Assembly (NCBI GenBank): GCA_026645935.1
Contig: JAPKMP010000012.1
Coordinates: 1-64,000, forward strand
From: Candidatus Villigracilaceae bacterium
Lineage (GTDB): Bacteria; Chloroflexota; Anaerolineae; Anaerolineales; Villigracilaceae
Length of the DNA: 64,000 bases
Direction: 5' to 3'
In this document: positions 1 through 64,000 of the stretch, one piece after another
Layout of the letters: every line of letters begins with the position of its first letter
Numbering within the stretch: the stretch's first letter is position 1
Position numbers and translations under genes: made by a program
The notes under the pieces: model-generated
What the model was told of the DNA's origin: nothing
Databases searched by the model: none
What the model saw: the letters and a program-made list of their open reading frames with translations, nothing else

Positions 1-849
1 GAGCAATTCTTCGCGCTTTTCAGCCGCATCGCCCAGAGCGCCATGGGCAGCGGACAGGAACAGATGGCGCGCGCGCTGATCGATATCCAAACACAACTTC
101 TGGAGGAAACCGATTACGGTCGTCAATTGAAAGAATCGGTCGGGGAGTTGGAAGCGGTGCAACACGAGCTTCAGGATGCGGGCCAGGGATTGACGCGCGA
201 GAAACTGCTCGAGTTCGTCCTCGCTTCGAAAACAGACGCGAGACTCCGGGCTTATGTATCGATGGCGCGGGCGGGCATGGATTACGTCTTCTTCCAAACC
301 CTGACCGAGCGAATCGAGAAAGCATCCGGCGAAGAAAAATCGCGCCTCGAAGGAATCCGCGAGAAACTGCTCGGCTATGTGGCGGACCTGGATAAACAGG
401 TCGAAACGCGATACAAACATGCGCAGGAATTTGTGGAATCCCTTCTCAAACAGGACGATATCGAGAAAGCAGTGACCGCCAACCTGGACAAGTTCACCCA
501 GGATTCGGTGGATATCGCCCAGCAAATGCTGCGACAGGCAACCGAGAAGAACGAATATGAACGGATGGGCAAACTGCAAAAGATGATCCAGGTTCTGCAA
601 GCCGCCAGCGCGCCGCCCGAGATCGCGGTCATCGAGCAGTTATTGCAATTGCCGGATACCGCCGCCGTCGAAGCGGCATTGACGCAAAACCCTGACATCG
701 TCTCACAGGGATTGCTGGACACGCTGACCGGGCTTGCCGGGCAAATGGAGTCGCAGGCAGATAACCCAGAGGCAAAGGCAATGGGCGAGAAATTGAGCGA
801 AGTATATAAAATTGCGCTCAAGGTTTCTATGAAGAAGAATATGGGTTAG
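1..849 (+). CDS. Helical hypothetical protein, 5'-truncated by window edge (possibly CpXC-family C-terminus)
   Basis: The reading frame is open from base 1, so the gene begins upstream; 282 codons are visible. The product is almost entirely charged amphipathic helix, rich in E, K, Q and L, with no Cys, no membrane segment and no signal peptide in the visible part. It resembles the long helical C-terminal part of CpXC-domain proteins seen in Chloroflexota, but the diagnostic N-terminal zinc motif would lie outside the window, so the family is a guess. The ATG at 43 has no clear ribosome binding site and is internal. A strong hairpin terminator follows the stop codon. Coding status is well supported by the long frame; function is unknown. 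Confidence 0.7.
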   Translation, partial: EQFFALFSRIAQSAMGSGQEQMARALIDIQTQLLEETDYGRQLKESVGELEAVQHELQDAGQGLTREKLLEFVLASKTDARLRAYVSMARAGMDYVFFQTLTERIEKASGEEKSRLEGIREKLLGYVADLDKQVETRYKHAQEFVESLLKQDDIEKAVTANLDKFTQDSVDIAQQMLRQATEKNEYERMGKLQKMIQVLQAASAPPEIAVIEQLLQLPDTAAVEAALTQNPDIVSQGLLDTLTGLAGQMESQADNPEAKAMGEKLSEVYKIALKVSMKKNMG

Positions 850-866
850 GAAGAATTCAAATTCAT

Positions 867-901
867 AAGTGACAGTCACAGCGCGGTGACTGTCACTTTT
901 T
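867..901 (+). terminator. Intrinsic terminator after the helical protein
   Basis: A perfect 13-bp stem (867-879 with 886-898) has a 6-nt loop and is followed by a T run. It overlaps the stop codon of the convergent PIG-L gene, so it probably serves both transcripts. Confidence 0.8.
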
Positions 902-1705
902 GATTCCCTCGAATAAATCCCTTTCCACTTCCCTGCCCCCATTGACCAAACTGAACGCGCGGTAGAACGTTCCCTGCTTTGACAGCAAGGCGACTGCTGC
1001 GTCTTCATCCAAATCAGTAAGGGCGCCCAGCGAAGGTAGTTGACTCTGATGACATCGAATCGCGCGCCATGCGGCGCGGCAGTATTTCGTCGTTTCGATG
1101 CGGGTTGTGACCATCCAATCCTTCCAAGGGATTTCGCCGCGCATTTGGTCACCGACGGGGAAGGTAATCTCGCCGATATAAGGCGTGATGGCGTCCACGA
1201 AGGCTTCGTCATCCACCATGTAATACAGTTTCGAGACGCGATGCGGGGGGAGACTCTCGCGGTCCTTGTAGGACGAGTCCGCTGCGCAGACGATGGCGGC
1301 ATTGGTAAATTGCCCGATGGCAATGTGATCGGGATGTCCGTAAATGCCGTCATGCGAGAAAGTTACCATTACCTGCGGCTGAATGCGCCGGATGTGTGTG
1401 ACGATTTTACCGATGATCTCCTGCGGATCCGCCTCGTCAACGCGACCGTCTATATAATCGAGAAAGAAAAGACCCGTCATACCGAGTTCCCTGACGGCAT
1501 TCCGCAATTCGCCTTCGCGGATCTGGCCGAGTCGCTCCGGACCTGGATCCTGCTCTTCGGGACCGAACCAGCCTCCCTCCCCGCGCGAAGCGCAGATGAG
1601 ATGAGTCTCCACACCTTCGGCGGCATACTTCGCCAGAGTCCCGCCCATGCCCATCGATTCGTCATCGGGGTGTGCAAAAATACAGAGAAGTTTGAGGTCG
1701 GTCAT
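893..1705 (-). CDS. PIG-L/LmbE family deacetylase
   Basis: This 270-residue protein has the family zinc motif AHPDDE at residues 11-16 and a second HPDH at 124-127, typical of zinc-dependent N-acetylglucosaminyl deacetylases (LmbE, MshB, Mca, BshB). These enzymes remove acetyl groups from GlcNAc-linked small molecules or cleave thiol-conjugate amides; the substrate cannot be read from sequence. It is cytosolic, with no signal peptide. An AGGAG lies 8 nt before the ATG. It is the last gene of a minus-strand run after the FHA regulator and the PPOX-fold protein. A second, divergent PIG-L gene lies at 16872, so the genome has at least two. Confidence 0.9.
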   Translation of the reverse strand: MTDLKLLCIFAHPDDESMGMGGTLAKYAAEGVETHLICASRGEGGWFGPEEQDPGPERLGQIREGELRNAVRELGMTGLFFLDYIDGRVDEADPQEIIGKIVTHIRRIQPQVMVTFSHDGIYGHPDHIAIGQFTNAAIVCAADSSYKDRESLPPHRVSKLYYMVDDEAFVDAITPYIGEITFPVGDQMRGEIPWKDWMVTTRIETTKYCRAAWRAIRCHQSQLPSLGALTDLDEDAAVALLSKQGTFYRAFSLVNGGREVERDLFEGIKK

Positions 1706-1758
1706 ATTCGATCTCCTGATAAGAACCCGCCGCCGGGGGCGGCGGCGGAAGCGATTGA

Positions 1759-2232
1759 TTAACGCTGCGAAGTTTTTTGCAGGGCTTCGGCGGTGATGTT
1801 GAACGCTTTGGCAAACCCCGCGACATAACGCCCGCCTTTTGGCGTGATGCGCCAGAAACTGAAATCGGTCAGGCTGAACAATTGTTCCGATTCGGGAAAA
1901 CGGGCAAGGTATTGCTCCCTGAGCGGAGTAAAACCCGGCTCGCCGTTCTGTATCGATTCGGCCTTCCCGCGAATCGAAACGCGCGCCAGAGTCTGCGGGT
2001 CGGCACGGCCGTCGTCCGTTTCGCAGATCATGAGGGAGACGCGGTTATCCTTTTGCATATCCACTGTATGCTGGGCAAGACGGCTGATGAAAATATAAAA
2101 TGCCGAAAAATCCCCGTTATGTATGAAGGCAACCATCGAAACCTGCGGAGCCTCGTCGCGCAGAGTGCCAAGGGAAGCAATGCGGGCATTGCGGATGAGC
2201 TGGGCAAGCACTTTTTCTGATTGAGCATCCAT
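1759..2232 (-). CDS. Pyridoxamine 5'-phosphate oxidase-fold (HugZ-like) protein
   Basis: The 157 residues fit the split-barrel FMN-binding fold. The N-terminal strand pattern (ASLGTL, PQVSMVAF), the AQHTVDMQKDNRVSLMI segment and the ARVSIRG strand are typical of HugZ and pyridoxamine oxidase-like proteins of about 150-170 residues. Family members bind FMN, F420 or heme; nothing here decides which. It starts 5 nt after the stop of the upstream FHA regulator, so they are surely co-transcribed. A true PdxH role is unlikely because that family is longer and carries a C-terminal substrate motif not seen here. Confidence 0.85.
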   Translation of the reverse strand: MDAQSEKVLAQLIRNARIASLGTLRDEAPQVSMVAFIHNGDFSAFYIFISRLAQHTVDMQKDNRVSLMICETDDGRADPQTLARVSIRGKAESIQNGEPGFTPLREQYLARFPESEQLFSLTDFSFWRITPKGGRYVAGFAKAFNITAEALQKTSQR

Positions 2233-2237
2233 GATTC

Positions 2238-2894
2238 CTACTCTCCGATCGACGGGTTATCAAGGCGCAAACCGTGACCGCGCACCGTGTTGATGTATTG
2301 ATGTTCCGGGTCGAGCACAGACAGCCTGTCGCGCAACCGGCGGATGAGCGCATCGAGGGCCTGGTCCGAAACACCGGCGATCTGCTCCTCGCCCCATACT
2401 TCGCTGACAAGGCTGGCGCGTTCCAGAACCTGGCCATGGTTTTCATACAGGACCCATAATAATTTGAATTGCTGGGCGGATAACGGCGGGCTCAACTGCT
2501 GCTGGTTCACCCAAACCTGGCGGGATTTCTGGTCCATGATCAAGCGCCCGCCGCGCGGACCGTTCTCAGCCAGCGGCATTGTTGCGTCGGAGGTGAGAAA
2601 AGTAAACTGCTGCGCTAGCGCGATGCCAAACGTGTCGCCGTCCTGCAACATGATGGGACCGGTGAGCTCCGTCCCATTATGATTCGTCCCATTCTTGCTC
2701 CCGAGGTCTTCGAGCGTAACGCCTTCCTGCGTGGGAGTGATGCGCGCATGAAACCGCGAGACCTGCCGGTCCTGCACCTGCACTTCGCAGCTTGGGTCGC
2801 GCCCCATCATCAGGGTTTTGCTCAACGTCCAGCGTTGTCCCTTCAACGGTCCATCCTGAGCAATAAGAATGGGAAATTCTTCTTCGCGTTCCAT
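2238..2894 (-). CDS. FHA domain-winged helix (OmpR-type) transcriptional regulator
   Basis: Residues 1-100 form a forkhead-associated domain with the phosphothreonine-binding motifs GRDPSCEV, SRFHARI and DLGSKNGT. Residues of about 115-215 form a Trans_Reg_C winged helix, with the LSAQQFKLLWVLYENHGQV segment and a C-terminal wing ending in the RGHGLRL motif. FHA domains bind phosphothreonine peptides, so the divergent Ser/Thr kinase at 3089 is the obvious partner: kinase autophosphorylation or a target phosphopeptide could control this DNA-binding protein (inference). GAGGAG lies 4 nt before the ATG. It heads the operon FHA, PPOX, PIG-L. Confidence 0.92.
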   Translation of the reverse strand: MEREEEFPILIAQDGPLKGQRWTLSKTLMMGRDPSCEVQVQDRQVSRFHARITPTQEGVTLEDLGSKNGTNHNGTELTGPIMLQDGDTFGIALAQQFTFLTSDATMPLAENGPRGGRLIMDQKSRQVWVNQQQLSPPLSAQQFKLLWVLYENHGQVLERASLVSEVWGEEQIAGVSDQALDALIRRLRDRLSVLDPEHQYINTVRGHGLRLDNPSIGE

Positions 2895-2925
2895 AATCTC
2901 CTCGTCGGTTCACTGCAGTAGAGCA

Positions 2926-2937
2926 AGTCTGCAGACT
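2926..2937. promoter_or_regulatory. 12-bp palindrome between divergent regulator and kinase genes
   Basis: A perfect palindrome AGTCTGCAGACT lies 32 bp upstream of the FHA regulator start, in the 194-bp divergent spacer. An inverted repeat CGGTGAT/ATCACCG also lies closer to the kinase. Either could be an operator; no consensus is known to me. Confidence 0.3.
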
Positions 2938-3088
2938 GGTGTTACATAATTGCAAAGCCGTTTATAATATAGCAGAAAAGCGGGATTCTGTGCATGATTG
3001 TTTCGCATCACTCCATTGGGATGCGCGGTGATACACGCCGAAACCATCACCGGAATCGTCACAGCCGCTCTTACAAGAAGGAGAAGGT

Positions 3089-4078
3089 TTGTCCCCATCG
3101 TTAACGAACGGGGAGATCCTGCGCCAGCGCTACGTCGTCCAAGAACAGGTCGGGCGGGGCGGCACAGGCAGTATTTACCTTGCAGAAGATACCCGTCTGC
3201 AAGGCCGATTGTGCGCGCTCAAGGAAGTGGAGCACAACCAGGCTCTCCCGGAAGAAGTCCTTGCACAAGCCCGCGAACAATTCTTTCGCGAGGCTTCCGT
3301 GCTCGCGCGCCTCGACCACCCGAACCTGCCCAAGGTATCCGATTTCTTTTCGGTGGAATCGCGCGATTATCTCGTCATGGATTTTGTCCCTGGCAAGGAC
3401 CTGCGGCAGTTGATGCAGGAAGCGCGGCGCAACAACACTTTTCTCCCTGAAAAGGACGTGCTGGGCTGGGCGGTTCAGATCGCAGACGCGCTCGATTATC
3501 TTCACCGCCAGGAACCGCCCATCATCCACCGCGACATCAAGCCGAGCAACCTCAAACTCACGCCGAGCGGGCTGGTCAAACTTGTGGATTTCGGCCTGGT
3601 AAAGATCATGGCTCCCGGCGAAGTGACCATCACCGTCATCCAGGGACAGGGAACCGCCCTGTATACGCCCCTCGAACAATACGGGGGCGACGACACGCAC
3701 ACGGATTCCCGGGCGGATATCTTCTCTTTTGGCGCAACCCTTTATCATCTATTGACGAACGAACCTCCCGCTGAGGCTCGCAAACGGTTCCTGAACAGCC
3801 GAAGCCTGACTCCCCCCATCGACATCAACCCACGCCTCAGCCCGTCCGTGGAAAGAGCCGTTTTGTGGGCGATGTCCCTGCACCCGGATGACCGGCCCGC
3901 CGATGTGCTGACCTTTCGGGATGCACTGCTCGGCAAGACAGAAACGCCTGTGCAAAATCAAATCGACCGTTTCGGTTTCGAAACGCCTCAATTCGACATC
4001 TTCTCGCAGGAGCAGATCGCTAGTTATATCGCGCTCGGTTTGTTCCTGGTGGGGTTGATCGCTACTGTAATTCGGTAG
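3089..4078 (+). CDS. Membrane-anchored Ser/Thr protein kinase (Pkn2 type)
   Basis: The 329-residue product has a full kinase domain: glycine loop GRGGTGS near residue 23, the lysine in ALKEVE, the catalytic loop HRDIKPSN, DFG and an APE-equivalent segment. One C-terminal membrane helix (about residues 308-327) ends the protein, and no PASTA or other extracellular sensor follows, so the kinase sits on the inner face of the membrane with almost nothing outside. The start is TTG, chosen because a strong AAGGAG precedes it and the N-terminal kinase strand begins at once. It is divergent from the FHA regulator, a likely phospho-partner. Its 3' end overlaps the convergent ttuA by 17 bp. Confidence 0.93.
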   Translation: MSPSLTNGEILRQRYVVQEQVGRGGTGSIYLAEDTRLQGRLCALKEVEHNQALPEEVLAQAREQFFREASVLARLDHPNLPKVSDFFSVESRDYLVMDFVPGKDLRQLMQEARRNNTFLPEKDVLGWAVQIADALDYLHRQEPPIIHRDIKPSNLKLTPSGLVKLVDFGLVKIMAPGEVTITVIQGQGTALYTPLEQYGGDDTHTDSRADIFSFGATLYHLLTNEPPAEARKRFLNSRSLTPPIDINPRLSPSVERAVLWAMSLHPDDRPADVLTFRDALLGKTETPVQNQIDRFGFETPQFDIFSQEQIASYIALGLFLVGLIATVIR

Positions 4079-5006
4079 GTTGGAGAGCCGCTTTTTCGAG
4101 CATCCTGCAAAACGAGCAAAACCCCGGGGCGGAAGTGGGCTGTCCGCAGCGCTCACAAGGATGCAGGTGAGCCTGAGCCGGTTCTTTCTTCACGAATAAT
4201 TCCCCGCTTTGGCGAGCCTCCAAAAATCGCAGATAGAAAGTCAGTTTTGTGCCCGGGCGGACGTTCTCCAATTGATTCAACGATTCTTTATAAAATATCT
4301 GGGTCGAACCTTCTGCGAACGGGCATTCCTCATAGATATACTCGATTCCCCTGGCGATGGCGTACGCGGTCATCTCGCGCTCGTAGAAGCGGCACAACGG
4401 CTTGACCTTGCGGGCGAGTCCTTCCATTTCCGGCAGGACGGGTCCCTGCCGCAAGAGATAATCCGGCTCCCAATGCAATGTATTGCCGAACAATACCGCT
4501 GCTTCATCGTCGAGATTGTGACCCGTGGCGAGCACATCGTAACCGAGATCGCGGGCGATGCGGTTCATCTCGTGACGTTTTGTCAATCCGCAGACGGCGC
4601 AGGGTTTGCCGTGCCCGCGATGGCTGATCTCCGAAAGGACGGGGATGGAATGGCCATATTCCTTTTCGATATCCACGACATGGAGTTTCAGGTTGTTCTT
4701 ATTGGCAAATTCATCGGTAAGCCTGTGAGACTCGTCAGAGTAGCCAATTCCTCCATCGATCCCCAGACCGAGGTAAAGCCCATCGGCGTTGTAGCCAAGA
4801 CGAACCAGGATATCCCAAAGCGAAAGCGAATCCTTGCCGCCCGATACCGCCACGAGGACCTTCTCGTTCCGTGTGAACATGTTGTACTTCTTGATAAATC
4901 GTTCGGTCTGGTCGGGAATCCATTCGAGGAAGTGCTCCCTGCACAACGCCATGCGATGCTGGCGCATATTGACCGAGGCTTTTTCGCCGCATTTCTTGCA
5001 TTTCAT
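4062..5006 (-). CDS. ttuA: TtuA-like tRNA 2-thiolation enzyme (TIGR00269 family)
   Basis: This 314-residue PP-loop ATPase has an N-terminal zinc finger (CKKC, residues 3-6, with a paired C/H further on), the PP-loop SGGKDS, the catalytic and Fe-S cysteines in PCAVCG and ECPFAEGS, and a C-terminal zinc ribbon (CERCG and CSFC). That is the TtuA/Ncs6 layout, which activates U54 of tRNA with ATP and inserts sulfur using a [4Fe-4S] cluster. The gene directly upstream encodes a small ubiquitin-like protein ending GlyGly, the expected sulfur carrier TtuB, only 1 nt away. TilS is less likely because TilS lacks the zinc fingers. The 3' end overlaps the kinase gene by 17 bp. Confidence 0.88.
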   Translation of the reverse strand: MKCKKCGEKASVNMRQHRMALCREHFLEWIPDQTERFIKKYNMFTRNEKVLVAVSGGKDSLSLWDILVRLGYNADGLYLGLGIDGGIGYSDESHRLTDEFANKNNLKLHVVDIEKEYGHSIPVLSEISHRGHGKPCAVCGLTKRHEMNRIARDLGYDVLATGHNLDDEAAVLFGNTLHWEPDYLLRQGPVLPEMEGLARKVKPLCRFYEREMTAYAIARGIEYIYEECPFAEGSTQIFYKESLNQLENVRPGTKLTFYLRFLEARQSGELFVKKEPAQAHLHPCERCGQPTSAPGFCSFCRMLEKAALQPTELQ

Positions 5007-5007
5007 G

Positions 5008-5202
5008 TCAACCGCCCGAGATCACCGCGACCAGTTTTATCACTTCCCCATCCTTCAAGATCTCATCTTCGGTGATCAATTCCCCCTCCCGCGTGGCGAT
5101 CACCGATTCCGGGACGATATTGCATTTCTTCAACGCGTCCAGTAAAGCCATCCCGGCTTTGACCTCGTATTCCTTGTTCCGCAAAATGAGCTTGACGGGC
5201 AT
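5008..5202 (-). CDS. ttuB: TtuB/MoaD/ThiS-like sulfur carrier protein
   Basis: The protein is 64 residues with a beta-grasp pattern and ends in AVISGG; the terminal GlyGly is the thiocarboxylation site of ThiS, MoaD, Urm1 and TtuB. The ATG at 5202 is chosen over the longer ATG at 5232 because GGAG lies 5 nt upstream of it and nothing lies before the longer one. Its position next to ttuA argues for TtuB, which donates sulfur to 2-thio-5-methyluridine at tRNA position 54. An E1-like activating enzyme (TtuC/MoeB type) and a cysteine desulfurase would be needed and are not in this window. Confidence 0.85.
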   Translation of the reverse strand: MPVKLILRNKEYEVKAGMALLDALKKCNIVPESVIATREGELITEDEILKDGEVIKLVAVISGG

Positions 5203-5236
5203 CCAGACTCCGAAAGGACTGCATTCTACCATTTAT

Positions 5237-5776
5237 CTACTTGAAGGCACGCGCCTGCTTTGCCACATCGTCGAAATGCAATTGGTCATGATAAATGCCG
5301 ATGCGGAGGGTGACGATCAGGTTGCACCAGCCGAAGAGCGGATCGTACAAATAGAGATTACCCAACACATCCTCATCCCTGCCTACATAAAATGCGCGGA
5401 TATTTGCATGCAGACCGCGGAGTTCCCTCTTCAAAGCATCGAAGGGCACAGGCTTCCTTGTATTGTAGCGGGGCGTCCACATGAAGCCGACCCATTGAGG
5501 GAATTTCGAACTGCGATACAGGTCTTCGATCCCGGTAACATACGCTCGTTTCCTGCGCAATCGACCGTACCATCCCATATACTTCCACAAGAACCTGACG
5601 GCCGGATAAAACGAAGCCATGAGCAAATAATTATGGTCGAGAATCTCGCCAATACTCCACTCCTTCGGCGCGGGTCTTTGCCAGAGTTGGGTATCCATCA
5701 GTCCGTCCAGGATGGAGAAAATCTCCTCCCTTTGACGGTCCAGCAGGTCGAGATATTCGGGAACTACAAGATTCAT
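5237..5776 (-). CDS. DinB superfamily protein
   Basis: The 179 residues form a four-helix DinB/YfiT-type protein. Histidines at conserved places (ILDHNY near residue 48 and GIYHDQLHFDD near residue 162) fit a metal site. DinB-like proteins include mycothiol- and bacillithiol-dependent transferases and many of unknown role, so no reaction is assigned. Its start overlaps the stop of the upstream VOC gene by 4 nt (ATGA), showing translational coupling. The ttuB gene follows after a 34-nt gap. Family call is good; function is open. Confidence 0.82.
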   Translation of the reverse strand: MNLVVPEYLDLLDRQREEIFSILDGLMDTQLWQRPAPKEWSIGEILDHNYLLMASFYPAVRFLWKYMGWYGRLRRKRAYVTGIEDLYRSSKFPQWVGFMWTPRYNTRKPVPFDALKRELRGLHANIRAFYVGRDEDVLGNLYLYDPLFGWCNLIVTLRIGIYHDQLHFDDVAKQARAFK

Positions 5777-6120
5777 TTTGATTCCCGGGTGATCTCTATT
5801 AACTGCCCGTCCGGGTCGCGCAGATAAGCGGAGCGGCCCCAGTAATAATCCTTCGGGGCGACCTCGACCTTCGACCCGCCTGCCTGCAACTCCGCAACAG
5901 TTCTATCCACGTCCGCAACAGCGAAGGCAATATGATCCTCCGGGGGCAATTCGCCTTCGCCCGCCTCATAACTTTTATGGATGAAAATCTTCACACCGGC
6001 GTTCACGAAGATCGCCATATCGGGGGATTCGGCGTCGGGGTCCGTCCCGAGCAATCGGCGATAAAAAGCGGACATCCCTGCGACATTGTTCGTAAATTTT
6101 GCGATCTCAATAAGTTTCAT
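5773..6120 (-). CDS. VOC (glyoxalase/bleomycin resistance) superfamily protein
   Basis: The 115-residue single-module protein has the paired beta-alpha-beta-beta-beta pattern: FTNNVAGMSAFYRRLLG at the N-terminus, HIAFAVADVD in the middle and the C-terminal strand YLRDPDGQLIEI, whose Glu is the usual metal ligand. It is of the size that acts as a dimer. The substrate is unknown; VOC proteins cover glyoxalases, dioxygenases, epimerases and drug binding. GAGGAG lies 4 nt before the ATG. It is coupled to the DinB gene, and DinB plus VOC pairs often suggest thiol or xenobiotic handling (inference). Confidence 0.86.
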   Translation of the reverse strand: MKLIEIAKFTNNVAGMSAFYRRLLGTDPDAESPDMAIFVNAGVKIFIHKSYEAGEGELPPEDHIAFAVADVDRTVAELQAGGSKVEVAPKDYYWGRSAYLRDPDGQLIEITRESK

Positions 6121-6166
6121 TTTGCTCCTCTAAATCAACTTCCTGCTTATCATCCAATCAAATTAA

Positions 6167-7285
6167 TTAACCGACCACCCTTATTTCTCTTGGTATATCG
6201 GAGAGACTCTCTGCGCCATTTCCGGTAATCACCATGTTGTCTTCAATTCGCACACCGTTGCGATTGGTTAGGTAAATCCCCGGCTCGACGGTGAATGCCA
6301 TGCCGGGCTCGAGGATTTGCATATTATCGCCGCGTATGTAGGGAGCCTCGTGTCCCTCCATGCCGATTCCGTGACCGGTGCGATGCGTAAAGTATTTTCC
6401 GTAACCGGCATTTTCGATAACATCCCGCGCCGCCTTGTCGACATCCGCGCATAGGACACCGGGTTTTGCCGCGGCGCGACCTGCGGCATTCGCTTCCTGG
6501 ACGATCTTGTGAATCTTTTTAAACTCTTCATCCACCTCGCCCACGGCAAAGGTGCGCGTCAGGTCAGAGATATAACCGTCGTACGCAGCGCCCCAATCAA
6601 CCACAAGCAAATCGCCTACCTGCAACTTTCGTTCTGATGGGGAAGCATGCGGGTTCGCGGAGTTCGGTCCGGCAGAGACGATCGGCGCGAACGGCATTTC
6701 TGATTCAGAACCGTGTTTCAATAACTGCATCACCAACTCCGAAGCAACTTCGCGCTCGGTCATGCCGGTCTTTATCCTTGGAAGCGTCGACTCCAATGCA
6801 TCCTGCGCGATCTTCACAGCCCTGCGCATGGAGTCCACTTCGGCTTTGTCCTTACGTAATCGTAACTCTGCTAGGACATCGGTCGCATCGGGGAAATCCG
6901 CTTCGGGCGCGCCTGCGCGGACATGCCTGAATTCCAACAACCGCAATTGCCGCGGTTCGACACCAATGCGTTTCGCATCCAAACCGAGGGATCGCACCGC
7001 CTTTGTAAACGCGTCATCCCATTCGGCAGGATTCTCACCATATGCCACGCCTTGTATCTTGAATGGAAACAAGTCCACTTTGGGAAGTTCGAGTTCAGGT
7101 AAAACCAAAACCGGGTCCCTGCCCGGAGCGACGAATAAAACCACCGGGCGTTCCATGAGATGAAAATTCAACCCGGTAAGATATTTCAGCGTAGGACCCG
7201 GATTCAGAATAACGGCATCCAGGTTCGAGTTCGAAAGAGAGGCGGTGAGGCGGTCGAGGCGGGAACGAGTCACAAGAGTCTCCAT
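6167..7285 (-). CDS. Xaa-Pro aminopeptidase/dipeptidase (M24 family)
   Basis: The 372-residue protein has a creatinase-type N-terminal domain (about 1-130) and a pita-bread M24 domain. Metal ligands are visible in VVDWGAAYDGYISDLTR (both Asp), in the His of GHGIGMEGHE and in the Glu residues of VEPGIY and RIEDN. It removes N-terminal residues before proline or splits Xaa-Pro dipeptides in the cytosol; PepP against PepQ cannot be decided here. GGAG sits just before the ATG. The start is 4 nt from the stop of the upstream SDR gene, so they are co-transcribed. Confidence 0.93.
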   Translation of the reverse strand: METLVTRSRLDRLTASLSNSNLDAVILNPGPTLKYLTGLNFHLMERPVVLFVAPGRDPVLVLPELELPKVDLFPFKIQGVAYGENPAEWDDAFTKAVRSLGLDAKRIGVEPRQLRLLEFRHVRAGAPEADFPDATDVLAELRLRKDKAEVDSMRRAVKIAQDALESTLPRIKTGMTEREVASELVMQLLKHGSESEMPFAPIVSAGPNSANPHASPSERKLQVGDLLVVDWGAAYDGYISDLTRTFAVGEVDEEFKKIHKIVQEANAAGRAAAKPGVLCADVDKAARDVIENAGYGKYFTHRTGHGIGMEGHEAPYIRGDNMQILEPGMAFTVEPGIYLTNRNGVRIEDNMVITGNGAESLSDIPREIRVVG

Positions 7286-7289
7286 TCTC

Positions 7290-8105
7290 CTATTTATGTT
7301 TGAACTTCGAAAAAATCATGGTGATCCAATCCACAAGATATGGAAAAATTGCTTCGGTCGTGGTGGCAATACGGAACCACCAGGGGATTACCAGGCTGCG
7401 CCGCGGCCGCTTCGCGACGTCGACGATACGACGCGCGACGTACGTTGACGACATGCGCAGCTTCAATTTATAACGAAACGATTGATAAGCAACGTTCGAG
7501 CCGATGTGTTTCCCGAACTCGGTGGAAGCAGGACCCGGATAAACTCCGCTGACCTTGATCCCAAACGGCGCAACTTCGCGGCGCAACGCGTCAGTGAAGG
7601 CTCTCGCGCCATGCTTGCTTGCGGCATAACTCGCAATGAGCGGCGCAGCGATGAGACCCGCGACCGAAACCATGTTGATGATGTGCCCCTCCCTCCGCGC
7701 GATCATATACGGGAGAACCATGCGGGTGACGCGCATCATGCCGATGAGATTGACTTTAATCAACAGGTCGATGTCCCGGTCCAGACTGTGTTCTTCGTAC
7801 CAACCCACCCTGCCGATGCCCGCGTTATTGAACAGGATGTCGATCCTGTCGTAAAGTTCGACGGCGGTCTTGACCATGTTGTCCACGTCTTCGGGGCTGA
7901 CGATATCGACCGGAATTGCAATCGCCTCGCCGCCTGCATCTTGTATCTTCGAAGCGAGGTCCTGCAGCCGGTCGATGCGCCGCGCGGCAAGGATTACCTT
8001 GCACTTCTCCTCGGCAAACATCCGGGCGGCTTCCTCTCCAAAACCCGAAGACGCGCCGGTGATGAGCACGACCTTGTTTTCAAGCGGGATGGGACGAAAA
8101 TTCAT
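7290..8105 (-). CDS. Short-chain dehydrogenase/reductase
   Basis: This is a classical SDR of 271 residues with the cofactor motif TGASSGFG near residue 17, the NNAG motif, the catalytic Ser in MVSVAGLIA and the YAASKHG active-site motif. The frame runs further upstream to 8315, but that would overlap lon by 89 bp; the ATG at 8105 starts exactly where homologous SDRs begin, and a TACAAT box lies 9 nt upstream with no Shine-Dalgarno. The substrate is unknown. The C-terminal 60 residues are basic and contain a hydrophobic stretch, so membrane association is possible. Confidence 0.9.
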   Translation of the reverse strand: MNFRPIPLENKVVLITGASSGFGEEAARMFAEEKCKVILAARRIDRLQDLASKIQDAGGEAIAIPVDIVSPEDVDNMVKTAVELYDRIDILFNNAGIGRVGWYEEHSLDRDIDLLIKVNLIGMMRVTRMVLPYMIARREGHIINMVSVAGLIAAPLIASYAASKHGARAFTDALRREVAPFGIKVSGVYPGPASTEFGKHIGSNVAYQSFRYKLKLRMSSTYVARRIVDVAKRPRRSLVIPWWFRIATTTEAIFPYLVDWITMIFSKFKHK

Positions 8106-8114
8106 GACAGGGAT

Positions 8115-8120
8115 ATTGTA
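8115..8120 (-). promoter_or_regulatory. Putative -10 box (TACAAT) 9 nt before the SDR start
   Basis: TACAAT lies 9 nt before the ATG with no Shine-Dalgarno between them, giving a leader of only a few bases. It matches similar short-spaced boxes before folC, ricT, cca and others in this window. It could let the SDR be transcribed apart from lon. Confidence 0.45.
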
Positions 8121-8226
8121 AAGCGAAAAACACCACACAAAAAGAAAAACGCAAAACGGAATCGCCGGTCTGCGTTTTAGCCCTTTCGACATGGCCAAAT
8201 TTGGATTTTGCGCTTCGACCTCCGCC

Positions 8227-10689
8227 TCAACCTTCGTTTTGTTCCTCGGCGCGTTTTTTGGGTTTGGGCGCTTCGATGATCGGATTCTTTCCCAACGCGA
8301 TCTCCAACACTTCATCCATATGTTTGACGGGGATGATCTTTAGTTCGGACTTTGCTGTTTTCGGCAGTTCCACCAGATCCTTCATGTTCTTCTCCGGCAG
8401 GATGACCGTCTTCAAGCCGGCGCGATGGGCGGCAAGGACCTTCTCGCGCACGCCGCCGATCGGCAGGACGCGTCCGCGCAGGGTGATCTCCCCGGTCATG
8501 CCGACGTGTTTATAGATAGGCTGCCCAGTCAGAGCGGAAATGATGGCGCTCGCCATTGTAATTCCAGCCGAAGGTCCGTCTTTGGGAATGCCGCCCTCGG
8601 GCATATGGATGTGGATATCGAACCGTTCGAATACTTCCATTTCGATCTTAAGTTTCGCGGAACGGGACTTGATATAGGACATCGCCGCCTGGGCGGATTC
8701 CTGCATCACCTCGCCCATCTGACCGGTCATCTGCAAACCGCCCTTGCCTTCGATGATGGCAACCTCGACGGGCATGATCTCGCCGCCCGTTTCCGTCCAC
8801 GCCAGGCTGGTGGCGACGCCGACCTCGTCAGCCCTCTCGGCTTCAGACGGGAAGAATTGCTGGGGTCCAAGGAGTTTGTCGATTCCCTCCGCTGCGATTA
8901 CAGTCGGGTATTTTTTCCCTTCCGCTTTCAACCGTGCCACTTTACGGCATACACGGCTGATCTCGCGCTCGAGACCGCGCACACCGGCTTCATACGTATA
9001 TTCGCGGATGATGCGCTGCAGGGCGCCGGGCTCAAAGCCCAAACCGGGATCTTCGATCCCGGTTTCTTCGATCTGGCGCGGTATAAGATAGCGATTGGCG
9101 ATCTCGACCTTCTCTTCTTCGATATAGCCGGGGAATTCGATCACTTCCATGCGGTCGAGCAGCGGCGAGGGAATGCTCCCCAAGGAATTTGCGGTCGTGA
9201 TGAACATGACCCTGGACAAATCGAAAGGCAATTCAAGATAATGGTCGCTGAACGAATGGTTTTGTTCCGGGTCTAGCACTTCGAGCATCGCCGATGCCGG
9301 GTCACCGCGAAAATCGGAGTACAACTTGTCGATCTCATCGAGCATGAATAACGGATTGGAAGTCCCCGCCCGCTTCATGGTCTGGATAATCCGCCCCGGC
9401 AACGCGCCGATGTAGGTGCGGCGATGTCCGCGTATCTCGGCTTCGTCGCGCACGCCGCCGAGCGAGACGCGCACAAACTTGCGTCCGAGCGCATCTGCAA
9501 TGGAACGGCCGAGCGACGTCTTTCCCACACCAGGCGGTCCGACAAAACATAGAATCGGCTGGCGCTCCTTCTTCGGCTTGAGGGAACGGACAGCGATGTA
9601 TTCAAGGATGCGTTCCTTGGCTTTCTTCAAACCGAAATGATCGCGCTCCAAAATCTTCGCCGCGTGTTTTACGTCGAGATTATCCGGTGTAGGGTTGTTC
9701 CACGGGAGATCGAGAATCCAATCGATGTAGGTGCGGATGATGCCCACTTCGGGAGCCATCGGCGGCATCTGGTTGAGGCGTTCCACTTCCTTTAACGCCA
9801 CCTTACGCGCTTCTTCGGGTAAAGCCGCAGTTTCCACCCGCTTCTTCAAATCAACCGCGTCGCGCGTAAAAATGTCGCCCTCGCCCAGTTCGGTTTGAAT
9901 CTGTTTCATCTGCTCGCGCAGGTAATACTCACGCTGGCTCTTGTCGACTTCGTTCTGCACGCGGGTGTGAATCTCATCCTCGAGCTCGAGAACGTCCACT
10001 TCGGCAGCAAGCAGGTTGTTCAATTGTCCGAGGCGCGCCTTGGGGTCAAGAATCATCAACAGCCGCAATTTGGCTTCATAGGTAAGCCCGAGCGAAGTGG
10101 AGATCATATCTGCAAGCCAGCCCGGCTCGGAGATGTTCAACGCAAAGACATGCGCCTCTTCAGGAATCGACCTATCCAATTGGATGCATCGTTCGAATTG
10201 ATTCAAGACCGAACGCATCAACGCCTGGGTCTGCCGGTCTGCGGACGTCGACTCATGGATGATCCGCGCGCGCACTCTGATGTAAGGTTTGAGGCGGATA
10301 AACTCCACAATCTCCACGCGGCGGCGGCCCTGAACGAGAGCGGAATGTGAACCGTCCGGCATATCGAGCAAACGCCCGACAGCCATTTCCACACCGATGG
10401 GCAGAAAATCATTCGGACCCGGTTCCTCCACATCGGGGTCGCGCTGGGTCAAACCGATGATGGTCTGTTCCCTGGTATGCGCTTCCTCCAATGCCAGCAG
10501 TGAAGCCTCACGCCCGATAAAGATCGGCGACACCATGCGTGGAAAAATGACCATATCCCGCAGCGGAAGCACCGACGCCTCGATCAATCCATCGACCTTC
10601 GGCTCCATGTTCGGGATGCGGTACAGTTCCTCCGTCCGTTGCGAGAGGGTCAGGTCAAATTCATCCTCATTCCAATTCGGTTGACTCAT
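8227..10689 (-). CDS. lon: ATP-dependent protease Lon (LonA)
   Basis: The 820-residue product has the complete LonA layout: N-terminal substrate-binding LAN domain (about 35-235), a helical linker with coiled coil, an AAA+ module with Walker [10 protein letters not shown] and Walker B FMLDEIDK, and a C-terminal serine protease domain with the Ser707 motif PKDGPSAG and Lys750 in [11 protein letters not shown], the catalytic dyad. It degrades damaged and regulatory proteins in the cytosol. The C-terminal tail is charged and low-complexity. No clear Shine-Dalgarno is seen before the ATG; only 19 nt separate it from the folC stop, so it probably depends on folC transcription or has its own short leader. 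No CIRCE-like repeat was seen. Confidence 0.97.
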
Positions 10690-10708
10690 CTAATAAATTC
10701 CATTTCGA

Positions 10709-12055
10709 TTACGCTCCCTTCGCCGATTCCGGAGGCGTGAGCGATGTTATCGATTTCCATTCTCTCATCACTTCCGCCGTCACGAACATCGATCCGGCGG
10801 ATAATACAATGCTACCATCATTCGCGGACAAATCCAGCGCAAGCCGCAATGCATCTTTGACGGGAACCGCCGCCTCAGACTCCAACCCGGCCTGCGCGGC
10901 AAGACCCTGAATATGCTCCACGCTCAAAGCGCGCGGATGGTCTGCCCGCGTGACGATGACCTTCCTTATCTTCGATTTCATCTCCGCGAACATGCCGGGA
11001 ATGTTTTTATCCTCCGACGCGCCGAAGATGAGATAAACCAACCTGCCGGGGAAATGTTCATCCAGGGTTTCGCGCAATTTTTCGAACGAATCCTGGTTAT
11101 GGGCGGAATCAAAGATCACAGTCGGTTCGAGGCGGGCTACTTCAAACCGTCCGCGCCAATCAACCTGCTGGAATCCGATTTTGATCTGCTCGTCTGTGAT
11201 GGGAATCCCGCTGGTTTTCAGCGCAGTGTAGGCAGTCGCGGCATTTTCCACCTGGTGCTTGCCAAGGAGCGGGACTGTCAACTCCACCCTTCCCCACGCA
11301 GCGCTTTTCAATTCCAATGTTTGACCATCGATTGAAGATTGATTTCGGACAAAGTTTATATCCCGTCCGACCAGGGTGAAATTACAATTCCTCAAATTGG
11401 CTATACGCAACAGCACTTCCAACGCTTCTTCCTTTTGCGGGGATGAAACCACAGGGACAGAATCCTTTATTATCCCAGCCTTCTCCCCTGCTATGAGCGC
11501 CAGGGTATTTCCCAGCACAGCCATATGGTCGTAAGATAAGGAAGTAATGACCGAAATCTTCGGCATGACCACATTGGTCGCATCGAGCCTGCCCCCGAGT
11601 CCCACTTCGAACACTGCCGCATTAACTCCATATTTCTCAAATGCCATGAACGCCAATGCTGTCGTGATCTCGAATGTGGTCAGTTTTTCTATCGCTGCGA
11701 CACGAGGCTTGATCTCTTCCACCAACTCCACCATCTGCTCATGCGAGATCGGCTGCCCATCGATGCGAATCCGCTCGGTGTAATCCTCCAAATGCGGAGA
11801 AGTGTACAAGCCGGTCTTGTATCCCGCCGCCGTCAACGCCGAAGCGCACAACGCCGAGACTGAGCCCTTTCCCTTTGTCCCCGCCACATGGATGATAGGA
11901 TATTTCGCCTGCGGATTTCCGAGCGAATCCATCAACCTGAACATGCGGTCGAGGTTGAAATCCGCCTTGGCAAGCTCTGATGAGTGTTTCAGGCTATAAT
12001 CCACAAAGGAATAGAGGTAGTCGAGGGCGAGGTTGTAACGGGTTTCGATGTCCAT
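10709..12055 (-). CDS. folC: Bifunctional folylpolyglutamate synthase/dihydrofolate synthase
   Basis: The 448-residue Mur-ligase family protein carries the P-loop HVAGTKGKGSV (about residues 56-66) diagnostic of FolC, the YTSPHLEDYTERI motif, and a C-terminal domain with the FDSAHNQDS loop. It adds glutamate to dihydropteroate or folates. The longer frame to 12115 is rejected: the extra 20 residues come from a low-complexity repeat, whereas the ATG at 12055 follows a TACAAT box by exactly 6 nt, as expected for a leaderless transcript. It is divergent from the GNAT gene and heads the minus-strand run into lon. Confidence 0.93.
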   Translation of the reverse strand: MDIETRYNLALDYLYSFVDYSLKHSSELAKADFNLDRMFRLMDSLGNPQAKYPIIHVAGTKGKGSVSALCASALTAAGYKTGLYTSPHLEDYTERIRIDGQPISHEQMVELVEEIKPRVAAIEKLTTFEITTALAFMAFEKYGVNAAVFEVGLGGRLDATNVVMPKISVITSLSYDHMAVLGNTLALIAGEKAGIIKDSVPVVSSPQKEEALEVLLRIANLRNCNFTLVGRDINFVRNQSSIDGQTLELKSAAWGRVELTVPLLGKHQVENAATAYTALKTSGIPITDEQIKIGFQQVDWRGRFEVARLEPTVIFDSAHNQDSFEKLRETLDEHFPGRLVYLIFGASEDKNIPGMFAEMKSKIRKVIVTRADHPRALSVEHIQGLAAQAGLESEAAVPVKDALRLALDLSANDGSIVLSAGSMFVTAEVMREWKSITSLTPPESAKGA

Positions 12056-12059
12056 GTAA

Positions 12060-12092
12060 AAATTGTAAGTCGTAATCCGTAATTCGTAAATC
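12060..12092. repeat. Low-complexity CGTAAT-type tandem repeat
   Basis: Degenerate 7-8 bp units of the type CGTAATT/CGTAATC are repeated about four times between folC and the GNAT gene. The style matches other text-like repeats in this window. It contains the folC -10 box, so the repeat may have supplied the promoter. Confidence 0.55.
12062..12067 (-). promoter_or_regulatory. Leaderless -10 box of folC
   Basis: TACAAT on the minus strand ends 6 nt before the folC ATG, so transcription would begin at or next to the start codon. No Shine-Dalgarno is present. No clear -35 is seen. Confidence 0.55.
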
Positions 12093-12097
12093 AGAAA

Positions 12098-12697
12098 ATG
12101 ACGCACAGTTTTCACACCCTCAAAGACATTTCAAGTAATTCTCTGCCCCGCATCGCTGAAATCCATATGATTGACGCAGGATTATTGTCCAAGTTGGGTT
12201 ATCCTTTCGTTTTGCGTTATTTTGAGAATGCGATCAAGGATGAGCGGACTTTCGGCTTTTACGCGCAGGATGCTGGGACGGGAGAAATCATGGGTTTCAG
12301 CCTCGCCTCGCCAGAGCCGTCATCGCTCACAGTAAAACTCACAGAAGACAAGTGTTGGTTTGTCAGGAACATTATCAAAGTCATCATTACCCGCCCTTTG
12401 GTGTTCCTTCAGATGCTCATTTCGAGCATCACGATCCGTGGGCAGATGTATGAGCCAAACACCGTCGAATGCGTGTATTTCACGGTCGACCCGAAATACC
12501 GCGGAAAAGGATTGGGACGCGAACTGCAAAAATCCCTCATGGACGAGGGGCGCAAACGGGGGTATAAAAAAATCTACGCCAGCGTGGAAACCTGGAACAT
12601 CGCCAGCTTGAAAGCCACGCAGGCGAACGGATTTAGAATCATCAGAACCTTCCGCGAAGGAATTTATCACCGACACCGACTGGAAAGCGAGCTATAG
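12098..12697 (+). CDS. GNAT family N-acetyltransferase
   Basis: The 199-residue protein has the GNAT acetyl-CoA motif A near residues 127-145 (VDPKYRGKGLGRELQ, containing the R-x-x-G-x-G/A signature) and motif B around ETWNIASLKATQANGF. The N-terminal half includes a hydrophobic stretch that replaces the usual strands. The acceptor could be a small amine, a sugar or a protein N-terminus. No strong Shine-Dalgarno precedes the ATG. The UroD-like gene begins 4 nt after the stop, so GNAT, UroD-like and rsmD form one plus-strand operon. Confidence 0.88.
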   Translation: MTHSFHTLKDISSNSLPRIAEIHMIDAGLLSKLGYPFVLRYFENAIKDERTFGFYAQDAGTGEIMGFSLASPEPSSLTVKLTEDKCWFVRNIIKVIITRPLVFLQMLISSITIRGQMYEPNTVECVYFTVDPKYRGKGLGRELQKSLMDEGRKRGYKKIYASVETWNIASLKATQANGFRIIRTFREGIYHRHRLESEL

Positions 12698-12701
12698 AGA
12701 G

Positions 12702-13700
12702 ATGACAACTCATCGCGAACGCATCCAAGCCTGCCTGAACGGAGAATCGATCGACCGCACACCGATCGCGCTCTGGCGTCACTTCCCGAACGAAGACCAG
12801 AATCCTGAAAGTCTTGCCGCGGCGACGATCAAATTCCAGCAGACCTACGACTTCGACATCGTGAAAGTGACCCCCGCCTCCTCTTTCGCTGTCAAGGATT
12901 GGGGCGTGGAAGATGAATGGCGAAATAACCCGGAAGGTTCACGGGACTATATAAAACACGTCATCAATGAGCCCGGGGATTGGGAAGCGCTCAAACCGCT
13001 CGACCCCTCTGCTCCGCATCTTGCCGCGGAATTGGAATGCTTGAAACAAATTTGCAGAGAAGCTGGAAAGGATACCCCGGTCATTCAAACGATTTTCAAC
13101 CCGATGTCGCAGGCGAAGAACCTGGCAGGGAACAAGTTATTATTGGAACACATCCGCAAGCACCCAGACGCCGTCCTGAAGGGATTGGATACCATCGCGA
13201 CGACCACGATGAAATTCATCGAAGCCGCACGCGACGCGGGCGTGGATGGCATCTTCTATGCCGTCCAACACGCCCAGGGCAGCATGATGGATATAGAAGA
13301 ATACAAGTTCCTCGTCCTGCCTGTGGACCAGAAAACGCTTCAACCCGCAGAAGACCTTTGGTGCAATATGCTTCATTTACACGGCAGGGATGTTTATTTC
13401 TCCCTGCTGCGTTTGATGAACTTCCAGATCGTCAACTGGCACGACCGCGAAAGCTACCCATCGCTGGCAGAGGCGCAAAGTTTCTTTCGCGGCGTGGTGT
13501 GCGGAGGCATAAGTCAGGATACACTCCACTCGGGGAATCCGGACCAGGTCAGGAAAGAGGCGCAAGACGCCATTAATCAGACCAACGGCAGGAAGTTCAT
13601 CCTCGGTACGGGATGCGTCGTCTATTACGAATCTCCGCACGAGAATATCATGGCTGCGCGAAAGAGCGTCGATCCCCCTCACCATTCAGGAGAGGGGTGA
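12702..13700 (+). CDS. Uroporphyrinogen decarboxylase (URO-D) family protein
   Basis: The 332 residues match the URO-D TIM-barrel family: N-terminal RERIQACLNGESIDRTPIALWRH style motif, central LLEHIRKHPDAVLKGL helix and the VCGGISQDTL strand. The true HemE signature (R-x-PVW-MRQAGRYLPE) is absent, so this is a paralog, like the corrinoid methyltransferase or unknown URO-D-like proteins, rather than HemE. The C-terminal tail DPPHHSGEG is encoded by an inverted repeat that also supplies the ribosome binding site of rsmD, so the original protein may have ended earlier. Substrate unknown. Confidence 0.87.
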   Translation: MTTHRERIQACLNGESIDRTPIALWRHFPNEDQNPESLAAATIKFQQTYDFDIVKVTPASSFAVKDWGVEDEWRNNPEGSRDYIKHVINEPGDWEALKPLDPSAPHLAAELECLKQICREAGKDTPVIQTIFNPMSQAKNLAGNKLLLEHIRKHPDAVLKGLDTIATTTMKFIEAARDAGVDGIFYAVQHAQGSMMDIEEYKFLVLPVDQKTLQPAEDLWCNMLHLHGRDVYFSLLRLMNFQIVNWHDRESYPSLAEAQSFFRGVVCGGISQDTLHSGNPDQVRKEAQDAINQTNGRKFILGTGCVVYYESPHENIMAARKSVDPPHHSGEG

Positions 13701-13703
13701 GGT
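13674..13703. repeat. CCCCTCACC/GGGGTGAGG-type inverted repeat at gene junction
   Basis: CCTCACC (13677-13683) pairs with GGTGAGG (13696-13702). It resembles a short degenerate form of the CCCCTCTCC/GGAGAGGGG intergenic repeats common in Anaerolineae genomes. It encodes the last residues of the URO-D protein and the Shine-Dalgarno of rsmD. Confidence 0.5.
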
Positions 13704-13704
13704 T

Positions 13705-14259
13705 ATGACTCTGCGCGTCATCGCGGGAATCGCAAAAGGGAGGAGGTTGAAATCCGTGCCGGGAGATACGACAAGACCCGTGATGGACCGCGTCAAGGAA
13801 GCGTTGTTCAACATCCTCGCGGGGGACGTCATCGATTCGAACTGGTGGGATCTGTTCGCGGGCACGGGTGCGATCGGGATCGAAGCCCTGAGCCGCGGCG
13901 CTTCATTCGTGAGATTCACTGACCTGAACCGCGCACCGATCGAAACGATTAAAGAAAATTTGGAACACTGCAAATTCGCAGATAAAGCAGAGGTCAAACG
14001 CGGCGATGCGTTCACGCTGCTGGCGGGCAGAGCAGACAGACATTTCGAATATATCTATATCGCGCCGCCGCAATATCAGGGCATGTGGGTGGAGGCGCTG
14101 AAGCGGCTCGACGATCATTTGGATTGGCTGAGCGACGACGGGACGGCAATCGTCCAGATCGACCCATCTGAGTATGAAGAACCGGAATTAAGCCATCTCG
14201 TGGAGGGCGAGCAGCGAAAATATGGGCAAACACTTTTGGTTTTCTACGATCGGAAGTGA
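13705..14259 (+). CDS. rsmD: 16S rRNA (guanine(966)-N(2))-methyltransferase RsmD
   Basis: The 184-residue protein starts with LRVIAGIAKGRRLKSVPG and has RPVMDRVKEALFNIL, both hallmarks of RsmD, plus the SAM-binding WDLFAGTGAIGIEALSRGA. The catalytic motif, normally DPPY, reads APPQY here (near residue 118), a variant I associate with Chloroflexota RsmD; the loss of the Asp is worth noting but the rest of the motif is intact. It methylates G966 of 16S rRNA on assembled 30S particles. AGGAGAGGGG upstream provides a strong ribosome binding site. Confidence 0.93.
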   Translation: MTLRVIAGIAKGRRLKSVPGDTTRPVMDRVKEALFNILAGDVIDSNWWDLFAGTGAIGIEALSRGASFVRFTDLNRAPIETIKENLEHCKFADKAEVKRGDAFTLLAGRADRHFEYIYIAPPQYQGMWVEALKRLDDHLDWLSDDGTAIVQIDPSEYEEPELSHLVEGEQRKYGQTLLVFYDRK

Positions 14260-14349
14260 GCGATACGAGATTCGTTTCCTTCCCCAAAATGACGTATACT
14301 GTAAATGTCCGTGTCATTGCGTTTTTTGAAAAACCAAAAGGAGAATAAA

Positions 14350-14571
14350 ATGGCATACACAATGGATACAACCGTCGGCGAGATATTGAAGGACACACAA
14401 GCCCTGGAGATACTGGAAAAACATGCACCTGGGATTTCCAAAAATCCCATGATCGGCCTGGCAAAAGGTATGACCCTCAAACAGATACTCGCGATGCCTC
14501 AAGCCAAGGAAGCAGGATTGACCGAGGATATGGTCAAGAAAGTCCTGGCAGAGATCAACGCTCGAAAGTAA
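14350..14571 (+). CDS. Small helical protein related to glycosidase-associated C-terminal domains
   Basis: The 73-residue protein (MAYTMDTTVGEIL...) has the pattern tVGEILkd-aleILekhaPGi--nPmi-lAKGMTLkqIl, which I recognise as a small domain found at the C-terminus of some bacterial glycoside hydrolases and also alone. GGAG lies 6 nt before the ATG at 14350; the longer frame from 14305 lacks one. No cysteines, membrane segments or catalytic residues are evident, so it is probably a binding or oligomerisation module. A TATACT box lies about 55 nt upstream. Confidence 0.75.
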   Translation: MAYTMDTTVGEILKDTQALEILEKHAPGISKNPMIGLAKGMTLKQILAMPQAKEAGLTEDMVKKVLAEINARK

Positions 14572-14596
14572 TGCCAGGTTCTGAAAATAGGATATT

Positions 14597-14636
14597 AATC
14601 AAAAAGCGTCCGTTATTCGACGGACGCTTTTTGATT
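14597..14636. terminator. Bidirectional intrinsic terminator
   Basis: A perfect 17-bp stem (14597-14613 with 14620-14636) and 6-nt loop, with A-run and T-run flanks, sits between the convergent small protein and histidine kinase genes. It would work in both directions. Confidence 0.9.
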
Positions 14637-14641
14637 TCCGG

Positions 14642-15853
14642 TTAAACCGGCAGCCATAAATAGAACACGCAACCGGGGAAGGTCGTTTCATCGTGTCCCC
14701 TGCTCTCCACCCATACCCGGCCACCATGCGCCTTCGCGGCGCCGCGCACAAAGGCAAGTCCCAACCCCGGTCCCCCGCCTTTGAAACTTGTCGTACCGGA
14801 GGAATGCACAATGGCTTTGCCCGCCTGATAAAATTTTTCGAAGATGAGTTCGTGATGTTCCGCATCCAGGCCGATCCCGGTATCTCTGACTTCGATCAAA
14901 GCGCCTTCCGCCCCGTTCGCCGCCTTTGCCGTCTTCGTGGATATGGTTACCTTGCCTCCATCGGGTGTGTACTTGATCGCATTGACGATGAGATGATATA
15001 ACGCTTTTTGGATCAAGGTCGGGTCGCCGTGGATCAGGGGGGTATCCGGCTCGAGGTTGTGGATCAATTCAATGTTCCGTTCGGAGGCGGCCTTGCTCAA
15101 TCCATTCACTGCATCCAGGACGGTCCGCTTCAATAAAATCGGCGCGAGCCGCAATGTTTGAGGTTCGCCGTCCATGCGGGTGACATCCAGCATGGTGTTG
15201 ACGATGGAATGAATCCGCTCCGCACCGCTGTGGATTCCCTCCGCCGCCAAAGCCAGGTTGGGGTGGTGCCGCACTTCCGGCGACGTATTCAAGAGATCCG
15301 CGTAACCCATTAGGATGGTGATGGGCGTCCGCAGTTCATGCGCAGCGACGTCGATGAACTCGGTCTTGTTGCGGTCCAATTGACGCAGAACCTTGTTCGC
15401 CTTTTGCAGGTCGGCGATCATGCGCTGGTCGTTCTCCCTCAACCGGTCCAGGGTGATGCGGATGATATCCATCGCCATGCGCGGGCTTTGGCTTAACATC
15501 GTTTCGAAATCGGATTTCTCCATTTCGAGGACGATACATTCAGTTGTTGTTGTCACGGTGGCTGAGCGGGGAGCGTTCAGGATGAGAGCCATTTCGCCGA
15601 TCAGGTCGCCTGCGCCTGCAGTCCGCAAAATACGTTCCCCCTCCCCATCCCCCACCGATTTGCTGATCACGACCCTGCCTTCGGCAAGGATATAAAAGAC
15701 CTCTTCGTACTCTCCCTCACGGCACAAAAAATGGCCGGCAGGATACAGCCGGAGTTCCGTAAGCGCAGCCATCTGTTCCAGTTCATTTTCATCCAGGCCG
15801 TTGAATGCCAACCGGAGCAGGGAAACCTTGTCGGGGATCTTTACCTTGTCCAT
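14642..15853 (-). CDS. Cyclic-nucleotide-binding-domain histidine kinase
   Basis: The 403-residue cytosolic protein joins an N-terminal cNMP-binding domain (about 15-135, with GDLIGEMAL and the phosphate-binding APRSATV, which has the expected Arg) to a short coiled coil, a HisKA domain with phospho-His172 in AHELRTP, and a HATPase_c domain with the N box (HLIVNAIKYT), DTGIGL and GGGPGLGLAF. It has no membrane segment, so it should sense a soluble ligand, plausibly cAMP or c-di-nucleotide (inference). No response regulator adjoins it. The ATG at 15853 is preferred over 15877 because a TATACT box lies 8 nt upstream. Confidence 0.92.
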   Translation of the reverse strand: MDKVKIPDKVSLLRLAFNGLDENELEQMAALTELRLYPAGHFLCREGEYEEVFYILAEGRVVISKSVGDGEGERILRTAGAGDLIGEMALILNAPRSATVTTTTECIVLEMEKSDFETMLSQSPRMAMDIIRITLDRLRENDQRMIADLQKANKVLRQLDRNKTEFIDVAAHELRTPITILMGYADLLNTSPEVRHHPNLALAAEGIHSGAERIHSIVNTMLDVTRMDGEPQTLRLAPILLKRTVLDAVNGLSKAASERNIELIHNLEPDTPLIHGDPTLIQKALYHLIVNAIKYTPDGGKVTISTKTAKAANGAEGALIEVRDTGIGLDAEHHELIFEKFYQAGKAIVHSSGTTSFKGGGPGLGLAFVRGAAKAHGGRVWVESRGHDETTFPGCVFYLWLPV

Positions 15854-15861
15854 TTCTAGTG

Positions 15862-15867
15862 AGTATA
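15862..15867 (-). promoter_or_regulatory. Short-leader -10 box of the histidine kinase gene
   Basis: TATACT ends 8 nt before the ATG on the minus strand, with no Shine-Dalgarno between. It fits a leaderless or near-leaderless transcript. Confidence 0.45.
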
Positions 15868-15930
15868 CCCAGCCCATCCGATAAAAAAGATTGCTTTTCG
15901 ATGATAATTTCAGCCCCCAGGCGACTCAGG

Positions 15931-15936
15931 TATAAT
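15931..15936 (+). promoter_or_regulatory. Leaderless -10 box of ricT
   Basis: TATAAT ends 7 nt before the ATG of the PSP1-domain gene. There is no Shine-Dalgarno, and no convincing -35 hexamer at the usual spacing. Confidence 0.55.
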
Positions 15937-15943
15937 TGCACCC

Positions 15944-16888
15944 ATGCAACCTGACATGAAAAACATTATCGGTGTGCGATTCAATCCCATCGGCAAGATC
16001 TACCACTTTGATTCCACCTCCCTGCCCGATCTCAAACCCGGCGAACACGTTATCGTGGATACCTCGCGCGGACGTCATCTCGGGGAAGTGATCCAGGTCC
16101 TTCAAGAATCGCCCCCGCGCCCCGAAGGCGGCTGGAAAAGCGTCGAACGCCGCGCCACGCCGCGCGACCTTTTACTTCAGCAATCCTGGCGAAACAAACA
16201 AACGGAAGCCATGATCAATTGCCGAGCACGCGCATCGGAGATCGGCCTGCTCGACACGATAAAAATAGTCGCCGCAGAATACAACTACGACGGCTCGCGC
16301 CTCGCCTTCCTCTTCAGCACTGACCAGGAGGAAAAAGTCGACCTCAAATCCCTGCGGAAGGATATGTCGGAAAAATACCCGAACACGCATATCGAAATGC
16401 GGCAGATCGGTCCGCGCGACGTAGCGAAACTGATCGGCGGTATGGGCGCGTGCGGCATCGAAACCCGCTGCTGTTCCAAATTCCTCACCGACTTTTCCCC
16501 CATCTCGATCAAGATGGCGAAGGAACAGGGCATCTCTCTGACGCCGGATGAGATCACCGGCATGTGCGGGCGCCTGCGCTGCTGTCTCATCTATGAATAC
16601 GAGCAATACGTCGAAGCGCGCAAGACCCTGCCCAAACGCAATAAGCGCGTGGTGACACCGAAAGGCGAAGGCAAGGTGATGGACCTCCTTCCCATGAGCG
16701 ACAAGGTCGTCGTACTTATCGAGGTCGAAGGCGAACGCCCGCAGCAATTCGCATTTTCGCGCGAAGACATCCAGCCTTGGGATGAACTCGAAGCCCTGCG
16801 TAGAAAATCCGAAGCGCCTTGCGACCGGCATGAAGGCGGCGGCTGCACATGCGGCAAATCGAAAAACAAAAATGTCCGGGCAAACTAA
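15944..16888 (+). CDS. ricT: PSP1-domain protein RicT (YaaT family)
   Basis: The 314-residue protein shows the PSP1 C-terminal signature: GPRDVAKLIGGMGACG, the CC motif of ETRCCSKFL, and GMCGRLRCCLIYE. RicT/YaaT works with RicA and RicF as a Y-complex holding [4Fe-4S] clusters and stimulating RNase Y-dependent mRNA maturation in Bacillus; the conserved cysteines for cluster binding are present. A further Cys-rich tail (C near residues 293 and the CTCGK motif) is unusual. Here the gene overlaps the start of the downstream PIG-L gene by 17 nt, so they are co-expressed. Confidence 0.9.
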   Translation: MQPDMKNIIGVRFNPIGKIYHFDSTSLPDLKPGEHVIVDTSRGRHLGEVIQVLQESPPRPEGGWKSVERRATPRDLLLQQSWRNKQTEAMINCRARASEIGLLDTIKIVAAEYNYDGSRLAFLFSTDQEEKVDLKSLRKDMSEKYPNTHIEMRQIGPRDVAKLIGGMGACGIETRCCSKFLTDFSPISIKMAKEQGISLTPDEITGMCGRLRCCLIYEYEQYVEARKTLPKRNKRVVTPKGEGKVMDLLPMSDKVVVLIEVEGERPQQFAFSREDIQPWDELEALRRKSEAPCDRHEGGGCTCGKSKNKNVRAN

Positions 16889-17600
16889 AACCTGGGAAAA
16901 ACAGCAAAAGATTCTGGTCATTCTGGCTCATCCCGATGATCCAGAATTTTTTTGCGGCGCCACCCTCGCCAAATGGTCGCGCGAAGGACACATCATCCAA
17001 TACATTCTGGTGACCTGCGGCGACAAAGGCTTCAATCCAACAACCCATCCGGAAATGACTCCCGAGAAGCTTTGCGGGATTCGCCACCTCGAACAAGCGG
17101 AAGCCGCAACAGTCATTGGGGCAGAGCCGCCTCTCTTCATGGACCTGCCGGACGGGTACCTTATCCCGGACCTGAATCTCCGCCGGGAGGTGGTGCGAGA
17201 AATCCGAAAACACAAACCGGATATCCTCGTCACCTGCGACCCGCAAAATCTCTTCGCGGTATATGGAATCAACCACCCAGATCACCGCGCGTGCGGGCAA
17301 GTCGTGCTGGATGCCGTCTTCCCTGCGGCAGGTAACCCCACCTACTTCCCCGACCTGCTCGCGCAGGGATTCAAACCCCACATGCCGAAGGAAGTCTGGT
17401 GTTCGCTTACACAACAGCCCAACACCGTCCTCGATGTAACCGAATTCTGGGAAATAAAAATCCAAGCCGTTCTCAGGCACAAATCCCAGGTGCAGGACGT
17501 GGACAAACTCGTCGAACGCTTGAAATCCCGCCGAACCGAGGACAGCACGGATGAAAATCCGCGCTATGAAGAGAAGTTCAGAGTCATCATGTATTCGTAA
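16872..17600 (+). CDS. PIG-L/LmbE family deacetylase (second copy)
   Basis: The 242-residue enzyme has the zinc motif AHPDDPE near residues 19-25 (Pro where the other copy has Glu, then Glu) and the second His motif NHPDHRA near residue 132. The ATG at 16872 is chosen since the zinc motif normally lies 10-20 residues from the start; longer starts would be buried in ricT. It is only distantly related to the copy at 893, so substrates probably differ. It is cytosolic. PIG-L enzymes act on GlcNAc-type amides or on thiol conjugates. It overlaps ricT by 17 nt. Confidence 0.92.
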   Translation: MSGQTKTWEKQQKILVILAHPDDPEFFCGATLAKWSREGHIIQYILVTCGDKGFNPTTHPEMTPEKLCGIRHLEQAEAATVIGAEPPLFMDLPDGYLIPDLNLRREVVREIRKHKPDILVTCDPQNLFAVYGINHPDHRACGQVVLDAVFPAAGNPTYFPDLLAQGFKPHMPKEVWCSLTQQPNTVLDVTEFWEIKIQAVLRHKSQVQDVDKLVERLKSRRTEDSTDENPRYEEKFRVIMYS

Positions 17601-17667
17601 TCAATGTCGCTGCTAGCCGCCGGTTTCGTTCATTGGCGGCGAAGGGATCTCGAAGAAAATATGGGAT

Positions 17668-17708
17668 TGCTTCGGGCAAATAACAAGAACACCCTCGCAA
17701 TGACATGA
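17668..17708. repeat. REP-like fragment (GATTGCTTCG...CCTCGCAATGACA)
   Basis: This 126-bp gap between PIG-L and the M20 gene holds GGATTGCTTCGGGC and, 14 bp on, CCCTCGCAATGACATGAGA. These are the two halves of a repeat that is very widespread in environmental bacterial genomes (a GTCATTGCGAGG...CGAAGCAATC palindrome). This copy is degenerate. Confidence 0.5.
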
Positions 17709-17726
17709 GATTCAAAGGAGCCTTCC

Positions 17727-18920
17727 ATGAATCCCTTCCTCAAACAAGCTCAAGACCTTTTCCCCTACACCCAAGCCATGCGGCGCGACTTTCACAAACA
17801 CCCTGAACTCGGATTCAATGAAATCCGCACAGGCGGCATCGTGGCAAAGGAACTCGAAGCTCTCGGCCTCGAAGTGACCAAGGGTGTCGGCAAGACAGGC
17901 GTGGTCGGCTTTCTCGAAGGTTCGAAACCGGGTCCCACCATCCTGCTCCGCTTCGATATGGATGCGTTACCTATTAATGAAGACACCGGCGCGGAATATT
18001 CTTCTGAAAATCCCGGCGTGATGCATGCCTGCGGGCATGACGGTCACACCGCCATCGGCCTGACCGTGGCAAAAATTCTCAACGAACGCAAAAACGAGCT
18101 GGCGGGCAATATCAAATTCTGCTTCCAACCTTCTGAAGAAGGAACGAATGGCGAAGAGATCGGCGGCGCATTGATGATGATGCGCGACGGCGTTCTCGAA
18201 GGACCCAAGGTGGAAAAGACCCTTTCGCTTCATCTTTGGAACGACAAACCTGTCGGCTGGCTGCATGTTGCCGAAGGACCGGTGATGGCGGGAGCAGATC
18301 TGTTCAACATCAAACTTACCGGAAAAGGCGGTCACGGCGCGCAGCCCGAGGTGACGATCGACCCCATCGTTTGCGCATCGCAAATCGTCACCGCATTGCA
18401 AAGCATCGTTGCGCGTAACATCGAGCCGCTAAAGCCGGCGGTTATCAGTGTTACAACCCTTCACTCCGGCACGGCGTTCAACGTGATCCCCCAAACCGCG
18501 GAACTCGGCGGGACCATCCGCACTTTTGAGCCGGAGATTCGTAAGAAAGTCCACCGCCGATTCGAAGAGATCGTACGGGGCACGGCTCAAGCCATGAATT
18601 GTGAAGTGGAGATCCTTATCAAACAGGTCACAGCGCCGGTCATCAATAACGACAACGTTGCGGCAAGCGTCATGAATTCCGCCCAAACCCTTTTCCCGCA
18701 GAACGAGATTGCCAGCAATGCCTATCTCACCATGGGGGCGGAGGACATGGGATACATGCAGGAAAAAGCCGATGGCTGTTATTTCTTCATCGGTTCTGCG
18801 AACGCCGAAAAGAACCTCAACTTCAACCACCATCATCCCAAATTCGATTTCGACGAACGCGCACTCGTCAACGGCGCGGCATTGATGGCATCCGCTGCCG
18901 CAGACTTACTAAAAGGCTGA
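17727..18920 (+). CDS. M20 family amidohydrolase (peptidase M20D)
   Basis: The 397-residue protein has the M20D pattern: RRDFHKHPELGFNEIRT near residue 12, metal ligands in MHACGHDGHTA (Cys and His), the Glu pair in FQPSEEG, and a C-terminal NFNHHHPKFDFDE. Family members remove acyl groups from amino acids or indole-acetyl conjugates (hippurate hydrolase, IAA-amino acid hydrolase, N-acyl-L-amino acid amidohydrolase). The dimerisation domain (about 185-300) is intact. AAAGGAG lies 7 nt before the ATG. Substrate is not readable. Confidence 0.93.
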   Translation: MNPFLKQAQDLFPYTQAMRRDFHKHPELGFNEIRTGGIVAKELEALGLEVTKGVGKTGVVGFLEGSKPGPTILLRFDMDALPINEDTGAEYSSENPGVMHACGHDGHTAIGLTVAKILNERKNELAGNIKFCFQPSEEGTNGEEIGGALMMMRDGVLEGPKVEKTLSLHLWNDKPVGWLHVAEGPVMAGADLFNIKLTGKGGHGAQPEVTIDPIVCASQIVTALQSIVARNIEPLKPAVISVTTLHSGTAFNVIPQTAELGGTIRTFEPEIRKKVHRRFEEIVRGTAQAMNCEVEILIKQVTAPVINNDNVAASVMNSAQTLFPQNEIASNAYLTMGAEDMGYMQEKADGCYFFIGSANAEKNLNFNHHHPKFDFDERALVNGAALMASAAADLLKG

Positions 18921-18958
18921 TCGTTTGGATCGGTGCATGATGAGTATTGAGGAAACCC

Positions 18959-19537
18959 ATGAAACGCGCGAGTAAATGGGCTGTCGGCGCAGTATTAACT
19001 GCCGCAGCGGCTTTTGCCGCATATCGATCCGTTTCCGCTCCGCCGCCCGAGCCTGTAACTCAAACACCAGTAATCGTCCCAACAGCTGTGGAAACGGAAT
19101 CCCTTGTTCCGAATCAACACTGCGCCTTTCAATGGGCTTACCTGGATCTACCTGAGTTAACGTCGGAGTTCGACAGCGCATTAAAAGCCATGAATCCACA
19201 AGCTGCGGGCCGGGCACAGGCGTTCGGCGAGAATTGCATCCAAACAGACGGCTCTGCTGTCTTCGGCGCCATGGAAACGGATTTCTACGTGCATTTGCAA
19301 GTGGACGCTCTGGACAGGGAAGAGGATTTTGGAAATTGGATCGCCCAAGTCCTCGAGACTGTGATACAAATTCCGCGAGAAAACCTTGAAGGACCAAATT
19401 ACGGATTCGTCGAATTCACCTTCGAAAAAAGCGAAGCCGAACGGATCATTTTTCGGGTGCCCATCCAGCAATATATCGACGAGGCGATGGGAAAATCGGG
19501 CGCGGAATTGTTCCAAATGTTTTCCCCAAAACCATAG
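18959..19537 (+). CDS. Exported hypothetical protein
   Basis: The 192-residue product starts with a basic signal sequence (MKRASKWAVGAVLTAAAAFAAYRSVSA) of which residues 8-24 are hydrophobic, followed by a Pro/Thr-rich linker and a folded domain with two Cys. It lacks a lipobox, so it is either secreted or held by an uncleaved signal anchor. The ATG at 18959 is used because GAGGAAACCC precedes it. I recognise no family. It follows the M20 gene by 38 nt and is closed by a hairpin terminator, so it may belong to the same transcript. Confidence 0.72.
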   Translation: MKRASKWAVGAVLTAAAAFAAYRSVSAPPPEPVTQTPVIVPTAVETESLVPNQHCAFQWAYLDLPELTSEFDSALKAMNPQAAGRAQAFGENCIQTDGSAVFGAMETDFYVHLQVDALDREEDFGNWIAQVLETVIQIPRENLEGPNYGFVEFTFEKSEAERIIFRVPIQQYIDEAMGKSGAELFQMFSPKP

Positions 19538-19559
19538 ACGACCGCAAACCTGCCATGAG

Positions 19560-19581
19560 CCGCCTGAAAAGGCGGTTTTTT
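19560..19581 (+). terminator. Intrinsic terminator after the exported protein
   Basis: A 6-bp GC stem (CCGCCT/AGGCGG) with a GAAA tetraloop is followed by six T. Confidence 0.85.
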
Positions 19582-19586
19582 CGTCC

Positions 19587-19615
19587 TTGACAGCCGATGG
19601 GTTTCGACATATACT
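19587..19615 (+). promoter_or_regulatory. Sigma-70 promoter of the GbsR/MarR operon
   Basis: A perfect -35 TTGACA (19587-19592), a 17-bp spacer and -10 TATACT (19610-19615) form the best consensus promoter in the window. The predicted start of transcription falls inside the adjacent palindrome. Confidence 0.88.
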
Positions 19616-19637
19616 ACGTTTAGTAGTTACTAAACGT
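19616..19637. promoter_or_regulatory. 22-bp palindromic operator, probable autoregulation site
   Basis: ACGTTTAGTA, a 2-bp centre GT, and TACTAAACGT form a perfect inverted repeat directly after the -10 box, covering the transcription start. MarR/GbsR-type dimers bind sites of this size. The first gene of the transcript encodes such a regulator, so autorepression by steric block is the simple reading (inference). Confidence 0.8.
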
Positions 19638-19658
19638 TTTAAATCAAAGGCAGGCAGG

Positions 19659-20186
19659 ATGACCAAACTCCCTCAACTCAAGAAGGATTTCATAGAGAAC
19701 CTCAGCCAGATGAGCCGGTTTTGGGGCTTCCCGAAAGGGATGGGCGCGATCTTTGCGGTCGTTTATCTATCCCCCGCCCCGCTGGCATTGGATGAGATCG
19801 TGGAACAGACAGGAATGACGAAGGGCGCGGTCAGCACCGAGGTGCGGACACTGGCGCGCATGGGACTCGTGCATCGCTCGTCCAAACTGGGAGACCGCAA
19901 AGATTACTACGAAGCGGAAACGGATTTCTACACATCCATCCGCTCGCTTTTGAAGGAGCGCCAGCACAGCGAATTCGACCGGGCTTTGCGCGGGGTGAGG
20001 GAAACGCTCGAGAAATTGGAATCGGGCTCAGTCTCGGGCAATGAGGCGGAGATCGCGTTCATGTACGAACGGGTCAAAGCCCTCCAGGATTTTTTCAACG
20101 CCATCGACAGTCTGACGAACGCCGTCATCAAATTGGAGAGTCTCGGGCTTTCGAATGTCACCAAGATCCTAAATATTTTAAAATAA
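19659..20186 (+). CDS. GbsR/MarR-type winged-helix transcriptional regulator
   Basis: The 175-residue protein has an N-terminal winged helix (about 10-85): LALDEIVEQTGMTKGAVSTEVRTLARMGLVHR is the helix-turn-helix followed by a wing containing GDRKDYYE. The C-terminal half is a long dimerisation helix. Size and layout fit the GbsR branch of MarR, which in Bacillus senses choline and controls glycine betaine genes; the ligand here is unknown. The ATG at 19659 follows AAAGGCAGG; the longer frame from 19386 runs through the promoter and is rejected. It starts a three-gene operon. Confidence 0.9.
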   Translation: MTKLPQLKKDFIENLSQMSRFWGFPKGMGAIFAVVYLSPAPLALDEIVEQTGMTKGAVSTEVRTLARMGLVHRSSKLGDRKDYYEAETDFYTSIRSLLKERQHSEFDRALRGVRETLEKLESGSVSGNEAEIAFMYERVKALQDFFNAIDSLTNAVIKLESLGLSNVTKILNILK

Positions 20187-20199
20187 GGAAAGGAATTCC

Positions 20200-20553
20200 A
20201 TGAATACCATCATCAGTTTTCTTGTACATGTTCTTCTGACCATCGCCGTAACTGCGCTCGTCGTGAACTATATCCGCCCATACCTCCGCAAGGTCCTGGT
20301 TGACCTATGCGGCACGGAAGAACGCGCGCAGTTTTGGACGGTTTTCTCGAACGTCGTGCTGGTCGGTTTACCCGGCATCCTCGCCTTGAATTACAGGCCA
20401 GAGGCCGTCACATTGGAGGAGTTGTTCTTTGAGATTGCCGGAAGGCTCAGCGGCACGCTGGCAGGTTTTCTCTTTGGATTGGTCGGGGTCGGGTTCGTCG
20501 TCTCGATCTTTGCTTTATTTGCCCCGCGCCCCGCGAAAGCTGAGGCGAAATGA
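20200..20553 (+). CDS. Small membrane protein of unknown function
   Basis: The 117-residue protein has three predicted membrane helices (about 5-25, 45-62 and 85-107) and an amphipathic segment between them. No family is recognised. AAGGAAAGG lies 8 nt upstream of the ATG. It sits between the GbsR-type regulator and an NAD(P)-binding oxidoreductase, overlapping the latter by 4 nt (ATGA), so the three are under the same palindromic operator and the protein is probably part of the regulated response. Confidence 0.78.
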   Translation: MNTIISFLVHVLLTIAVTALVVNYIRPYLRKVLVDLCGTEERAQFWTVFSNVVLVGLPGILALNYRPEAVTLEELFFEIAGRLSGTLAGFLFGLVGVGFVVSIFALFAPRPAKAEAK

Positions 20554-21458
20554 AGATCGCAGTCACCGGCGCATTCAGTTACACTGGAAAGTACGTTGCC
20601 AGATTATTGCTTGAAAAGGGTGAGGAAGTCATTACTCTCACCAATCATCCCAATAGACCCGATCCCTTCGATGGAAAGGTCAAGGCGCATCCGCTAAATT
20701 TTGCGAATGAAGCAGAACTGGTTGAAAACCTGCGCGGGGCGGAAGTGCTGGTCAACACTTATTGGGTGCGATTCGATAAGGGAACGAACACGCAGCCCAA
20801 AGCCGTGGAGAACACAAAAGCCCTGGTGAATGCCGCCGTCAGGGCGGGTGTGAAACGGATCGTCCACATCAGCATCGCCAATCCCTCCGCCGATTCCCCC
20901 CTCCCCTATTATTGGGGCAAGGCAGCGAATGAAAAAGCGGTCATCGATTCGGGCATGTCGTATGCAATCCTGCGTCCCACCGTCCTGGTCGGCGGCGGAG
21001 AGGATATTCTCATCAACAACATCGCCTTCCTCCTGCGCCGATTCCCCTTTTTCCTGATCCCCGGAGACGGTTCATACGGCATTCAACCTGTGCATGTAGT
21101 GGACCTTGCGACTCTTGCCGTTGAAGCGGTTTATGCCAAAGATAATTATGTCATCGATACCGTAGGGCCGGACTCGTACACATTCAAGGAACTGGTGAAA
21201 TTGGTCGGAGACACCATCGGCAACAAACGACCATTGGTACCTGTACCGCCCCGGCTGGCACTACTCGCCGCCCAGTTCATAAGCCTCTTCGTCAAAGATG
21301 TCGTCCTCACCCCTGAAGAAGTGGATGGATTGATGGCCAATCTGCTGGTTTCGAGGGAGCCTGCACGCGGCAAGATCCTCTTCAAGGATTGGTTGAAGGA
21401 AAACCGCGGCAACGTCGGGATACGTTATGCATCGGAACTTAAAAGGCATTATCAATGA
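20550..21458 (+). CDS. NAD(P)-binding oxidoreductase (NmrA/complex I NDUFA9-like atypical SDR)
   Basis: The 302-residue protein opens with a Rossmann fold (VTGAFSYTGKYVARLLLEKG, a TGxxGxxG-type cofactor loop) and carries YYWGKAANEKAV, the atypical SDR active-site region, then a C-terminal domain like those of NDUFA9 and NmrA-family proteins. Such proteins bind NAD(P)H and act as epimerases, reductases or redox sensors. Translationally coupled (ATGA) to the upstream membrane protein gene, last in the GbsR operon. Exact reaction unknown. Confidence 0.87.
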   Translation: MKIAVTGAFSYTGKYVARLLLEKGEEVITLTNHPNRPDPFDGKVKAHPLNFANEAELVENLRGAEVLVNTYWVRFDKGTNTQPKAVENTKALVNAAVRAGVKRIVHISIANPSADSPLPYYWGKAANEKAVIDSGMSYAILRPTVLVGGGEDILINNIAFLLRRFPFFLIPGDGSYGIQPVHVVDLATLAVEAVYAKDNYVIDTVGPDSYTFKELVKLVGDTIGNKRPLVPVPPRLALLAAQFISLFVKDVVLTPEEVDGLMANLLVSREPARGKILFKDWLKENRGNVGIRYASELKRHYQ

Positions 21459-21504
21459 AATCCCCAATCCGCGTCAATTCATTGTTCCAGGATTATCCTT
21501 CGAA

Positions 21505-22077
21505 CTAATCGATCGTTACCATTCCGCTGCATTTTGGGTTGTCGATACACCCGTAATATTCCCTCCCCACATCCGGGCCGCGGCGATATTTTCTCAATAC
21601 CATCATCTTGCCGCACACCGGGCAGTTCGGAACAGAATCCATACCCGCCCTGGGTTTCTCATTATTTACCAGCGCAAGCTTGAAAAGCGCGATCAGATCG
21701 GAGGGAACATATCTCTCGTTCGATGGAACATGGACAAGCGGAATACCCGCATCGCTGAACGCATCAGCGATGAATTTATCGGCTTCACGCATGCCCGCCT
21801 TTGCGATGGGCTTAACGATCTCCACACCGAAGGACGGAGCAAAGGTTTTTCGGTCGCACAACAAGAAATCCACATGTTTGCGGAATATCTTGTTGAAGTA
21901 ATGCACATTTTCGTTCGGGCGGACGATCGTGAAGAGGTCGGTCAGGGCTACTTTGGGACAGACGAGGTAGCGGTCTCCCATCAGGTCCGTCAGGGAACGA
22001 AAAAGAGCCGCTTCCGTCTTACTCAGGAAGGGCTCTCGCAGGCGATAGGGAAGGCGGATTTGTTTTTCCTCGATCAT
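21505..22077 (-). CDS. DUF2726 protein with C-terminal zinc ribbon
   Basis: The 190-residue protein has a DUF2726 domain (about 10-130: PFLSKTEAALFRSL, VDFLLCDRKT, EIVKPIAKAG), a nuclease-like fold related to very short patch or restriction endonucleases, followed by a topoisomerase I-type zinc ribbon CPVCGK...CIDNPKCSG (about 150-185). That pairing suggests a nucleic-acid-binding or DNA-processing role (inference). The ATG at 22077 sits 6 nt after a perfect TATAAT, a leaderless arrangement; the frame upstream to 22155 overlaps cca and is rejected. Confidence 0.87.
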   Translation of the reverse strand: MIEEKQIRLPYRLREPFLSKTEAALFRSLTDLMGDRYLVCPKVALTDLFTIVRPNENVHYFNKIFRKHVDFLLCDRKTFAPSFGVEIVKPIAKAGMREADKFIADAFSDAGIPLVHVPSNERYVPSDLIALFKLALVNNEKPRAGMDSVPNCPVCGKMMVLRKYRRGPDVGREYYGCIDNPKCSGMVTID

Positions 22078-22083
22078 ACTCTC

Positions 22084-22089
22084 ATTATA
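22084..22089 (-). promoter_or_regulatory. Leaderless -10 box of the DUF2726 gene
   Basis: A perfect TATAAT on the minus strand ends exactly 6 nt before the ATG, the spacing expected when transcription begins at the start codon. No Shine-Dalgarno is present. Confidence 0.65.
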
Positions 22090-22151
22090 CATAAGGAATC
22101 GTTTCCCGCACAGAATTTTCGGGAACCTTCCCCACCAACACGAAACGCTTC

Positions 22152-23393
22152 TCATACAAGTTTTGCGAGCAAGTCCCTCTCCTCGAATTCAGTGGTGACC
22201 TCGCCGTCCAACCAGGCGGCACGGAGGCGGTTCAACACCTCGCCTAACCGCGGACCGGGCGCCAGCCCAAGTTTCTTCAAGTCTTCGCCCGTTGTCCGCG
22301 CTCTGACGTGCCGCCAGATGGAAATATAACTCAATAACGCATTTTCACGCGTAACCAGGTAAACGGCGTAGATGGAAAGCAGGGGCAGTTTTTCAAGGGC
22401 ATACGCCCACTCGCTAGGCTTTGCCCCGGTCAGGTGCGGCAGGCTCCGCTTCAATTGCGCGCCCGCCCAAACCGCCAGAGACAACTCGTTTGAAAAATCC
22501 AACCGGTTGACCAGCAGGAAGATCTCCTCCTCCGAAAGGTCGATGAACCACAGAATAAACCCCATCACCCGCCGGTCGGCAGCGACATCGAGGTGAGCAT
22601 CCATTTCAAGGTAATCGGCATAATCCTGGGTGAATTCGGGCATCTTTGGATGTATCGACTCCAAAATCCCCAATCCTGCCAAGCGCATCAACATTTTCGC
22701 CGACTCATTTTCATCGAGAATCAAATCCAATTCGTTCCGCAGACGCTCGCCGCTCAATGACTCGAGCACCTTTAGCGCTTCACGGTTCATCGAATTTAGC
22801 GTTTCAGGTTCGATATCAAACCCATACCGCACTTCATAGCGGATGGCGCGAAAGATACGGGTTGGATCGTCGATAAAAGAATTGGGATGAAGGATGCGGA
22901 TCACTCCCCGCTCGAGGTCTGCTCGGCCTCCCAACGGGTCGAGGATTTCGCCCAAGCCCTTTCCATCCACGCGCAACGCGATTGCGTTTACCGTGAAGTC
23001 ACGCCGCCGCAGGTCATCTTCAATCGTGGAAGGTTTTACTGTGGGGAGCGCGCCCGGCTTTTCGTAGGTTTCGCTGCGGGCAGTGATGATGTCAACCACA
23101 TGATCTGAATCAGGCACATGCCAAAAGGCGGTGCGGAATTTGAAGTGTGAAGTCTGCCTGCCGCCATATACTTCGACGAGTCGCGCAGCAAATGCTACGG
23201 CGTCGCCTTCGACGATGACATCCAGGTCTTTGATCGGTCTGCCGAGCAAAAGGTCTCGCACGCAGCCGCCGACGAGATAGCAAGGCATGCGCAGGGATTC
23301 CGCCTCGGCGGCGATGTCCGAGAGTAGAGTCTGTTTTTCGGACGGAATCAAGTAAGGGTCACGAAGGAGGCGCAGCATGTCATCCTTTTGCAT
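22152..23393 (-). CDS. cca: CCA tRNA nucleotidyltransferase/poly(A) polymerase family
   Basis: The 413-residue class II nucleotidyltransferase has the VGGCVRDLLLGRPIKDLDVIV catalytic motif (two Asp), the RRRDFTVNAIAL motif, DDPTRIFRAIRYEVRYGF and the SGERLRNELDLIL neck motif. It builds or repairs the 3' CCA of tRNAs; a poly(A) polymerase or A-adding split role cannot be excluded by eye. The gene starts 7 nt after a TAAAAT box with no Shine-Dalgarno. It is divergent from the candidate small RNA, and the two -10 boxes lie within 16 bp of each other. Confidence 0.93.
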   Translation of the reverse strand: MQKDDMLRLLRDPYLIPSEKQTLLSDIAAEAESLRMPCYLVGGCVRDLLLGRPIKDLDVIVEGDAVAFAARLVEVYGGRQTSHFKFRTAFWHVPDSDHVVDIITARSETYEKPGALPTVKPSTIEDDLRRRDFTVNAIALRVDGKGLGEILDPLGGRADLERGVIRILHPNSFIDDPTRIFRAIRYEVRYGFDIEPETLNSMNREALKVLESLSGERLRNELDLILDENESAKMLMRLAGLGILESIHPKMPEFTQDYADYLEMDAHLDVAADRRVMGFILWFIDLSEEEIFLLVNRLDFSNELSLAVWAGAQLKRSLPHLTGAKPSEWAYALEKLPLLSIYAVYLVTRENALLSYISIWRHVRARTTGEDLKKLGLAPGPRLGEVLNRLRAAWLDGEVTTEFEERDLLAKLV

Positions 23394-23416
23394 AAAATCA
23401 ATTTTACCCTTATAAT
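23388..23416 (+). promoter_or_regulatory. Promoter of candidate small RNA / mazG leader
   Basis: TTGCAT (23388-23393), a 17-bp spacer and a perfect TATAAT (23411-23416) predict a start near 23423. Confidence 0.6.
23401..23406 (-). promoter_or_regulatory. Leaderless -10 box of cca
   Basis: TAAAAT on the minus strand ends 7 nt before the cca ATG. It nearly abuts the plus-strand TATAAT at 23411, so the two divergent promoters would compete for polymerase. Confidence 0.45.
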
Positions 23417-23422
23417 CTGGCG

Positions 23423-23536
23423 CATGTTGACCGCGAAACGCCCGAACCCGTCCCCTAGAATGTGTAACTCCTCCAGGTCTGGCTAGGTTCGCTTAATCGC
23501 GCCCAAACGGCTCCCAGACTTGGCGAGCCGTTTTTT
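23423..23536 (+). ncRNA. Candidate structured small RNA, about 114 nt
   Basis: A promoter with a perfect TATAAT precedes a 114-nt stretch with no convincing ORF, ending in a textbook terminator (stem 23505-23513 with 23525-23533, then T run). Inner pairing is possible: CGCGA (23432-23436) with TCGCG (23497-23501), and CGAACC (23443-23448) with GGTTCG (23486-23491). The exposed loop carries ACTCCTCCAGG, which contains the anti-Shine-Dalgarno core CCTCC. It lacks the GGAAGCAGC loop of SRP RNA and any tRNA, tmRNA or RNase P feature. It could be an independent sRNA or an attenuator leader for the downstream MazG-like gene. Confidence 0.45.
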
Positions 23537-23537
23537 G
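23505..23537 (+). terminator. Terminator of the candidate small RNA
   Basis: A 9-bp stem AAACGGCTC/GAGCCGTTT with an 11-nt loop runs into TTTTTT only 14 nt before the MazG-like start codon. Confidence 0.85.
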
Positions 23538-23550
23538 TTGGATGGTGAAA

Positions 23551-23868
23551 ATGAAAGATTTGACGATCAAAGAATTGACGGAACAAATGCATGCGCTGGT
23601 GAAGTCGAAGGGATGGTACGAGGCGGACAGCAAACGCCCGCAGACACCGCGCAATCTGGCGGTCTCGCTATCGATCGAAGCCGCTGAGATCTTGGAACAT
23701 TTTCAATTTACAGACGAGATTCAAGACCGCGACGAACTGGGAAGTGAATTGGCAGACGTATTGCTGTATCTAATGCAGCTGGCTTCGATCTCAGGCATCG
23801 ACCTGGAAGAGGCGGTTCTGAAAAAGATCGAGAAGAATAAAACCCGGCAGTGGGATGTTGAAAAATGA
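23551..23868 (+). CDS. MazG-like nucleotide pyrophosphohydrolase
   Basis: The 105-residue all-helical protein carries the MazG/RS21-C6 metal motif: SIEAAEILEHF (the EExxE-type helix) followed by ELADVLLYLMQLA, giving the E-x-x-E and E-x-x-D ligands. This class cleaves non-canonical or dCTP-type nucleotides to the monophosphate and PPi, cleaning the nucleotide pool. The ATG at 23551 is chosen because GGTG precedes it; an ATG at 23542 lies almost on the terminator. A terminator just upstream suggests attenuated or separate transcription. The stop overlaps the next gene by 4 nt. Confidence 0.88.
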   Translation: MKDLTIKELTEQMHALVKSKGWYEADSKRPQTPRNLAVSLSIEAAEILEHFQFTDEIQDRDELGSELADVLLYLMQLASISGIDLEEAVLKKIEKNKTRQWDVEK

Positions 23869-24401
23869 ATGTGACTGTATTTGGCGGCGCACAGCCGAAA
23901 GAAAGAACACCCGCATACGAAGAAGCGCGCCAATTAGGCGCACTCCTCGCCCAGCGCGGACACGTTGTATTGAGCGGCGGTTACATGGGCACGATGGAAG
24001 CCGTCTCGCGCGGCGCGTACGAAGCGGGCGGGCACGTCATCGGCGTGACCTGCGAAGACATCGAAGCCTGGAGACCGACAAAAGCCAACGGCTGGGTGAA
24101 AGAGGAAAGAAGGAAGAAAACCCTTCATGAAAGAATCCTGGCGTTGATCGAAGGCTGTGATGCGGCAATGGCGCTCCCCGGCGGCGCAGGCACGTTGACC
24201 GAAATCATGATGATGTGGAATCTGATGATCGTGGAGTCCCTGCCCCGAAGACCGTTGGTACTCATCGGGCGGGGCTGGCAGTCCACGTTCGACCAGTTCT
24301 TCGGCGAATTTGAAAGTTACATGCCTGTCCAACAAAGAGAGTTGTTATACTTTGCGGGCGATGTGAAAGATGCAATAAAGAGATTAGATATTGGAGATTA
24401 G
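23865..24401 (+). CDS. LOG family protein (TIGR00725-like, 'lysine decarboxylase' fold)
   Basis: The 178-residue Rossmann-like protein has the family motif PGGAGTLTE (about residues 105-113) and an N-terminal VFGGAQPKERTPAYEEAR with SGGYMGTMEAVSRGA, the GGGxxGxM-like loop. LOG proteins cleave cytokinin-type or other nucleotide 5'-monophosphates to free base and ribose phosphate; many annotated as lysine decarboxylases are not. It is translationally coupled (ATGA) to the MazG-like gene, so a joint role in nucleotide clean-up is plausible (inference). Confidence 0.88.
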   Translation: MNVTVFGGAQPKERTPAYEEARQLGALLAQRGHVVLSGGYMGTMEAVSRGAYEAGGHVIGVTCEDIEAWRPTKANGWVKEERRKKTLHERILALIEGCDAAMALPGGAGTLTEIMMMWNLMIVESLPRRPLVLIGRGWQSTFDQFFGEFESYMPVQQRELLYFAGDVKDAIKRLDIGD

Positions 24402-24468
24402 TAATTGGCAATTGTTCGAGGCTTTCAAAAAAATTACCAATCTCCAATTACCAATTACCAAAACGAGG
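24383..24468. repeat. Text-like inverted repeat (ATTGGAGATT/AATCTCCAAT type)
   Basis: The gap between the LOG gene and proS contains TTGGAGATTAGTAATTGG facing CCAATCTCC and CCAATTACC words. It is a low-complexity imperfect inverted repeat of the same style as copies at 30823, 41752 and inside fdhA at 42690. Its first bases also form the 3' end of the LOG gene. Confidence 0.6.
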
Positions 24469-24473
24469 ACAAA

Positions 24474-25913
24474 ATGGCTGAAGACAAACTACCCACCCGA
24501 GCAGAAGACTTTTCCGAATGGTACAACCAGTTGGTCGTGCGCGCTGACATGGCGGATTACTCGCCCGTGCGCGGATGTATGGTGGTCAAGCCGTATGGCT
24601 GGGCGCTTTGGGAAAACATCTGTTCGTGGCTGGATGCGGAATTCAAAAAGACCGGTCACGTCAACGCGGCGTTCCCGACCCTCATCCCGATGTCATTCTT
24701 CGAAAAAGAGAAGGAACACGTCGAAGGTTTCGCGCCAGAACTGGCGGTCGTCACCCACGGCGGCGGACAAGAACTCGAAGAGAAGCTCGCGGTGCGTCCC
24801 ACCTCTGAGACCATCATCGGTCATATGTATGCGAAGTGGGTCAAATCCTGGCGCGACCTGCCGCTGTTGATCGTGCAGTGGGGTTCGGTGATGCGCTGGG
24901 AATTGCGCACCAAACTCTTCCTGCGCACAGCCGAATTCTACTGGCACGAAGGACACACCGCGCACGCCAGCGAAGAGGAAGCCAAAGAGGAGATGTACCG
25001 CATCCTCGACATCTACGAACGCTTCTGCCTCGAAGAAGCCGCCATCCCTGTTTTCAAAGGAACCAAGAGCGAGACAGAACGCTTCGCAGGCGCACAGATC
25101 ACGACATCCATTGAAGCGATGATGTGGGACAAGCGCGCGCTGCAATCGGGCACATCTCACTATTTCGGTGATAATTTCTCAAAGGCGTTCGAGATCCAAT
25201 TCTTGAACAAAGACAACAAACTGACCTATGCACAAACGACATCGTGGGCGATCTCGTCCCGCATCATCGGCGCGATGATCATGGTCCACGGCGACGACAA
25301 CGGACTTGTCCTGCCGCCCCGCCTCGCACCCATCCAGGCTGTGGTCGTTCCCATTTTCAAGAATGACGTGGAAAAAGAAAAAGTCATGGAAGTTGCCAAC
25401 CGCCTCTTCGCTGAACTCAAGGCTGCGGGTGTGCGCGTGAAGTTTGACGACCGCGATAATGTGTCCAGCGGCTTCAAGTTCAACGACTGGGAAATGCGCG
25501 GCGTGCCCGTCCGCGTGGAGATGGGTCCCAAGGACGTGGAAAAAGGAACCGTTGCTCTCGCGCGCCGCGACAAGCCCGGCAGGGAAGGCAAAACTTTTGT
25601 CTCGCAAGACGGCATCGCCGACACCGTCAAGACTCTGCTGACCGATGTACAGGCATCCCTGCTCAAACGCGCCACCGAATATCGCGACTCGAACATCCAC
25701 GATGCAAAGACTTTCGATGAATTAAAGAAAGTCGTGCAGGACGGGTGGGCATTTGCCTATTGGTGCGAATCGACCGAATGCGAAAAGAAGGTCAAGGAAG
25801 AAGCCAAAGCCACCACGCGCAACATCCCATTCCACCAACCGGACGCGGAAGGCAAGTGCGTTGTCTGCGGTAAGCCGTCCAAGCGCAAGGTGTATTTCGC
25901 AAAAGCATATTAA
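24474..25913 (+). CDS. proS: Prolyl-tRNA synthetase, archaeal/eukaryotic type (ProS type 3)
   Basis: The 479-residue enzyme has class II motifs: motif 2 region WELRTKLFLRTAEFYWHEGHTAH and motif 3 around the C-terminal GDDNGLVLPPRLAP, then an anticodon-binding domain and the type-3 zinc-binding C-terminus (Cys in TECEKK and CVVCGK) ending in KAY. The editing domain of bacterial type ProS is absent, which is normal for this type. The ATG at 24474 follows ACGAGGAC; the frame upstream to 24405 is repeat-derived and rejected. Confidence 0.95.
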   Translation: MAEDKLPTRAEDFSEWYNQLVVRADMADYSPVRGCMVVKPYGWALWENICSWLDAEFKKTGHVNAAFPTLIPMSFFEKEKEHVEGFAPELAVVTHGGGQELEEKLAVRPTSETIIGHMYAKWVKSWRDLPLLIVQWGSVMRWELRTKLFLRTAEFYWHEGHTAHASEEEAKEEMYRILDIYERFCLEEAAIPVFKGTKSETERFAGAQITTSIEAMMWDKRALQSGTSHYFGDNFSKAFEIQFLNKDNKLTYAQTTSWAISSRIIGAMIMVHGDDNGLVLPPRLAPIQAVVVPIFKNDVEKEKVMEVANRLFAELKAAGVRVKFDDRDNVSSGFKFNDWEMRGVPVRVEMGPKDVEKGTVALARRDKPGREGKTFVSQDGIADTVKTLLTDVQASLLKRATEYRDSNIHDAKTFDELKKVVQDGWAFAYWCESTECEKKVKEEAKATTRNIPFHQPDAEGKCVVCGKPSKRKVYFAKAY

Positions 25914-25916
25914 AGT

Positions 25917-25996
25917 GTCATGTGTTCAGGTGTCAGGTGTCAGGTAAAACCAAAACCCGATACCTGATACTTGGAACCTGATACCTCGCACCTCCC
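25917..25996. repeat. Text-like repeat (GGTGTCAGGT / ACCTGATACC)
   Basis: Direct repeats CAGGTGTCAGGTGTCAGGT face ACCTGATAC and ACCTGATACC, making an imperfect inverted repeat that fills the 85-bp gap between proS and the HEAT-hydrolase gene. Confidence 0.6.
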
Positions 25997-25998
25997 CC

Positions 25999-27402
25999 AT
26001 GCCCGCCATCGACCTGACCCGCCTCCGTAAACAAGCCGCCCGCCTGGCAGATTTCTTCTTCCTGCCGGATGAGTTCATGAAGCATCTGCGTGAGATATTG
26101 GAGTTCTACGTCAATTACACGCTGCGCACGGTGGAAAATGTGGCCCCGGGTTCGAACCTCAAGACCTACCGCACGCCCCCCGCTGTCTTAACTCAAATTC
26201 AAAATGAACTTCGCCTCAAAGCGGAGGAAAATCCTCACTTCGCGCTCGAACTCGCCGACCTGCTTTGGGACGAAGGCGCGCTCGAAACACGCCTGCTGGC
26301 GGCTTACTTGCTAGGGCGCATCCCTCCACAGGAAGAACGCCTGCTCCCCCGCATCACCGCATGGACACAACAGATCCGCGATCCGGAAGTGCGTGTGGCG
26401 TTGCTCACGACAAGTCTCACCCGCATGCGCAAGGAAACGCCGAATCAATTTCTCATCCTTGTGCGCGAATACCTGCATCCCGAACGACAACGCACCTGGT
26501 CGAACGGCATTCAAGCGCTCATCCCCATGATCGCAGACAGCGACTTTGAAAACCTGCCAGCCATCTTCGACCTCGTCGAACCCATCGTCGAAGCCGCGCC
26601 GTCCACCCTGCAATACGATCTCACCGATCTCATCGTCACGCTCTATCGCGCTTCGCCTAATGAATCTGTATTTATGCTGAAAAACATTCTCACTGCCACT
26701 GAGAATCAAATGACATCGGTCACCATGCGCCGCATCTCGCCAGACTTCCCGCCTCCTTTGCAAAAGGAACTGCGCGACCTGCTCCGCCCGCAATCATTGG
26801 TCATCGTCAGATCCGCCGAGCCTGATGACTTCATAGACGAGAATGCGCCTTCTGAAGATAAAGCCAAACCCGCCCGCAAGCCAAGAAAAAAGAAAATGGA
26901 TAACTCACGCATCATCTACCTCCATGGCTCCGACAGCAACAGCCAGAGCGGCAAAGCCCGTCAGTTCGCCGAGAAGTTTCCGGGCATGGTCACACCAGAT
27001 TTCACCGGCGGGTTCGACGAGCGCATGGCGCAGCTCAAAAAGATCTTAGGGCGCAAAAAAGGTTGGACGATCATAGGCTCCTCTCTGGGCGGATTAATGG
27101 GAACGGTCTTCACCTGCAAAAAGCCGGATCGAGTCCGCAAGTTAATCCTGCTCGCCCCGGCTTTGATGAAGGACCCCTTCGGCTCTTTTCTCGCGCTCGA
27201 GCCTGTCTCTGTGCCCACAAGCGTTATCCACGGGACAGCGGATGATGTTGTCCCGCTCGATGAGGCACGCACCTACGCCGAAAAACTCTTCACCAATCTA
27301 AAATACATCGTCGTCAACGATGGTCACCGCCTGCAAGAGGCGTTCAAGGAATTGAATTGGGAAGAAATTCTCGGGGACGATGCGGAGTCCAAAGTCTCCT
27401 GA
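25999..27402 (+). CDS. HEAT-like repeat protein fused to an alpha/beta hydrolase (YqiA-like)
   Basis: Residues of about 1-270 are helical repeats resembling HEAT/AlkD-type modules (LELADLLWDEGALETRLLAAYLLG is typical). After a basic linker of the KPARKPRKKK type, residues 304-467 form a small alpha/beta hydrolase: IIYLHGSDSNS oxyanion region, nucleophile Ser362 in GSSLGG, Asp415 or 416 in HGTADDVVP and His443 in NDGHRL. This hydrolase part resembles YqiA/UPF0227 esterases. An ATG at 26896 lies at the junction but has no ribosome binding site, so a single fused protein is likely. A terminator hairpin covers the stop codon. Confidence 0.85.
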   Translation: MPAIDLTRLRKQAARLADFFFLPDEFMKHLREILEFYVNYTLRTVENVAPGSNLKTYRTPPAVLTQIQNELRLKAEENPHFALELADLLWDEGALETRLLAAYLLGRIPPQEERLLPRITAWTQQIRDPEVRVALLTTSLTRMRKETPNQFLILVREYLHPERQRTWSNGIQALIPMIADSDFENLPAIFDLVEPIVEAAPSTLQYDLTDLIVTLYRASPNESVFMLKNILTATENQMTSVTMRRISPDFPPPLQKELRDLLRPQSLVIVRSAEPDDFIDENAPSEDKAKPARKPRKKKMDNSRIIYLHGSDSNSQSGKARQFAEKFPGMVTPDFTGGFDERMAQLKKILGRKKGWTIIGSSLGGLMGTVFTCKKPDRVRKLILLAPALMKDPFGSFLALEPVSVPTSVIHGTADDVVPLDEARTYAEKLFTNLKYIVVNDGHRLQEAFKELNWEEILGDDAESKVS

Positions 27403-27416
27403 CTTTGGACTTTTTC
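27386..27416 (+). terminator. Intrinsic terminator overlapping the stop of the HEAT-hydrolase gene
   Basis: An 11-bp stem (27386-27396 with 27401-27411) with a TCCT loop is followed by TTTTT; the stop codon lies in the hairpin. Confidence 0.85.
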
Positions 27417-27472
27417 TTTTCATGATTGCACTCGAACGCCGGGAGATGTTCGAGCGCAAAATAGGATACAAC

Positions 27473-28792
27473 ATGAAACAACATAACTACTGGCACACCA
27501 CAGTCCAAATGCCGGACCCTTCGACAGGCTCCGGGCAGGCTCTCACCTCCATCCCCGCCAAAGTAGATGTGGCGATCATCGGCGGCGGATACACAGGCTT
27601 GAGCGCCGCGCGGACGCTGGCGAAGCAGGGCGTGAGCGTGGTCGTGCTCGAAGCGGAGACTATCGGCTGGGGAGCGAGTTCCCGCAATGGCGGCATGACA
27701 TTAACCGGGCTGAAACCAGCCATGCAAACGGTCATCAAAAAATATGGGCGGGAGTTGGCGAAGGAATTGTTTCAGTGCTCGCTGGATTCGGTCAACATCG
27801 TCGAGCAGATCGTCAGGGAGGAAAATATTGACTGCGGCTTTGCGCGGACAGGCCACTTGCTGACGGCAAACAAGCCAAAGCATTACGAGTCTCTGCAAGG
27901 CGAAGTGGACTTCATGGCGAAGGAGTTCAATCACAACGTGCGGCTGGTCCCGCCGAAAGACTTGCGCTCTGAGATCGGTACGGATGTGTATCACGGTGCG
28001 CTCGTGGATGAAGTCAGCGGCGGGTTGAATCCGGCTCTATATGTGGCGGGACTCGCAGATGCAGCAGCCAGGGCGGGGGCAAAACTCTGCGCGCGAGCGC
28101 GAGTGGACAGGCTTGAGCGGAGAGAGAGGCGCGGTCCTGAGCTAGTCGAAAGGCGGTTCTTTATCCAAACAGAAAGAGGGAATTTGGAAGCGGAGTCTGT
28201 TTTGGTGGCGACATCCGGCTATACGGGTGGCGTTACAAAGGAACTGCAAAGGAGGATCATCCCGATTGGCTCGTTCATCGTTGCAACAGAAAGACTCCCG
28301 GAAGAACTCGCGCATGAACTCATCCCGAAGAATCGCATGATCTTTGATTACAAACATTTCCTTAATTATTTTAGATTATGGGATAACCGCATGATCTTCG
28401 GCGGACGGGCGGCGTTCTTCCCGGAAAACGAAAACACGATTGCGCAAAGCGGCGAGATTTTACGAAACGAGATGATAAAGGTGTATCCGCAGTTGAAGGG
28501 CGTGAAGGTTGAATATGTCTGGGGCGGCACTCTTGATTTTACATTCGACCAAATGACGCACGTTGGCGAAGAGGATGGAATTTTTTATTCGCTGGGCTAT
28601 GCCGGGCACGGCGTGGCGATGGCGACGTATTTGGGTGCGACAGTCGCCGACGCGATGATAAAGGGAAATATCAAAGAGCATCCGTTTGCGCGGTTTGATT
28701 TCCCCGGCGCGCCTTTGGGATTGTATAACGGCAGTCCGTGGTTTCTGCCGTTCGCAGGGTTATGGTACAAGATCTTGGATTGGATTGAGTAG
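27473..28792 (+). CDS. FAD-dependent amine/amino acid oxidoreductase (DAO family) with two REP insertions
   Basis: The 439-residue flavoenzyme has the dinucleotide motif [17 protein letters not shown] near residue 28, a [11 protein letters not shown] flavin contact, and the C-terminal [14 protein letters not shown] motif of the DAO family (glycine oxidase, gamma-glutamylputrescine oxidase type). It oxidises an amine or amino acid; the substrate is unknown. Two stretches are foreign: residues 14-23 ([10 protein letters not shown]) and about 209-227 (before and including GPELVERR) are encoded by REP fragments in opposite orientation. Both are in frame and lie outside the core fold, so the enzyme may be active. 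Confidence 0.9.
27514..27541. repeat. REP fragment inside the DAO gene, copy 1
   Basis: GACCCTTCGACAGGCTCCGG and the following GCAGGCT match the CCTTCGACAGGCTCAGGGCAGGCT-type repeat widespread in Chloroflexota. It is read in frame as DPSTGSGQA near the N-terminus. Confidence 0.75.
28135..28153. repeat. REP fragment inside the DAO gene, copy 2, inverted
   Basis: TCCTGAGCTAGTCGAAAGG is a diverged copy of the complement of copy 1 (CCTGAGC--GTCGAAGG core). It is read in frame within a basic, Arg-rich stretch. Confidence 0.6.
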
Positions 28793-28923
28793 TTAACGTA
28801 CTCCTACGTCAACGGATGCGTCCGAGAAGGCATCCTGCGCCTCAACGGCCTGGATTTTGGATTGGGTGGAGTAAAAAAATCGTATTAGAATTGCGCCTAA
28901 TATTTACAACTCAGGAGGCTGGC

Positions 28924-30822
28924 ATGGCGAAGAAGAAGGAAATGGAAGGCGAAGTCTTTTATCCGTCTGAACAGGTCGTCGAGCAGGCGCGCGTGAAGGA
29001 TTGGGAGGCGATGGCTGAAAAAGCCGACAAGGACCTGGAAGGCTTCTGGTCGGCGGAAGCCTCTGAATTGGAATGGTATAAAAAGTGGGACAAGGTACTG
29101 GACGACTCAAAGAAACCTTTCTTCAAATGGTTTACCGGCGCGAAGGTCAACATCGTCCACAACGCGATCGACCGGCATCTCAAGACCTATCGCAAAAACA
29201 AACTCGCCCTGATCTGGGAAAGCGAAGACGGCAAGGAACATCTCACCTATTCATACTTTGCCATGAACCGCGAAGTCTCGCGCATGGCGAACATCATCAA
29301 AGCCATGGGCGTTCGCAAAGGCGACCGCGTGACCATCTACATGGGGCGCATCCCGGAAATCGTCTTTGCCATGCTGGCGTGCGCAAAGATCGGCGCGGTG
29401 CATTCCGTCGTCTTCGGCGGTTTCTCGGCGGAAGCATTGCACGGACGCATTGAAGACAGCCAGTCGAAACTGGTCATCACGCAGGACGGCAACTACGTCA
29501 ACGGCAAGATCGTCGATCTCAAACGCACAGTGGACGAGGCTCTTAAGCGATGCCCGTCCGTCGAAAATGTTCTGGTTGTGCGGCGCACCGGGCAGGACAC
29601 GCCCATGGATCCGCTCCGCGATCACTGGTATCACGAACTTGCAAAACTCCCCGTCGCGAACGGAAAATGCCCCACAGAAGAAATGGATGCGGAGGACCCG
29701 CTCTACATCCTTTACACATCCGGTTCCACCGGCAAACCCAAAGCCATCCTGCATGTTCACGGCGGATATATGGTCGGGACGTACACCACGCTCAAATATG
29801 TTTTCGACCTCAAAGACGAAGACCGTTTCTGGTGCGCGGCAGATCCCGGCTGGGTGACCGGACATTCGTACATCGTTTATGGTCCGCTGCTTAACGGCGC
29901 GACCTCATTCATGTTCGAAGGCGGACCGGCATATCCGTACCCGAATCGCTGGTGGCAGTGTGTCGAACGTTACGGAATCAACATCCTCTACACCGCGCCC
30001 ACAGCCATCCGCGGATTGATGCGCTTTGGCGAGGCGTGGCCCAATAAACACGATCTCTCATCCCTGCGCCTGCTCGGCAGTGTCGGCGAGCCGATCAACC
30101 CTGAAGCATGGAAGTGGTATCACCGCGTCATCGGCAAGGAGCAATGTCCCATCATGGATACGTGGTGGCAGACCGAGACCGGCATGTTCATGATCACGCC
30201 CACGCCGACGGTCCCGCTCAAGCCCGGCTCAGGCACCCGCCCATTCTTCGGTCAACAAGCCGAGATCGTGGATGAAGCGGGGAATCCGGTCAAGGATGGG
30301 GATGAGGGATATCTCGTCCTCAAGCGGCCGTGGCCCTCGATGCTTCGCACCATCTATGGCGACCCGGATCGTTACGTGAACCAATACTGGTCCAAGTTCC
30401 CGGGCAAATACCTCGCGGGAGATTCCGCCCGCCGCGATGCAGACGGCTACTACTGGATCATCGGCCGCGTGGACGATGTGATCAACGTCTCCGGGCACCG
30501 CCTCGGCACGGCCGAGATCGAGTCCGCGCTGGTGAGTCACCCCGCAGTGGCGGAGGCGGCGGCGATCGGACTTCCGCACGAAGTCAAAGGTACGGGCATC
30601 CACGCCTTTTGTTTGCTGCGCGCCGGTTTCGCTCCATCAGAATCGTTAGCCGAAGAATTGCGCCAGCACGTGGCGAAGGTCATCAGCCCGATCGCAAGAC
30701 CCGAAGACGTGAAGTTCGTGGATAAACTTCCCAAGACGCGCTCAGGCAAGATCATGCGACGCGTGTTGAAGGCAAGGGCGCAGGGATTGCCGGAAGGTGA
30801 TGTGAGCACGTTGGAGGAGTAA
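28924..30822 (+). CDS. acs: Acetyl-CoA synthetase (acetate-CoA ligase)
   Basis: The 632-residue protein is a full-length AMP-forming synthetase: N-terminal Acs cap domain, P-loop [11 protein letters not shown], the WWQTETG motif that lines the acetyl pocket, [18 protein letters not shown] hinge and the C-terminal [11 protein letters not shown] with the catalytic lysine that acetyltransferases modify. It converts acetate, ATP and CoA to acetyl-CoA in the cytosol. An AGGAGG lies 6 nt before the ATG at 28924; the upstream extension to 28816 has no support. Propionyl-CoA synthetase is less likely on length and the WWQTETG context. Confidence 0.95.
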
Positions 30823-30874
30823 TTGGGGATTGGGGTTTGGAGGATGGGAGATTAGAGATTGGTGATTGGAGATT
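30823..30874. repeat. Text-like repeat (GGATTGG/GGAGATTGG words)
   Basis: Tandem variants of GATTGGGG, GGAGATTAG, GATTGGTG and GATTGGAG follow the acs stop codon. It lacks its complementary half here, unlike the copies at 24383 and 41752. Confidence 0.55.
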
Positions 30875-30919
30875 GCTCCGCGACGGTCTTGAGCGATGGA
30901 CCGATCGCGGGGCTTTTTT
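30875..30919 (+). terminator. Strong intrinsic terminator after acs
   Basis: GCTCCGCGA pairs with TCGCGGGGC (one G-T pair), extended inside by CGGTC/GACCG, then TTTTTT. Confidence 0.88.
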
Positions 30920-30961
30920 GTTTATTACAAAATTGCAAGTCATAAAAGGTGGAAACTTTCA

Positions 30962-30967
30962 TATAAT
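30962..30967 (+). promoter_or_regulatory. -10 box of the membrane protein gene at 31002
   Basis: A perfect TATAAT lies 34 nt before the ATG, leaving a leader with its own AGGAG. No good -35 hexamer is visible at 16-18 bp. Confidence 0.55.
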
Positions 30968-31001
30968 CCGCCCAGCTTTTTATCCCAACACAGGAGAACA
31001 G

Positions 31002-31592
31002 ATGATGAAGAAGTTTTTCAGCAATGAGATCTTTTTGGGGACGATGATCGCCGTATTATCCGTGCTGACCGCCTTTGTCAGTTATCAGGGCGCCATGGCC
31101 GACTCGGAGCAGAACAAGTACGAGATCCTCGGCATGCAGCAATTGAACGACGGCAACGCCGAGTACCTGCGCGCCAACCAGGATATCACGCAGGATTACA
31201 ACTACTTCGACAATTGGTACTTGAACGTGGACGAACGGCCGGAGATCGCCGAGTACTATGAATTCAATTTCTCCGAACCGCTTGCGGCCGCCATTGAAAG
31301 CGACCCCGATGTTGTCTGGACCGACGACTATTACGACAGCATGTATCTCGATGCCACCCTTTTATGGGATGAATCCGACGCGAACTTCGACCTCGCCTCG
31401 CAATACGATGAACGCGGCGATCAATTGCAATTGGTCATGCTCATCATGGCGCTTGGTCTCGCCTTTGTCGCCTGGGCATCCCTGCTCGGCGCGGAGAGCA
31501 ACATGCGCGTCCTGTTTGCTGTATTCGGGTTGATCGCGCTGGTCTCCGGACTTGCCATATATTTCCTCCTCGTCCCGGTGGTGGCTGCGTAA
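31002..31592 (+). CDS. Membrane protein with large acidic central domain
   Basis: The 196-residue protein has an N-terminal helix (about 7-27), a central region of about 110 residues rich in D, E and Y (YNYFDNWYLN, TDDYYDSMY), and two C-terminal helices (about 143-160 and 168-192). The layout recalls DUF4337-type membrane proteins, which I cannot confirm. The acidic domain would face one side of the membrane. AGGAG lies 6 nt before the ATG. It is a single-gene unit framed by terminators on both sides. Confidence 0.75.
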   Translation: MMKKFFSNEIFLGTMIAVLSVLTAFVSYQGAMADSEQNKYEILGMQQLNDGNAEYLRANQDITQDYNYFDNWYLNVDERPEIAEYYEFNFSEPLAAAIESDPDVVWTDDYYDSMYLDATLLWDESDANFDLASQYDERGDQLQLVMLIMALGLAFVAWASLLGAESNMRVLFAVFGLIALVSGLAIYFLLVPVVAA

Positions 31593-31607
31593 AGTGACTG
31601 CGCAGGT

Positions 31608-31639
31608 GAACGCGTCTCGTCGAGAGACGCGTTCTTTAT
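31608..31639. terminator. Intrinsic terminator between convergent genes
   Basis: A perfect 11-bp stem (31608-31618 with 31624-31634) and 5-nt loop is followed by TTTATTTT on the plus strand. Confidence 0.85.
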
Positions 31640-32595
31640 TTTAAATCGAATATTACTTCGGTCAATTTTCCCGCTTCCACAAGAACAAATCGTTCCTTCA
31701 AACCGGATGTATCGTTCAGCGCGATCTTATATCTGCCCGCCGGGAGGTTATTGAGAACCGCATCTTCGGAATTGTGCTCGAATCCTCTGGCATAGGATTT
31801 CAGATAGTAGGTGAAAAGCGATTCGCCGCTCCCCTCTGCAAGCCGCGTAATAACCAGCGGATGTTCGTAATTCGCATCCTGACGGGTAATGAGCGTGATG
31901 GAGATCGCCCCCGAGCCTTCCTGCGGGACGAGCCAAAGCTCTGGATTCTCGGTGGAATAATACGCTGTGAAATCGCCTCCCTTGCGGACCTCGAAATGGA
32001 GATGCGGACCGGTAGCGCCTCCACTCTGACCGACGTTGCCGATCACCTCCCCGGCACTAACCACATCCCCCACCCTGACAAGAATCTTCGAAAGGTGCGC
32101 ATACAGAGTGAACATCTCCTCCGCGTGACGGATGACAATGACATTTCCGTAGAAATTCGTCCACGGGCTGAATTTGACAGCCTCATCTGTATCGGCATAT
32201 GCCACGATACCATCCGCCGCCGCAAGGACAGGCGCACCGAACGCATTCTGGAACTCCACGCCATGATGCGCATCGCGCTGTCCACTTTGGGTGGAGGCGT
32301 AGGGATACGAAAGATCGATCTGGTCGTTCCCTGGCGGCTGGATGGGACGCTGAAAGATGAAATGCCCGGCTGTGATGCAATAATCCACAATTAAAGGGTC
32401 ACAGGGAGGCGGTGAGGCGGTGGGCGTGACCGGAGTCGGTGATTCTTTGATTGCAGATGCGGGGATGGCGGTTGCCGGGGATGTCGAAGTAAACAGAACT
32501 GGGTCGGGAGAATTTGCATTTTCGTTAGTCCCAGCCTGCGGAAGGTTACAGGAGACGAACAACAAAATCAATAAGATGGAAATTGGATATTTCAT
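31636..32595 (-). CDS. M23 (LytM) peptidase lipoprotein
   Basis: The 319-residue protein has a lipoprotein signal (hydrophobic residues 4-14, lipobox LFVSC with Cys16), a Thr/Pro-rich linker (to about residue 65), then an M23 domain: the first zinc motif is HHGVEF, with Glu where HxxxD normally has Asp, and the second is PHLHFE. The core DGIVAYA and GNVGQSGGATG loops are intact. It should act on peptidoglycan cross-links or be a LytM scaffold; the Asp-to-Glu change leaves catalysis uncertain. The extra C-terminal domain (about 225-319) is beta-rich and unidentified. Confidence 0.9.
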   Translation of the reverse strand: MKYPISILLILLFVSCNLPQAGTNENANSPDPVLFTSTSPATAIPASAIKESPTPVTPTASPPPCDPLIVDYCITAGHFIFQRPIQPPGNDQIDLSYPYASTQSGQRDAHHGVEFQNAFGAPVLAAADGIVAYADTDEAVKFSPWTNFYGNVIVIRHAEEMFTLYAHLSKILVRVGDVVSAGEVIGNVGQSGGATGPHLHFEVRKGGDFTAYYSTENPELWLVPQEGSGAISITLITRQDANYEHPLVITRLAEGSGESLFTYYLKSYARGFEHNSEDAVLNNLPAGRYKIALNDTSGLKERFVLVEAGKLTEVIFDLK

Positions 32596-32680
32596 TCTCA
32601 GATAATTCTACTTCATGAACGAATCCATATTAAGTTCATGCCAGAGGCGGGGAAAGCCCCACTGGCGCATCTACGGTGCG

Positions 32681-32686
32681 TATAAT
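32681..32686 (+). promoter_or_regulatory. -10 box of the metallophosphoesterase gene
   Basis: A perfect TATAAT lies 30 nt upstream of the GTG start. No -35 is evident. Confidence 0.5.
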
Positions 32687-32716
32687 GAAGTCGATCCGTC
32701 CATCGCAGGAGACATT

Positions 32717-35700
32717 GTGAAATCCGCATATTCAAGACTCGCTTTTACCGCCACTTTGCTCTTATGCTTCGTATTTTCAGCCAACGCGCCAATGGCTCAC
32801 GCCCAATCCGACCGCATCACCTTTGCTGTAATCGGCGACTATGGACTTGCGGGGCAGCCGTTATTGGATGTGTCGAATCTCATCAAAAGCTGGAACCCGG
32901 ATTTCATCGTCACCGTCGGCGACAATAATTATCCAGCGGGTCAGGCGACCACAATCGACGACAACATCGGGCAGTATTTTCACGAATACATATATCAATA
33001 CAAGGGAAAATATGGCGAAGGGTCAGCGACTCAGCGATTTTTCCCCTCCCTGGGCAATCACGATTGGGGCACGGACGATATTTCACCCTACCTTGGTTAT
33101 TTCGGTTACGGCAATGTAAGGTCGTATTACGATTTTGTCAGAGGTCCCGCACACTTCTTCATTCTAGACAGCGATCGAATGGAGCCTGACGGTATCACAC
33201 CAGGGTCGGCGCAGGGGATCTGGCTTCGCAAGACCCTGACAGCATCCACCTCCACGTTCAATGTAATCGTCTTCCACCACGCTCCGTACACATCAGGGCG
33301 TCACGGTCCGACGGAATATATGCGCTGGCCCTTCAAAGAATGGGGAGCGGATGTCGTCCTTACAGGACACGATCATACGTACGAACGCCTGCTTGTCGAC
33401 GGTCTGCCTTATTTCGTGAACGGCATCGGCGGCGGGGAAATTTACCATTTTCAGGATATTCTTCCTCAAAGCCAGGCACGCTTCAACCAGGATTATGGCG
33501 CGATGCGTGTGGACGCCACAAACCTGTACATGAGATTCCGCATGTTCACCCGCGCCGGAATTCTTGTGGATGATTATTCCATCGGCGGCAAAGCGCCTTA
33601 TGTATCTTCGATCACCGCCCTCGACCCGAATCCCTCGAATGCAGGAGTTGTAAATTATCAGGTCAATTTCACAGATCCAGTCACGGGTGTGGATGCGGCG
33701 GACTTCTTCCTTACCACCAGCATCAGCGATGCGGGTATCGCAGGGGTGAGCGGTTCGGGGATTTCGTATCTCGTCTCCGTCAATACAGGAACCGGGGATG
33801 GAACGCTCCGCCTCGACCTCGCCGACGATGACTCCATCGTCACAAGCCTCGGAATCCCCCTCGGCTGGGAAGGCGCAGGGACCGGAAATTTTTCAGGCGA
33901 TATCTATTCAGTGGACAAAACCGCGCCATCGGTCGTTTCCATCATGCGCGCGAATCCAAGCCCGACGAACGCTGCTTCGGTTGATTTCTCAGTGACTTTT
34001 TCAGAATTTGTTTCAGGCGTGGACCCGGCCGACTTCAACTTGTCCACTTTGAATGGAGCGACTCTTGCAAATATCTCCGGGTCAGGCGCCAACTACACAG
34101 TGACAGTCCTGACGGGGAATGAAAACGACGACCTGCGTCTCGATTTTATCGACAACGACTCGGTCAGCGACCCGACAGGGAACACAACATCGACGGGTTT
34201 TACGGGCGGTGAATCCTATTCCGTGGACCGCGCTGCACCTGTCGTCACTTCGATCGTTCCGGTGGGCAAACCGGATTCCTCCGGCGTGGATTACACCGTC
34301 AGTTTTTCAGAGCCAGTCACCGGCGTGGATGGAGGCGATTTCTCCCTTTTCACAATGAACGGCGCTACGATCACAAATATCTCAGGCGGCGGAAATCAAT
34401 ATATCGTGTCGGTTTCCGCGCAACCCGGACGCGACAGCATCCGGCTCGACCTGTTGGATAACGACAGCATCGTCGATGGAATCGGCAACCCGCTCGGCGG
34501 GGTTGGCGCAGGAACCGGCAATTACATGGGCGGCATCTTCAATATCGCCATCGATACGCCCATTGTCACTTCCATCATTCGCGCAGGCGCGAGCCCAACC
34601 AATGCGCCGAGCGTCAACTTTATCGTCACATTTTCCGAATTTGTGGACGGGGTCGATGCGGGTGATTTCCAAATGACTGGCGGCGGGACGATCAACACAA
34701 TTCAAAACTTGAGTCCGTTCTTTGTCGTCAACGTGACCGCCGCCGCAATGGATGGCGAGTTAAAACTCGATCTGATCGACGATGACAGCATCCACAACAC
34801 GCAGGGAATCACACTGGGCGGAGACGGCCTCGGGAACGGAAACTTTAGCGGGGAAGCCTTCACCATCGACCGCACACCCCCGCAGGCGACTTCGATCGTC
34901 CGCGCGGGCAACAACCCTTCCATCAACCCGACGGCTGATTTCATTGTTACATTCTCCGAACCGGTGCTAGGTGTGGAACCCGGCGATTTCAAAGTGACCG
35001 GTTCGAACGTCATCCTTTCATCGGTGCTTAATTTCCAAAACGCCGATCCGTTCTACTGGATCACAGTTGGCACAGGCGCGGGGTCCGGAACGATTCGGCT
35101 CGACCTTATCGATAACGGCAATATCACAGACAGGGCTGGGAATCCGCTTGCGAATAACAATTACACGACCGGGGAAAGTTTTACACTGGCGAAAACACCG
35201 GTGGATTTCGCCGCGCCAACCATCAACGCTGTGCAGGGCAATTTAACGAACACTCCCTTTTCTCCGCCATCCTGGTCGACGGTTTGGAATGCGCAAGCAT
35301 ACGAGGTCTTCATCGCGCGCGACAGCGGTTTCTCGAAGATCGCCCTCGTGCAGACCATACCCGGGACAACGCTCATGACTTCGACCCCTCTTGCAGACGG
35401 CGTCTATTACATGCGCGTCCGTGCCTATAACCCGGATTTGAATCCCGGAAAGTTCAGCGCGGCTTATTCCTTTACATTGGATTCCACGCCTCCGGCCGCG
35501 CCGAAACCTAAAACTCCAAAAATGGGTTCTTCCACACCCTCGCGCCCAAATATGGAATGGTCGTCCGTCGCCGGTGCATTCCGGTACGAAATCCAAGTGG
35601 ATAATAACGCGGACTTTTCAAGTCCCGAGTTCAGCGCGACCACCAACAGGACATTCATCCAGTCCAGAACCTTGATCGGAAGGACGCATTATTGGCGGGT

Positions 35701-35767
35701 GCGGGCAAGGGATGCCGCCGGTAATTGGAGCGCGTGGTCAAATGTATTCACATTCCATGTGAGATGA
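32717..35767 (+). CDS. Secreted metallophosphoesterase with five Ig-like repeats and FnIII-like C-terminus
   Basis: The 1016-residue protein starts at GTG (AGGAG upstream; the signal peptide begins right there) with a Sec signal cleaved near MAHA-Q. A purple acid phosphatase-like metallophosphoesterase follows (about 33-265) with GDYG, VGDNNY, GNHDWG, FHHAPY and TGHDHTYE metal motifs. Next come five repeats of about 100 residues, each opening with a (S)VxSIxRA-NPS type strand and containing VTFSEPVTGVDxxDF, an Ig-like/cadherin-like module. The last 200 residues hold two FnIII-like repeats (WSTVWNAQAYEVFI and MEWSSVAGAFRYEIQ). No anchor is seen, so it is secreted. Substrate unknown. Confidence 0.93.
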   Translation: MKSAYSRLAFTATLLLCFVFSANAPMAHAQSDRITFAVIGDYGLAGQPLLDVSNLIKSWNPDFIVTVGDNNYPAGQATTIDDNIGQYFHEYIYQYKGKYGEGSATQRFFPSLGNHDWGTDDISPYLGYFGYGNVRSYYDFVRGPAHFFILDSDRMEPDGITPGSAQGIWLRKTLTASTSTFNVIVFHHAPYTSGRHGPTEYMRWPFKEWGADVVLTGHDHTYERLLVDGLPYFVNGIGGGEIYHFQDILPQSQARFNQDYGAMRVDATNLYMRFRMFTRAGILVDDYSIGGKAPYVSSITALDPNPSNAGVVNYQVNFTDPVTGVDAADFFLTTSISDAGIAGVSGSGISYLVSVNTGTGDGTLRLDLADDDSIVTSLGIPLGWEGAGTGNFSGDIYSVDKTAPSVVSIMRANPSPTNAASVDFSVTFSEFVSGVDPADFNLSTLNGATLANISGSGANYTVTVLTGNENDDLRLDFIDNDSVSDPTGNTTSTGFTGGESYSVDRAAPVVTSIVPVGKPDSSGVDYTVSFSEPVTGVDGGDFSLFTMNGATITNISGGGNQYIVSVSAQPGRDSIRLDLLDNDSIVDGIGNPLGGVGAGTGNYMGGIFNIAIDTPIVTSIIRAGASPTNAPSVNFIVTFSEFVDGVDAGDFQMTGGGTINTIQNLSPFFVVNVTAAAMDGELKLDLIDDDSIHNTQGITLGGDGLGNGNFSGEAFTIDRTPPQATSIVRAGNNPSINPTADFIVTFSEPVLGVEPGDFKVTGSNVILSSVLNFQNADPFYWITVGTGAGSGTIRLDLIDNGNITDRAGNPLANNNYTTGESFTLAKTPVDFAAPTINAVQGNLTNTPFSPPSWSTVWNAQAYEVFIARDSGFSKIALVQTIPGTTLMTSTPLADGVYYMRVRAYNPDLNPGKFSAAYSFTLDSTPPAAPKPKTPKMGSSTPSRPNMEWSSVAGAFRYEIQVDNNADFSSPEFSATTNRTFIQSRTLIGRTHYWRVRARDAAGNWSAWSNVFTFHVR

Positions 35768-35912
35768 TGCCCGCAACCGGGGGTATATCCATTCAGGGGA
35801 TGAAGCAAAGAGAAATCACAGGAAGGCTGACCCCGCAAATTGAACGCAGTTTCTTCATGCACCTCTTAATCTCCATGCGTAAACTGGGGGGACTTTAGAA
35901 AAGGAGAGAATC

Positions 35913-36677
35913 ATGGACAACGATGACAAGCCGGTCGGTGCCGTTCTGTCCCGCAGGGATGTATTGAAGATATTGGGCATAGGCAGCGCAGCGACCCTGT
36001 TGGCCTCCTGCGCGCCAAATGCGGTGGAAACATCATCACCCGCCTCGGCGGCCACGATCCCACCCGCGATCGAATCATTGCCCACACTAACGAATACAAA
36101 AACGATTCCCGCCTGCGTGGTGAAACCCGAAATGACGGAAGGTCCATTTTTCGTGGACGAAATGCTCAACCGGTCGGATATCCGTTCAGATCCAACAGAC
36201 GGCACCGTATCGCAGGGCACGCTTCTCGAATTGACATTCAATGTCTCACGCTTCAGTCCGAATGGATGCGTCGCTCTTGCAGGCGCGCAGGTGGATATCT
36301 GGCACTGCGATGCGTTCGGTGTGTATTCGGATGTGCAGAACGCCGTTGGAAAAAGGTTCCTGCGCGGCTTTCAATCAACCGATTCGAACGGGTTGGCTAA
36401 GTTCGCAACCATCTACCCCGGTTGGTATCCGGGACGCGCCGTCCACATCCATTTCAAAATCCGTGTCAACGGGTACGACTTCACATCCCAACTATTCTTC
36501 GATGACGCCCTCTCAGACCAGGTGTATTCACATGAGCCGTACGCACAACGCGGCGAACGCATTACGCGGAATGAGAACGATAATATTTACCGGCAAGGCG
36601 GAAGCCAGCTTGTGTTGAACGTCCTCCCTGCAACGTCTGGCTATGCGGCGGTATTCGACATCGGGCTCCAATTGTAA
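35913..36677 (+). CDS. Exported intradiol ring-cleavage dioxygenase, Tat signal and lipobox
   Basis: The 254-residue protein has a twin-arginine signal (RR at 14-15, then LKILGIGSAATLLAS) ending in a lipobox with Cys33, a Ser/Thr/Pro linker and an intradiol dioxygenase domain. Iron ligands are visible: Tyr138 in FGVYSD, Tyr172 (or 168) and His178/His180 in YPGWYPGRAVHIHF. Such enzymes cleave catechols between the hydroxyls with Fe(III). Tat export fits a cofactor inserted before secretion. The N-terminal dimerisation domain of catechol dioxygenases is missing, as in the protocatechuate-like and exported versions. GGAG precedes the ATG. Confidence 0.9.
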   Translation: MDNDDKPVGAVLSRRDVLKILGIGSAATLLASCAPNAVETSSPASAATIPPAIESLPTLTNTKTIPACVVKPEMTEGPFFVDEMLNRSDIRSDPTDGTVSQGTLLELTFNVSRFSPNGCVALAGAQVDIWHCDAFGVYSDVQNAVGKRFLRGFQSTDSNGLAKFATIYPGWYPGRAVHIHFKIRVNGYDFTSQLFFDDALSDQVYSHEPYAQRGERITRNENDNIYRQGGSQLVLNVLPATSGYAAVFDIGLQL

Positions 36678-36744
36678 TAAGCGAACATCCCGTTGATTAA
36701 GGATTCTCGATTTCACCGCCGCCTCGCTCTGCAAGGACGCTGGG

Positions 36745-36750
36745 TATAAT
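36745..36750 (+). promoter_or_regulatory. -10 box of the alcohol dehydrogenase gene
   Basis: A perfect TATAAT lies 31 nt before the ATG, leaving a leader with GAGGAGAGAG. No -35 match is seen. Confidence 0.5.
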
Positions 36751-36781
36751 CGCGGCATTATTTTGATCGCGAGGAGAGAGC

Positions 36782-37831
36782 ATGAAAGCCGTGCGTTTTA
36801 TCGGAGTGAAGCAACCATTGCAAATACAGGAAATCCCGATTCCCGAGATCGGAACGAGGGATGTTCTAGTCAAGGTCAAGGCGGCTGGAGTCTGTCATTC
36901 GGACGCACACTACCGCGCGGGAATCTCGCCGGTCAAGCCGGTGCCGCTGACGCTTGGTCATGAAGTTTCGGGCGTTATCGAACGCACCGGCACTGCGGTG
37001 ACGAATTTGAAATCCGGGGATCGCGTCTGCCTGCATTACAACCTGTCGTGCGGGGATTGTTTTCACTGCACCACCGGTAACGACCAGTTCTGTGAAAAGG
37101 TGTCGATGATCGGTCATTACACGAACGGCGGATATGCGGAATATATCGCCGTGCCCGCGCGCAATGCAATACTTCTCCCCGATGAAATTCCCTTCGAACA
37201 GGGTGCCACTTTGATGTGCGCAAGCGCGACCGCTTTCCATGCGCTGCGAAAAAGTCGTTTGAAAGGCGGCGAGACCGCCGCAATCTTCGGCGCGGGTGGT
37301 CTGGGTCAGTCCGCCATTCAACTGGCAAAGGCATTCGGCGCGGTCGAAGTCTACGCCGTGGATATCAATGAAGAGAAATTGAATCTCGCCGCAGAGTACG
37401 ATGCCATTCCCGTCGATGCAAAAAATACCGATCCGGTTGCTGAGATCAAGAGGCTGACCAACGGCAAGGGCGTGAATGTCGCGATCGAAATGATCGGGCT
37501 TCCGCAAACGATGAAACAGGCAATTCAAGTCGCCGGTGTGATGGGGCGCGTCGTGATCGTCGGGCTGTCCAACCGACCGCTCGAAATACAAACCTACACC
37601 GAACTGCTTGGCAACGAGACGGAACTCATCGGCTCGAACGATCATCACCTCCAGGAATTACCCATCCTGATCGACCTAGCGCGTCGAAAAGTTTTGGATC
37701 TTTCCCGGATCGTAACCCGAACGATCCCGCTCGATGCGGATGCGATCAACATGACGCTGGACGACCTGGAGCGCTTTAGCGGAGACGTTCGCACGGTGAT
37801 CGTTCCCGGTTCGGGGCAACCCGGTAATTGA
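36782..37831 (+). CDS. Zinc-dependent alcohol dehydrogenase (MDR family)
   Basis: The 349-residue protein has catalytic zinc ligands in GVCHSDAHYR and GHEVSG, the four-Cys structural zinc lobe CGDCFHCTTGNDQFC, and the NAD motif GAGGLGQSAIQLAKAFG with VYAVDIN (Asp for the ribose, favouring NAD). It oxidises alcohols or reduces aldehydes; formaldehyde would fit the nearby formate dehydrogenase but that is speculation. GAGGAG precedes the ATG. Upstream of the formate dehydrogenase locus by 37 nt from the next gene. Confidence 0.93.
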   Translation: MKAVRFIGVKQPLQIQEIPIPEIGTRDVLVKVKAAGVCHSDAHYRAGISPVKPVPLTLGHEVSGVIERTGTAVTNLKSGDRVCLHYNLSCGDCFHCTTGNDQFCEKVSMIGHYTNGGYAEYIAVPARNAILLPDEIPFEQGATLMCASATAFHALRKSRLKGGETAAIFGAGGLGQSAIQLAKAFGAVEVYAVDINEEKLNLAAEYDAIPVDAKNTDPVAEIKRLTNGKGVNVAIEMIGLPQTMKQAIQVAGVMGRVVIVGLSNRPLEIQTYTELLGNETELIGSNDHHLQELPILIDLARRKVLDLSRIVTRTIPLDADAINMTLDDLERFSGDVRTVIVPGSGQPGN

Positions 37832-37845
37832 TCCACCAGAGACGA

Positions 37846-37851
37846 TATAAT
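37846..37851 (+). promoter_or_regulatory. -10 box of the six-helix membrane protein gene
   Basis: A perfect TATAAT, 17 nt before the ATG, leaving room for AAAGGA. It would start the formate dehydrogenase locus transcript. Confidence 0.55.
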
Positions 37852-37868
37852 CCACTTCAAAGGATCCC

Positions 37869-38600
37869 ATGACAAATCAAACACCCACAATAAAAATCAA
37901 CCCGGGACGCGCCTTGATCTTTCTCCTGCTCCTGGTTGTCCTTCTCGTCGGCATGAGCATCTGGGGACAATACCTTCGCTTTATCGGCGGCTGGGACATC
38001 CACAGCTACTGGCAGGAATTCGTATTGGACCTCCTGAACATGCCTTTCTACATGGATGCAGAAAGCAACATCCCGACATTTATCAACTCGTTGCTGCTGT
38101 TCATCCCATCCCTGCTCTTTGCCGGAATCGCTGTTTGGAAGTTTTCCATCCACGATAAATTCCGGTTCCATTGGGCGTTACTCTCCTTCCTCTATTTCAT
38201 GCTTTCCATCGACGAAGTAGCCTCCTTGCACGAGCGCCTCATCAAACCGATGCGCGCCATTTATGGCGCAGAGGGAATTTTCTACTTCGCCTGGATCATT
38301 CCCGGGATGATCGCGGTCGGCATATTCCTGATCGCCTTCCTGACCTTTTTCCTTCATCTTGAAAAGAAGTTTAAAATGCTTTTCTTTCTCTCACTGGCAA
38401 TCTACCTTATCGGCGTGATCGGCGGCGAGATGGTCAGCGGATATTTCGCCACCAGCATCGGGCAAAAGAACTTCACCTATGCTGTGGTCGCCAGCTGCGA
38501 AGAATCGGTGGAGATGATCGGCTGCTCCCTGGTCATTTATTCGCTGCTGGAATACATAAGGCAATTCCTGCCGGAAGGCCTGCTTTTCAAACCCTCATGA
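37869..38600 (+). CDS. Six-helix membrane protein of unknown function
   Basis: The 243-residue protein has six predicted membrane helices (about 14-33, 72-90, 103-118, 138-162, 170-190 and a last one near 205-225) with short loops and conserved-looking acidic residues in SIDEVASLHERL and ASCEESVEMIGC. Histidines are few, so it is not an obvious cytochrome b subunit. I recognise no family. It is coupled (4-nt overlap) to the cytochrome b5-like gene and lies at the head of the formate dehydrogenase locus, so a membrane partner for redox proteins is possible (inference). Confidence 0.75.
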   Translation: MTNQTPTIKINPGRALIFLLLLVVLLVGMSIWGQYLRFIGGWDIHSYWQEFVLDLLNMPFYMDAESNIPTFINSLLLFIPSLLFAGIAVWKFSIHDKFRFHWALLSFLYFMLSIDEVASLHERLIKPMRAIYGAEGIFYFAWIIPGMIAVGIFLIAFLTFFLHLEKKFKMLFFLSLAIYLIGVIGGEMVSGYFATSIGQKNFTYAVVASCEESVEMIGCSLVIYSLLEYIRQFLPEGLLFKPS

Positions 38601-38845
38601 GCCGGGAACGGAAGATCTCCTCTCTCGAACTCAGGCGGAACACAGGCGAACGCGGCTCGCGCATGTGGATCGCCCTCAACGGCATCGTTTACGATGTGAC
38701 CGATTGCCCCAAATGGCGGACGGGGTTGCACGAGTTCCTTCATTTTCCCGGGCAGGATCTGACCGACGAAATCATTGATGCCCCTCACAAAGAAGAGGTC
38801 TTAATGCACGATTGCGTGAAGTTGATCGGCGTTTTGGAAGAATAA
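38597..38845 (+). CDS. Cytochrome b5-like heme/steroid-binding domain protein
   Basis: The 82-residue protein fits the cytochrome b5 fold: SLELRRNTGERG, MWIALNGIVYDVTD, and HEFLHFPGQDLTDEI, where the first His of the heme pair normally sits in the HPGG motif; here it reads HFPGQD, so the first ligand may be the His of HEF or of LHF. The second His would be in the APHKEE segment. Bacterial stand-alone b5 domains are electron carriers, or bind steroids or other hydrophobic ligands. It overlaps the membrane protein gene by 4 nt, forming a pair. Confidence 0.8.
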   Translation: MSRERKISSLELRRNTGERGSRMWIALNGIVYDVTDCPKWRTGLHEFLHFPGQDLTDEIIDAPHKEEVLMHDCVKLIGVLEE

Positions 38846-38848
38846 TAG

Positions 38849-39112
38849 ATGAAGCAAAATCCCAAAGCCTTCGCCACCCTATGCGGACGCATCTTCCGCG
38901 ATACCGATCCGCAATACTTTCCGTCCGCGCAGCATCGACGAAAAAAGATCCTGCTGTGTACCGGAGCCTGCCTGGGCGCCTTCCTCGCCGACCCCGATGT
39001 ATTCTGCAAAGTGCATCGCAATTCCGATAAAGCCGCTGCCCGTCTGAAAAACGAGATCGAACACCTTATTGGCATTTGGAGTACGTATGATTCCTCCCCG
39101 AAAAACGATTGA
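38849..39112 (+). CDS. Small hypothetical protein ahead of fdhD
   Basis: The 87-residue protein is basic, with three Cys (CGRIF, TGAC and DVFCKVH) and a central hydrophobic stretch ILLCTGACLGAFLA of about 14 residues. No family is recognised. A GGAAGAA precedes the ATG. It overlaps the fdhD start by 26 nt, so it is co-translated with the formate dehydrogenase maturation gene; a role in that system is plausible but unproven. Confidence 0.6.
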   Translation: MKQNPKAFATLCGRIFRDTDPQYFPSAQHRRKKILLCTGACLGAFLADPDVFCKVHRNSDKAAARLKNEIEHLIGIWSTYDSSPKND

Positions 39113-39866
39113 TTACGAACGATACGAATTCAAAAAATGGGAACACTTCGACGCCGAGACCATTGTGGAAACTCCCGTCTCCCTGACAGTGAACGGTGAA
39201 GTCTGGATCTCGTTCATGTGTACCCCCATAGACCTCGAAGAGCTGGCGGTGGGTTTTTTGTACAATGAAGGAATTGTCAAAAGCATGGATGAAATCGCAG
39301 ATGCCCGCCTGTGCGAACACGGCGATAATGTGGATGTGTGGCTGAATTTCAACGCCGAGCAGCCGACCAACTGGCGTCGAACATCCGGCTGCACAGGCGG
39401 GGTGACGGCGGTTGACCTGCTCGCGAAACCCCACGTCGATTTTTCAGCGGACAGTTTCAAGGTCCAGCCGGAAGCGGTGATGGACATGGTGGACAAGTTA
39501 TTCGAGTCGCAGGAGCTTTATCGCGACACGGGCGGAGTGCATACCTCCGCTTTGAGCGACGGCGAAAAAATCGTTTTGGCGGCGGACGACATCGGCAGGC
39601 ACAACACGCTCGACAAGATCGCCGGGATGTGCCTGATGCAAAACGTGTGGCCCGAGCATCGCATGCTCATCACCACCGGGCGTATCAGCTCGGAAATGCT
39701 GCAAAAAGCTGCCCAATTGAACGCGCCCATTTTGATCTCGCGCACTTCCCCATCGTCACTTTCGATTGAAATGGCGCAGCGCTATGGAATTACGCTGATC
39801 GGCTATGCAAGAAAGCACCGCTTCAACGTTTATTCAAACGCCGAAAGGGCCGGTTTTCAGGGATAA
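39087..39866 (+). CDS. fdhD: Formate dehydrogenase accessory sulfurtransferase FdhD
   Basis: The 259-residue protein has FdhD motifs: VETPVSLTVNG, PIDLEELAVGFLYNEGI, the cysteine motif SGCTGG, DTGGVHTSALSDG, ADDIGRHNTLDKI and RISSEMLQKAAQ. FdhD moves sulfur from IscS to the molybdenum cofactor and is needed for active formate dehydrogenase. In E. coli the loop reads CxxC; here one Cys is seen at the catalytic place. The ATG at 39087 follows GGAG by 6 nt; the TTG at 39069 has none. A strong terminator overlaps its stop codon, so the downstream catalytic genes have a separate transcript. Confidence 0.94.
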   Translation: MIPPRKTIDYERYEFKKWEHFDAETIVETPVSLTVNGEVWISFMCTPIDLEELAVGFLYNEGIVKSMDEIADARLCEHGDNVDVWLNFNAEQPTNWRRTSGCTGGVTAVDLLAKPHVDFSADSFKVQPEAVMDMVDKLFESQELYRDTGGVHTSALSDGEKIVLAADDIGRHNTLDKIAGMCLMQNVWPEHRMLITTGRISSEMLQKAAQLNAPILISRTSPSSLSIEMAQRYGITLIGYARKHRFNVYSNAERAGFQG

Positions 39867-39892
39867 AGAGCGACTTGATGTCGCTCTTTTTT
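39865..39892 (+). terminator. Intrinsic terminator after fdhD
   Basis: A perfect 10-bp stem AAAGAGCGAC/GTCGCTCTTT with a 5-nt loop is followed by T; it begins inside the fdhD stop codon. Confidence 0.88.
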
Positions 39893-40010
39893 TCTGCCGT
39901 TTATTTGTGAATTTTATCACATATCACTCGGACAAAACTCCCTGCAAGCAAGGATGAATGAAACTTACCTAAAACCACACGATAAGGAATAATTGAACCG
40001 GAGCAAAAGC

Positions 40011-41747
40011 ATGACCAACAAAAAAATCGTTTACCACCCCATTCCGCCGGAGATCGAGATACTTGCAGGCAGACACGGGAACGAGCCCGAAGCCGCACTT
40101 GAACTGCTAAAGGAAATTCAAACGCATCCCTCTGCGTTGACGACTGATTCCATTTCCGATGCCGCCCGCGCGCTGAAACTCCCTCCCCACCAATTGTATG
40201 GAATGGCAACATTTTATTCCATGTTGTCTCTCGGGGAACGAAAGAAAGTTTTACGCGTATGCGATGGACCTGTATGCTGGCTAAAAAGAGCGACAATGGA
40301 TGATGGGCAGCAGACGATAGTTCAGTGGTCATCCAAGGCTGGTGGTCAATGGTCGGTGGAACGAACTTCATGTTTGGGATTGTGCGATCGCGCCCCGGCT
40401 GTTTTGGTCGAGGTTGAACAGGCAGGTCCCGTTGAGGCGGAAGAGGCGGGTAAGGTTTGCGATGGCTGGCGCGGCACACCCACAGATTACAGCGAAGTCC
40501 GCAAAGGCGAAGTCCGCGTGATGACATCGCTGATCGGAAAGATCGACCCCGACTCCATTGAAGGTGCAATGGCAAATGGGATTTATGACGGATTGAAGAA
40601 GGCGCTCCAAACAAACCCCGATGCGATCCTCACCGAAATAGAGACATCCGGTTTGCAGGGACGCGGCGGCGCGGGTTTTCCCGTCGGGCGGAAGTGGCGC
40701 TTCGTCGCCAACGAAAAGCGGACTCCGCGTTACATCATTTGCAATGCGGACGAATCGGAGCCGCTGATCTTAAAGGACCGCGTGTTGATCGACACGAATC
40801 CGCATCAGCTATTGGAAGGCATGACGATAGCCGGTTACGCTAGCGGCGCGTCGGAGGCGTGGATCTACATCCGCGGGGAATATGAATATCAAGCCCGGCG
40901 GCTGGAGATAGCCATCGAACAGGCAGAATCCAAAAATCTATTAGGTGGAAATATTTTGGGCAGCGGGTTCTCCTTCAATATTCACGTCCATCGCGGCGCG
41001 GGAGCGTATATCTGCGGTGAAGAAACGGCATTGATCGAGTCACTGGAAGGCAAGCGCGGCGAACCAAGACTGCGGCCGCCCTACCCACCACAATTTGGTT
41101 TTCGCGGACAACCGACCGCAGTGAACAACGTCGAGTCGTTTTGCGCTGTGCCTCACATCGTAAAGAACGGCGCAGAGTGGTGGCGTAGTTTGACCAACGC
41201 CCCCACACCGGGCACAAAAGTTTATATGGTGCTTGGGCATATAAAGAACGCAGGATTGTTCGAAGCGCCGTTCGGCCTGACCCTGCGTGAGATCATCGAA
41301 GACTTCGGCGGAGGGATGGAGAAAGGCTCGAAGTTTCAGTTTGCACTATGCGGTGGCGCAGCAGGGACAATCGTGGACAAGACAATGCTCGATGTGCCTA
41401 TTGATTTTGCGTCGTCGCAGAAAGGAATTTCACTGGGTGCAGGGTCCTTCCTGATCTGCGACCAGAGCGTTTCGCCAGTGGCGTTTTTACGGGAAATATT
41501 GCATTTCTTCGCGGCGGAGAGCTGCGGAAAATGCACGCCTTGTCGAGTCGGGACATGGCGTTCGCTGAAAATTCTGAATCGCATGGCGGCAGGCGAGGGG
41601 CAAAAAGGCGATATTGACGAATTAAAAATACTCGCTGCGTTGATGCAGGATGCATCCTTTTGCGGTTTGGGGCAGAGCGTGGCGATCCCGATGAAATCGG
41701 TGATGGAACATTTTGGAAAAGAATTTGCGAGAGCTGAAGGTCATTAA
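40011..41747 (+). CDS. NuoE-NuoF fusion, diaphorase subunit of NAD-linked formate dehydrogenase
   Basis: The 578-residue protein joins a NuoE-like thioredoxin-fold [2Fe-2S] module (about 1-135; Cys in CDGPVC and SCLGLC) to a NuoF-like module (about 170-570) with the FMN/NADH motif GRGGAGFPVGRKW, RGAGAYICGEETALIES and the [4Fe-4S] motif ESCGKCTPCRVGT plus a Cys in ASFCGLGQ. It passes electrons between the catalytic subunit and NAD+. The stretch between the two Cys pairs of the NuoE module is unusual and text-like in DNA. GGAG lies before the ATG at 40011. With fdhA downstream it forms a soluble NAD-dependent formate dehydrogenase. Confidence 0.92.
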   Translation: MTNKKIVYHPIPPEIEILAGRHGNEPEAALELLKEIQTHPSALTTDSISDAARALKLPPHQLYGMATFYSMLSLGERKKVLRVCDGPVCWLKRATMDDGQQTIVQWSSKAGGQWSVERTSCLGLCDRAPAVLVEVEQAGPVEAEEAGKVCDGWRGTPTDYSEVRKGEVRVMTSLIGKIDPDSIEGAMANGIYDGLKKALQTNPDAILTEIETSGLQGRGGAGFPVGRKWRFVANEKRTPRYIICNADESEPLILKDRVLIDTNPHQLLEGMTIAGYASGASEAWIYIRGEYEYQARRLEIAIEQAESKNLLGGNILGSGFSFNIHVHRGAGAYICGEETALIESLEGKRGEPRLRPPYPPQFGFRGQPTAVNNVESFCAVPHIVKNGAEWWRSLTNAPTPGTKVYMVLGHIKNAGLFEAPFGLTLREIIEDFGGGMEKGSKFQFALCGGAAGTIVDKTMLDVPIDFASSQKGISLGAGSFLICDQSVSPVAFLREILHFFAAESCGKCTPCRVGTWRSLKILNRMAAGEGQKGDIDELKILAALMQDASFCGLGQSVAIPMKSVMEHFGKEFARAEGH

Positions 41748-41751
41748 AGAG

Positions 41752-41800
41752 TAGTGATTGGAGATAGGGAAATTATCGATTATCAATCTCCAATGACCCA
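41752..41800. repeat. Text-like inverted repeat ahead of fdhA
   Basis: ATTGGAGAT (41757-41765) pairs with ATCTCCAAT (41786-41794). It is of the same family as the copies near proS and acs, and fills most of the gap before fdhA. Confidence 0.65.
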
Positions 41801-41811
41801 AAGAGGCGACC

Positions 41812-44631
41812 ATGATCAACTTGAAGATAAACGGCAAGTCCATCCAAGCCGAACCCGGAAAAACAATTTTGCAAGTGGCAAAGGAACATGATGTTCACGT
41901 CCCGACGCTGTGCTATCACAAAGACCTATCCCCCACCGGCAATTGCCGCATGTGTGTGGTGGAAGTAAAAGGCGGGCGTTTCCTGCAAGCTGCATGCGTC
42001 ACTCCCATTTGGGAAGGCATGGAGATCGAGACCGAAAACGAAAAGGTGATGAAGGACCGCAAGCTGACTCTCGAACTGATGCTCGCGAATCATCCCGTTG
42101 ATTGCATGATCTGCGATGCGGCGGGTAAATGCGAGCTGCAAGACCTTGCTTATGAATACCAGGCGCAAATCCCGGCCTGGGGCACCAAGGGAACGCGTTA
42201 CCCTGTGAACAGCGACCCCAATCCCTTCATCCGGGTGGATATGAACAAATGCATTTTATGCCGACGCTGCGTGCTGGCTTGTGAAGAAATACAGGGGCGT
42301 GATGTTTGGGGCGTGGCGAAGCGTGGATTTGATGAAATCATCGTGGCTGGCGCTGGTGTGACCATGCTCGAAGCGCGCTGCGAGTCGTGCGGACAATGCG
42401 TGGCCTTTTGCCCGACGGGCGCGCTATCGAACAAGATGAATTACGGGATGGCGCGGGCGCATCAGGTCAAAAAAGTTGCAACGATATGTTCGTACTGCGG
42501 TGTGGGTTGCCAGTTCGACCTGCTGGTGAAAAACAACAAGGTCATCGGCGTATCCTCCAACCCGGATGCGCCGGTCAACGGGATGGCTTTGTGCGTGAAG
42601 GGACGCTATGCCTACGATTACATTCACCATCCAGAACGGTTGGTAAAGCCGAGGGTGAGAAAGTATCTATTGGAAGGAAAGAGGAAAAGTGATATTCGAG
42701 ATTCGATAGCCGAAGGACGAAAGCCGAAAGTCGGTTTATCAAATATCGAATCTCCATGGGATTGGGTCGAGGTTGAATGGGATAAGGCTCTCGATATAGT
42801 GGCGGAAAAATTCGCGGAGACACGAATGAAATTCGGCGCGGACAGCTTGGGCTTCCTCACTTCGGCAAAATGCCTGAACGAAGAAAATTATCTGATGAAC
42901 AAACTGGCGCGGCAGGTCGTGGGCACGAACAACATCGACCACTGCGCCCGTCTCTGACACTCCAGCACGGTAGCCGGTCTGGCTGCCTCCTTCGGCTCGG
43001 GCGCGATGTCCAACAGCATGGACGATATCGCCAATTTTGCAGAAGCCTTCTTCATCATCGGCTCGAACACCACCGAGCAGCATCCCGTCTTCGGGACGAT
43101 GATCCGCCGCGCGGTGCGAAAACGCGGCGCAAAGCTAATTGTCGCCGACCCCCGCAAGATCGATATAACAGAAATTGCGACTTTACATCTGCGTCACCGT
43201 CCCGGCACGGATATTGCCCTGCTCAACGGATTAATGTACATCATCCTTGAGAAAGGCATGGAAGACAAAGCCTTCATCGAAGAACGTACGGAAGGTTTTG
43301 AAGAGTTCAAGCAAACCGTGATGCAATATCCGCCGGAAAAAGCCGCGGAGATCACGAACGTTCCTGTCGAAAAACTTTATGAAACGGCGGAAATTCTCGC
43401 CTCATGCAAGCCGACAGCTGTCCTGTGGGCGATGGGCATTACCCAACACATCGTCGGGGTCCGCAACGTGATGGACCTCGCCAACCTGCAAATGCTTCTC
43501 GGCAATATGGGCAAACCCGGCGGCGGAGTCAATCCATTGCGCGGACAAAACAACGTGCAAGGCGCATGCGACATGGGCGGGTTGCCGAACGTGTACCCGG
43601 CGTATCAGCCGGTGACGAGTGAAGAGGCTCGGGATAAATTTGCAAAGGCTTGGGGCGCTACCACAGAGGCAAAAGTCGGTTTGACCGTGACCGAAATGAT
43701 GCCGGGAATATTGGAAGGAAAAATCAAGTCGTTGTACATCCTCGGCGAAGACCCGATCATGTCTGACCCGGATACAAAACATATCCGTCACTGTTTGGAG
43801 GAATTGGATTTCCTCGTATTGCAGGAGATCTTCCCCTCGGAAACTTCCGTCTATGCGGACGTGCTCCTTCCCGGGGTGACGTTTGCCGAGAAGACCGGCA
43901 CTTTTACCAATACAGAACGGCGCGTCCAACTGGTAAGGCAAGCCATCCCAACCCAGGGCGATGCGAAACCGGATTGGTGGATCACATCTGAGATCGCGAA
44001 GAGGCTGATGGAGAGGATCAGTGACCGGGTCCGGAAAGAAGCGCCGTACGCAGGCTGGGGCTATAAAAATACATCCGAGATCATGGCGGAGATCAACACG
44101 GTCACGACATCCTATGGCGGAATCACGCATGCGCGGTTGGAAGCGGGAGAACGCCTGCAATGGCCCTGCCCAACATTCGATCATCCCGGGACGCCGATCC
44201 TTCACACGAAGCAATTCACGCGCGGCAAGGGCAAGTTCATGCCGATCGATCATGTGCCGCCGGCGGAAAAGCCCGATGATGATTTCCCGATGATCATGAG
44301 CACGGGGCGGGTGCTATATCACTGGCATGGCGGGCAGATGACGCGCCGCGCGAAGGGCATTATGCAGGTGTATGGCGAGGCGCTGGTGGAAGTGAATCCG
44401 GACGACGCGACGACATTGGGATTGAACGGAAAGAATGTGGTGCGCATCACATCGCGGCGCGGAAGCATCGAAGCCCAAGCCTGGGTGACCGACCGTGTGC
44501 CGCCCGGCATGGTGTACGCGAACTTTCACTTCCCTGAGGCTTCGGCAAACGAGTTGACGCACGCGTCGCTCGACCCGGTTTCGAAGATCCCCGAGTACAA
44601 GGTCACAGCCGTCAAAGTGGAGCCGGTTTAA
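41812..44631 (+). CDS. fdhA: Formate dehydrogenase alpha subunit, selenocysteine-containing (NuoG-like N-terminus)
   Basis: One 939-residue protein reads through TGA at 42955 as Sec382. Domains: [2Fe-2S] ferredoxin (Cys34, 45, 48, 62), a NuoG-like His/Cys cluster segment, two [4Fe-4S] clusters (CILCRRCVLAC and CESCGQCVAFCP), a 4Fe-4S MopB domain (CSYCGVGC) and the full molybdopterin oxidoreductase. The TGA context CARL-U-HSSTVAGL is exactly that of E. coli FdhF, where Sec ligates Mo/W, and the following codons give H-x-x-x-V-A-G. A SECIS follows. Homologs downstream of the TGA start in mid-domain, so two genes are not an alternative. A repeat inserts about 30 residues near 292-316. GAGG precedes the ATG. 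Confidence 0.93.
42690..42754. repeat. Text-like inverted repeat inside fdhA
   Basis: GAGATTCGATA (42698-42708) pairs perfectly with TATCGAATCTC (42744-42754), with CCGA/TCGG words between. It is read in frame as an extra loop between the HHPERLVKP and VEVEWDKAL motifs, which are close together in most FdhA proteins. Confidence 0.7.
42955..42987 (+). promoter_or_regulatory. Bacterial SECIS element and Sec codon
   Basis: TGA at 42955-42957 is followed by a stem GGTAGCC (42969-42975) and GGCTGCC (42981-42987), seven pairs with one G-T, closing a loop GGTCT. The loop GGT is the seventh codon after TGA, as in E. coli fdhF, and the GGTCT apical sequence is the SelB contact known there. Confidence 0.9.
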
Positions 44632-44712
44632 GGACTTAAATCACAACCGCATGGCGACTTTGAATTAGAATAGGCGCAATATCCAAATCCCCCCGGAAAA
44701 AGGAGATTAACG

Positions 44713-45159
44713 ATGACCACCGTCCGAAAACTATTGGAAGTCAAGGAAAATGCAAAGAACTTTTCCGTCGAGTCCTCGCAAACGGTGCTCGATGCGCTCA
44801 AGGTGATGGCTGACGCGCGTATCGGCGCCGTGCTGGTCACCGATAACGGGAAGATCGTCGGAATTTACACGGAGCGCGACTATCTCTACAAAGGCGAACT
44901 TGCCGGCCGCATCGCCGGGGAAACCCCCCTGCGGGATGTGATGACTTCGCAGATGTTCACGGTCAATTTGAATACATCCGTGGAACAATGCATGGGTTTG
45001 ATGAAGCAGCACAGGCTCCGCCACCTGCCCGTTGTGGAAAACGAAAAACTTTTGGGCATCGTTTCGATGCGGGATGTCCTGCTCGCCGCGATCGAATTGA
45101 AGGACAGCGAGATCCGCGGATTGGAAAATTACATCATGGGGTCCGGATTTCAATCCTAA
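44713..45159 (+). CDS. Tandem CBS-domain protein
   Basis: The 148-residue protein is two CBS motifs (about 8-65 and 75-130) and little else: SSQTVLDALKVMADARIGAVLVTD and VNLNTSVEQCMGLMKQHRLRHLPVV. CBS pairs bind adenosyl nucleotides such as AMP, ATP, NADH or SAM and often regulate other proteins. It follows fdhA by 81 nt, with AAAAAGGAGA upstream of the ATG. A link to formate metabolism through nucleotide sensing is speculative. Confidence 0.92.
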   Translation: MTTVRKLLEVKENAKNFSVESSQTVLDALKVMADARIGAVLVTDNGKIVGIYTERDYLYKGELAGRIAGETPLRDVMTSQMFTVNLNTSVEQCMGLMKQHRLRHLPVVENEKLLGIVSMRDVLLAAIELKDSEIRGLENYIMGSGFQS

Positions 45160-45180
45160 ATTGGATGAACAGGGTATGAG

Positions 45181-45209
45181 AAGAGACGCAGAAAACCGCG
45201 TCTCTTTTT
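45181..45209 (+). terminator. Intrinsic terminator after the CBS gene
   Basis: A 9-bp stem AAGAGACGC/GCGTCTCTT with an 8-nt loop is followed by TTT. Confidence 0.85.
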
Positions 45210-45229
45210 GGTTCGGGGTCATCCTTTGG

Positions 45230-45235
45230 TAAAAT
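45230..45235 (+). promoter_or_regulatory. Leaderless -10 box of the first LysM lipoprotein gene
   Basis: TAAAAT ends 7 nt before the ATG at 45243, with no Shine-Dalgarno. Confidence 0.4.
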
Positions 45236-45242
45236 CACGCCC

Positions 45243-46852
45243 ATGTCATTTACCAGAAACATATCGGCGATCCTGCTCGCTTCATTTCTATTTTCATGCG
45301 CTCCTGCTGTTGAAACGCCCGTCACCTTTCCCACATATGACCCGTTTGTATCCACCGGGGGAACGCCGCCCGGACATTCCAGCACGAACGGGATCACTTC
45401 GACACCCGCCGCCTCAGAGACCATCATCCCATCCGCGACCTCGACCCGCCCGCCGACCCCCACCCGCGTCCCGTTGAATATCTCTCCGTTGATCGGAATT
45501 CAAAACCAGATCACATCCAACTCCCCCACGCCCGATGCGGCACGCGTTCTGCCAACTCCGCGCCAACAGGCAGATGAACAGTCGTTCAGCCCGGCGACAC
45601 GCTTGGAAGTATCGCACTCCAGTACAATATCAGCCTGCAAACATTGATGGATGCAAATAACATCACTGATCCCAACACGCTCGAAGTCGGCACGGTCCTG
45701 ATCATCCCGGCGCCTGAGTTGGCCGCTGCGGGCGGAAATTCGTTGAAGATCATCCCCGACTCAGAACTGGTCAACGGTCCCGCCGCAGCGCGATTCAGCA
45801 TCAAAAAATTCATTGCCAGCCAGGGCGGATATCTAAATCAATACGCCGAAGACGTCAAAGGCGTGGTGCTGAACGGCGCAGACATCATCGAAGCGGTTTC
45901 ATACAACTACTCTGTTAATCCGCGTCTTTTGCTTGCCCTGCTTGAATACCAGAGCGGCTGGGTGACCAACCCCAACCCTGTCATCACCGATTACCCAATG
46001 GGTTATGCCGATCCCGCAAAAGCGGGATTATATAAACAAGTGGTCTGGGCGGCAAACACCCTCAACCGCGGATATTACCTATGGAGAGCGAATGCTCTCT
46101 CGACCTGGGTGCTTGCAGACGGGCAGGTGATTCCCATCGATCCCACCATCAATGCCGGGACAGCCGCAATCCAATACTTTTTTTCAGAGTTGGGCGGTTT
46201 CGAACCCTGGCAATATGATACAGGCATTGGAGGATTCGTCGTCACCTATTATGTGTTCTTCGATAATCCATTCGGCTATGCAGTCGAACCCCTGATCCCG
46301 CTGACGCTATCGCAGCCCCTCATGTCCCTGCCCTTTGCGGAGGGCGAAAGCTGGTACTTTACCGGCGGACCCCACGGCGCATGGGATTCCGGCTCTGCAT
46401 GGGGCGCCCTCGATTTTGCGCCAATGGATAATTCCGGATCGTGTGCTATAAGTTCTCATTGGGTCACCGCAATGGCAGACGGCCTGGTCACACGCACAGG
46501 CGTTGGCTCGGTGATTCAGGACCTGGATAATGACGGTTATGAACAGACCGGCTGGGTCATCGTATACATGCACGTCGCCGCTGACGGCAGGGTTGCGCCT
46601 GGAGAATATCTTTTCAGGAACGAACGCGTCGGCCACCCATCGTGTGAAGGCGGAGTTTCCAATGCCACTCACGTCCATGTGGCGCGTAAATACAACGGCG
46701 AATGGATATCCGCCGACGGTCCGATCCCCTTCAACCTCGGGGGCTGGGTTTCCAGCGGCACAGGCATCGAGTACGACGGTTATCTCACGAGCGGTTCATA
46801 CTCCATCGAAGCACTCGATTCCGCCCAACCTGAAAACCTGATCAAACGCTGA
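45243..46852 (+). pseudogene. LysM-transglycosylase-like-M23 lipoprotein, frameshifted (tandem copy 1)
   Basis: An N-terminal part (45243 to about 45578) encodes a lipoprotein signal (ASFLFSC, Cys19) and Pro/Thr linker in one frame; the rest, from about 45578, continues in the -1 frame as TVVQPGDTLGSIALQYNISLQ, a LysM domain, then a lysozyme-like domain (NPRLLLALLEYQSG) and an M23 peptidase (GALDFAP and THVHVARKYNGEW). One missing base near 45575-45580 (adding one A to GAACAG would restore the frame) explains it. Downstream coding is intact, so a recent mutation or a sequencing indel is likely, rather than old decay. The paralogs at 46896 and 48511 are intact. Confidence 0.85.
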
Positions 46853-46878
46853 TTCACCCTCCATTCATATCATTTGGT

Positions 46879-46884
46879 TATAAT
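46879..46884 (+). promoter_or_regulatory. -10 box of the second LysM lipoprotein gene
   Basis: A perfect TATAAT lies 11 nt before the ATG at 46896; the leader would be about 5 nt. Confidence 0.5.
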
Positions 46885-46895
46885 TTCACTCGATC

Positions 46896-48518
46896 ATGCA
46901 ACGCACTATTGCCGTATTCATCGCAGTTACTATGATGATATCCGCCTGTGGGACTTCACCTTCCCTTTGGGGAGTTGCCCCCACTCCAACACCATATTCC
47001 CCGCAAGCGGCGCCTCAAACGGACCCGTTTGCGGGTTCGGAAGACCCGATCATTTTTCCCACCTCGACCATCCCTGCCTTCATCGAAACTGAAAACGCAA
47101 TCACCCCAACCCTGGCACCTACAGAAAAATCCCCCGCCAAAACGCCGAGCGAGACACCTGCGCCACTGAACGACGCTGCGCCATTTCTCTATTATGCCCA
47201 AAGCGGTGACATGCTCTCCGCGATCGCCGAACGCTTCAATGTTGATGAAACAGAGATCATCTCAGATGCCGATCTTTCGAAGACAACGCTCATCGACCCT
47301 GGAACACTTCTGGTGATCCCCAACCGGATCAATGAAGCGACCACCCCCAACATCCAACTCCTGCCAGATGCCGAGTTCGTCTATTCGTCCGCTTCGCTCG
47401 ATTTCGACACCGAAAAATATGTCAAGGAACAGGGAGGCTATCTCAGCAGCTTTAACGACTACCTGGGTTCATCGGGAAGGATCGCGGGGTACGACGCGAT
47501 CGACCGGCTGGCCATCGAAAACTCGGTCAATCCGCGCCTTTTGCTTGCACTGCTCGAGTATGAGGCGCGCTGGGTGCGGGGTCAACCCATCGACATTTTG
47601 CATACCGAATTTCCCATGGGCTTCAACGATTACCGATACAAGGGGATGAGCGTGCAAATGACCTGGGCAATCAACACGATGTCCATCGCATATTACGGGT
47701 GGAGAGCCGGAACCATCACCCACATCGAATTTCCCGAAGGGACCAAACTCCGCATCGATCCACGTCTCAATGCCGGGACGGTTGCGATCCAATATTTGTT
47801 CTCCAAACTACACAGCCAGTCACAGTGGTCACAGATCATTAACCCCGAGTCCGGCTTCCCAGCCCTGTATCAAGAAATGTTTGAAGACGCTTGGTCGAGA
47901 GCCGCATTGGTCGGTTCGATCTTTCCCCCAGGATTGATCCAGCCGCCGCTTGTCCTGCCTTTCGAGCCGGATGTGGTATGGAGCTTTACCGGCGGACCTC
48001 ACAATGGCTGGGGGCAGATCAGCCCGAACATTTATGGACGCTCCCACAGCATATTTTCCGCAATCGATTTTGCTCCCGCTGCGGCAAAATCAGGCTGCAT
48101 CCCAACCACCACCTGGGTTGTCGCATCGGCGCCGGGTCTGGTCGTCCGATCTGAAAATGGCGTAGTGATGGTGGATCTGGACGGCGATGGTTACGAACAG
48201 ACGGGATGGAATCTTCTCTATCTACATCTCGCTACAAAAGATCGTGTACCCGTCGGGACTTATGTCGAAACCAACGACCGGATCGGGCATGCCTCCTGCG
48301 AGGGCGGCGTATCCACCGGCACGCATTTACACTTCGCCCGAAAATTCAACGGCGAATGGGTGACCGCGGATGGTCCAATCCCATTCGTGCTGAGCGGGTG
48401 GCGGGTCATTGCCGGAGACGAACCCTACAAAGGCCAGCTCGTCAACGGCGAGCAGGTCGTCACAGCGGATTTGCTCGGGCAATCCTGGTCGAATATCATC
48501 CGCGAAAAAGATGATTAG
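46896..48518 (+). CDS. LysM-transglycosylase-like-M23 peptidase lipoprotein (tandem copy 2)
   Basis: The 540-residue protein has a lipobox (MMISAC, Cys18), a Thr/Pro linker, a LysM domain (about 108-150: YYAQSGDMLSAIAERFNVDETEI), a central helical domain with VNPRLLLALLEYEARW, TWAINTMSIAYYGWR and LNAGTVAIQYLFSKL that resembles a lysozyme-like fold with a candidate catalytic Glu, and a C-terminal M23 domain (GGPHNGWG, AIDFAP, THLHFARKFNGEW). It would bind peptidoglycan and cut glycan and peptide bonds; the central domain's activity is inference. Three tandem copies exist here. It overlaps the next copy by 8 nt. Confidence 0.9.
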   Translation: MQRTIAVFIAVTMMISACGTSPSLWGVAPTPTPYSPQAAPQTDPFAGSEDPIIFPTSTIPAFIETENAITPTLAPTEKSPAKTPSETPAPLNDAAPFLYYAQSGDMLSAIAERFNVDETEIISDADLSKTTLIDPGTLLVIPNRINEATTPNIQLLPDAEFVYSSASLDFDTEKYVKEQGGYLSSFNDYLGSSGRIAGYDAIDRLAIENSVNPRLLLALLEYEARWVRGQPIDILHTEFPMGFNDYRYKGMSVQMTWAINTMSIAYYGWRAGTITHIEFPEGTKLRIDPRLNAGTVAIQYLFSKLHSQSQWSQIINPESGFPALYQEMFEDAWSRAALVGSIFPPGLIQPPLVLPFEPDVVWSFTGGPHNGWGQISPNIYGRSHSIFSAIDFAPAAAKSGCIPTTTWVVASAPGLVVRSENGVVMVDLDGDGYEQTGWNLLYLHLATKDRVPVGTYVETNDRIGHASCEGGVSTGTHLHFARKFNGEWVTADGPIPFVLSGWRVIAGDEPYKGQLVNGEQVVTADLLGQSWSNIIREKDD

Positions 48519-50016
48519 AAAATTCTTCAATCAAAAAAAATCTAGTACAGATCTCGGAATACGAATCAGACTGGGGATATTAACTATATTATTTGCATTT
48601 TCCTGTAACGTGCCTGTCAACAATCCGGCCGTCAGTGTAGAAGAAACAGATCGGGCGCCTCTTCCCGATTTCCAGTCAACCCCTTTGCCATCACGCCCTT
48701 CCTTTTCACCGGGTCAACTTGTGGATTACACCGCCCAGAGTGGCGATACCCTGCCTGCGCTCGCATCCCGCTTCAATACCAATGTGGATGAAATCCTCGA
48801 AGCCAATGCTTTCATCCCGCGCGATGCCACAACCCTGCCTGCGGGCATGCCGATGAAGATCCCGATCTATTATCGCGCTTTGTGGGGAAGCCCGTTTCAA
48901 ATCCTTCCCGACCATGCCTTTGTCAACAGCCCCACTGCCAGTGGATTTAATACAGCGGCCTTCGTGGCATCCCAGCCCGGGTGGCTGAACAACTTCCGGG
49001 CGTACGTGGGAGGCGAGACAAGGTCCGGGGCTGAACTGGTCGATTATGTCGCGATCAACTACAGCATCAATCCGAAACTCCTGCTCGCGATCCTTGAATA
49101 TCAAGGCGGGGCGCTTTCCCTGCCCGAGCCGCCTGTACGCAGAAGACTACTTGGGCTGGAAAGGCAGTTTTGGGAATCACACTATTTGCAATTGGTGCTT
49201 GCGGCAAACACATTGAACAACGGATACTACGGCTGGCGAGCCGGTTCCCTGATCGAATTCGAAGATGCATCTGGAAACCTGATCCGCCCAGACCCATGGC
49301 AAAATGCCGCTTCTGCCGCGCTGCAATACTATTTTTCGCGCATGTATAACGGCAGCGAATATAATGACGCCATCAGCCCGGAGGGTTTGTATAAAACCTA
49401 TATCGATTATTTTGGAAGTCCTTGGGAGGATTCATTTGAATTGATCCCCGGCAGCCTGAGACAACCCGACCTTTTCCTCCCATTCCCCCTCTCGCAAACC
49501 TGGAATTACACCGGCGGACCACATACTGGCTGGGGCACTGGCGAGCCGTTTTCCGCGCTTGACTTTGCTCCACCATCCGAAAAATCAGGGTGTATCCCAG
49601 CCAAGATCGAATATTTTGCCACGGCAGTGGCTGATGGTTTGGTCGTTCGATCCAGAGTGGATGGGGTCGCACTCGATCTCGACAAAGACGGCGATGAACG
49701 TACAGGCTGGGTGATCTTTTATCTTCACCTCGCAACGAAAGAGCGCGTCTCTCTCGGCACGGAACTGAAAACCGGAGACAAGATCGGTTATCCCTCCTGT
49801 GAAGGCGGACGGTCCACGGGTACTCATGTTCATGTTGCAAGAAAATATAACGGCGAATGGATCCTCGCAGACAGCGTCATCCCATTCACGATGAGCGGTT
49901 GGATACCCCACAGAGGGATTAGAGCTTACGAGGGAACTCTCACAAAGGGAGGCCTGACCGTGACCGCTTGTGAGTGCGGTGACGCTTATACAGCCGTCAA
50001 CGGAAATTATCCTTGA
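48511..50016 (+). CDS. LysM-transglycosylase-like-M23 peptidase lipoprotein (tandem copy 3)
   Basis: The 501-residue protein has a longer basic N-terminus, lipobox FAFSC (Cys32), LysM (YTAQSGDTLPALASRFNTNVDEI), the lysozyme-like centre (INPKLLLAILEYQGG, NAASAALQYYFSRM) and M23 (GGPHTGWGTGEP, ALDFAPPSEKSG, THVHVARKYNGEW). It shares the three-domain order with both upstream copies, at clearly diverged sequence, so duplication is not recent. The ATG at 48511 overlaps the copy 2 stop (ATGATTAG); longer starts lie inside copy 2. Its 3' end overlaps the convergent OsmC gene by 10 bp. Confidence 0.9.
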   Translation: MIRKFFNQKKSSTDLGIRIRLGILTILFAFSCNVPVNNPAVSVEETDRAPLPDFQSTPLPSRPSFSPGQLVDYTAQSGDTLPALASRFNTNVDEILEANAFIPRDATTLPAGMPMKIPIYYRALWGSPFQILPDHAFVNSPTASGFNTAAFVASQPGWLNNFRAYVGGETRSGAELVDYVAINYSINPKLLLAILEYQGGALSLPEPPVRRRLLGLERQFWESHYLQLVLAANTLNNGYYGWRAGSLIEFEDASGNLIRPDPWQNAASAALQYYFSRMYNGSEYNDAISPEGLYKTYIDYFGSPWEDSFELIPGSLRQPDLFLPFPLSQTWNYTGGPHTGWGTGEPFSALDFAPPSEKSGCIPAKIEYFATAVADGLVVRSRVDGVALDLDKDGDERTGWVIFYLHLATKERVSLGTELKTGDKIGYPSCEGGRSTGTHVHVARKYNGEWILADSVIPFTMSGWIPHRGIRAYEGTLTKGGLTVTACECGDAYTAVNGNYP

Positions 50017-50504
50017 TCATTCGAGAGGGAATCCGACTCTAAACCCACCTTGTGAAGGTATTCGCCCTCCTTCAACAAAGCCTTCGATTCTGAATCGTAG
50101 ATTTTGTAAACGGAGCGGATTGAAAAAGCCTTCGCCAGCATCGCATACACCGGGCAATATTTTTCCACCGAGAGTTCGATCGAGCGCAAGATGGCGGATT
50201 CGTCCAGGGAAACGCCATAAAACCGATACTCGACCATTGCCTGTGTAAAAACATTAGGATAATCCCTGGCACGATCTCCGTGAAATAAGACCTGAAAATC
50301 CGTCACGGCCTGCTGTTTTTTGAGCAGAATCGAGATCACGTCCATCCCCGCGCAGCCCGCCAAACCGATAGCGATCAATTCCATAGGGCGCGCGCCGGAA
50401 TCAGTTTGACCACCGGTAATATCCGAGTTCAAACGAACGGGAAAGCCGGATGCCCCTTTCCCTTCGAATGCCATGCGGCCCTTCCAATTCACTGTCACAT
50501 CCAT
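50007..50504 (-). CDS. OsmC/Ohr family protein
   Basis: The 165-residue protein has the two redox Cys of the family, Cys51 in LAGCAGMD and Cys117 in KYCPVY, and the SIELSVEKYCPV helix typical of the OsmC branch. Members reduce organic hydroperoxides or have other roles. It starts 3 nt after the stop of the thioredoxin-like gene, so the two form an operon, consistent with thiol redox defence. It overlaps the convergent M23 copy 3 by 10 bp. Confidence 0.9.
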   Translation of the reverse strand: MDVTVNWKGRMAFEGKGASGFPVRLNSDITGGQTDSGARPMELIAIGLAGCAGMDVISILLKKQQAVTDFQVLFHGDRARDYPNVFTQAMVEYRFYGVSLDESAILRSIELSVEKYCPVYAMLAKAFSIRSVYKIYDSESKALLKEGEYLHKVGLESDSLSNDQG

Positions 50505-50507
50505 GAT

Positions 50508-51080
50508 TCAGTTCTCCGTGATCACGTCCGGGACGTACTTGTCAAGATTACTTTTCGAGATGCCGCCGATCCACATCAGGCGAATGCGGCCAGACCTGTC
50601 GATGACGTAGGAACTTGGCAGGTTCATGGTGTTGAATTCGCTGCCGGCAATACTGCCCGGATCGAGCCAGACGGGGAAGGTCAGCCTAAATTCTTCGACA
50701 AACGGAGTTACCTCGTCCAGGGTCTCGCCCTGGTCGACGGCGATCAGGACAAAACCATCGGAACGGTATTCCTCGTAGAATGCCTGAAGGGTGGGCATCT
50801 CCTCCCTGCATGGCGGGCACCATGTAGCCCACAGGTTTACCAATACGACATTTCCCAGATAATCGGAAAGAGAAACCGCCTGGCCGTCCAGCGTGGTGAG
50901 ATTCAATTCGGGGGAGGGTAAATTCACTTCGACAGGTATCGTCGAAAAGTCCTGCGTTGAGGCGGAGGATAATTGTTCGGGCATGAGCAGAAACGACACA
51001 CCCAGGGCAAGGAATCCGAACCCGATCAGCATCAGGGCAATCAGTCGGCCGGGCGAAGGTTGATTCGAAAGTTCGCTCAT
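50508..51080 (-). CDS. TlpA/ResA-like thioredoxin-fold protein, membrane-anchored
   Basis: The 190-residue protein has one N-terminal membrane helix (about 13-33) and an extracytoplasmic thioredoxin fold with active-site CPPC (Cys88, Cys91) in ATWCPPCREEM, plus the AVDQGETLDEV insert of TlpA-like proteins. Such proteins keep exported or cytochrome-maturation thiols reduced. It heads an operon with OsmC. A TATACT box lies about 22 nt upstream of the ATG. Confidence 0.92.
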   Translation of the reverse strand: MSELSNQPSPGRLIALMLIGFGFLALGVSFLLMPEQLSSASTQDFSTIPVEVNLPSPELNLTTLDGQAVSLSDYLGNVVLVNLWATWCPPCREEMPTLQAFYEEYRSDGFVLIAVDQGETLDEVTPFVEEFRLTFPVWLDPGSIAGSEFNTMNLPSSYVIDRSGRIRLMWIGGISKSNLDKYVPDVITEN

Positions 51081-51199
51081 ATGTCAATACGCGGCTTTTC
51101 AAAGTATAACTCACGAAGTTTTCCGCCGTCAGAAAAAGGGACAAATGTCATCCAATATAGGATGGATGATACTGGCAGGCGGGTTGTGCGACGATTACT

Positions 51200-51664
51200 A
51201 TGACCCAAATGCTTGAGAACCTGCCGATCATCCCCCTTTTTCAGGACCTTTCTCCAGACCAGGCAACCATGCTAATGTCGATCTTCGAAAGGTTCATTTG
51301 TCCATCAGGTACGGTGATCTTCGAGCAGGGAGATGCTGCGGAATATCTTTACTTGATCTTGAAGGGCAAAGCTGCGATCAGCTACAAGCCATATGATGCG
51401 CCGCGCATCCTGATCACCCGCCTCAAAGATGGAGATGTCTTTGGCTGGTCAGCCGCAATCGGTGGAAAAAGATATACTTCCAGTGTCGCCAGCGAAACGG
51501 ACCTTGAGACCATTCGCATCCACCGGCAGGATTTATGGAGCCTGATGGACGACCACCCGGAGACCGGTAGGATCATCATCGACCGGCTGGCACTAAACGT
51601 TTCATCCCGTTGGAAAAACGCCCATGAGCAAATCAAGCGTTTTATCGATTCGGAAAGGAAATAA
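51200..51664 (+). CDS. Stand-alone cyclic nucleotide-binding domain protein
   Basis: The 154-residue protein is a Crp-type sensor domain (IFEQGDAAEYLYLILKGKAAI, DGDVFGWSA, a phosphate-binding region reading GGKRYTSSV without the usual RSA) and a C-terminal helix, with no winged helix. The loss of the canonical Arg suggests it may not bind cAMP. It is 2 nt from the NifU-like gene, so the pair is one operon. A role in sensing redox or metal status is speculative. Confidence 0.85.
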   Translation: MTQMLENLPIIPLFQDLSPDQATMLMSIFERFICPSGTVIFEQGDAAEYLYLILKGKAAISYKPYDAPRILITRLKDGDVFGWSAAIGGKRYTSSVASETDLETIRIHRQDLWSLMDDHPETGRIIIDRLALNVSSRWKNAHEQIKRFIDSERK

Positions 51665-51666
51665 CA

Positions 51667-51912
51667 ATGTCTGTTACGCATGCACGTACCCGCGAAGGTC
51701 AGATCCGCCATCTGTTGGAGAATCTGAGCGCATACATCGAACAATTCCATGGCGGAACCGTGGAATTCGTCTCCCTGAACGGGGATGAGTTGAAGGTGCG
51801 GCTGGGAGGCGCTTGTCTCAACTGTCCGCTTTTGCCTTCCACGCTCCACGGCTGGGTGGAAGGAACGGTTCACCAATTCTTTCCTGAAATCCACGTCATG
51901 GAGAGCAAGTAG
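51667..51912 (+). CDS. NifU C-terminal domain-like Fe-S scaffold protein
   Basis: The 81-residue protein matches the NifU-like domain (about 10-75) with the CLNCPL cluster motif (Cys50, Cys53), which transiently holds Fe-S clusters. It lacks the N-terminal IscU part. It lies 2 nt after a Crp-type sensor gene, an uncommon pairing. A hairpin terminator follows 6 nt after the stop. Confidence 0.9.
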   Translation: MSVTHARTREGQIRHLLENLSAYIEQFHGGTVEFVSLNGDELKVRLGGACLNCPLLPSTLHGWVEGTVHQFFPEIHVMESK

Positions 51913-51917
51913 CATAA

Positions 51918-51956
51918 AAATTGCGGTGCAAGATTTACTCCTGCACCGCAATTTCA
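51918..51956. terminator. Intrinsic terminator between convergent genes
   Basis: A perfect 13-bp stem AAATTGCGGTGCA (51918-51930) with TGCACCGCAATTT (51942-51954) and 11-nt loop; A and T flanks allow use on both strands. Confidence 0.85.
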
Positions 51957-51981
51957 GGACCAGCCACCTGGGGGATTTGAA

Positions 51982-52752
51982 TTATCCCGCGTTCCGTGTG
52001 AAAAACCGGATGACAAGAAACCCGCCGAACGCGATGAGCGCGACCGCCCAAATGTAGTTTGCATAATCCATCAGGGAGGCAAGCCCCAGTACACCCATGA
52101 TTCCCAGCACGAGCGCGGGCCAGAACGCCCATTTCATTCGCGCAAGGACGGCGACCAGCAGAAAGGTCAGCGCAAGACCGAGGAAGAAGAAACCGCCGCT
52201 CTCGAACGCGCCAAAACGCTCTGTTGCCACCGTCATCCCCGCCAAAGTAGAAAGGACGCCGCCGGGGATAAGCGCCCACCATCGTTCGCCCGGGCTGGTG
52301 AGATAGACGATGAAAAAGGTCAACCCGATCCCGCCAAGAACGATGGCACCCGAATATTCATCGAAATAGGACGAGGCAAGGATCAAGAGCGAAAGCGCTG
52401 TGAGCACTCCGCCCGGGATGATCGCCCACCACCGATGGATTCGATCGGTCAGGTAAACGTACCAGAACGACAGGGCAATGCCGCCGAGAAAGATCGCGCC
52501 GCCCAATTCATCGACAGCTTCGGGGAGAAGGATCAACACGCCCAATGCCGCCAGAGTGAAACCCGGGAACGCCGCCCACCAATTCCCGCTTAGCAGCAGG
52601 GAGAGGAAAGCCAGCCCGCCAAGGAGGAACGCTCCGCCCCAGAAATAATCACCTGCATTTTTCAGATACCCCATCGTTTGGGCAAGGGCAAGCCCGCCGC
52701 CGAGGATCAACAGCACTCCGATCACGATCCGGGGATCAAATCTTCGCATCAT
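51982..52752 (-). CDS. Multi-helix membrane protein with internal repeats (DUF5668/LiaF-type)
   Basis: The 256-residue protein has about eight membrane helices with a duplicated motif of the type WWAxIPGGVLxxL (RWWAIIPGGVLTAL and RWWALIPGGVLSTL; a third diverged copy NWWAAFPGFTLAAL). LLILGGGLALAQTMGYL at the N-terminus resembles DUF5668 helical pairs found in LiaF-like proteins. It is last in a three-gene minus-strand operon with two related membrane proteins, so the set may make one envelope complex. Confidence 0.82.
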   Translation of the reverse strand: MMRRFDPRIVIGVLLILGGGLALAQTMGYLKNAGDYFWGGAFLLGGLAFLSLLLSGNWWAAFPGFTLAALGVLILLPEAVDELGGAIFLGGIALSFWYVYLTDRIHRWWAIIPGGVLTALSLLILASSYFDEYSGAIVLGGIGLTFFIVYLTSPGERWWALIPGGVLSTLAGMTVATERFGAFESGGFFFLGLALTFLLVAVLARMKWAFWPALVLGIMGVLGLASLMDYANYIWAVALIAFGGFLVIRFFTRNAG

Positions 52753-52763
52753 GGTTCGACTCC

Positions 52764-53549
52764 TTATTTAATCCTGACCGAAACCGCCCCGCCTTTGACG
52801 TTTATATCCACGGCATTCGGCGAAGTTTCATAGTCGGGAGATACGCGGTTCGGAAAGCGGGTCCGATCCACCTGGAAATCGCCCGCGCCGATGGAAGCGT
52901 GAGCACGAATGGCAACACCTTCCGGAACGACAATTGTAAGAGACGCCGCACCAACTTCAAAGGCCGCGTTGAGGCGCCCGCGAGCAGGCAGGGTGATCAC
53001 TGTGTCGCTTGCCCCGGCTTTCAACCGTATGTCGGTGATGTTCAAGTCCGTGAGGTCGATCACGGATTTGTTCGCACCCAAATTCATATCCAATGCCGTG
53101 GGAACGGACGAGTTGAACGAAACATCCCAGTCGAGTTGTTCCCGCCAGCCGAAGGGAGGAAATACGATGAAATCATTCGCGGGTCTCATGCGGACCTCGA
53201 GCCTTTCACCGTTCCGCGAATTCGTGTGACGCAGACCTCCGATGAAAGAGCCGTGCAGTAATTCATTCGCCGATGCGCCGCCGTGCAGACGAAACTCCCC
53301 CGCGCCGTGACTGATATGCACGCCCGCCTCGCGCGCGCCTTGCAAATCGATACTGGCGGTTTCAGTTTTTATCCCACCCCGCAGGAATACGCCAAGCAAA
53401 ACCCAAATCCCGAAGCCGATCAATAAAACGGGCCAGAAAAGGCTCATCAACGGGCTGCCATTTGGGAGCCTGATCCCCATTTGATCCGCGAGCATCAAAC
53501 CGCCGATCAGAAGGAGGATGACGCCCCAGAACAACTGATTGTGTTTCAT
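52764..53549 (-). CDS. LiaF-like protein (DUF5668 helices and toast-rack domain)
   Basis: The 261-residue protein has two membrane helices (about 5-58) containing LLLIGGLMLADQMG and a C-terminal extracytoplasmic beta domain (about 70-260) with many short strands of the toast-rack type (DLTDLNITDIRLKAGASDTVI, VEVGAASLTIVVPEG), as in LiaF and related envelope-stress proteins. LiaF in Bacillus represses the LiaSR system; no LiaS or LiaR is adjacent here. The ATG at 53549 follows GAGGGGAG; a GTG at 53555 is less likely. Confidence 0.87.
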   Translation of the reverse strand: MKHNQLFWGVILLLIGGLMLADQMGIRLPNGSPLMSLFWPVLLIGFGIWVLLGVFLRGGIKTETASIDLQGAREAGVHISHGAGEFRLHGGASANELLHGSFIGGLRHTNSRNGERLEVRMRPANDFIVFPPFGWREQLDWDVSFNSSVPTALDMNLGANKSVIDLTDLNITDIRLKAGASDTVITLPARGRLNAAFEVGAASLTIVVPEGVAIRAHASIGAGDFQVDRTRFPNRVSPDYETSPNAVDINVKGGAVSVRIK

Positions 53550-53551
53550 TA

Positions 53552-54079
53552 TCACTCCCCTCTTCGGAATGTCTTATACAAACCACTGCCGAGCACCCAC
53601 AAGCCGAGCAGGATCAACAGGATCGCGGGTCCGAAATCGCCGAGGATGTTCCAACCGCCAAGAAATGCGGCAAAGACCAGGAACAACACCGCGCTGATGA
53701 CCATCAGATTCAAACCGCGCTTCAGGTTGTAAGCAGTGTTTTCGCCGAGCAAGCCCTGCAGCATCGTGCCAAGCCCAACGAAGCCGGGGATCAAAGTCCA
53801 CATATATGACCACGAATCGACATTGCCAGTGGTCTCCTGATAATAAAAAATCCCGCCAATGCCGGCGACGATGGCAGCCGGAACCGCCATTCCCGGCGAG
53901 CCGGTGGCAAGACCGATGACAAGGATGCCTGCGCCTATCAATAACATATTAACAGGCCATTCAGTGTACGGTTCGAAGAAGGTCCGAAACGACGGGTTGA
54001 CCTGATTGAGCAGGAACCATCCGCCGATAAGGAGCAGGATGATTCCGAGGGCAAGCTGGGAACGACCAGATCTGTTCAT
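53552..54079 (-). CDS. DUF5668-type membrane protein
   Basis: The 175-residue protein is almost wholly membrane helix (about six), with the LALGIILLLIGGWFLLNQVNP helical pair at its start, resembling the N-terminal helices of the LiaF-like gene downstream. AGGAG lies 7 nt before the ATG. It is first in a tight operon with the LiaF-like protein and the repeat membrane protein (gaps of 2 and 11 nt). Confidence 0.83.
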   Translation of the reverse strand: MNRSGRSQLALGIILLLIGGWFLLNQVNPSFRTFFEPYTEWPVNMLLIGAGILVIGLATGSPGMAVPAAIVAGIGGIFYYQETTGNVDSWSYMWTLIPGFVGLGTMLQGLLGENTAYNLKRGLNLMVISAVLFLVFAAFLGGWNILGDFGPAILLILLGLWVLGSGLYKTFRRGE

Positions 54080-54194
54080 AAATATTTCTCCTGTGACGTG
54101 ATTTTATGAGTAGTGTAATCTTATTTGAGGGAATTGAACGTCCTAAATCATATACGAGAAAATCAAGGGGAAGGTCGCACCGATCCCCGTTCCG

Positions 54195-54941
54195 TTATTC
54201 CAGCGCCTCACAGACCGAATCAAATAATAAAGCCAAATTCGACTGGGCTTGTCTTAAATCCGCGGACATTCTCCACACACCTCCAGAAAGCTGATCCGCC
54301 ACGGCAAATGCCGCAAATGCCGGTAAACCGCGCGATTTTGCAACTCCGAGCATCCCGGCTGCTTCCATATCCACTGCAAGAACTCCATCTGCCTGATACG
54401 CCAGTACATCCCTTCGCAGTTCGCGAAAGGGAGCATCTGTCGTCCAGGTCATTCCACTGGAAAATTTTATACTCCGTTTCGCAAGATGTGACTCAATACG
54501 GCGGACAAGTACCGGAGATGATTCGACATACCCGCCAGGCGGAAGATAATGACGCGTCACCCCCTCGCCGCGAATTGCCCCCGTTGAAAGGACCATATCC
54601 CCCGTCGTGAGCGAATCCTGCAATCCGCCTGCCAGACCGATCAAACCCATCTGCCGGGTCCCCAGCGCCGCAAACTCATCCGCCAGCCCGGCCACAACCG
54701 GCGCGCCGATCCCGAAGCCGGTGGACACGGCGATCCTCCCGCCGAATTTTCTCAATAAATAAAACTCACCAAGGAAACCGCGCACTTTTTTGACAAAGGA
54801 TCTGCGCAGGATATATCTTGCGAGGCTTTTTTGCAGAACAAAGATCACCGTTTCGGGCGTGGGAAAATCCTTGAGCGCGCCTGTGGTCTGGCGGTAGGAA
54901 AGCAATTCTTCCGGTGTCAGGATCGGGTCATCTGGATTCAT
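54195..54941 (-). CDS. Nucleoside phosphorylase (uridine phosphorylase/MTA-SAH nucleosidase superfamily)
   Basis: The 248-residue protein has the superfamily core: ISTGFGIGAPVVAGLADEF-type phosphate loop, GLIGLAGGL, and the VLAVDMEAAGMLGVA segment (Glu and Met contact the ribose; VxMExA is the hallmark). It splits or phosphorolyses nucleosides; MTA/SAH, uridine or purine cannot be fixed by eye. The ATG at 54941 overlaps the flippase gene's end by 14 nt; the longer frame to 55052 lacks support. It seems unrelated to the sugar genes upstream despite the coupling. Confidence 0.88.
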   Translation of the reverse strand: MNPDDPILTPEELLSYRQTTGALKDFPTPETVIFVLQKSLARYILRRSFVKKVRGFLGEFYLLRKFGGRIAVSTGFGIGAPVVAGLADEFAALGTRQMGLIGLAGGLQDSLTTGDMVLSTGAIRGEGVTRHYLPPGGYVESSPVLVRRIESHLAKRSIKFSSGMTWTTDAPFRELRRDVLAYQADGVLAVDMEAAGMLGVAKSRGLPAFAAFAVADQLSGGVWRMSADLRQAQSNLALLFDSVCEALE

Positions 54942-56214
54942 TGGGTGGAAGATCCTTCGCGGAATGCAAGGTAAACAAATAAAACATGACGAATACAAAT
55001 CCTTGAAGCCATTCCCCATAAAGCGCAGATCGGATCGCCCCGTCCAACCCAAGCATTGGTATCAAAACAAGATACAGGGCGATATATATAAATAGGGAAA
55101 GGAGGGCGGACCTGACGATTATCGATTCCATTCCTCGGGCGATGAGATCATAGGAGATAAATGATGAGATCGTATACGGAATGAGACTCCAACCCAAAAG
55201 CGCGAGTTCGTTGGATGCCGGGAAGAACGCGTCGCCATAAAGGATTCGCAGGATCGGCGCAGACAGGAAGGCAAGGGACAAGGCGAAGATCAGGCTTACA
55301 ACCATGAGAAGGAAGAACGCCCGGCGAAAACTTTTCCACGAGTCCGATCCGCCTTGCGAGAGGGAAGGTAACAACGCGCCGAGAATGGCGTAATGCCCGA
55401 GTTTAAACCCCTCGATGACGCGAGTTACGGCGGAGAAATAGCCGGTATCTTCATCGCCCAGCATGGAGGAGGTGAAGAGAATGCCGAGGCGTTGAGTCAC
55501 AACCAGGAGGATTGTCAAAACAGCAAAGGGCAGAATCAACTTGAAGATGGGAAAAAAGTCATTAAGTGGCAACAAGCGAAAGTTCGGGAGCGAGGCGGAG
55601 CAAATCCGGCAGGAGAGGGTGGAGATCAGAATCTGCCCAAGAAGCAGTGAAAGACAGAGGGACAGGATATCGCGCGAAAGAAGAGCAGCAATTACCTGAA
55701 TCAATCCGTTCGCAAGGCTCAACAGCCAGAAAAGATCGAAGCGGGATAATCCACGCAGCAAGGCGTTGTTGACCGAAAAAACCGCCAAGGGAAACAGGGC
55801 AAGCGAATAGAAAAACAAAGGCGTATCGCGCTGGACCAGTATGGCGGCGCAATACAAAGCGGAAAATGCAAACTGCAGGGAAAGTGCGCGGGATGCGGCA
55901 TCGGTGACCTTCCCGTTGCGCGCAGTTTCACGGACAAGGAATGTATCGGTGCCGAAATTCGTGAAGGTGTTGCCAATGAAGATCAGAGAGGCGATGAAGG
56001 CAAAGCGGCCGAAATCCTGAACGCCCAGCCTGCGGGCAAGAATCGCCGCGAACAACACGGCAAGCAGTTGGGCGGAAATACGCGCAAGCAAAAGGAGCAG
56101 GGAATTTACCCGCAGGCTGCGGCGCGCAACGATCGGTGTCTTATTCCCGGACAAGAGAGACAAGGGTGAAATCTCCCCAATACTTGAAGGGCCAGCGGGC
56201 GGCAAATGAATCAT
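54928..56214 (-). CDS. Polysaccharide flippase (Wzx/MATE-like)
   Basis: The 428-residue membrane protein has 12-14 hydrophobic helices and the Wzx-type opening (ARRLGVQDFGRFAFIASLIF...GTDTFLVRETARNG), so it should export undecaprenyl-linked glycan units. The ATG at 56214 overlaps the upstream methyltransferase by 74 nt; a TTG at 56163 with GGGGAG 9 nt before it would cut that overlap to 23 nt and is a fair alternative start. It is co-transcribed with the methyltransferase and the nucleoside phosphorylase. Confidence 0.92.
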   Translation of the reverse strand: MIHLPPAGPSSIGEISPLSLLSGNKTPIVARRSLRVNSLLLLLARISAQLLAVLFAAILARRLGVQDFGRFAFIASLIFIGNTFTNFGTDTFLVRETARNGKVTDAASRALSLQFAFSALYCAAILVQRDTPLFFYSLALFPLAVFSVNNALLRGLSRFDLFWLLSLANGLIQVIAALLSRDILSLCLSLLLGQILISTLSCRICSASLPNFRLLPLNDFFPIFKLILPFAVLTILLVVTQRLGILFTSSMLGDEDTGYFSAVTRVIEGFKLGHYAILGALLPSLSQGGSDSWKSFRRAFFLLMVVSLIFALSLAFLSAPILRILYGDAFFPASNELALLGWSLIPYTISSFISYDLIARGMESIIVRSALLSLFIYIALYLVLIPMLGLDGAIRSALYGEWLQGFVFVMFYLFTLHSAKDLPPNESR

Positions 56215-56956
56215 CCAATTTGCGAAGAACCTGATAGATGCCGGGTTGCTTTACAGAAAAATCCTTGCTTGTGGCGGGAGGCGTGAATACGGAAAGCGCT
56301 TCAACGGTTTCGAGTCGAAAATCCACGCCCCAGGCGCGCGCGATCTGACCCGGTTTGTAATAGTAAACGGGATATTCCAATCCCTCCTTATGCACGGTGG
56401 ATTTCCCTGAAAAACGGCGTGTGGCAAGGCGGAATTTCCCTTTAAACAACACCGCAGTTTCCCAAAGACAGAACGGCGGCATCATCGCCCAAATCACGCG
56501 GGCTTTTCGATTCATCAACGGGCGGACGCTTTCCACCACAAGCGACGGGTCAGCCACGCAATTCAAACCGCCGAAATTCGAGAAGGTCATATCGAAAGGA
56601 CCTGCTTTTGTATTTCTTAAGTCCGTGTATGAAAGTTGGTCGAAGGAAAGGCGATCCTGCAAGCCGAGCTCCTTCGCTTTCTTCTCAGCACGCGAGAGCA
56701 TTTCACCCGATATATCGACACCGTGTACGGAATATCCATGCTGCGCAAACCAGACGGCGTCCGTGCCCGTGCCGCAGGCAAGATCGAGAATCTTTGCCCC
56801 TTTTGGCAATCTTGCCGTGACGAAATCGTATACGCGCTTTCGCATGCGCGCGAGATTCTCGTTGTTCTCGATGAAGTCGTCGTATTTATCCGCATTGCGG
56901 TCATATGCTTCGGCAACGGTTTCGAAGGATGTGCCGGATAGAATATTATTGTTCAC
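56141..56956 (-). CDS. Class I SAM-dependent methyltransferase
   Basis: The 271-residue protein has the SAM motif ILDLACGTGTDAVWFAQHG (about residue 60), VHGVDISGEML and FDMTFSNFGGLNC. It is of the UbiE/Methyltransf_25 type acting on small molecules or lipids. The C-terminal half carries a Tyr-rich strand and a hydrophobic tail. Its stop overlaps the flippase start, and its own start overlaps the B12-radical SAM gene by 11 nt, so it is tightly coupled in the polysaccharide operon; it may methylate a glycan or lipid. Confidence 0.9.
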   Translation of the reverse strand: MNNNILSGTSFETVAEAYDRNADKYDDFIENNENLARMRKRVYDFVTARLPKGAKILDLACGTGTDAVWFAQHGYSVHGVDISGEMLSRAEKKAKELGLQDRLSFDQLSYTDLRNTKAGPFDMTFSNFGGLNCVADPSLVVESVRPLMNRKARVIWAMMPPFCLWETAVLFKGKFRLATRRFSGKSTVHKEGLEYPVYYYKPGQIARAWGVDFRLETVEALSVFTPPATSKDFSVKQPGIYQVLRKLDDSFAARWPFKYWGDFTLVSLVRE

Positions 56957-58352
56957 GAAATCTCCTTAATCGATATTCGCTTCTTGCCAAACCCGCCAGG
57001 TTGAACGGCAGGGTGATCCATCCGCGCAGGGTGGGCTTGGAAAAGGCTCTCCGGATGCGAAACTCATGATGCACCCGCCCATGCAAAATTCGATAAAACT
57101 CTTGCGGGAAGGGACCGCGATACAGCATGGCAAGGTCGTCCGAATCGACCCAGTTTTGTTTATCACCCAATTCCAACTTAACGCGCTCGTAGAACCTTGT
57201 GCCAGGCAAAGGATATGAAACCGAAATGCCGATATCGTCGGGCATGCACTCGCGCACCATCTTCAAGGTCGATTGCACTTCGTCCCATGTCTCGCCGGGG
57301 TAGCCGAACTGCAAGAAGAAACCGACGTGGATCCCATTTGCATGGAGCAGTTTCGTGGCGCGGTAAATATCCTCCACTTTATCGCCCTTGTCCATTGCGT
57401 CTAGAACTTTCTGCGAACCGGACTCTGCCCCGATCCAGACGATATTGCACCCGGCTTTCGCAAGCGCGGCGGCTGTTTTTTCCGTCACAAGATCGGCGCG
57501 TTTCAAGCACTTGAACGGGATGACGGCATCGTTTTCGAGGAGCAGCTCAGAGAATTGTTCCACCCAATTCGGCTTCAATCCAAAAATATCGTCGGCAAAC
57601 CAGATGTGGTCCGGTGAGAAATTCTCTTTAAGCCATTTCATTTCCGCAACGACATTTTCAGGCGAGCGCGAGTTGTAACGCTGACCCCAGATCGGCTTGG
57701 CGCACCAGTTGCAGTGATATGGACAGCCGCGCGTCGTCACCATGTTCATCGAAAAATAGCCGTGACGGTCGAGCCAGATTTTTTTGTATTTATTTATGTC
57801 TATCAAATCCCAGGCGGGGAACGGAAGGGAATCGAGGTCTTTGATGTCGGGGCGGCGCGATGGGTGAAGGGTGAAACGTGAAGCATGACCGATGACATCC
57901 TTCGGTTCTTTCCCCGCCGAGAGTTGATTCAGCAGTTCTGCGAGCGTTTCCTCCCCCTCGCCGAGGATGCAGTAATCTGCGCCGTGCTCAAGATATCTTG
58001 AATAATGGTCGGTGACGTCCGCGCCGCACAGGATGACGACGCATCCGCGTTCCTTCGCCATGCGAATCATCGTGAAGGCGGCTTCACGCATCCGCAAGAG
58101 GCACATTTTGGAAAGGTAATTGAAATTGTCCTCATAGATGACGGCGTAATCCGGTTTGTGCTCGTCCAGCGACTTCGCCCATTCCTCTTCCGACTCTGCC
58201 AGCATGGCATCGAAGAGCGCAACTTCGTACCCCCGCCCGCGGATGTAACTCGCAGCGTACAACGTCCCCAGCGGTGGATAGGGCTGCATGGCGCGCCATA
58301 GTTTGGGGTCGAAGCGGAGGTAATAGGATTGACCGAACAGAACCTTCTTCAT
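56946..58352 (-). CDS. B12-binding domain radical SAM protein
   Basis: The 468-residue protein has an N-terminal cobalamin-binding fold (about 1-140, with no DxHxxG, so base-off binding is not assured) and a radical SAM barrel with the cluster motif CPYHCNWC (Cys210, 214, 217), then a C-terminal extension. The class includes methyltransferases such as HpnP and many unknowns. Residues of about 156-168 (GHASRFTLHPSRR) are encoded by a text-like repeat. The start ATG at 58352 follows GGAGAGGG; a longer frame is not needed. Coupled to the methyltransferase gene in the polysaccharide operon. Confidence 0.9.
   Translation of the reverse strand: MKKVLFGQSYYLRFDPKLWRAMQPYPPLGTLYAASYIRGRGYEVALFDAMLAESEEEWAKSLDEHKPDYAVIYEDNFNYLSKMCLLRMREAAFTMIRMAKERGCVVILCGADVTDHYSRYLEHGADYCILGEGEETLAELLNQLSAGKEPKDVIGHASRFTLHPSRRPDIKDLDSLPFPAWDLIDINKYKKIWLDRHGYFSMNMVTTRGCPYHCNWCAKPIWGQRYNSRSPENVVAEMKWLKENFSPDHIWFADDIFGLKPNWVEQFSELLLENDAVIPFKCLKRADLVTEKTAAALAKAGCNIVWIGAESGSQKVLDAMDKGDKVEDIYRATKLLHANGIHVGFFLQFGYPGETWDEVQSTLKMVRECMPDDIGISVSYPLPGTRFYERVKLELGDKQNWVDSDDLAMLYRGPFPQEFYRILHGRVHHEFRIRRAFSKPTLRGWITLPFNLAGLARSEYRLRRFREQ
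57860..57889. repeat. Text-like repeat inside the B12-radical SAM gene
   Basis: GGTGAAGGGTGAAACGTGAA is a tandem set of GTGAAnn words, as in text-like repeats elsewhere in the window; it is read in frame on the minus strand as HASRFTLHPS just before a conserved DLDSLPFPAWDL motif. Confidence 0.6.
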
Positions 58353-59290
58353 TGAGTTGATCCCTCTCCGGTTTCCAAACCCAATGAAACCAGCCGCGCG
58401 CGGAAATATTCCCCAGCCCATTTTCGGTGGTCATGAAAATTCCCCTGGCAGACATCGACCGTGAAATTTGCATCCGCGTTTTGGCCGAATTTCCGGGATA
58501 TCTTGCGGAGTTGAATCTGCATCAAGAGATCGTCCAACCAGGCTCCAAATTTACCAGCCAGGAAGAATTCGACCACCTCTTGTATCCAAGAAGCAGCATC
58601 GATCCTCATTTGCGGGGAACGGTCCGGCATGGAGGATGCATTTGGCAAAAAAGACTCAACCCATGAATTGGCATTTCGGAACCGGCGGTATACATTCAAG
58701 CCACAGATGGGAATCATCTGCCCCATCTCGCGCGCGGAATACAGGTCATGCCGGGGCCATTCGAGCGCATTTTCAGAGAGGAGCAAATTCACGCAGATGC
58801 GGTCCCCAGCCAGGCGCATCAACATCCCAAACGTGACCGCAAACGCGCGCGCGATCCACAGGCGGTTTGGAACTGTGACCAGCATGAAGTCCATGTCCGC
58901 GTTTTTCGAAAGGTTCAACATCGCAAGCGAGCCGGTCATGGCGACCATGCGTACAAAAGGCATGAGACCCAATATCCTTCCGTAAAACAGCGCGCGTCGA
59001 AACGATCCCATTGAACTTTTTTCACGCACCTTGCGGACTTTCACAATCCCGCCGCGCCCGGGGAGGTGATAGTAAACACCAGTCGAGTATTCGAAAGAGA
59101 TCAATTTAAGATGTGGGAGTTGAGACTCGAGCTCATTACTTTTTACAGGAATGGGCAGATAGCGATGCAACTCTTCCAGGGTCAGCGGGTAATCGAAAAT
59201 ATCCGAATACGCCAGAGTCTCAAGGATGGCGCGTTCGAGAGGGGAGACTACCGTCTGCGCCGGGGATGGGGAGATCACAGTTACAACCAA
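58349..59290 (-). CDS. Nucleotidyltransferase-like protein
   Basis: The 313-residue protein has an N-terminal winged-helix-like segment (LERAILETLAYSDIFDYPLTLEEL) and a nucleotidyltransferase-like core VAMTGSLAMLNLSKNADMDFMLVT, with the GS and DxD elements of the pol-beta superfamily. The family is common beside glycan genes in Chloroflexota but its substrate is unknown to me. The start is TTG at 59290: AAGGAG lies 7 nt upstream, between it and the GT2 stop; longer starts lie inside the GT2 gene. It overlaps the next gene by 4 nt. Confidence 0.8.
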   Translation of the reverse strand: MVVTVISPSPAQTVVSPLERAILETLAYSDIFDYPLTLEELHRYLPIPVKSNELESQLPHLKLISFEYSTGVYYHLPGRGGIVKVRKVREKSSMGSFRRALFYGRILGLMPFVRMVAMTGSLAMLNLSKNADMDFMLVTVPNRLWIARAFAVTFGMLMRLAGDRICVNLLLSENALEWPRHDLYSAREMGQMIPICGLNVYRRFRNANSWVESFLPNASSMPDRSPQMRIDAASWIQEVVEFFLAGKFGAWLDDLLMQIQLRKISRKFGQNADANFTVDVCQGNFHDHRKWAGEYFRARLVSLGLETGEGSTQ

Positions 59291-59301
59291 GAAAATCTCC
59301 T

Positions 59302-60810
59302 TCAGGCCACCGCAGGCTGACGGTCGCGAGCGAGGCGGTAGGTCAGGGATTGGAAAATCGTAAACCCGGAGAAGAAGAACATTCCGAGGGCAAAGAATAT
59401 CGCGTAGAACATCATCAAATAATAACCTGAACTCCAGGCAAGCCAGGCAGACCATAAGTTGAAACAACCCAGGAAGGCTTCAAAGAGGATCAGCGAGTCG
59501 AAACGGATGAGGTAACGATTGCCGCGCCAGGTTTGAGAGCGGTCTGTAATCCCGAACTTCGGCGTGCGCTCGAAGGGGACGATCCTCTTTTGTAGAATTT
59601 GAAGAAGCGCCCGCAATGTGTTTGGCGCCATGCCGGATGCAAATACTGAAAACGCAAGTATGGCAGGAATCGATTCTGCCCAGCGGTTACGGAGCAATCG
59701 CTGCGCAGCCGCAAAATACATGGAGGGAACGAGGGCGAAAATATTCATCAGCAACCCGATCCCGATCGGCGCAAGCAAATTCGGGTATTGACGGGCGAAT
59801 AGGAGCAGGAATGGATAAAAGATCATGAAAAGCAGGGCGAGAAAATGCAGAATATAGGTTGTGAGGTGGAATGTGGCTTGGAATTTTCGGGCGAACGAAA
59901 AACCACCGCGCCAGATGACGGGTATGTATTTGAAGGCGCATTCCAGGCTGCCGCGCGCCCAGCGGTATTGCTGACGACGATACGCCGTAAAACTGACGGG
60001 CAGTTCCGCGGGCGCTTCCACGTCGACCGCATACCGCGCCGACCAGCCACGCAGAAAGGCTCGATAGGAAAGGTCCATGTCCTCGGTCAGGGTATCCGCC
60101 TTCCAGCCGCCCGCATCCAAAATGGCGGATTTGCGCCATATCCCCGCCGTGCCGTTGAAATTGAAGACATAATCATTGGTCGAACGGGCGAACTGGTCGA
60201 TGACGAAATGCGCATCGAGAGTGAAGGCCTGCATCATGGTCAGCATGGAATAATCGCGGTTCAAATGTCCCCAACGCGCCTGAACGAAAGCGACCTTATC
60301 ATCGTCGAAACGCGGAAGCAATTGCTTGAGAAAATCCTTTTGAGGGAGAAAATCGGCGTCGAAGATGGCGATGAATTCCCCGGCTGCCAGCGAGAGTCCG
60401 TTGGCAAGCGCACCAGCTTTGAATCCCTCCCGGTTCGAACGGTGGATGTGGCGGATATTCACACCGCGACCTTGCAACTCTCTTACCTTTCCCGCAATGA
60501 GCGAAACGGTTTCATCGGTAGAGTCATCCAGCACCTGAATTTCGAGCAGGCCGGGGGGATAGTCCAGGGCGGCGCAGGCTGAAAGGAGACGTTCCGTCAC
60601 ATACCATTCGTTGTAGATGGGTAATTGAACCGTAACGGAGGGGGGTTTTTTCAACGGCTTTACAGAAGGCGGTTTCAACCTGCCGCGATTCTTCAAACTG
60701 ACGACCATCAGGTAGAAAAGGTTTGATATATAGACGACAAGGACCATCATCACCAATGCGTACGCGACCACGACGGGAGCCAGCAGGTATTGGAGGACGA
60801 TTCCCATCAT
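59302..60810 (-). CDS. Processive GT2 family glycosyltransferase (cellulose synthase-like)
   Basis: The 502-residue membrane protein has an N-terminal helix pair, a GT2 catalytic domain (VQLPIYNEWYVTERLL, LDDSTDET, IAIFDADFLP, TLTEDMDLSYRA and the RQQYRWARG motif of processive synthases), and five C-terminal helices. It should make and thread a beta-linked glucan or other polymer across the membrane. The ATG at 60810 overlaps the ligase-like stop (ATGA) and follows GAGGAGG. A QxxRW-type Gln is present in RQQYRW. It is second in the operon after the ligase-like gene. Confidence 0.92.
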   Translation of the reverse strand: MMGIVLQYLLAPVVVAYALVMMVLVVYISNLFYLMVVSLKNRGRLKPPSVKPLKKPPSVTVQLPIYNEWYVTERLLSACAALDYPPGLLEIQVLDDSTDETVSLIAGKVRELQGRGVNIRHIHRSNREGFKAGALANGLSLAAGEFIAIFDADFLPQKDFLKQLLPRFDDDKVAFVQARWGHLNRDYSMLTMMQAFTLDAHFVIDQFARSTNDYVFNFNGTAGIWRKSAILDAGGWKADTLTEDMDLSYRAFLRGWSARYAVDVEAPAELPVSFTAYRRQQYRWARGSLECAFKYIPVIWRGGFSFARKFQATFHLTTYILHFLALLFMIFYPFLLLFARQYPNLLAPIGIGLLMNIFALVPSMYFAAAQRLLRNRWAESIPAILAFSVFASGMAPNTLRALLQILQKRIVPFERTPKFGITDRSQTWRGNRYLIRFDSLILFEAFLGCFNLWSAWLAWSSGYYLMMFYAIFFALGMFFFSGFTIFQSLTYRLARDRQPAVA

Positions 60811-62135
60811 GCCCTCCTCGATGCCGTTGAATACAATCCCCACGCCAGCCACTGCCACAAACGTCCCGGCGCGTATGACCATGTGTAATAATCGAAGAGG
60901 TTGACGACCGATAGGACAAGCAGAAGGGCGATCACACCCATCCCGGCCGGATCTTGAACATATGCCCGCCAGCGAAAGATAAAATCAAGTATGGGGAGAA
61001 GAAATAACACAAGGTAAAAGATGCCCCCAACCACGCCCGTCTCCAATGCGGCGGTCAACGGGACATAATGCGGAGGTTGATAATTCACAGGAAAATCTTC
61101 AAACCTCAATTTCATCGCAAGCGGCGAAGCGCCAAGCCCCACACCGATGGCGGAATGTTCCACAAAAAGCGTATTCCCCGAATTCATCAGGTAGGCGCGT
61201 TCGATCATCGGTCCATCCTCCGCGACATTGCCGGAGTTGAATCTTTTTTCGATCACCGAAAGATAGATCGGGAGCAGCGGCGAGACGATGGAAACGCACG
61301 TCAGGCCAAGCAGGAAGGCTCGGGTGAGGGATTCCCACCTGCGATTCACCGCCTCGAACATGACCAGGAAACCGATACCTGCAAATAGGCTTAACCACGC
61401 CGAACGCGAGAACGTCAAAACCAGGGGCGGGAAAGCCAGCAGGAAACAGATTCCCGCAAATATTTGATTGCGATGCCTCCCATATAAGATAACCGCGAAC
61501 AGAAGAATCATCGAAAATGCGAGGCAGCCACCCAGGATGTTCGGATGATCGGCGAATCCATATGCCCGCAGAATCCTTTCGCCCGCGACAGGGACGATGC
61601 TCGCTCCGCGCACAGCCGGGTCGAGCACACGCTCGCCGAGAAACTGAAGCCCCAGCGACGATTGCGAAAAGGATTGCCCCGCCGCCACTGGAACCTGGGC
61701 CATGGCCTGAAGCGCAACTGGAGCCAGGACCCACCGAGTCAAGGTTATCTCATTCACGATGTAAAGATAGTACAAAAGAAGGAATACGAAACGAACGGCT
61801 TGATACCGGGTGATGATCGCATCCACACTTCCAAGCACGGAGACCCATGCCGCGAGAGTCAAACCTGTCAGCAGGATAAAGACAACCGGATTCCCAGCCC
61901 CCACCCTGCGCGGTTCCACGATCAACGAACAGAGCCAGAACACAAGCATGAAGAATAAAGTGAAATCGCTGACAAACAAAAGGAAATCCGTGTAGTCATG
62001 GTAGACAGGATAAAACGGGCGCGTCCACACGTCCAACTGCAGGCGGAACGGCGCAAGCAGAATCGTCGCGGCAAAAAACATGCGCGCGCCCGTTCGAAAA
62101 AAACGACTGAAGAAGGGATAAGGGAAAATATTCAC
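60807..62135 (-). CDS. O-antigen ligase/polymerase-like membrane protein
   Basis: The 442-residue protein has about eleven membrane helices and a periplasmic loop between helices (about 300-355) with R and H residues (AYLMNSGNTLFVEHSAIGVGLG), the pattern of the Wzy/WaaL (O-antigen ligase) family: the E/R/H set in that loop acts on undecaprenyl-linked glycans. It is the first gene of the minus-strand polysaccharide run and is divergent from the GT4 gene. Confidence 0.9.
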   Translation of the reverse strand: MNIFPYPFFSRFFRTGARMFFAATILLAPFRLQLDVWTRPFYPVYHDYTDFLLFVSDFTLFFMLVFWLCSLIVEPRRVGAGNPVVFILLTGLTLAAWVSVLGSVDAIITRYQAVRFVFLLLYYLYIVNEITLTRWVLAPVALQAMAQVPVAAGQSFSQSSLGLQFLGERVLDPAVRGASIVPVAGERILRAYGFADHPNILGGCLAFSMILLFAVILYGRHRNQIFAGICFLLAFPPLVLTFSRSAWLSLFAGIGFLVMFEAVNRRWESLTRAFLLGLTCVSIVSPLLPIYLSVIEKRFNSGNVAEDGPMIERAYLMNSGNTLFVEHSAIGVGLGASPLAMKLRFEDFPVNYQPPHYVPLTAALETGVVGGIFYLVLFLLPILDFIFRWRAYVQDPAGMGVIALLLVLSVVNLFDYYTWSYAPGRLWQWLAWGLYSTASRRA

Positions 62136-62171
62136 AACGCTAAATCGGACCTGTGCAATCTGGTTTGCAAT

Positions 62172-62177
62172 TATAAT
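62172..62177 (+). promoter_or_regulatory. -10 box of the leader ORF and GT4 gene
   Basis: A perfect TATAAT lies 12 nt before the ATG at 62190 and 56 nt before the GT4 start. Confidence 0.5.
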
Positions 62178-62189
62178 CTGTCGCCGGTC

Positions 62190-62237
62190 ATGTTTCTTTT
62201 CCTTTCCTTATCCATTTTTCCCTTGGGCATTTCATGA
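62190..62237 (+). CDS. Possible 15-residue leader peptide coupled to GT4
   Basis: ATG at 62190 opens a 15-codon hydrophobic frame MFLFLSLSIFPLGIS ending in TGA that overlaps the GT4 start as ATGA. GT4 has no clear Shine-Dalgarno of its own, so re-initiation from this frame is plausible. It may equally be chance. Confidence 0.3.
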   Translation: MFLFLSLSIFPLGIS

Positions 62238-63328
62238 AAACTGCCATCGTTCACGAATGGCTGAGCACATTTGGCGGCACCGAGCGCCTGCTCGTCGAAA
62301 CCCTGCGCCTCTTCCCGCATGCCGATGTTTTTGCACTGACCCATTTCCCAAAAAATTTCCAGAACACGCCGCTGCGGGAATTAATTGTCCAAACGACCTT
62401 CCTGCAAAAAATTCCCCGCATCGAAAAACATTATCGCAAACTCCTGCCCATCATGCCGCTTGCGATCGAAACCCTGGACGTGAGCAAATACGACGTTGTC
62501 ATTTCTCTTTCGCATGCCGTGGCGCATGGAGTCAAAACTCACAAACACCAAACTCACATCTCATACATCTCGACCCCGATGCGCTACGCCTGGCACATGC
62601 GGGATGATTATTTGAAGCTGCACGGCCTGACGAATCCTCTCATCCGCCTCGCCGCAAACGGGACCTTGAGCCTGTTGCGCCGATGGGACGCCTCTGCCTC
62701 CACTCGATCCAATTCATTGATCGCCAACTCCCAGTGGACAGCCTCTCACATTCGCGAAGCATGGAAAAGGGATTCCCAAGTCATCTATCCTTCCGTGGAT
62801 ATTAATCGCTTCACACCTTCTAAAAAACGGGACAATTTCTATCTGCTCGTCTCGCGCCTCGTCCCATACAAAATGACGTCGGAGATCGTCAGGGCTTTTA
62901 ATCTGCTGGGTTTACCACTCACCATCGTCGGTGATGGACCCGATCTGCCGCACCTTCAACGTATTGCAGGAAAAAGCATAGCGATCATGGGTTATCAACC
63001 AGACAAAGCCGTGACAGAGTTGATGAACAAAGCCAAAGCATTTGTGTACATGGCAACCGAAGATTTCGGCATTGCCATGGTCGAGGCGCAGGCGGCGGGA
63101 TGCCCGGTTATCGCCTATTACAAAGGCGGGGCGTCAGAAATCGTTCGGGACGGGGAGACAGGGCTGCTATTCAATGAGCAAACCGCTGAATCATTGGTCG
63201 AGGCGGTTCAAGATTTCGAAAAAATGAATTTAAACAGCAAAGCCGCAGTGGATAACGCGGCTCGCTTTTCTTCCGAACGTTTTCGGCGGGAATTCTTAAC
63301 GCATATTGAAAACCATCGAAAGGGGTAA
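62234..63328 (+). CDS. GT4 family glycosyltransferase
   Basis: The 364-residue protein has the GT-B layout: N-terminal acceptor domain (AIVHEWLSTFGGTERLL), and a C-terminal donor domain with LVPYKMTSEIVRAFN, IVGDGPDLPHL and the FGIAMVEAQAAGCPVIAYYKGGASEIV motif (EX7E type) that binds the nucleotide-sugar. It transfers a sugar to a glycan or lipid on the cytosolic face. Alone on the plus strand amid a minus-strand sugar operon, it starts from its own promoter. Confidence 0.94.
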   Translation: MKTAIVHEWLSTFGGTERLLVETLRLFPHADVFALTHFPKNFQNTPLRELIVQTTFLQKIPRIEKHYRKLLPIMPLAIETLDVSKYDVVISLSHAVAHGVKTHKHQTHISYISTPMRYAWHMRDDYLKLHGLTNPLIRLAANGTLSLLRRWDASASTRSNSLIANSQWTASHIREAWKRDSQVIYPSVDINRFTPSKKRDNFYLLVSRLVPYKMTSEIVRAFNLLGLPLTIVGDGPDLPHLQRIAGKSIAIMGYQPDKAVTELMNKAKAFVYMATEDFGIAMVEAQAAGCPVIAYYKGGASEIVRDGETGLLFNEQTAESLVEAVQDFEKMNLNSKAAVDNAARFSSERFRREFLTHIENHRKG

Positions 63329-63331
63329 TAA

Positions 63332-63790
63332 TCAGTTCATGCCGATGGCGCGCGCCATGGCGGGAGCGACGAAAAGGATCAGTGCAATACCGACCAATTC
63401 CAAATTAAGAACAAGTCGGATGCGTTTGTATTCTTCGTCAGGGACTTCGATGGCAGTGCCGGTCTTCAGTCGGTCACCCCATTTGATGAAGCGAATGGTC
63501 GGATAAATGGACATCAGCCCCACAATCACGAACAGCCCCATCTTCACCCAGAACAGCGGGTTGGCGGCATAAAAGTTTGCACCTTTCTCAAAGAAAAAGA
63601 CGCGCAGCAGACCTGCCACTAAAAGTGTGCCCGATGAAATACCATACCAGCCGTCGATGCGTTGAATGCGTCGGGCTTCATTGACCGAAAGGGCTTGTTG
63701 GAATGCCACAAATTCATAGATCAAACAAGCAGTAAGCGCAAATGCAGCAAGGTGATGCAAGGACGCCATGATCGAATTAACGATAAGCAT
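63332..63790 (-). CDS. DUF2214 family membrane protein
   Basis: The 152-residue protein has four membrane helices and the DUF2214 pattern (HHLAAFALTACLIYEFVAF, ARRIQRIDGWYGIS, ANPLFWVKMGLFV). Function is unknown; the family is small and often annotated as a predicted membrane protein. Coupling: it lies 36 nt downstream of the epimerase gene's stop, on the same strand, so may be co-transcribed. Confidence 0.85.
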   Translation of the reverse strand: MLIVNSIMASLHHLAAFALTACLIYEFVAFQQALSVNEARRIQRIDGWYGISSGTLLVAGLLRVFFFEKGANFYAANPLFWVKMGLFVIVGLMSIYPTIRFIKWGDRLKTGTAIEVPDEEYKRIRLVLNLELVGIALILFVAPAMARAIGMN

Positions 63791-63825
63791 GATGTTTTCC
63801 TTCTTAATAGATAAAGTTTTTCTGG

Positions 63826-64000
63826 CTATTTCTTTCCAGGGTGACTTTTGTACCAGGCAACCGTCTCCCTGATCGCCTCGCGCATGGGAGTGGCTTTCAT
63901 TCCAAACGTCGTTTCGAACCTGCTCGAATCCACGATGAACGGCTGGTCGAACTCGTACATCATCTCGACCAGTTCCTTCGCGGGCGGCGAGAAGAGCCCG
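63826..64000 (-). CDS. NAD-dependent sugar epimerase/dehydratase, C-terminal fragment
   Basis: The frame is open to the window's edge; only 58 C-terminal codons are visible. The sequence (PAKELVEMMYEFDQPFIVDS, then FGMKATPMREAIRETVAWY) is the C-terminal substrate-domain end of extended SDRs such as UDP-galactose epimerase-like proteins. It lies at the sugar cluster's end, in agreement with a nucleotide-sugar role. Catalytic residues are outside the window. Confidence 0.8.
   Translation of the reverse strand, partial: GLFSPPAKELVEMMYEFDQPFIVDSSRFETTFGMKATPMREAIRETVAWYKSHPGKK

Follow-up and report, generated by a model that had tools for sequence, protein, structure and literature searches.

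A probable proline-sensing leader-peptide attenuator ahead of the prolyl-tRNA synthetase operon in Villigracilaceae

T-box riboswitches (RF00230) sense tRNA charging upstream of aminoacyl-tRNA synthetase and amino-acid genes. Control by proline codons in a leader peptide is found in the mgtL leader of Salmonella, where the downstream gene is regulated. Leaderless short ORFs of the polycysteine kind were reportedly described in mycobacteria by Canestrari et al. in 2020. According to the excerpted text of PMC9031893, such mycobacterial ORFs attenuate their operon, which had been proposed earlier (PMC4633059). For the mycobacterial cys leaders, PMC1262725 found no conserved terminator hairpins; for Streptomyces, it predicts that trpS and leuS are preceded by classical attenuators, and it cites pheST. 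Among the titles and opening lines of abstracts in the open-licence PMC literature that was searched, no case of proS being controlled by a leader-peptide attenuator appeared, nor any such attenuator from Chloroflexota; in the excerpt of PMC4833913, Chloroflexi are named only as a group with too few genomes.

The element analyzed here resembles the classical attenuators (trp, his; pheST, trpS, leuS) in having a leader rich in the amino acid that would be sensed and a terminator with a candidate antiterminator as its alternative, and its target, as in the cases that involve synthetase genes, is the matching synthetase. It differs from them in concerning proline and proS, in the alternating P-x-P-x-P arrangement of its control codons, in its probably leaderless mRNA, and in the position of segment 2 within the end of the ORF. 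With the mycobacterial polycysteine ORFs it shares a leaderless-looking short ORF that is enriched in the amino acid thought to be sensed, whereas, unlike the mycobacterial cys leaders, it carries a strong intrinsic terminator and a candidate antiterminator. Compared to mgtL, whose target is a Mg2+ transporter and in which consecutive prolines and EF-P matter, both the target and the spacing of the prolines are different.

The element lies in the window, by which we mean the whole stretch of 64,000 nucleotides that was analyzed (positions 1 to 64,000 of contig JAPKMP010000012.1, assembly GCA_026645935.1, from a Candidatus Villigracilaceae bacterium). Its features and those of the neighboring genes are as follows:

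Intergenic gap between cca (divergent) and the MazG-like gene, 157 nt: carries the leader promoter, the ORF and the terminator
23388..23416, + strand: leader and operon promoter TTGCAT-17-TATAAT (TTGCAT 23388-23393, TATAAT 23411-23416)
23388..23406, - strand: divergent cca start, TAAAAT-7 nt-ATG, overlapping the leader promoter
23424..23486, + strand: leader-peptide ORF, MLTAKRPNPSPRMCNSSRSG and a stop, probably leaderless; 20 codons, ATG 7 nt past the -10 box
23442..23456, + strand: candidate control codons Pro-Asn-Pro-Ser-Pro (Pro at 23442, 23448 and 23454)
23443..23448, + strand: segment 1, CGAACC; possible pairing with GGTTCG at 23486-23491 as a 1:2 protector hairpin (weak)
23473..23482, + strand: segment 2, CCAGGTCTGG; codons preceding the stop, putative 5' arm of the antiterminator
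23506..23536, + strand: intrinsic terminator (3:4), arms 23506-23513 and 23525-23532, T-run 23531-23536
23514..23523, + strand: segment 3, CCAGACTTGG; terminator loop, putative 3' arm of the antiterminator
23551..23868, + strand: MazG-like nucleotide pyrophosphohydrolase (PF12643, PF03819), gene 1 of the operon; alternative start 23542
23865..24401, + strand: LOG-type protein (Lysine_decarbox / SLOG; TIGR00730 under its cut-off)
24474..25913, + strand: proS, prolyl-tRNA synthetase (proS_fam_I; TIGR00408, 575 bits against a cut-off of 437)

The best explanation for this segment is that it is the control region of the mazG-LOG-proS operon. The leader promoter is the only promoter visible for the operon, because cca is divergent and the end of the T-run is separated from mazG by only 14 nt (ATG at 23551) or 5 nt (alternative ATG at 23542). 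A sequence-only reading of the same DNA had pointed out the promoter TTGCAT-17-TATAAT and a terminator 14 nt ahead of the next start, and both are indeed present, the promoter at 23388-23416 and the terminator (AACGGCTC / CCAGACTTGGC / GAGCCGTT, with the T-run up to 23536) before the mazG start at 23551. The same reading had considered the stretch to be without a good ORF, which has to be corrected, as an ORF of 20 codons opens 7 nt past the -10 box and its amino-acid sequence is conserved. It had also taken ACTCCTCC for a mimic of the anti-Shine-Dalgarno sequence; these letters are the codons Asn-Ser-Ser, and relatives read ATCTACC, ATCTTCC, ATCCTCC and others, and this interpretation is not supported. 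The nested pairing that it described is only modestly better than in shuffled sequences, the fold of 23418-23537 having -39.2 kcal/mol and a z of -1.96, with 9 of 200 shuffles equally good. Its statement that no RNA family could be recognized agrees with the Rfam covariance search, in which no family matched anywhere in the window at the gathering score; with a loosened threshold, only mir-432 (E 0.047) and a snoRNA (E 1.7) appeared, both at chance level. Taken alone, the promoter is not outstanding, since a consensus scan of the 4-kb region yielded three promoter-like sites where 2.3 would be expected. Nor does the consensus scan list the terminator, because it permits only loops of 3-8 nt and the loop here is longer. 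It is by their conservation, and not by the consensus scans, that promoter and terminator rise above chance.

The segment very probably acts as a ribosome-mediated transcription attenuator that senses charged tRNA-Pro and controls proS. The ORF, the control codons, the terminator, the complementarity, the spacing and the link to proS are evident at the level of sequence; leaderless initiation in this organism, stalling on starvation and readthrough are what we infer from them. RNA polymerase would start at the ATG or within a nucleotide or two of it, and a ribosome would initiate directly on the AUG at the 5' terminus, with no need of a Shine-Dalgarno site. With ample Pro-tRNA, this ribosome would pass Pro-x-Pro-x-Pro, reach the stop and cover segment 2 (CCAGGUCUGG), upon which the terminator hairpin would form and transcription would halt ahead of mazG. 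When Pro-tRNA is scarce, the ribosome would stall on a Pro codon with its leading edge short of segment 2, the free segment 2 would pair with the emerging CCAGACUUGG, and the terminator hairpin could not close; polymerase would then read into proS, resulting in more prolyl-tRNA synthetase. The edge of a ribosome lies about 12-14 nt past the first base of its A site, so a stall on any of the three Pro codons would leave 23473-23482 free, and a ribosome at the stop would cover it.

The leader mRNA is probably leaderless, since the ATG lies only 7 nt after TATAAT. Spacing between the -10 box and the ATG was 6 or 7 nt in all of the 70 tabulated leaders, although 4-10 nt were permitted; outside this set, it was 8 nt in L068 and 9 nt in L046 and L047. 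An exact TATAAT was present in 69 of the 70 leaders, L145 having AATAAT (the choice of candidates favored TATAAT). Not included in the counts over 70 leaders are the frameshifted L018, the decayed copy L163, and L147, L035, L039-L049 and L068. Throughout the genome that contains the window, the pattern TATAATN{6,7}ATG occurs 148 times, compared to 19 for the reversed pattern (an approximately eightfold excess), and 27 of 30 fetched sites open into frames of at least 76 codons. Leaderless genes seem to be common in this lineage, judging from such sites. A class-level table, as far as its excerpt goes, lists Anaerolineae with a usable Shine-Dalgarno signal (PMC10783764), so leaderless starts would not be the rule there and both kinds of start seem to be in use.

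On the other strand, cca has TAAAAT 6-7 nt ahead of its ATG in 25 of 35 loci of the genus, the remaining 10 being those in which cca does not adjoin the leader. Thus, cca itself looks leaderless, and with its -10 box inside the spacer of the leader promoter, the two promoters overlap. In six loci (L009, L016, L021, L022, L025 and L026), about 60-70 extra nt lie between the usual -35 region and the leader's -10 box; this insert holds a hairpin-like inverted repeat, for example GTTCAAAAAT...ATTTTTGAAC, and may be an insertion element or an operator.

The sequence-only reading had looked to conservation in close relatives, and a BLAST search of 61 related genomes detected the element in 36 of the 37 genomes of the genus, its own included, along with two short and weak matches outside the genus (E 0.001-0.002). 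In 34 of the 36 genus loci, an ATG 6 or 7 nt past TATAAT is followed by 17, 18 or 20 codons, a stop, 19-22 nt and the terminator. As to the other two, L018 has a frameshift after the Pro codons that gives a reading of 39 aa and may be a real change or an assembly error, and L035 is cut by a contig end just ahead of the ATG, its remainder reading MKLIPNPSPRIYKSSLSG and a stop. A covariance model of the leader, which was trained on a part of the family's sequences (35 rows), matched 140 of 152 genomes of the family at E 0.1 and 136 at 1e-6, in 24 of 26 genera. EnvOPS12/Villigracilaceae is what we take to be the GTDB name of this family. Among its high-quality genomes (completeness of 90% or more, contamination of 5% or less), 85 of 88 were matched by the model, and three (G154, G218 and G240) had no match. 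We fetched 40 family matches, comprising 37 first copies from 23 other genera and three second copies. The same architecture was identified by script in 36 of these first copies and by eye in the last one (L147, MIGNTQNPSPAIC and a stop). Among the three second copies, L163 has a decayed leader and the other two have none. L163 (G248:C64) carries TGTAAT, a mismatched terminator and a truncated mazG downstream, and a strong match lies on the same contig.

Beyond the family, a class-wide covariance search of 298 genomes resulted in 14 strong matches, every one of them inside the family, and in 16 genomes with weak matches alone (27.6 bits or less), several of which cover the terminator only. None of the weak-match loci (L110-L125) had a match to proS, MazG, LOG or Cca. 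In one of them, from another family of the same class (L112, 1501-1618), the weak match shows CTGGCTAGGTTC followed by a hairpin and T-run, and the locus has no proS match. Scanning named genomes for the exact pattern returned 85 stretches; among the 80 matches listed, the titles are Chloroflexi, Anaerolineae, Anaerolineales and the like, and the matches listed include OLB14 (filed under Tepidiformia at NCBI), UTCFX1, CFX11 and one Herpetosiphon. To cover other families of the order, proS was matched in 77 of 121 genomes, which gave 30 loci, 17 of them outside the family (L051-L067). No comparable Pro-rich ORF with a terminator was found within 1500 bp at these 17 loci; loose script matches in L051, L056, L057 and L061 look like chance.

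The constant gene downstream of the leader is proS. It lies downstream of the leader, in the same orientation, in 33 of 36 genus loci, 32 of them within the fetched stretch and the 33rd (L004, which has an extra gene between LOG and proS) with a longer fetch, and the other three (L010, L015 and L018) end short of where proS would lie. The same was observed for all 37 first-copy loci from 23 other genera. In L009, L039 and L161, proS comes directly after the leader, both mazG and LOG being missing; mazG was not found in L017, L019, L027, L029 and L035, and cca does not adjoin the leader in at least 10 relatives. The target also bears on what is sensed: Pro-rich peptides can pause ribosomes, for which mgtL and EF-P are precedents in the literature as excerpted, and the signal read by the leader might not be proline charging but, for instance, EF-P-dependent pausing, the general rate of translation or initiation on leaderless mRNA. 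We regard this as improbable, however, given that adjacent prolines are present in just 4 of the 70 leaders and that the constant target is the very enzyme that charges tRNA with proline.

Comparative evidence supports translation of the leader ORF. The three Pro places are Pro in all 35 genus leaders examined, with third-base changes only and with CCG, CCA, CCT and CCC all in use. Between the second and the third Pro, 33 of 35 leaders have TCC, TCG or TCA, the other two encoding Phe and Thr, and the truncated relative L035 has AGC for Ser where others have TCN. Among the 70 leaders, the number of Pro residues ranges from 2 to 6 (seven leaders with just two), and P-x-P-x-P is present in 61 and absent from nine. 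Changes were also counted along a LOG+ProS tree, for which L010 (too little sequence) and L141, L146 and L160 (no P-x-P) were further dropped, leaving 66 leaders; in the third Pro column, 22 changes fell on the third base and 9 on the first two, and the last Gly column had 12 changes at base 3 against one elsewhere. The first two Pro columns served as alignment anchors and were left uncounted, and because the picking of ORFs favored Pro, those counts are partly circular, a circularity from which the nucleotide alignment and the stop-anchored columns are free.

The Ser codon preceding the last Gly behaves differently from the Pro codons: it is always UCU in the genus (34 of 34 leaders) and has no third-base change among the 66 leaders of the tree, pointing to an RNA-level constraint at the place where segment 2 would meet the terminator loop. 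In 66 of the 70 leaders, the conserved peptide ends in Ser-Gly, as might be expected of a small protein (17-25 aa) that has its own function and whose gene merely ends in a terminator, leaving proS to readthrough. The pattern of conservation makes such a protein highly improbable, since most residues drift and what is kept are the Pro codons and the RNA-paired UCUGG, the invariant UCU contrasts with the variation of other Ser codons and so indicates RNA pairing, and proS is linked in every first-copy locus that reaches far enough. The promoter-like site and terminator, the modest folding excess and the strong conservation could suggest a noncoding sRNA, about 110 nt long and acting in trans, that has a promoter and a terminator to itself. 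Such an sRNA is equally improbable and is rejected on in-frame conservation with synonymous drift across 24 genera, on a proS linkage that holds though the neighbors change, and on the lack of space for another promoter ahead of mazG (detecting a short RNA would not by itself be decisive, since the attenuator would also yield a terminated leader transcript); thus, of the two roles offered by the earlier reading, a regulatory sRNA or a terminator-controlled leader, only the leader is retained.

Attenuation by the leader would further require two mutually exclusive RNA structures. For the terminator, 99.4% of alignment cells are paired, including seven double-change cells, and four of five covariation measures were reached by none of 500 shuffles and the fifth by 16 of 500. 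The candidate antiterminator in the window is a helix of 10 bp between the last leader codons and the terminator loop, and it would exclude the terminator. Over its 10 pairs, 91.3% of cells are paired against 90.1 in shuffled sets (reached by 2 of 500), and its covariation score was reached by 11 of 500; the double-change measures, reached by 129, 148 and 132 of 500 shuffles, are no better than in shuffled sets because the antiterminator core hardly varies. Pairing between each leader and its own loop beats all 300 between-species shuffles, which, like the 500 shuffles of the antiterminator, do not correct for relatedness; no more than 50 of the 70 leaders have stronger pairing with their own loop than with the average loop of the others, and the continuous antiterminator helix is 7 bp or shorter in 39 of 70. 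L147 has a swapped pair of 8 bp, CCGGUUCC:GGAACCGG, in place of GUCUGG:CCAGAC.

Folding predictions depend on how much of the RNA has been made. With a ribosome on the second Pro and the nascent chain extending as far as the terminator's 3' arm, the predicted probability of the antiterminator is at least 0.5 in 66 of 70 leaders, and four fail; with a ribosome at the stop, the terminator is predicted to form in all 70. At full equilibrium in the stalled state, the terminator still beats the antiterminator, with a probability of at least 0.5 in 61 of 70, and in the window about 1-2 kcal/mol separate one state from the other. The attenuator model therefore needs cotranscriptional folding, in which the order of synthesis decides. 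Evidence for the 1:2 protector hairpin is weak: it has at least 5 bp in 29 of 70 leaders, with a mean of 4.71 against 3.93 when shuffled. It is clear only in the genus, where 28 of 34 leaders have 5-6 bp; the other genera mostly do not exceed 4 bp.

We also checked whether a T-box accompanies proS. At the gathering score, RF00230 had no match in the window or at the proS locus of this genome, and with E up to 0.001 it had none on the contig of the leader. At 18 other proS loci, none was found at the gathering score, a threshold that weak T-boxes in other families could escape. In contrast to T-box-controlled genes, then, the proS leader has no match even below threshold, and the seven matches of its genome under the Rfam gathering score (49-89 bits, including G000:C1:116515-116824 and G000:C37:7482-7835) lie elsewhere. 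One of them ends about 365 nt before a pheS match and another about 780 nt before a trpE-type match, and no leader peptide of the kind seen at proS was found upstream of pheS and two chorismate-binding (trpE-type) genes.

If the attenuator is real, translated-leader control of amino-acid genes extends to Chloroflexota and to proS, and does so in a leaderless form. We tentatively suggest, as a possibility that is less probable than the attenuator itself, that the family at large uses a leaderless attenuation in which ribosomes have to load at the extreme 5' end of the nascent transcript. The switch would thereby read both Pro-tRNA charging and the capacity for leaderless initiation, and it would operate beside T-box-like elements that serve other amino acids within one genome. 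A segment conserved in more than 100 genomes, which belong to uncultured bacteria according to their record titles, would gain a function, and its leader is an example of the small leader ORFs that are overlooked when they lack a Shine-Dalgarno site. A leader peptide that shares its genome with T-box-like elements would also make a natural pair with them for asking why one device or the other is used for a given synthetase.
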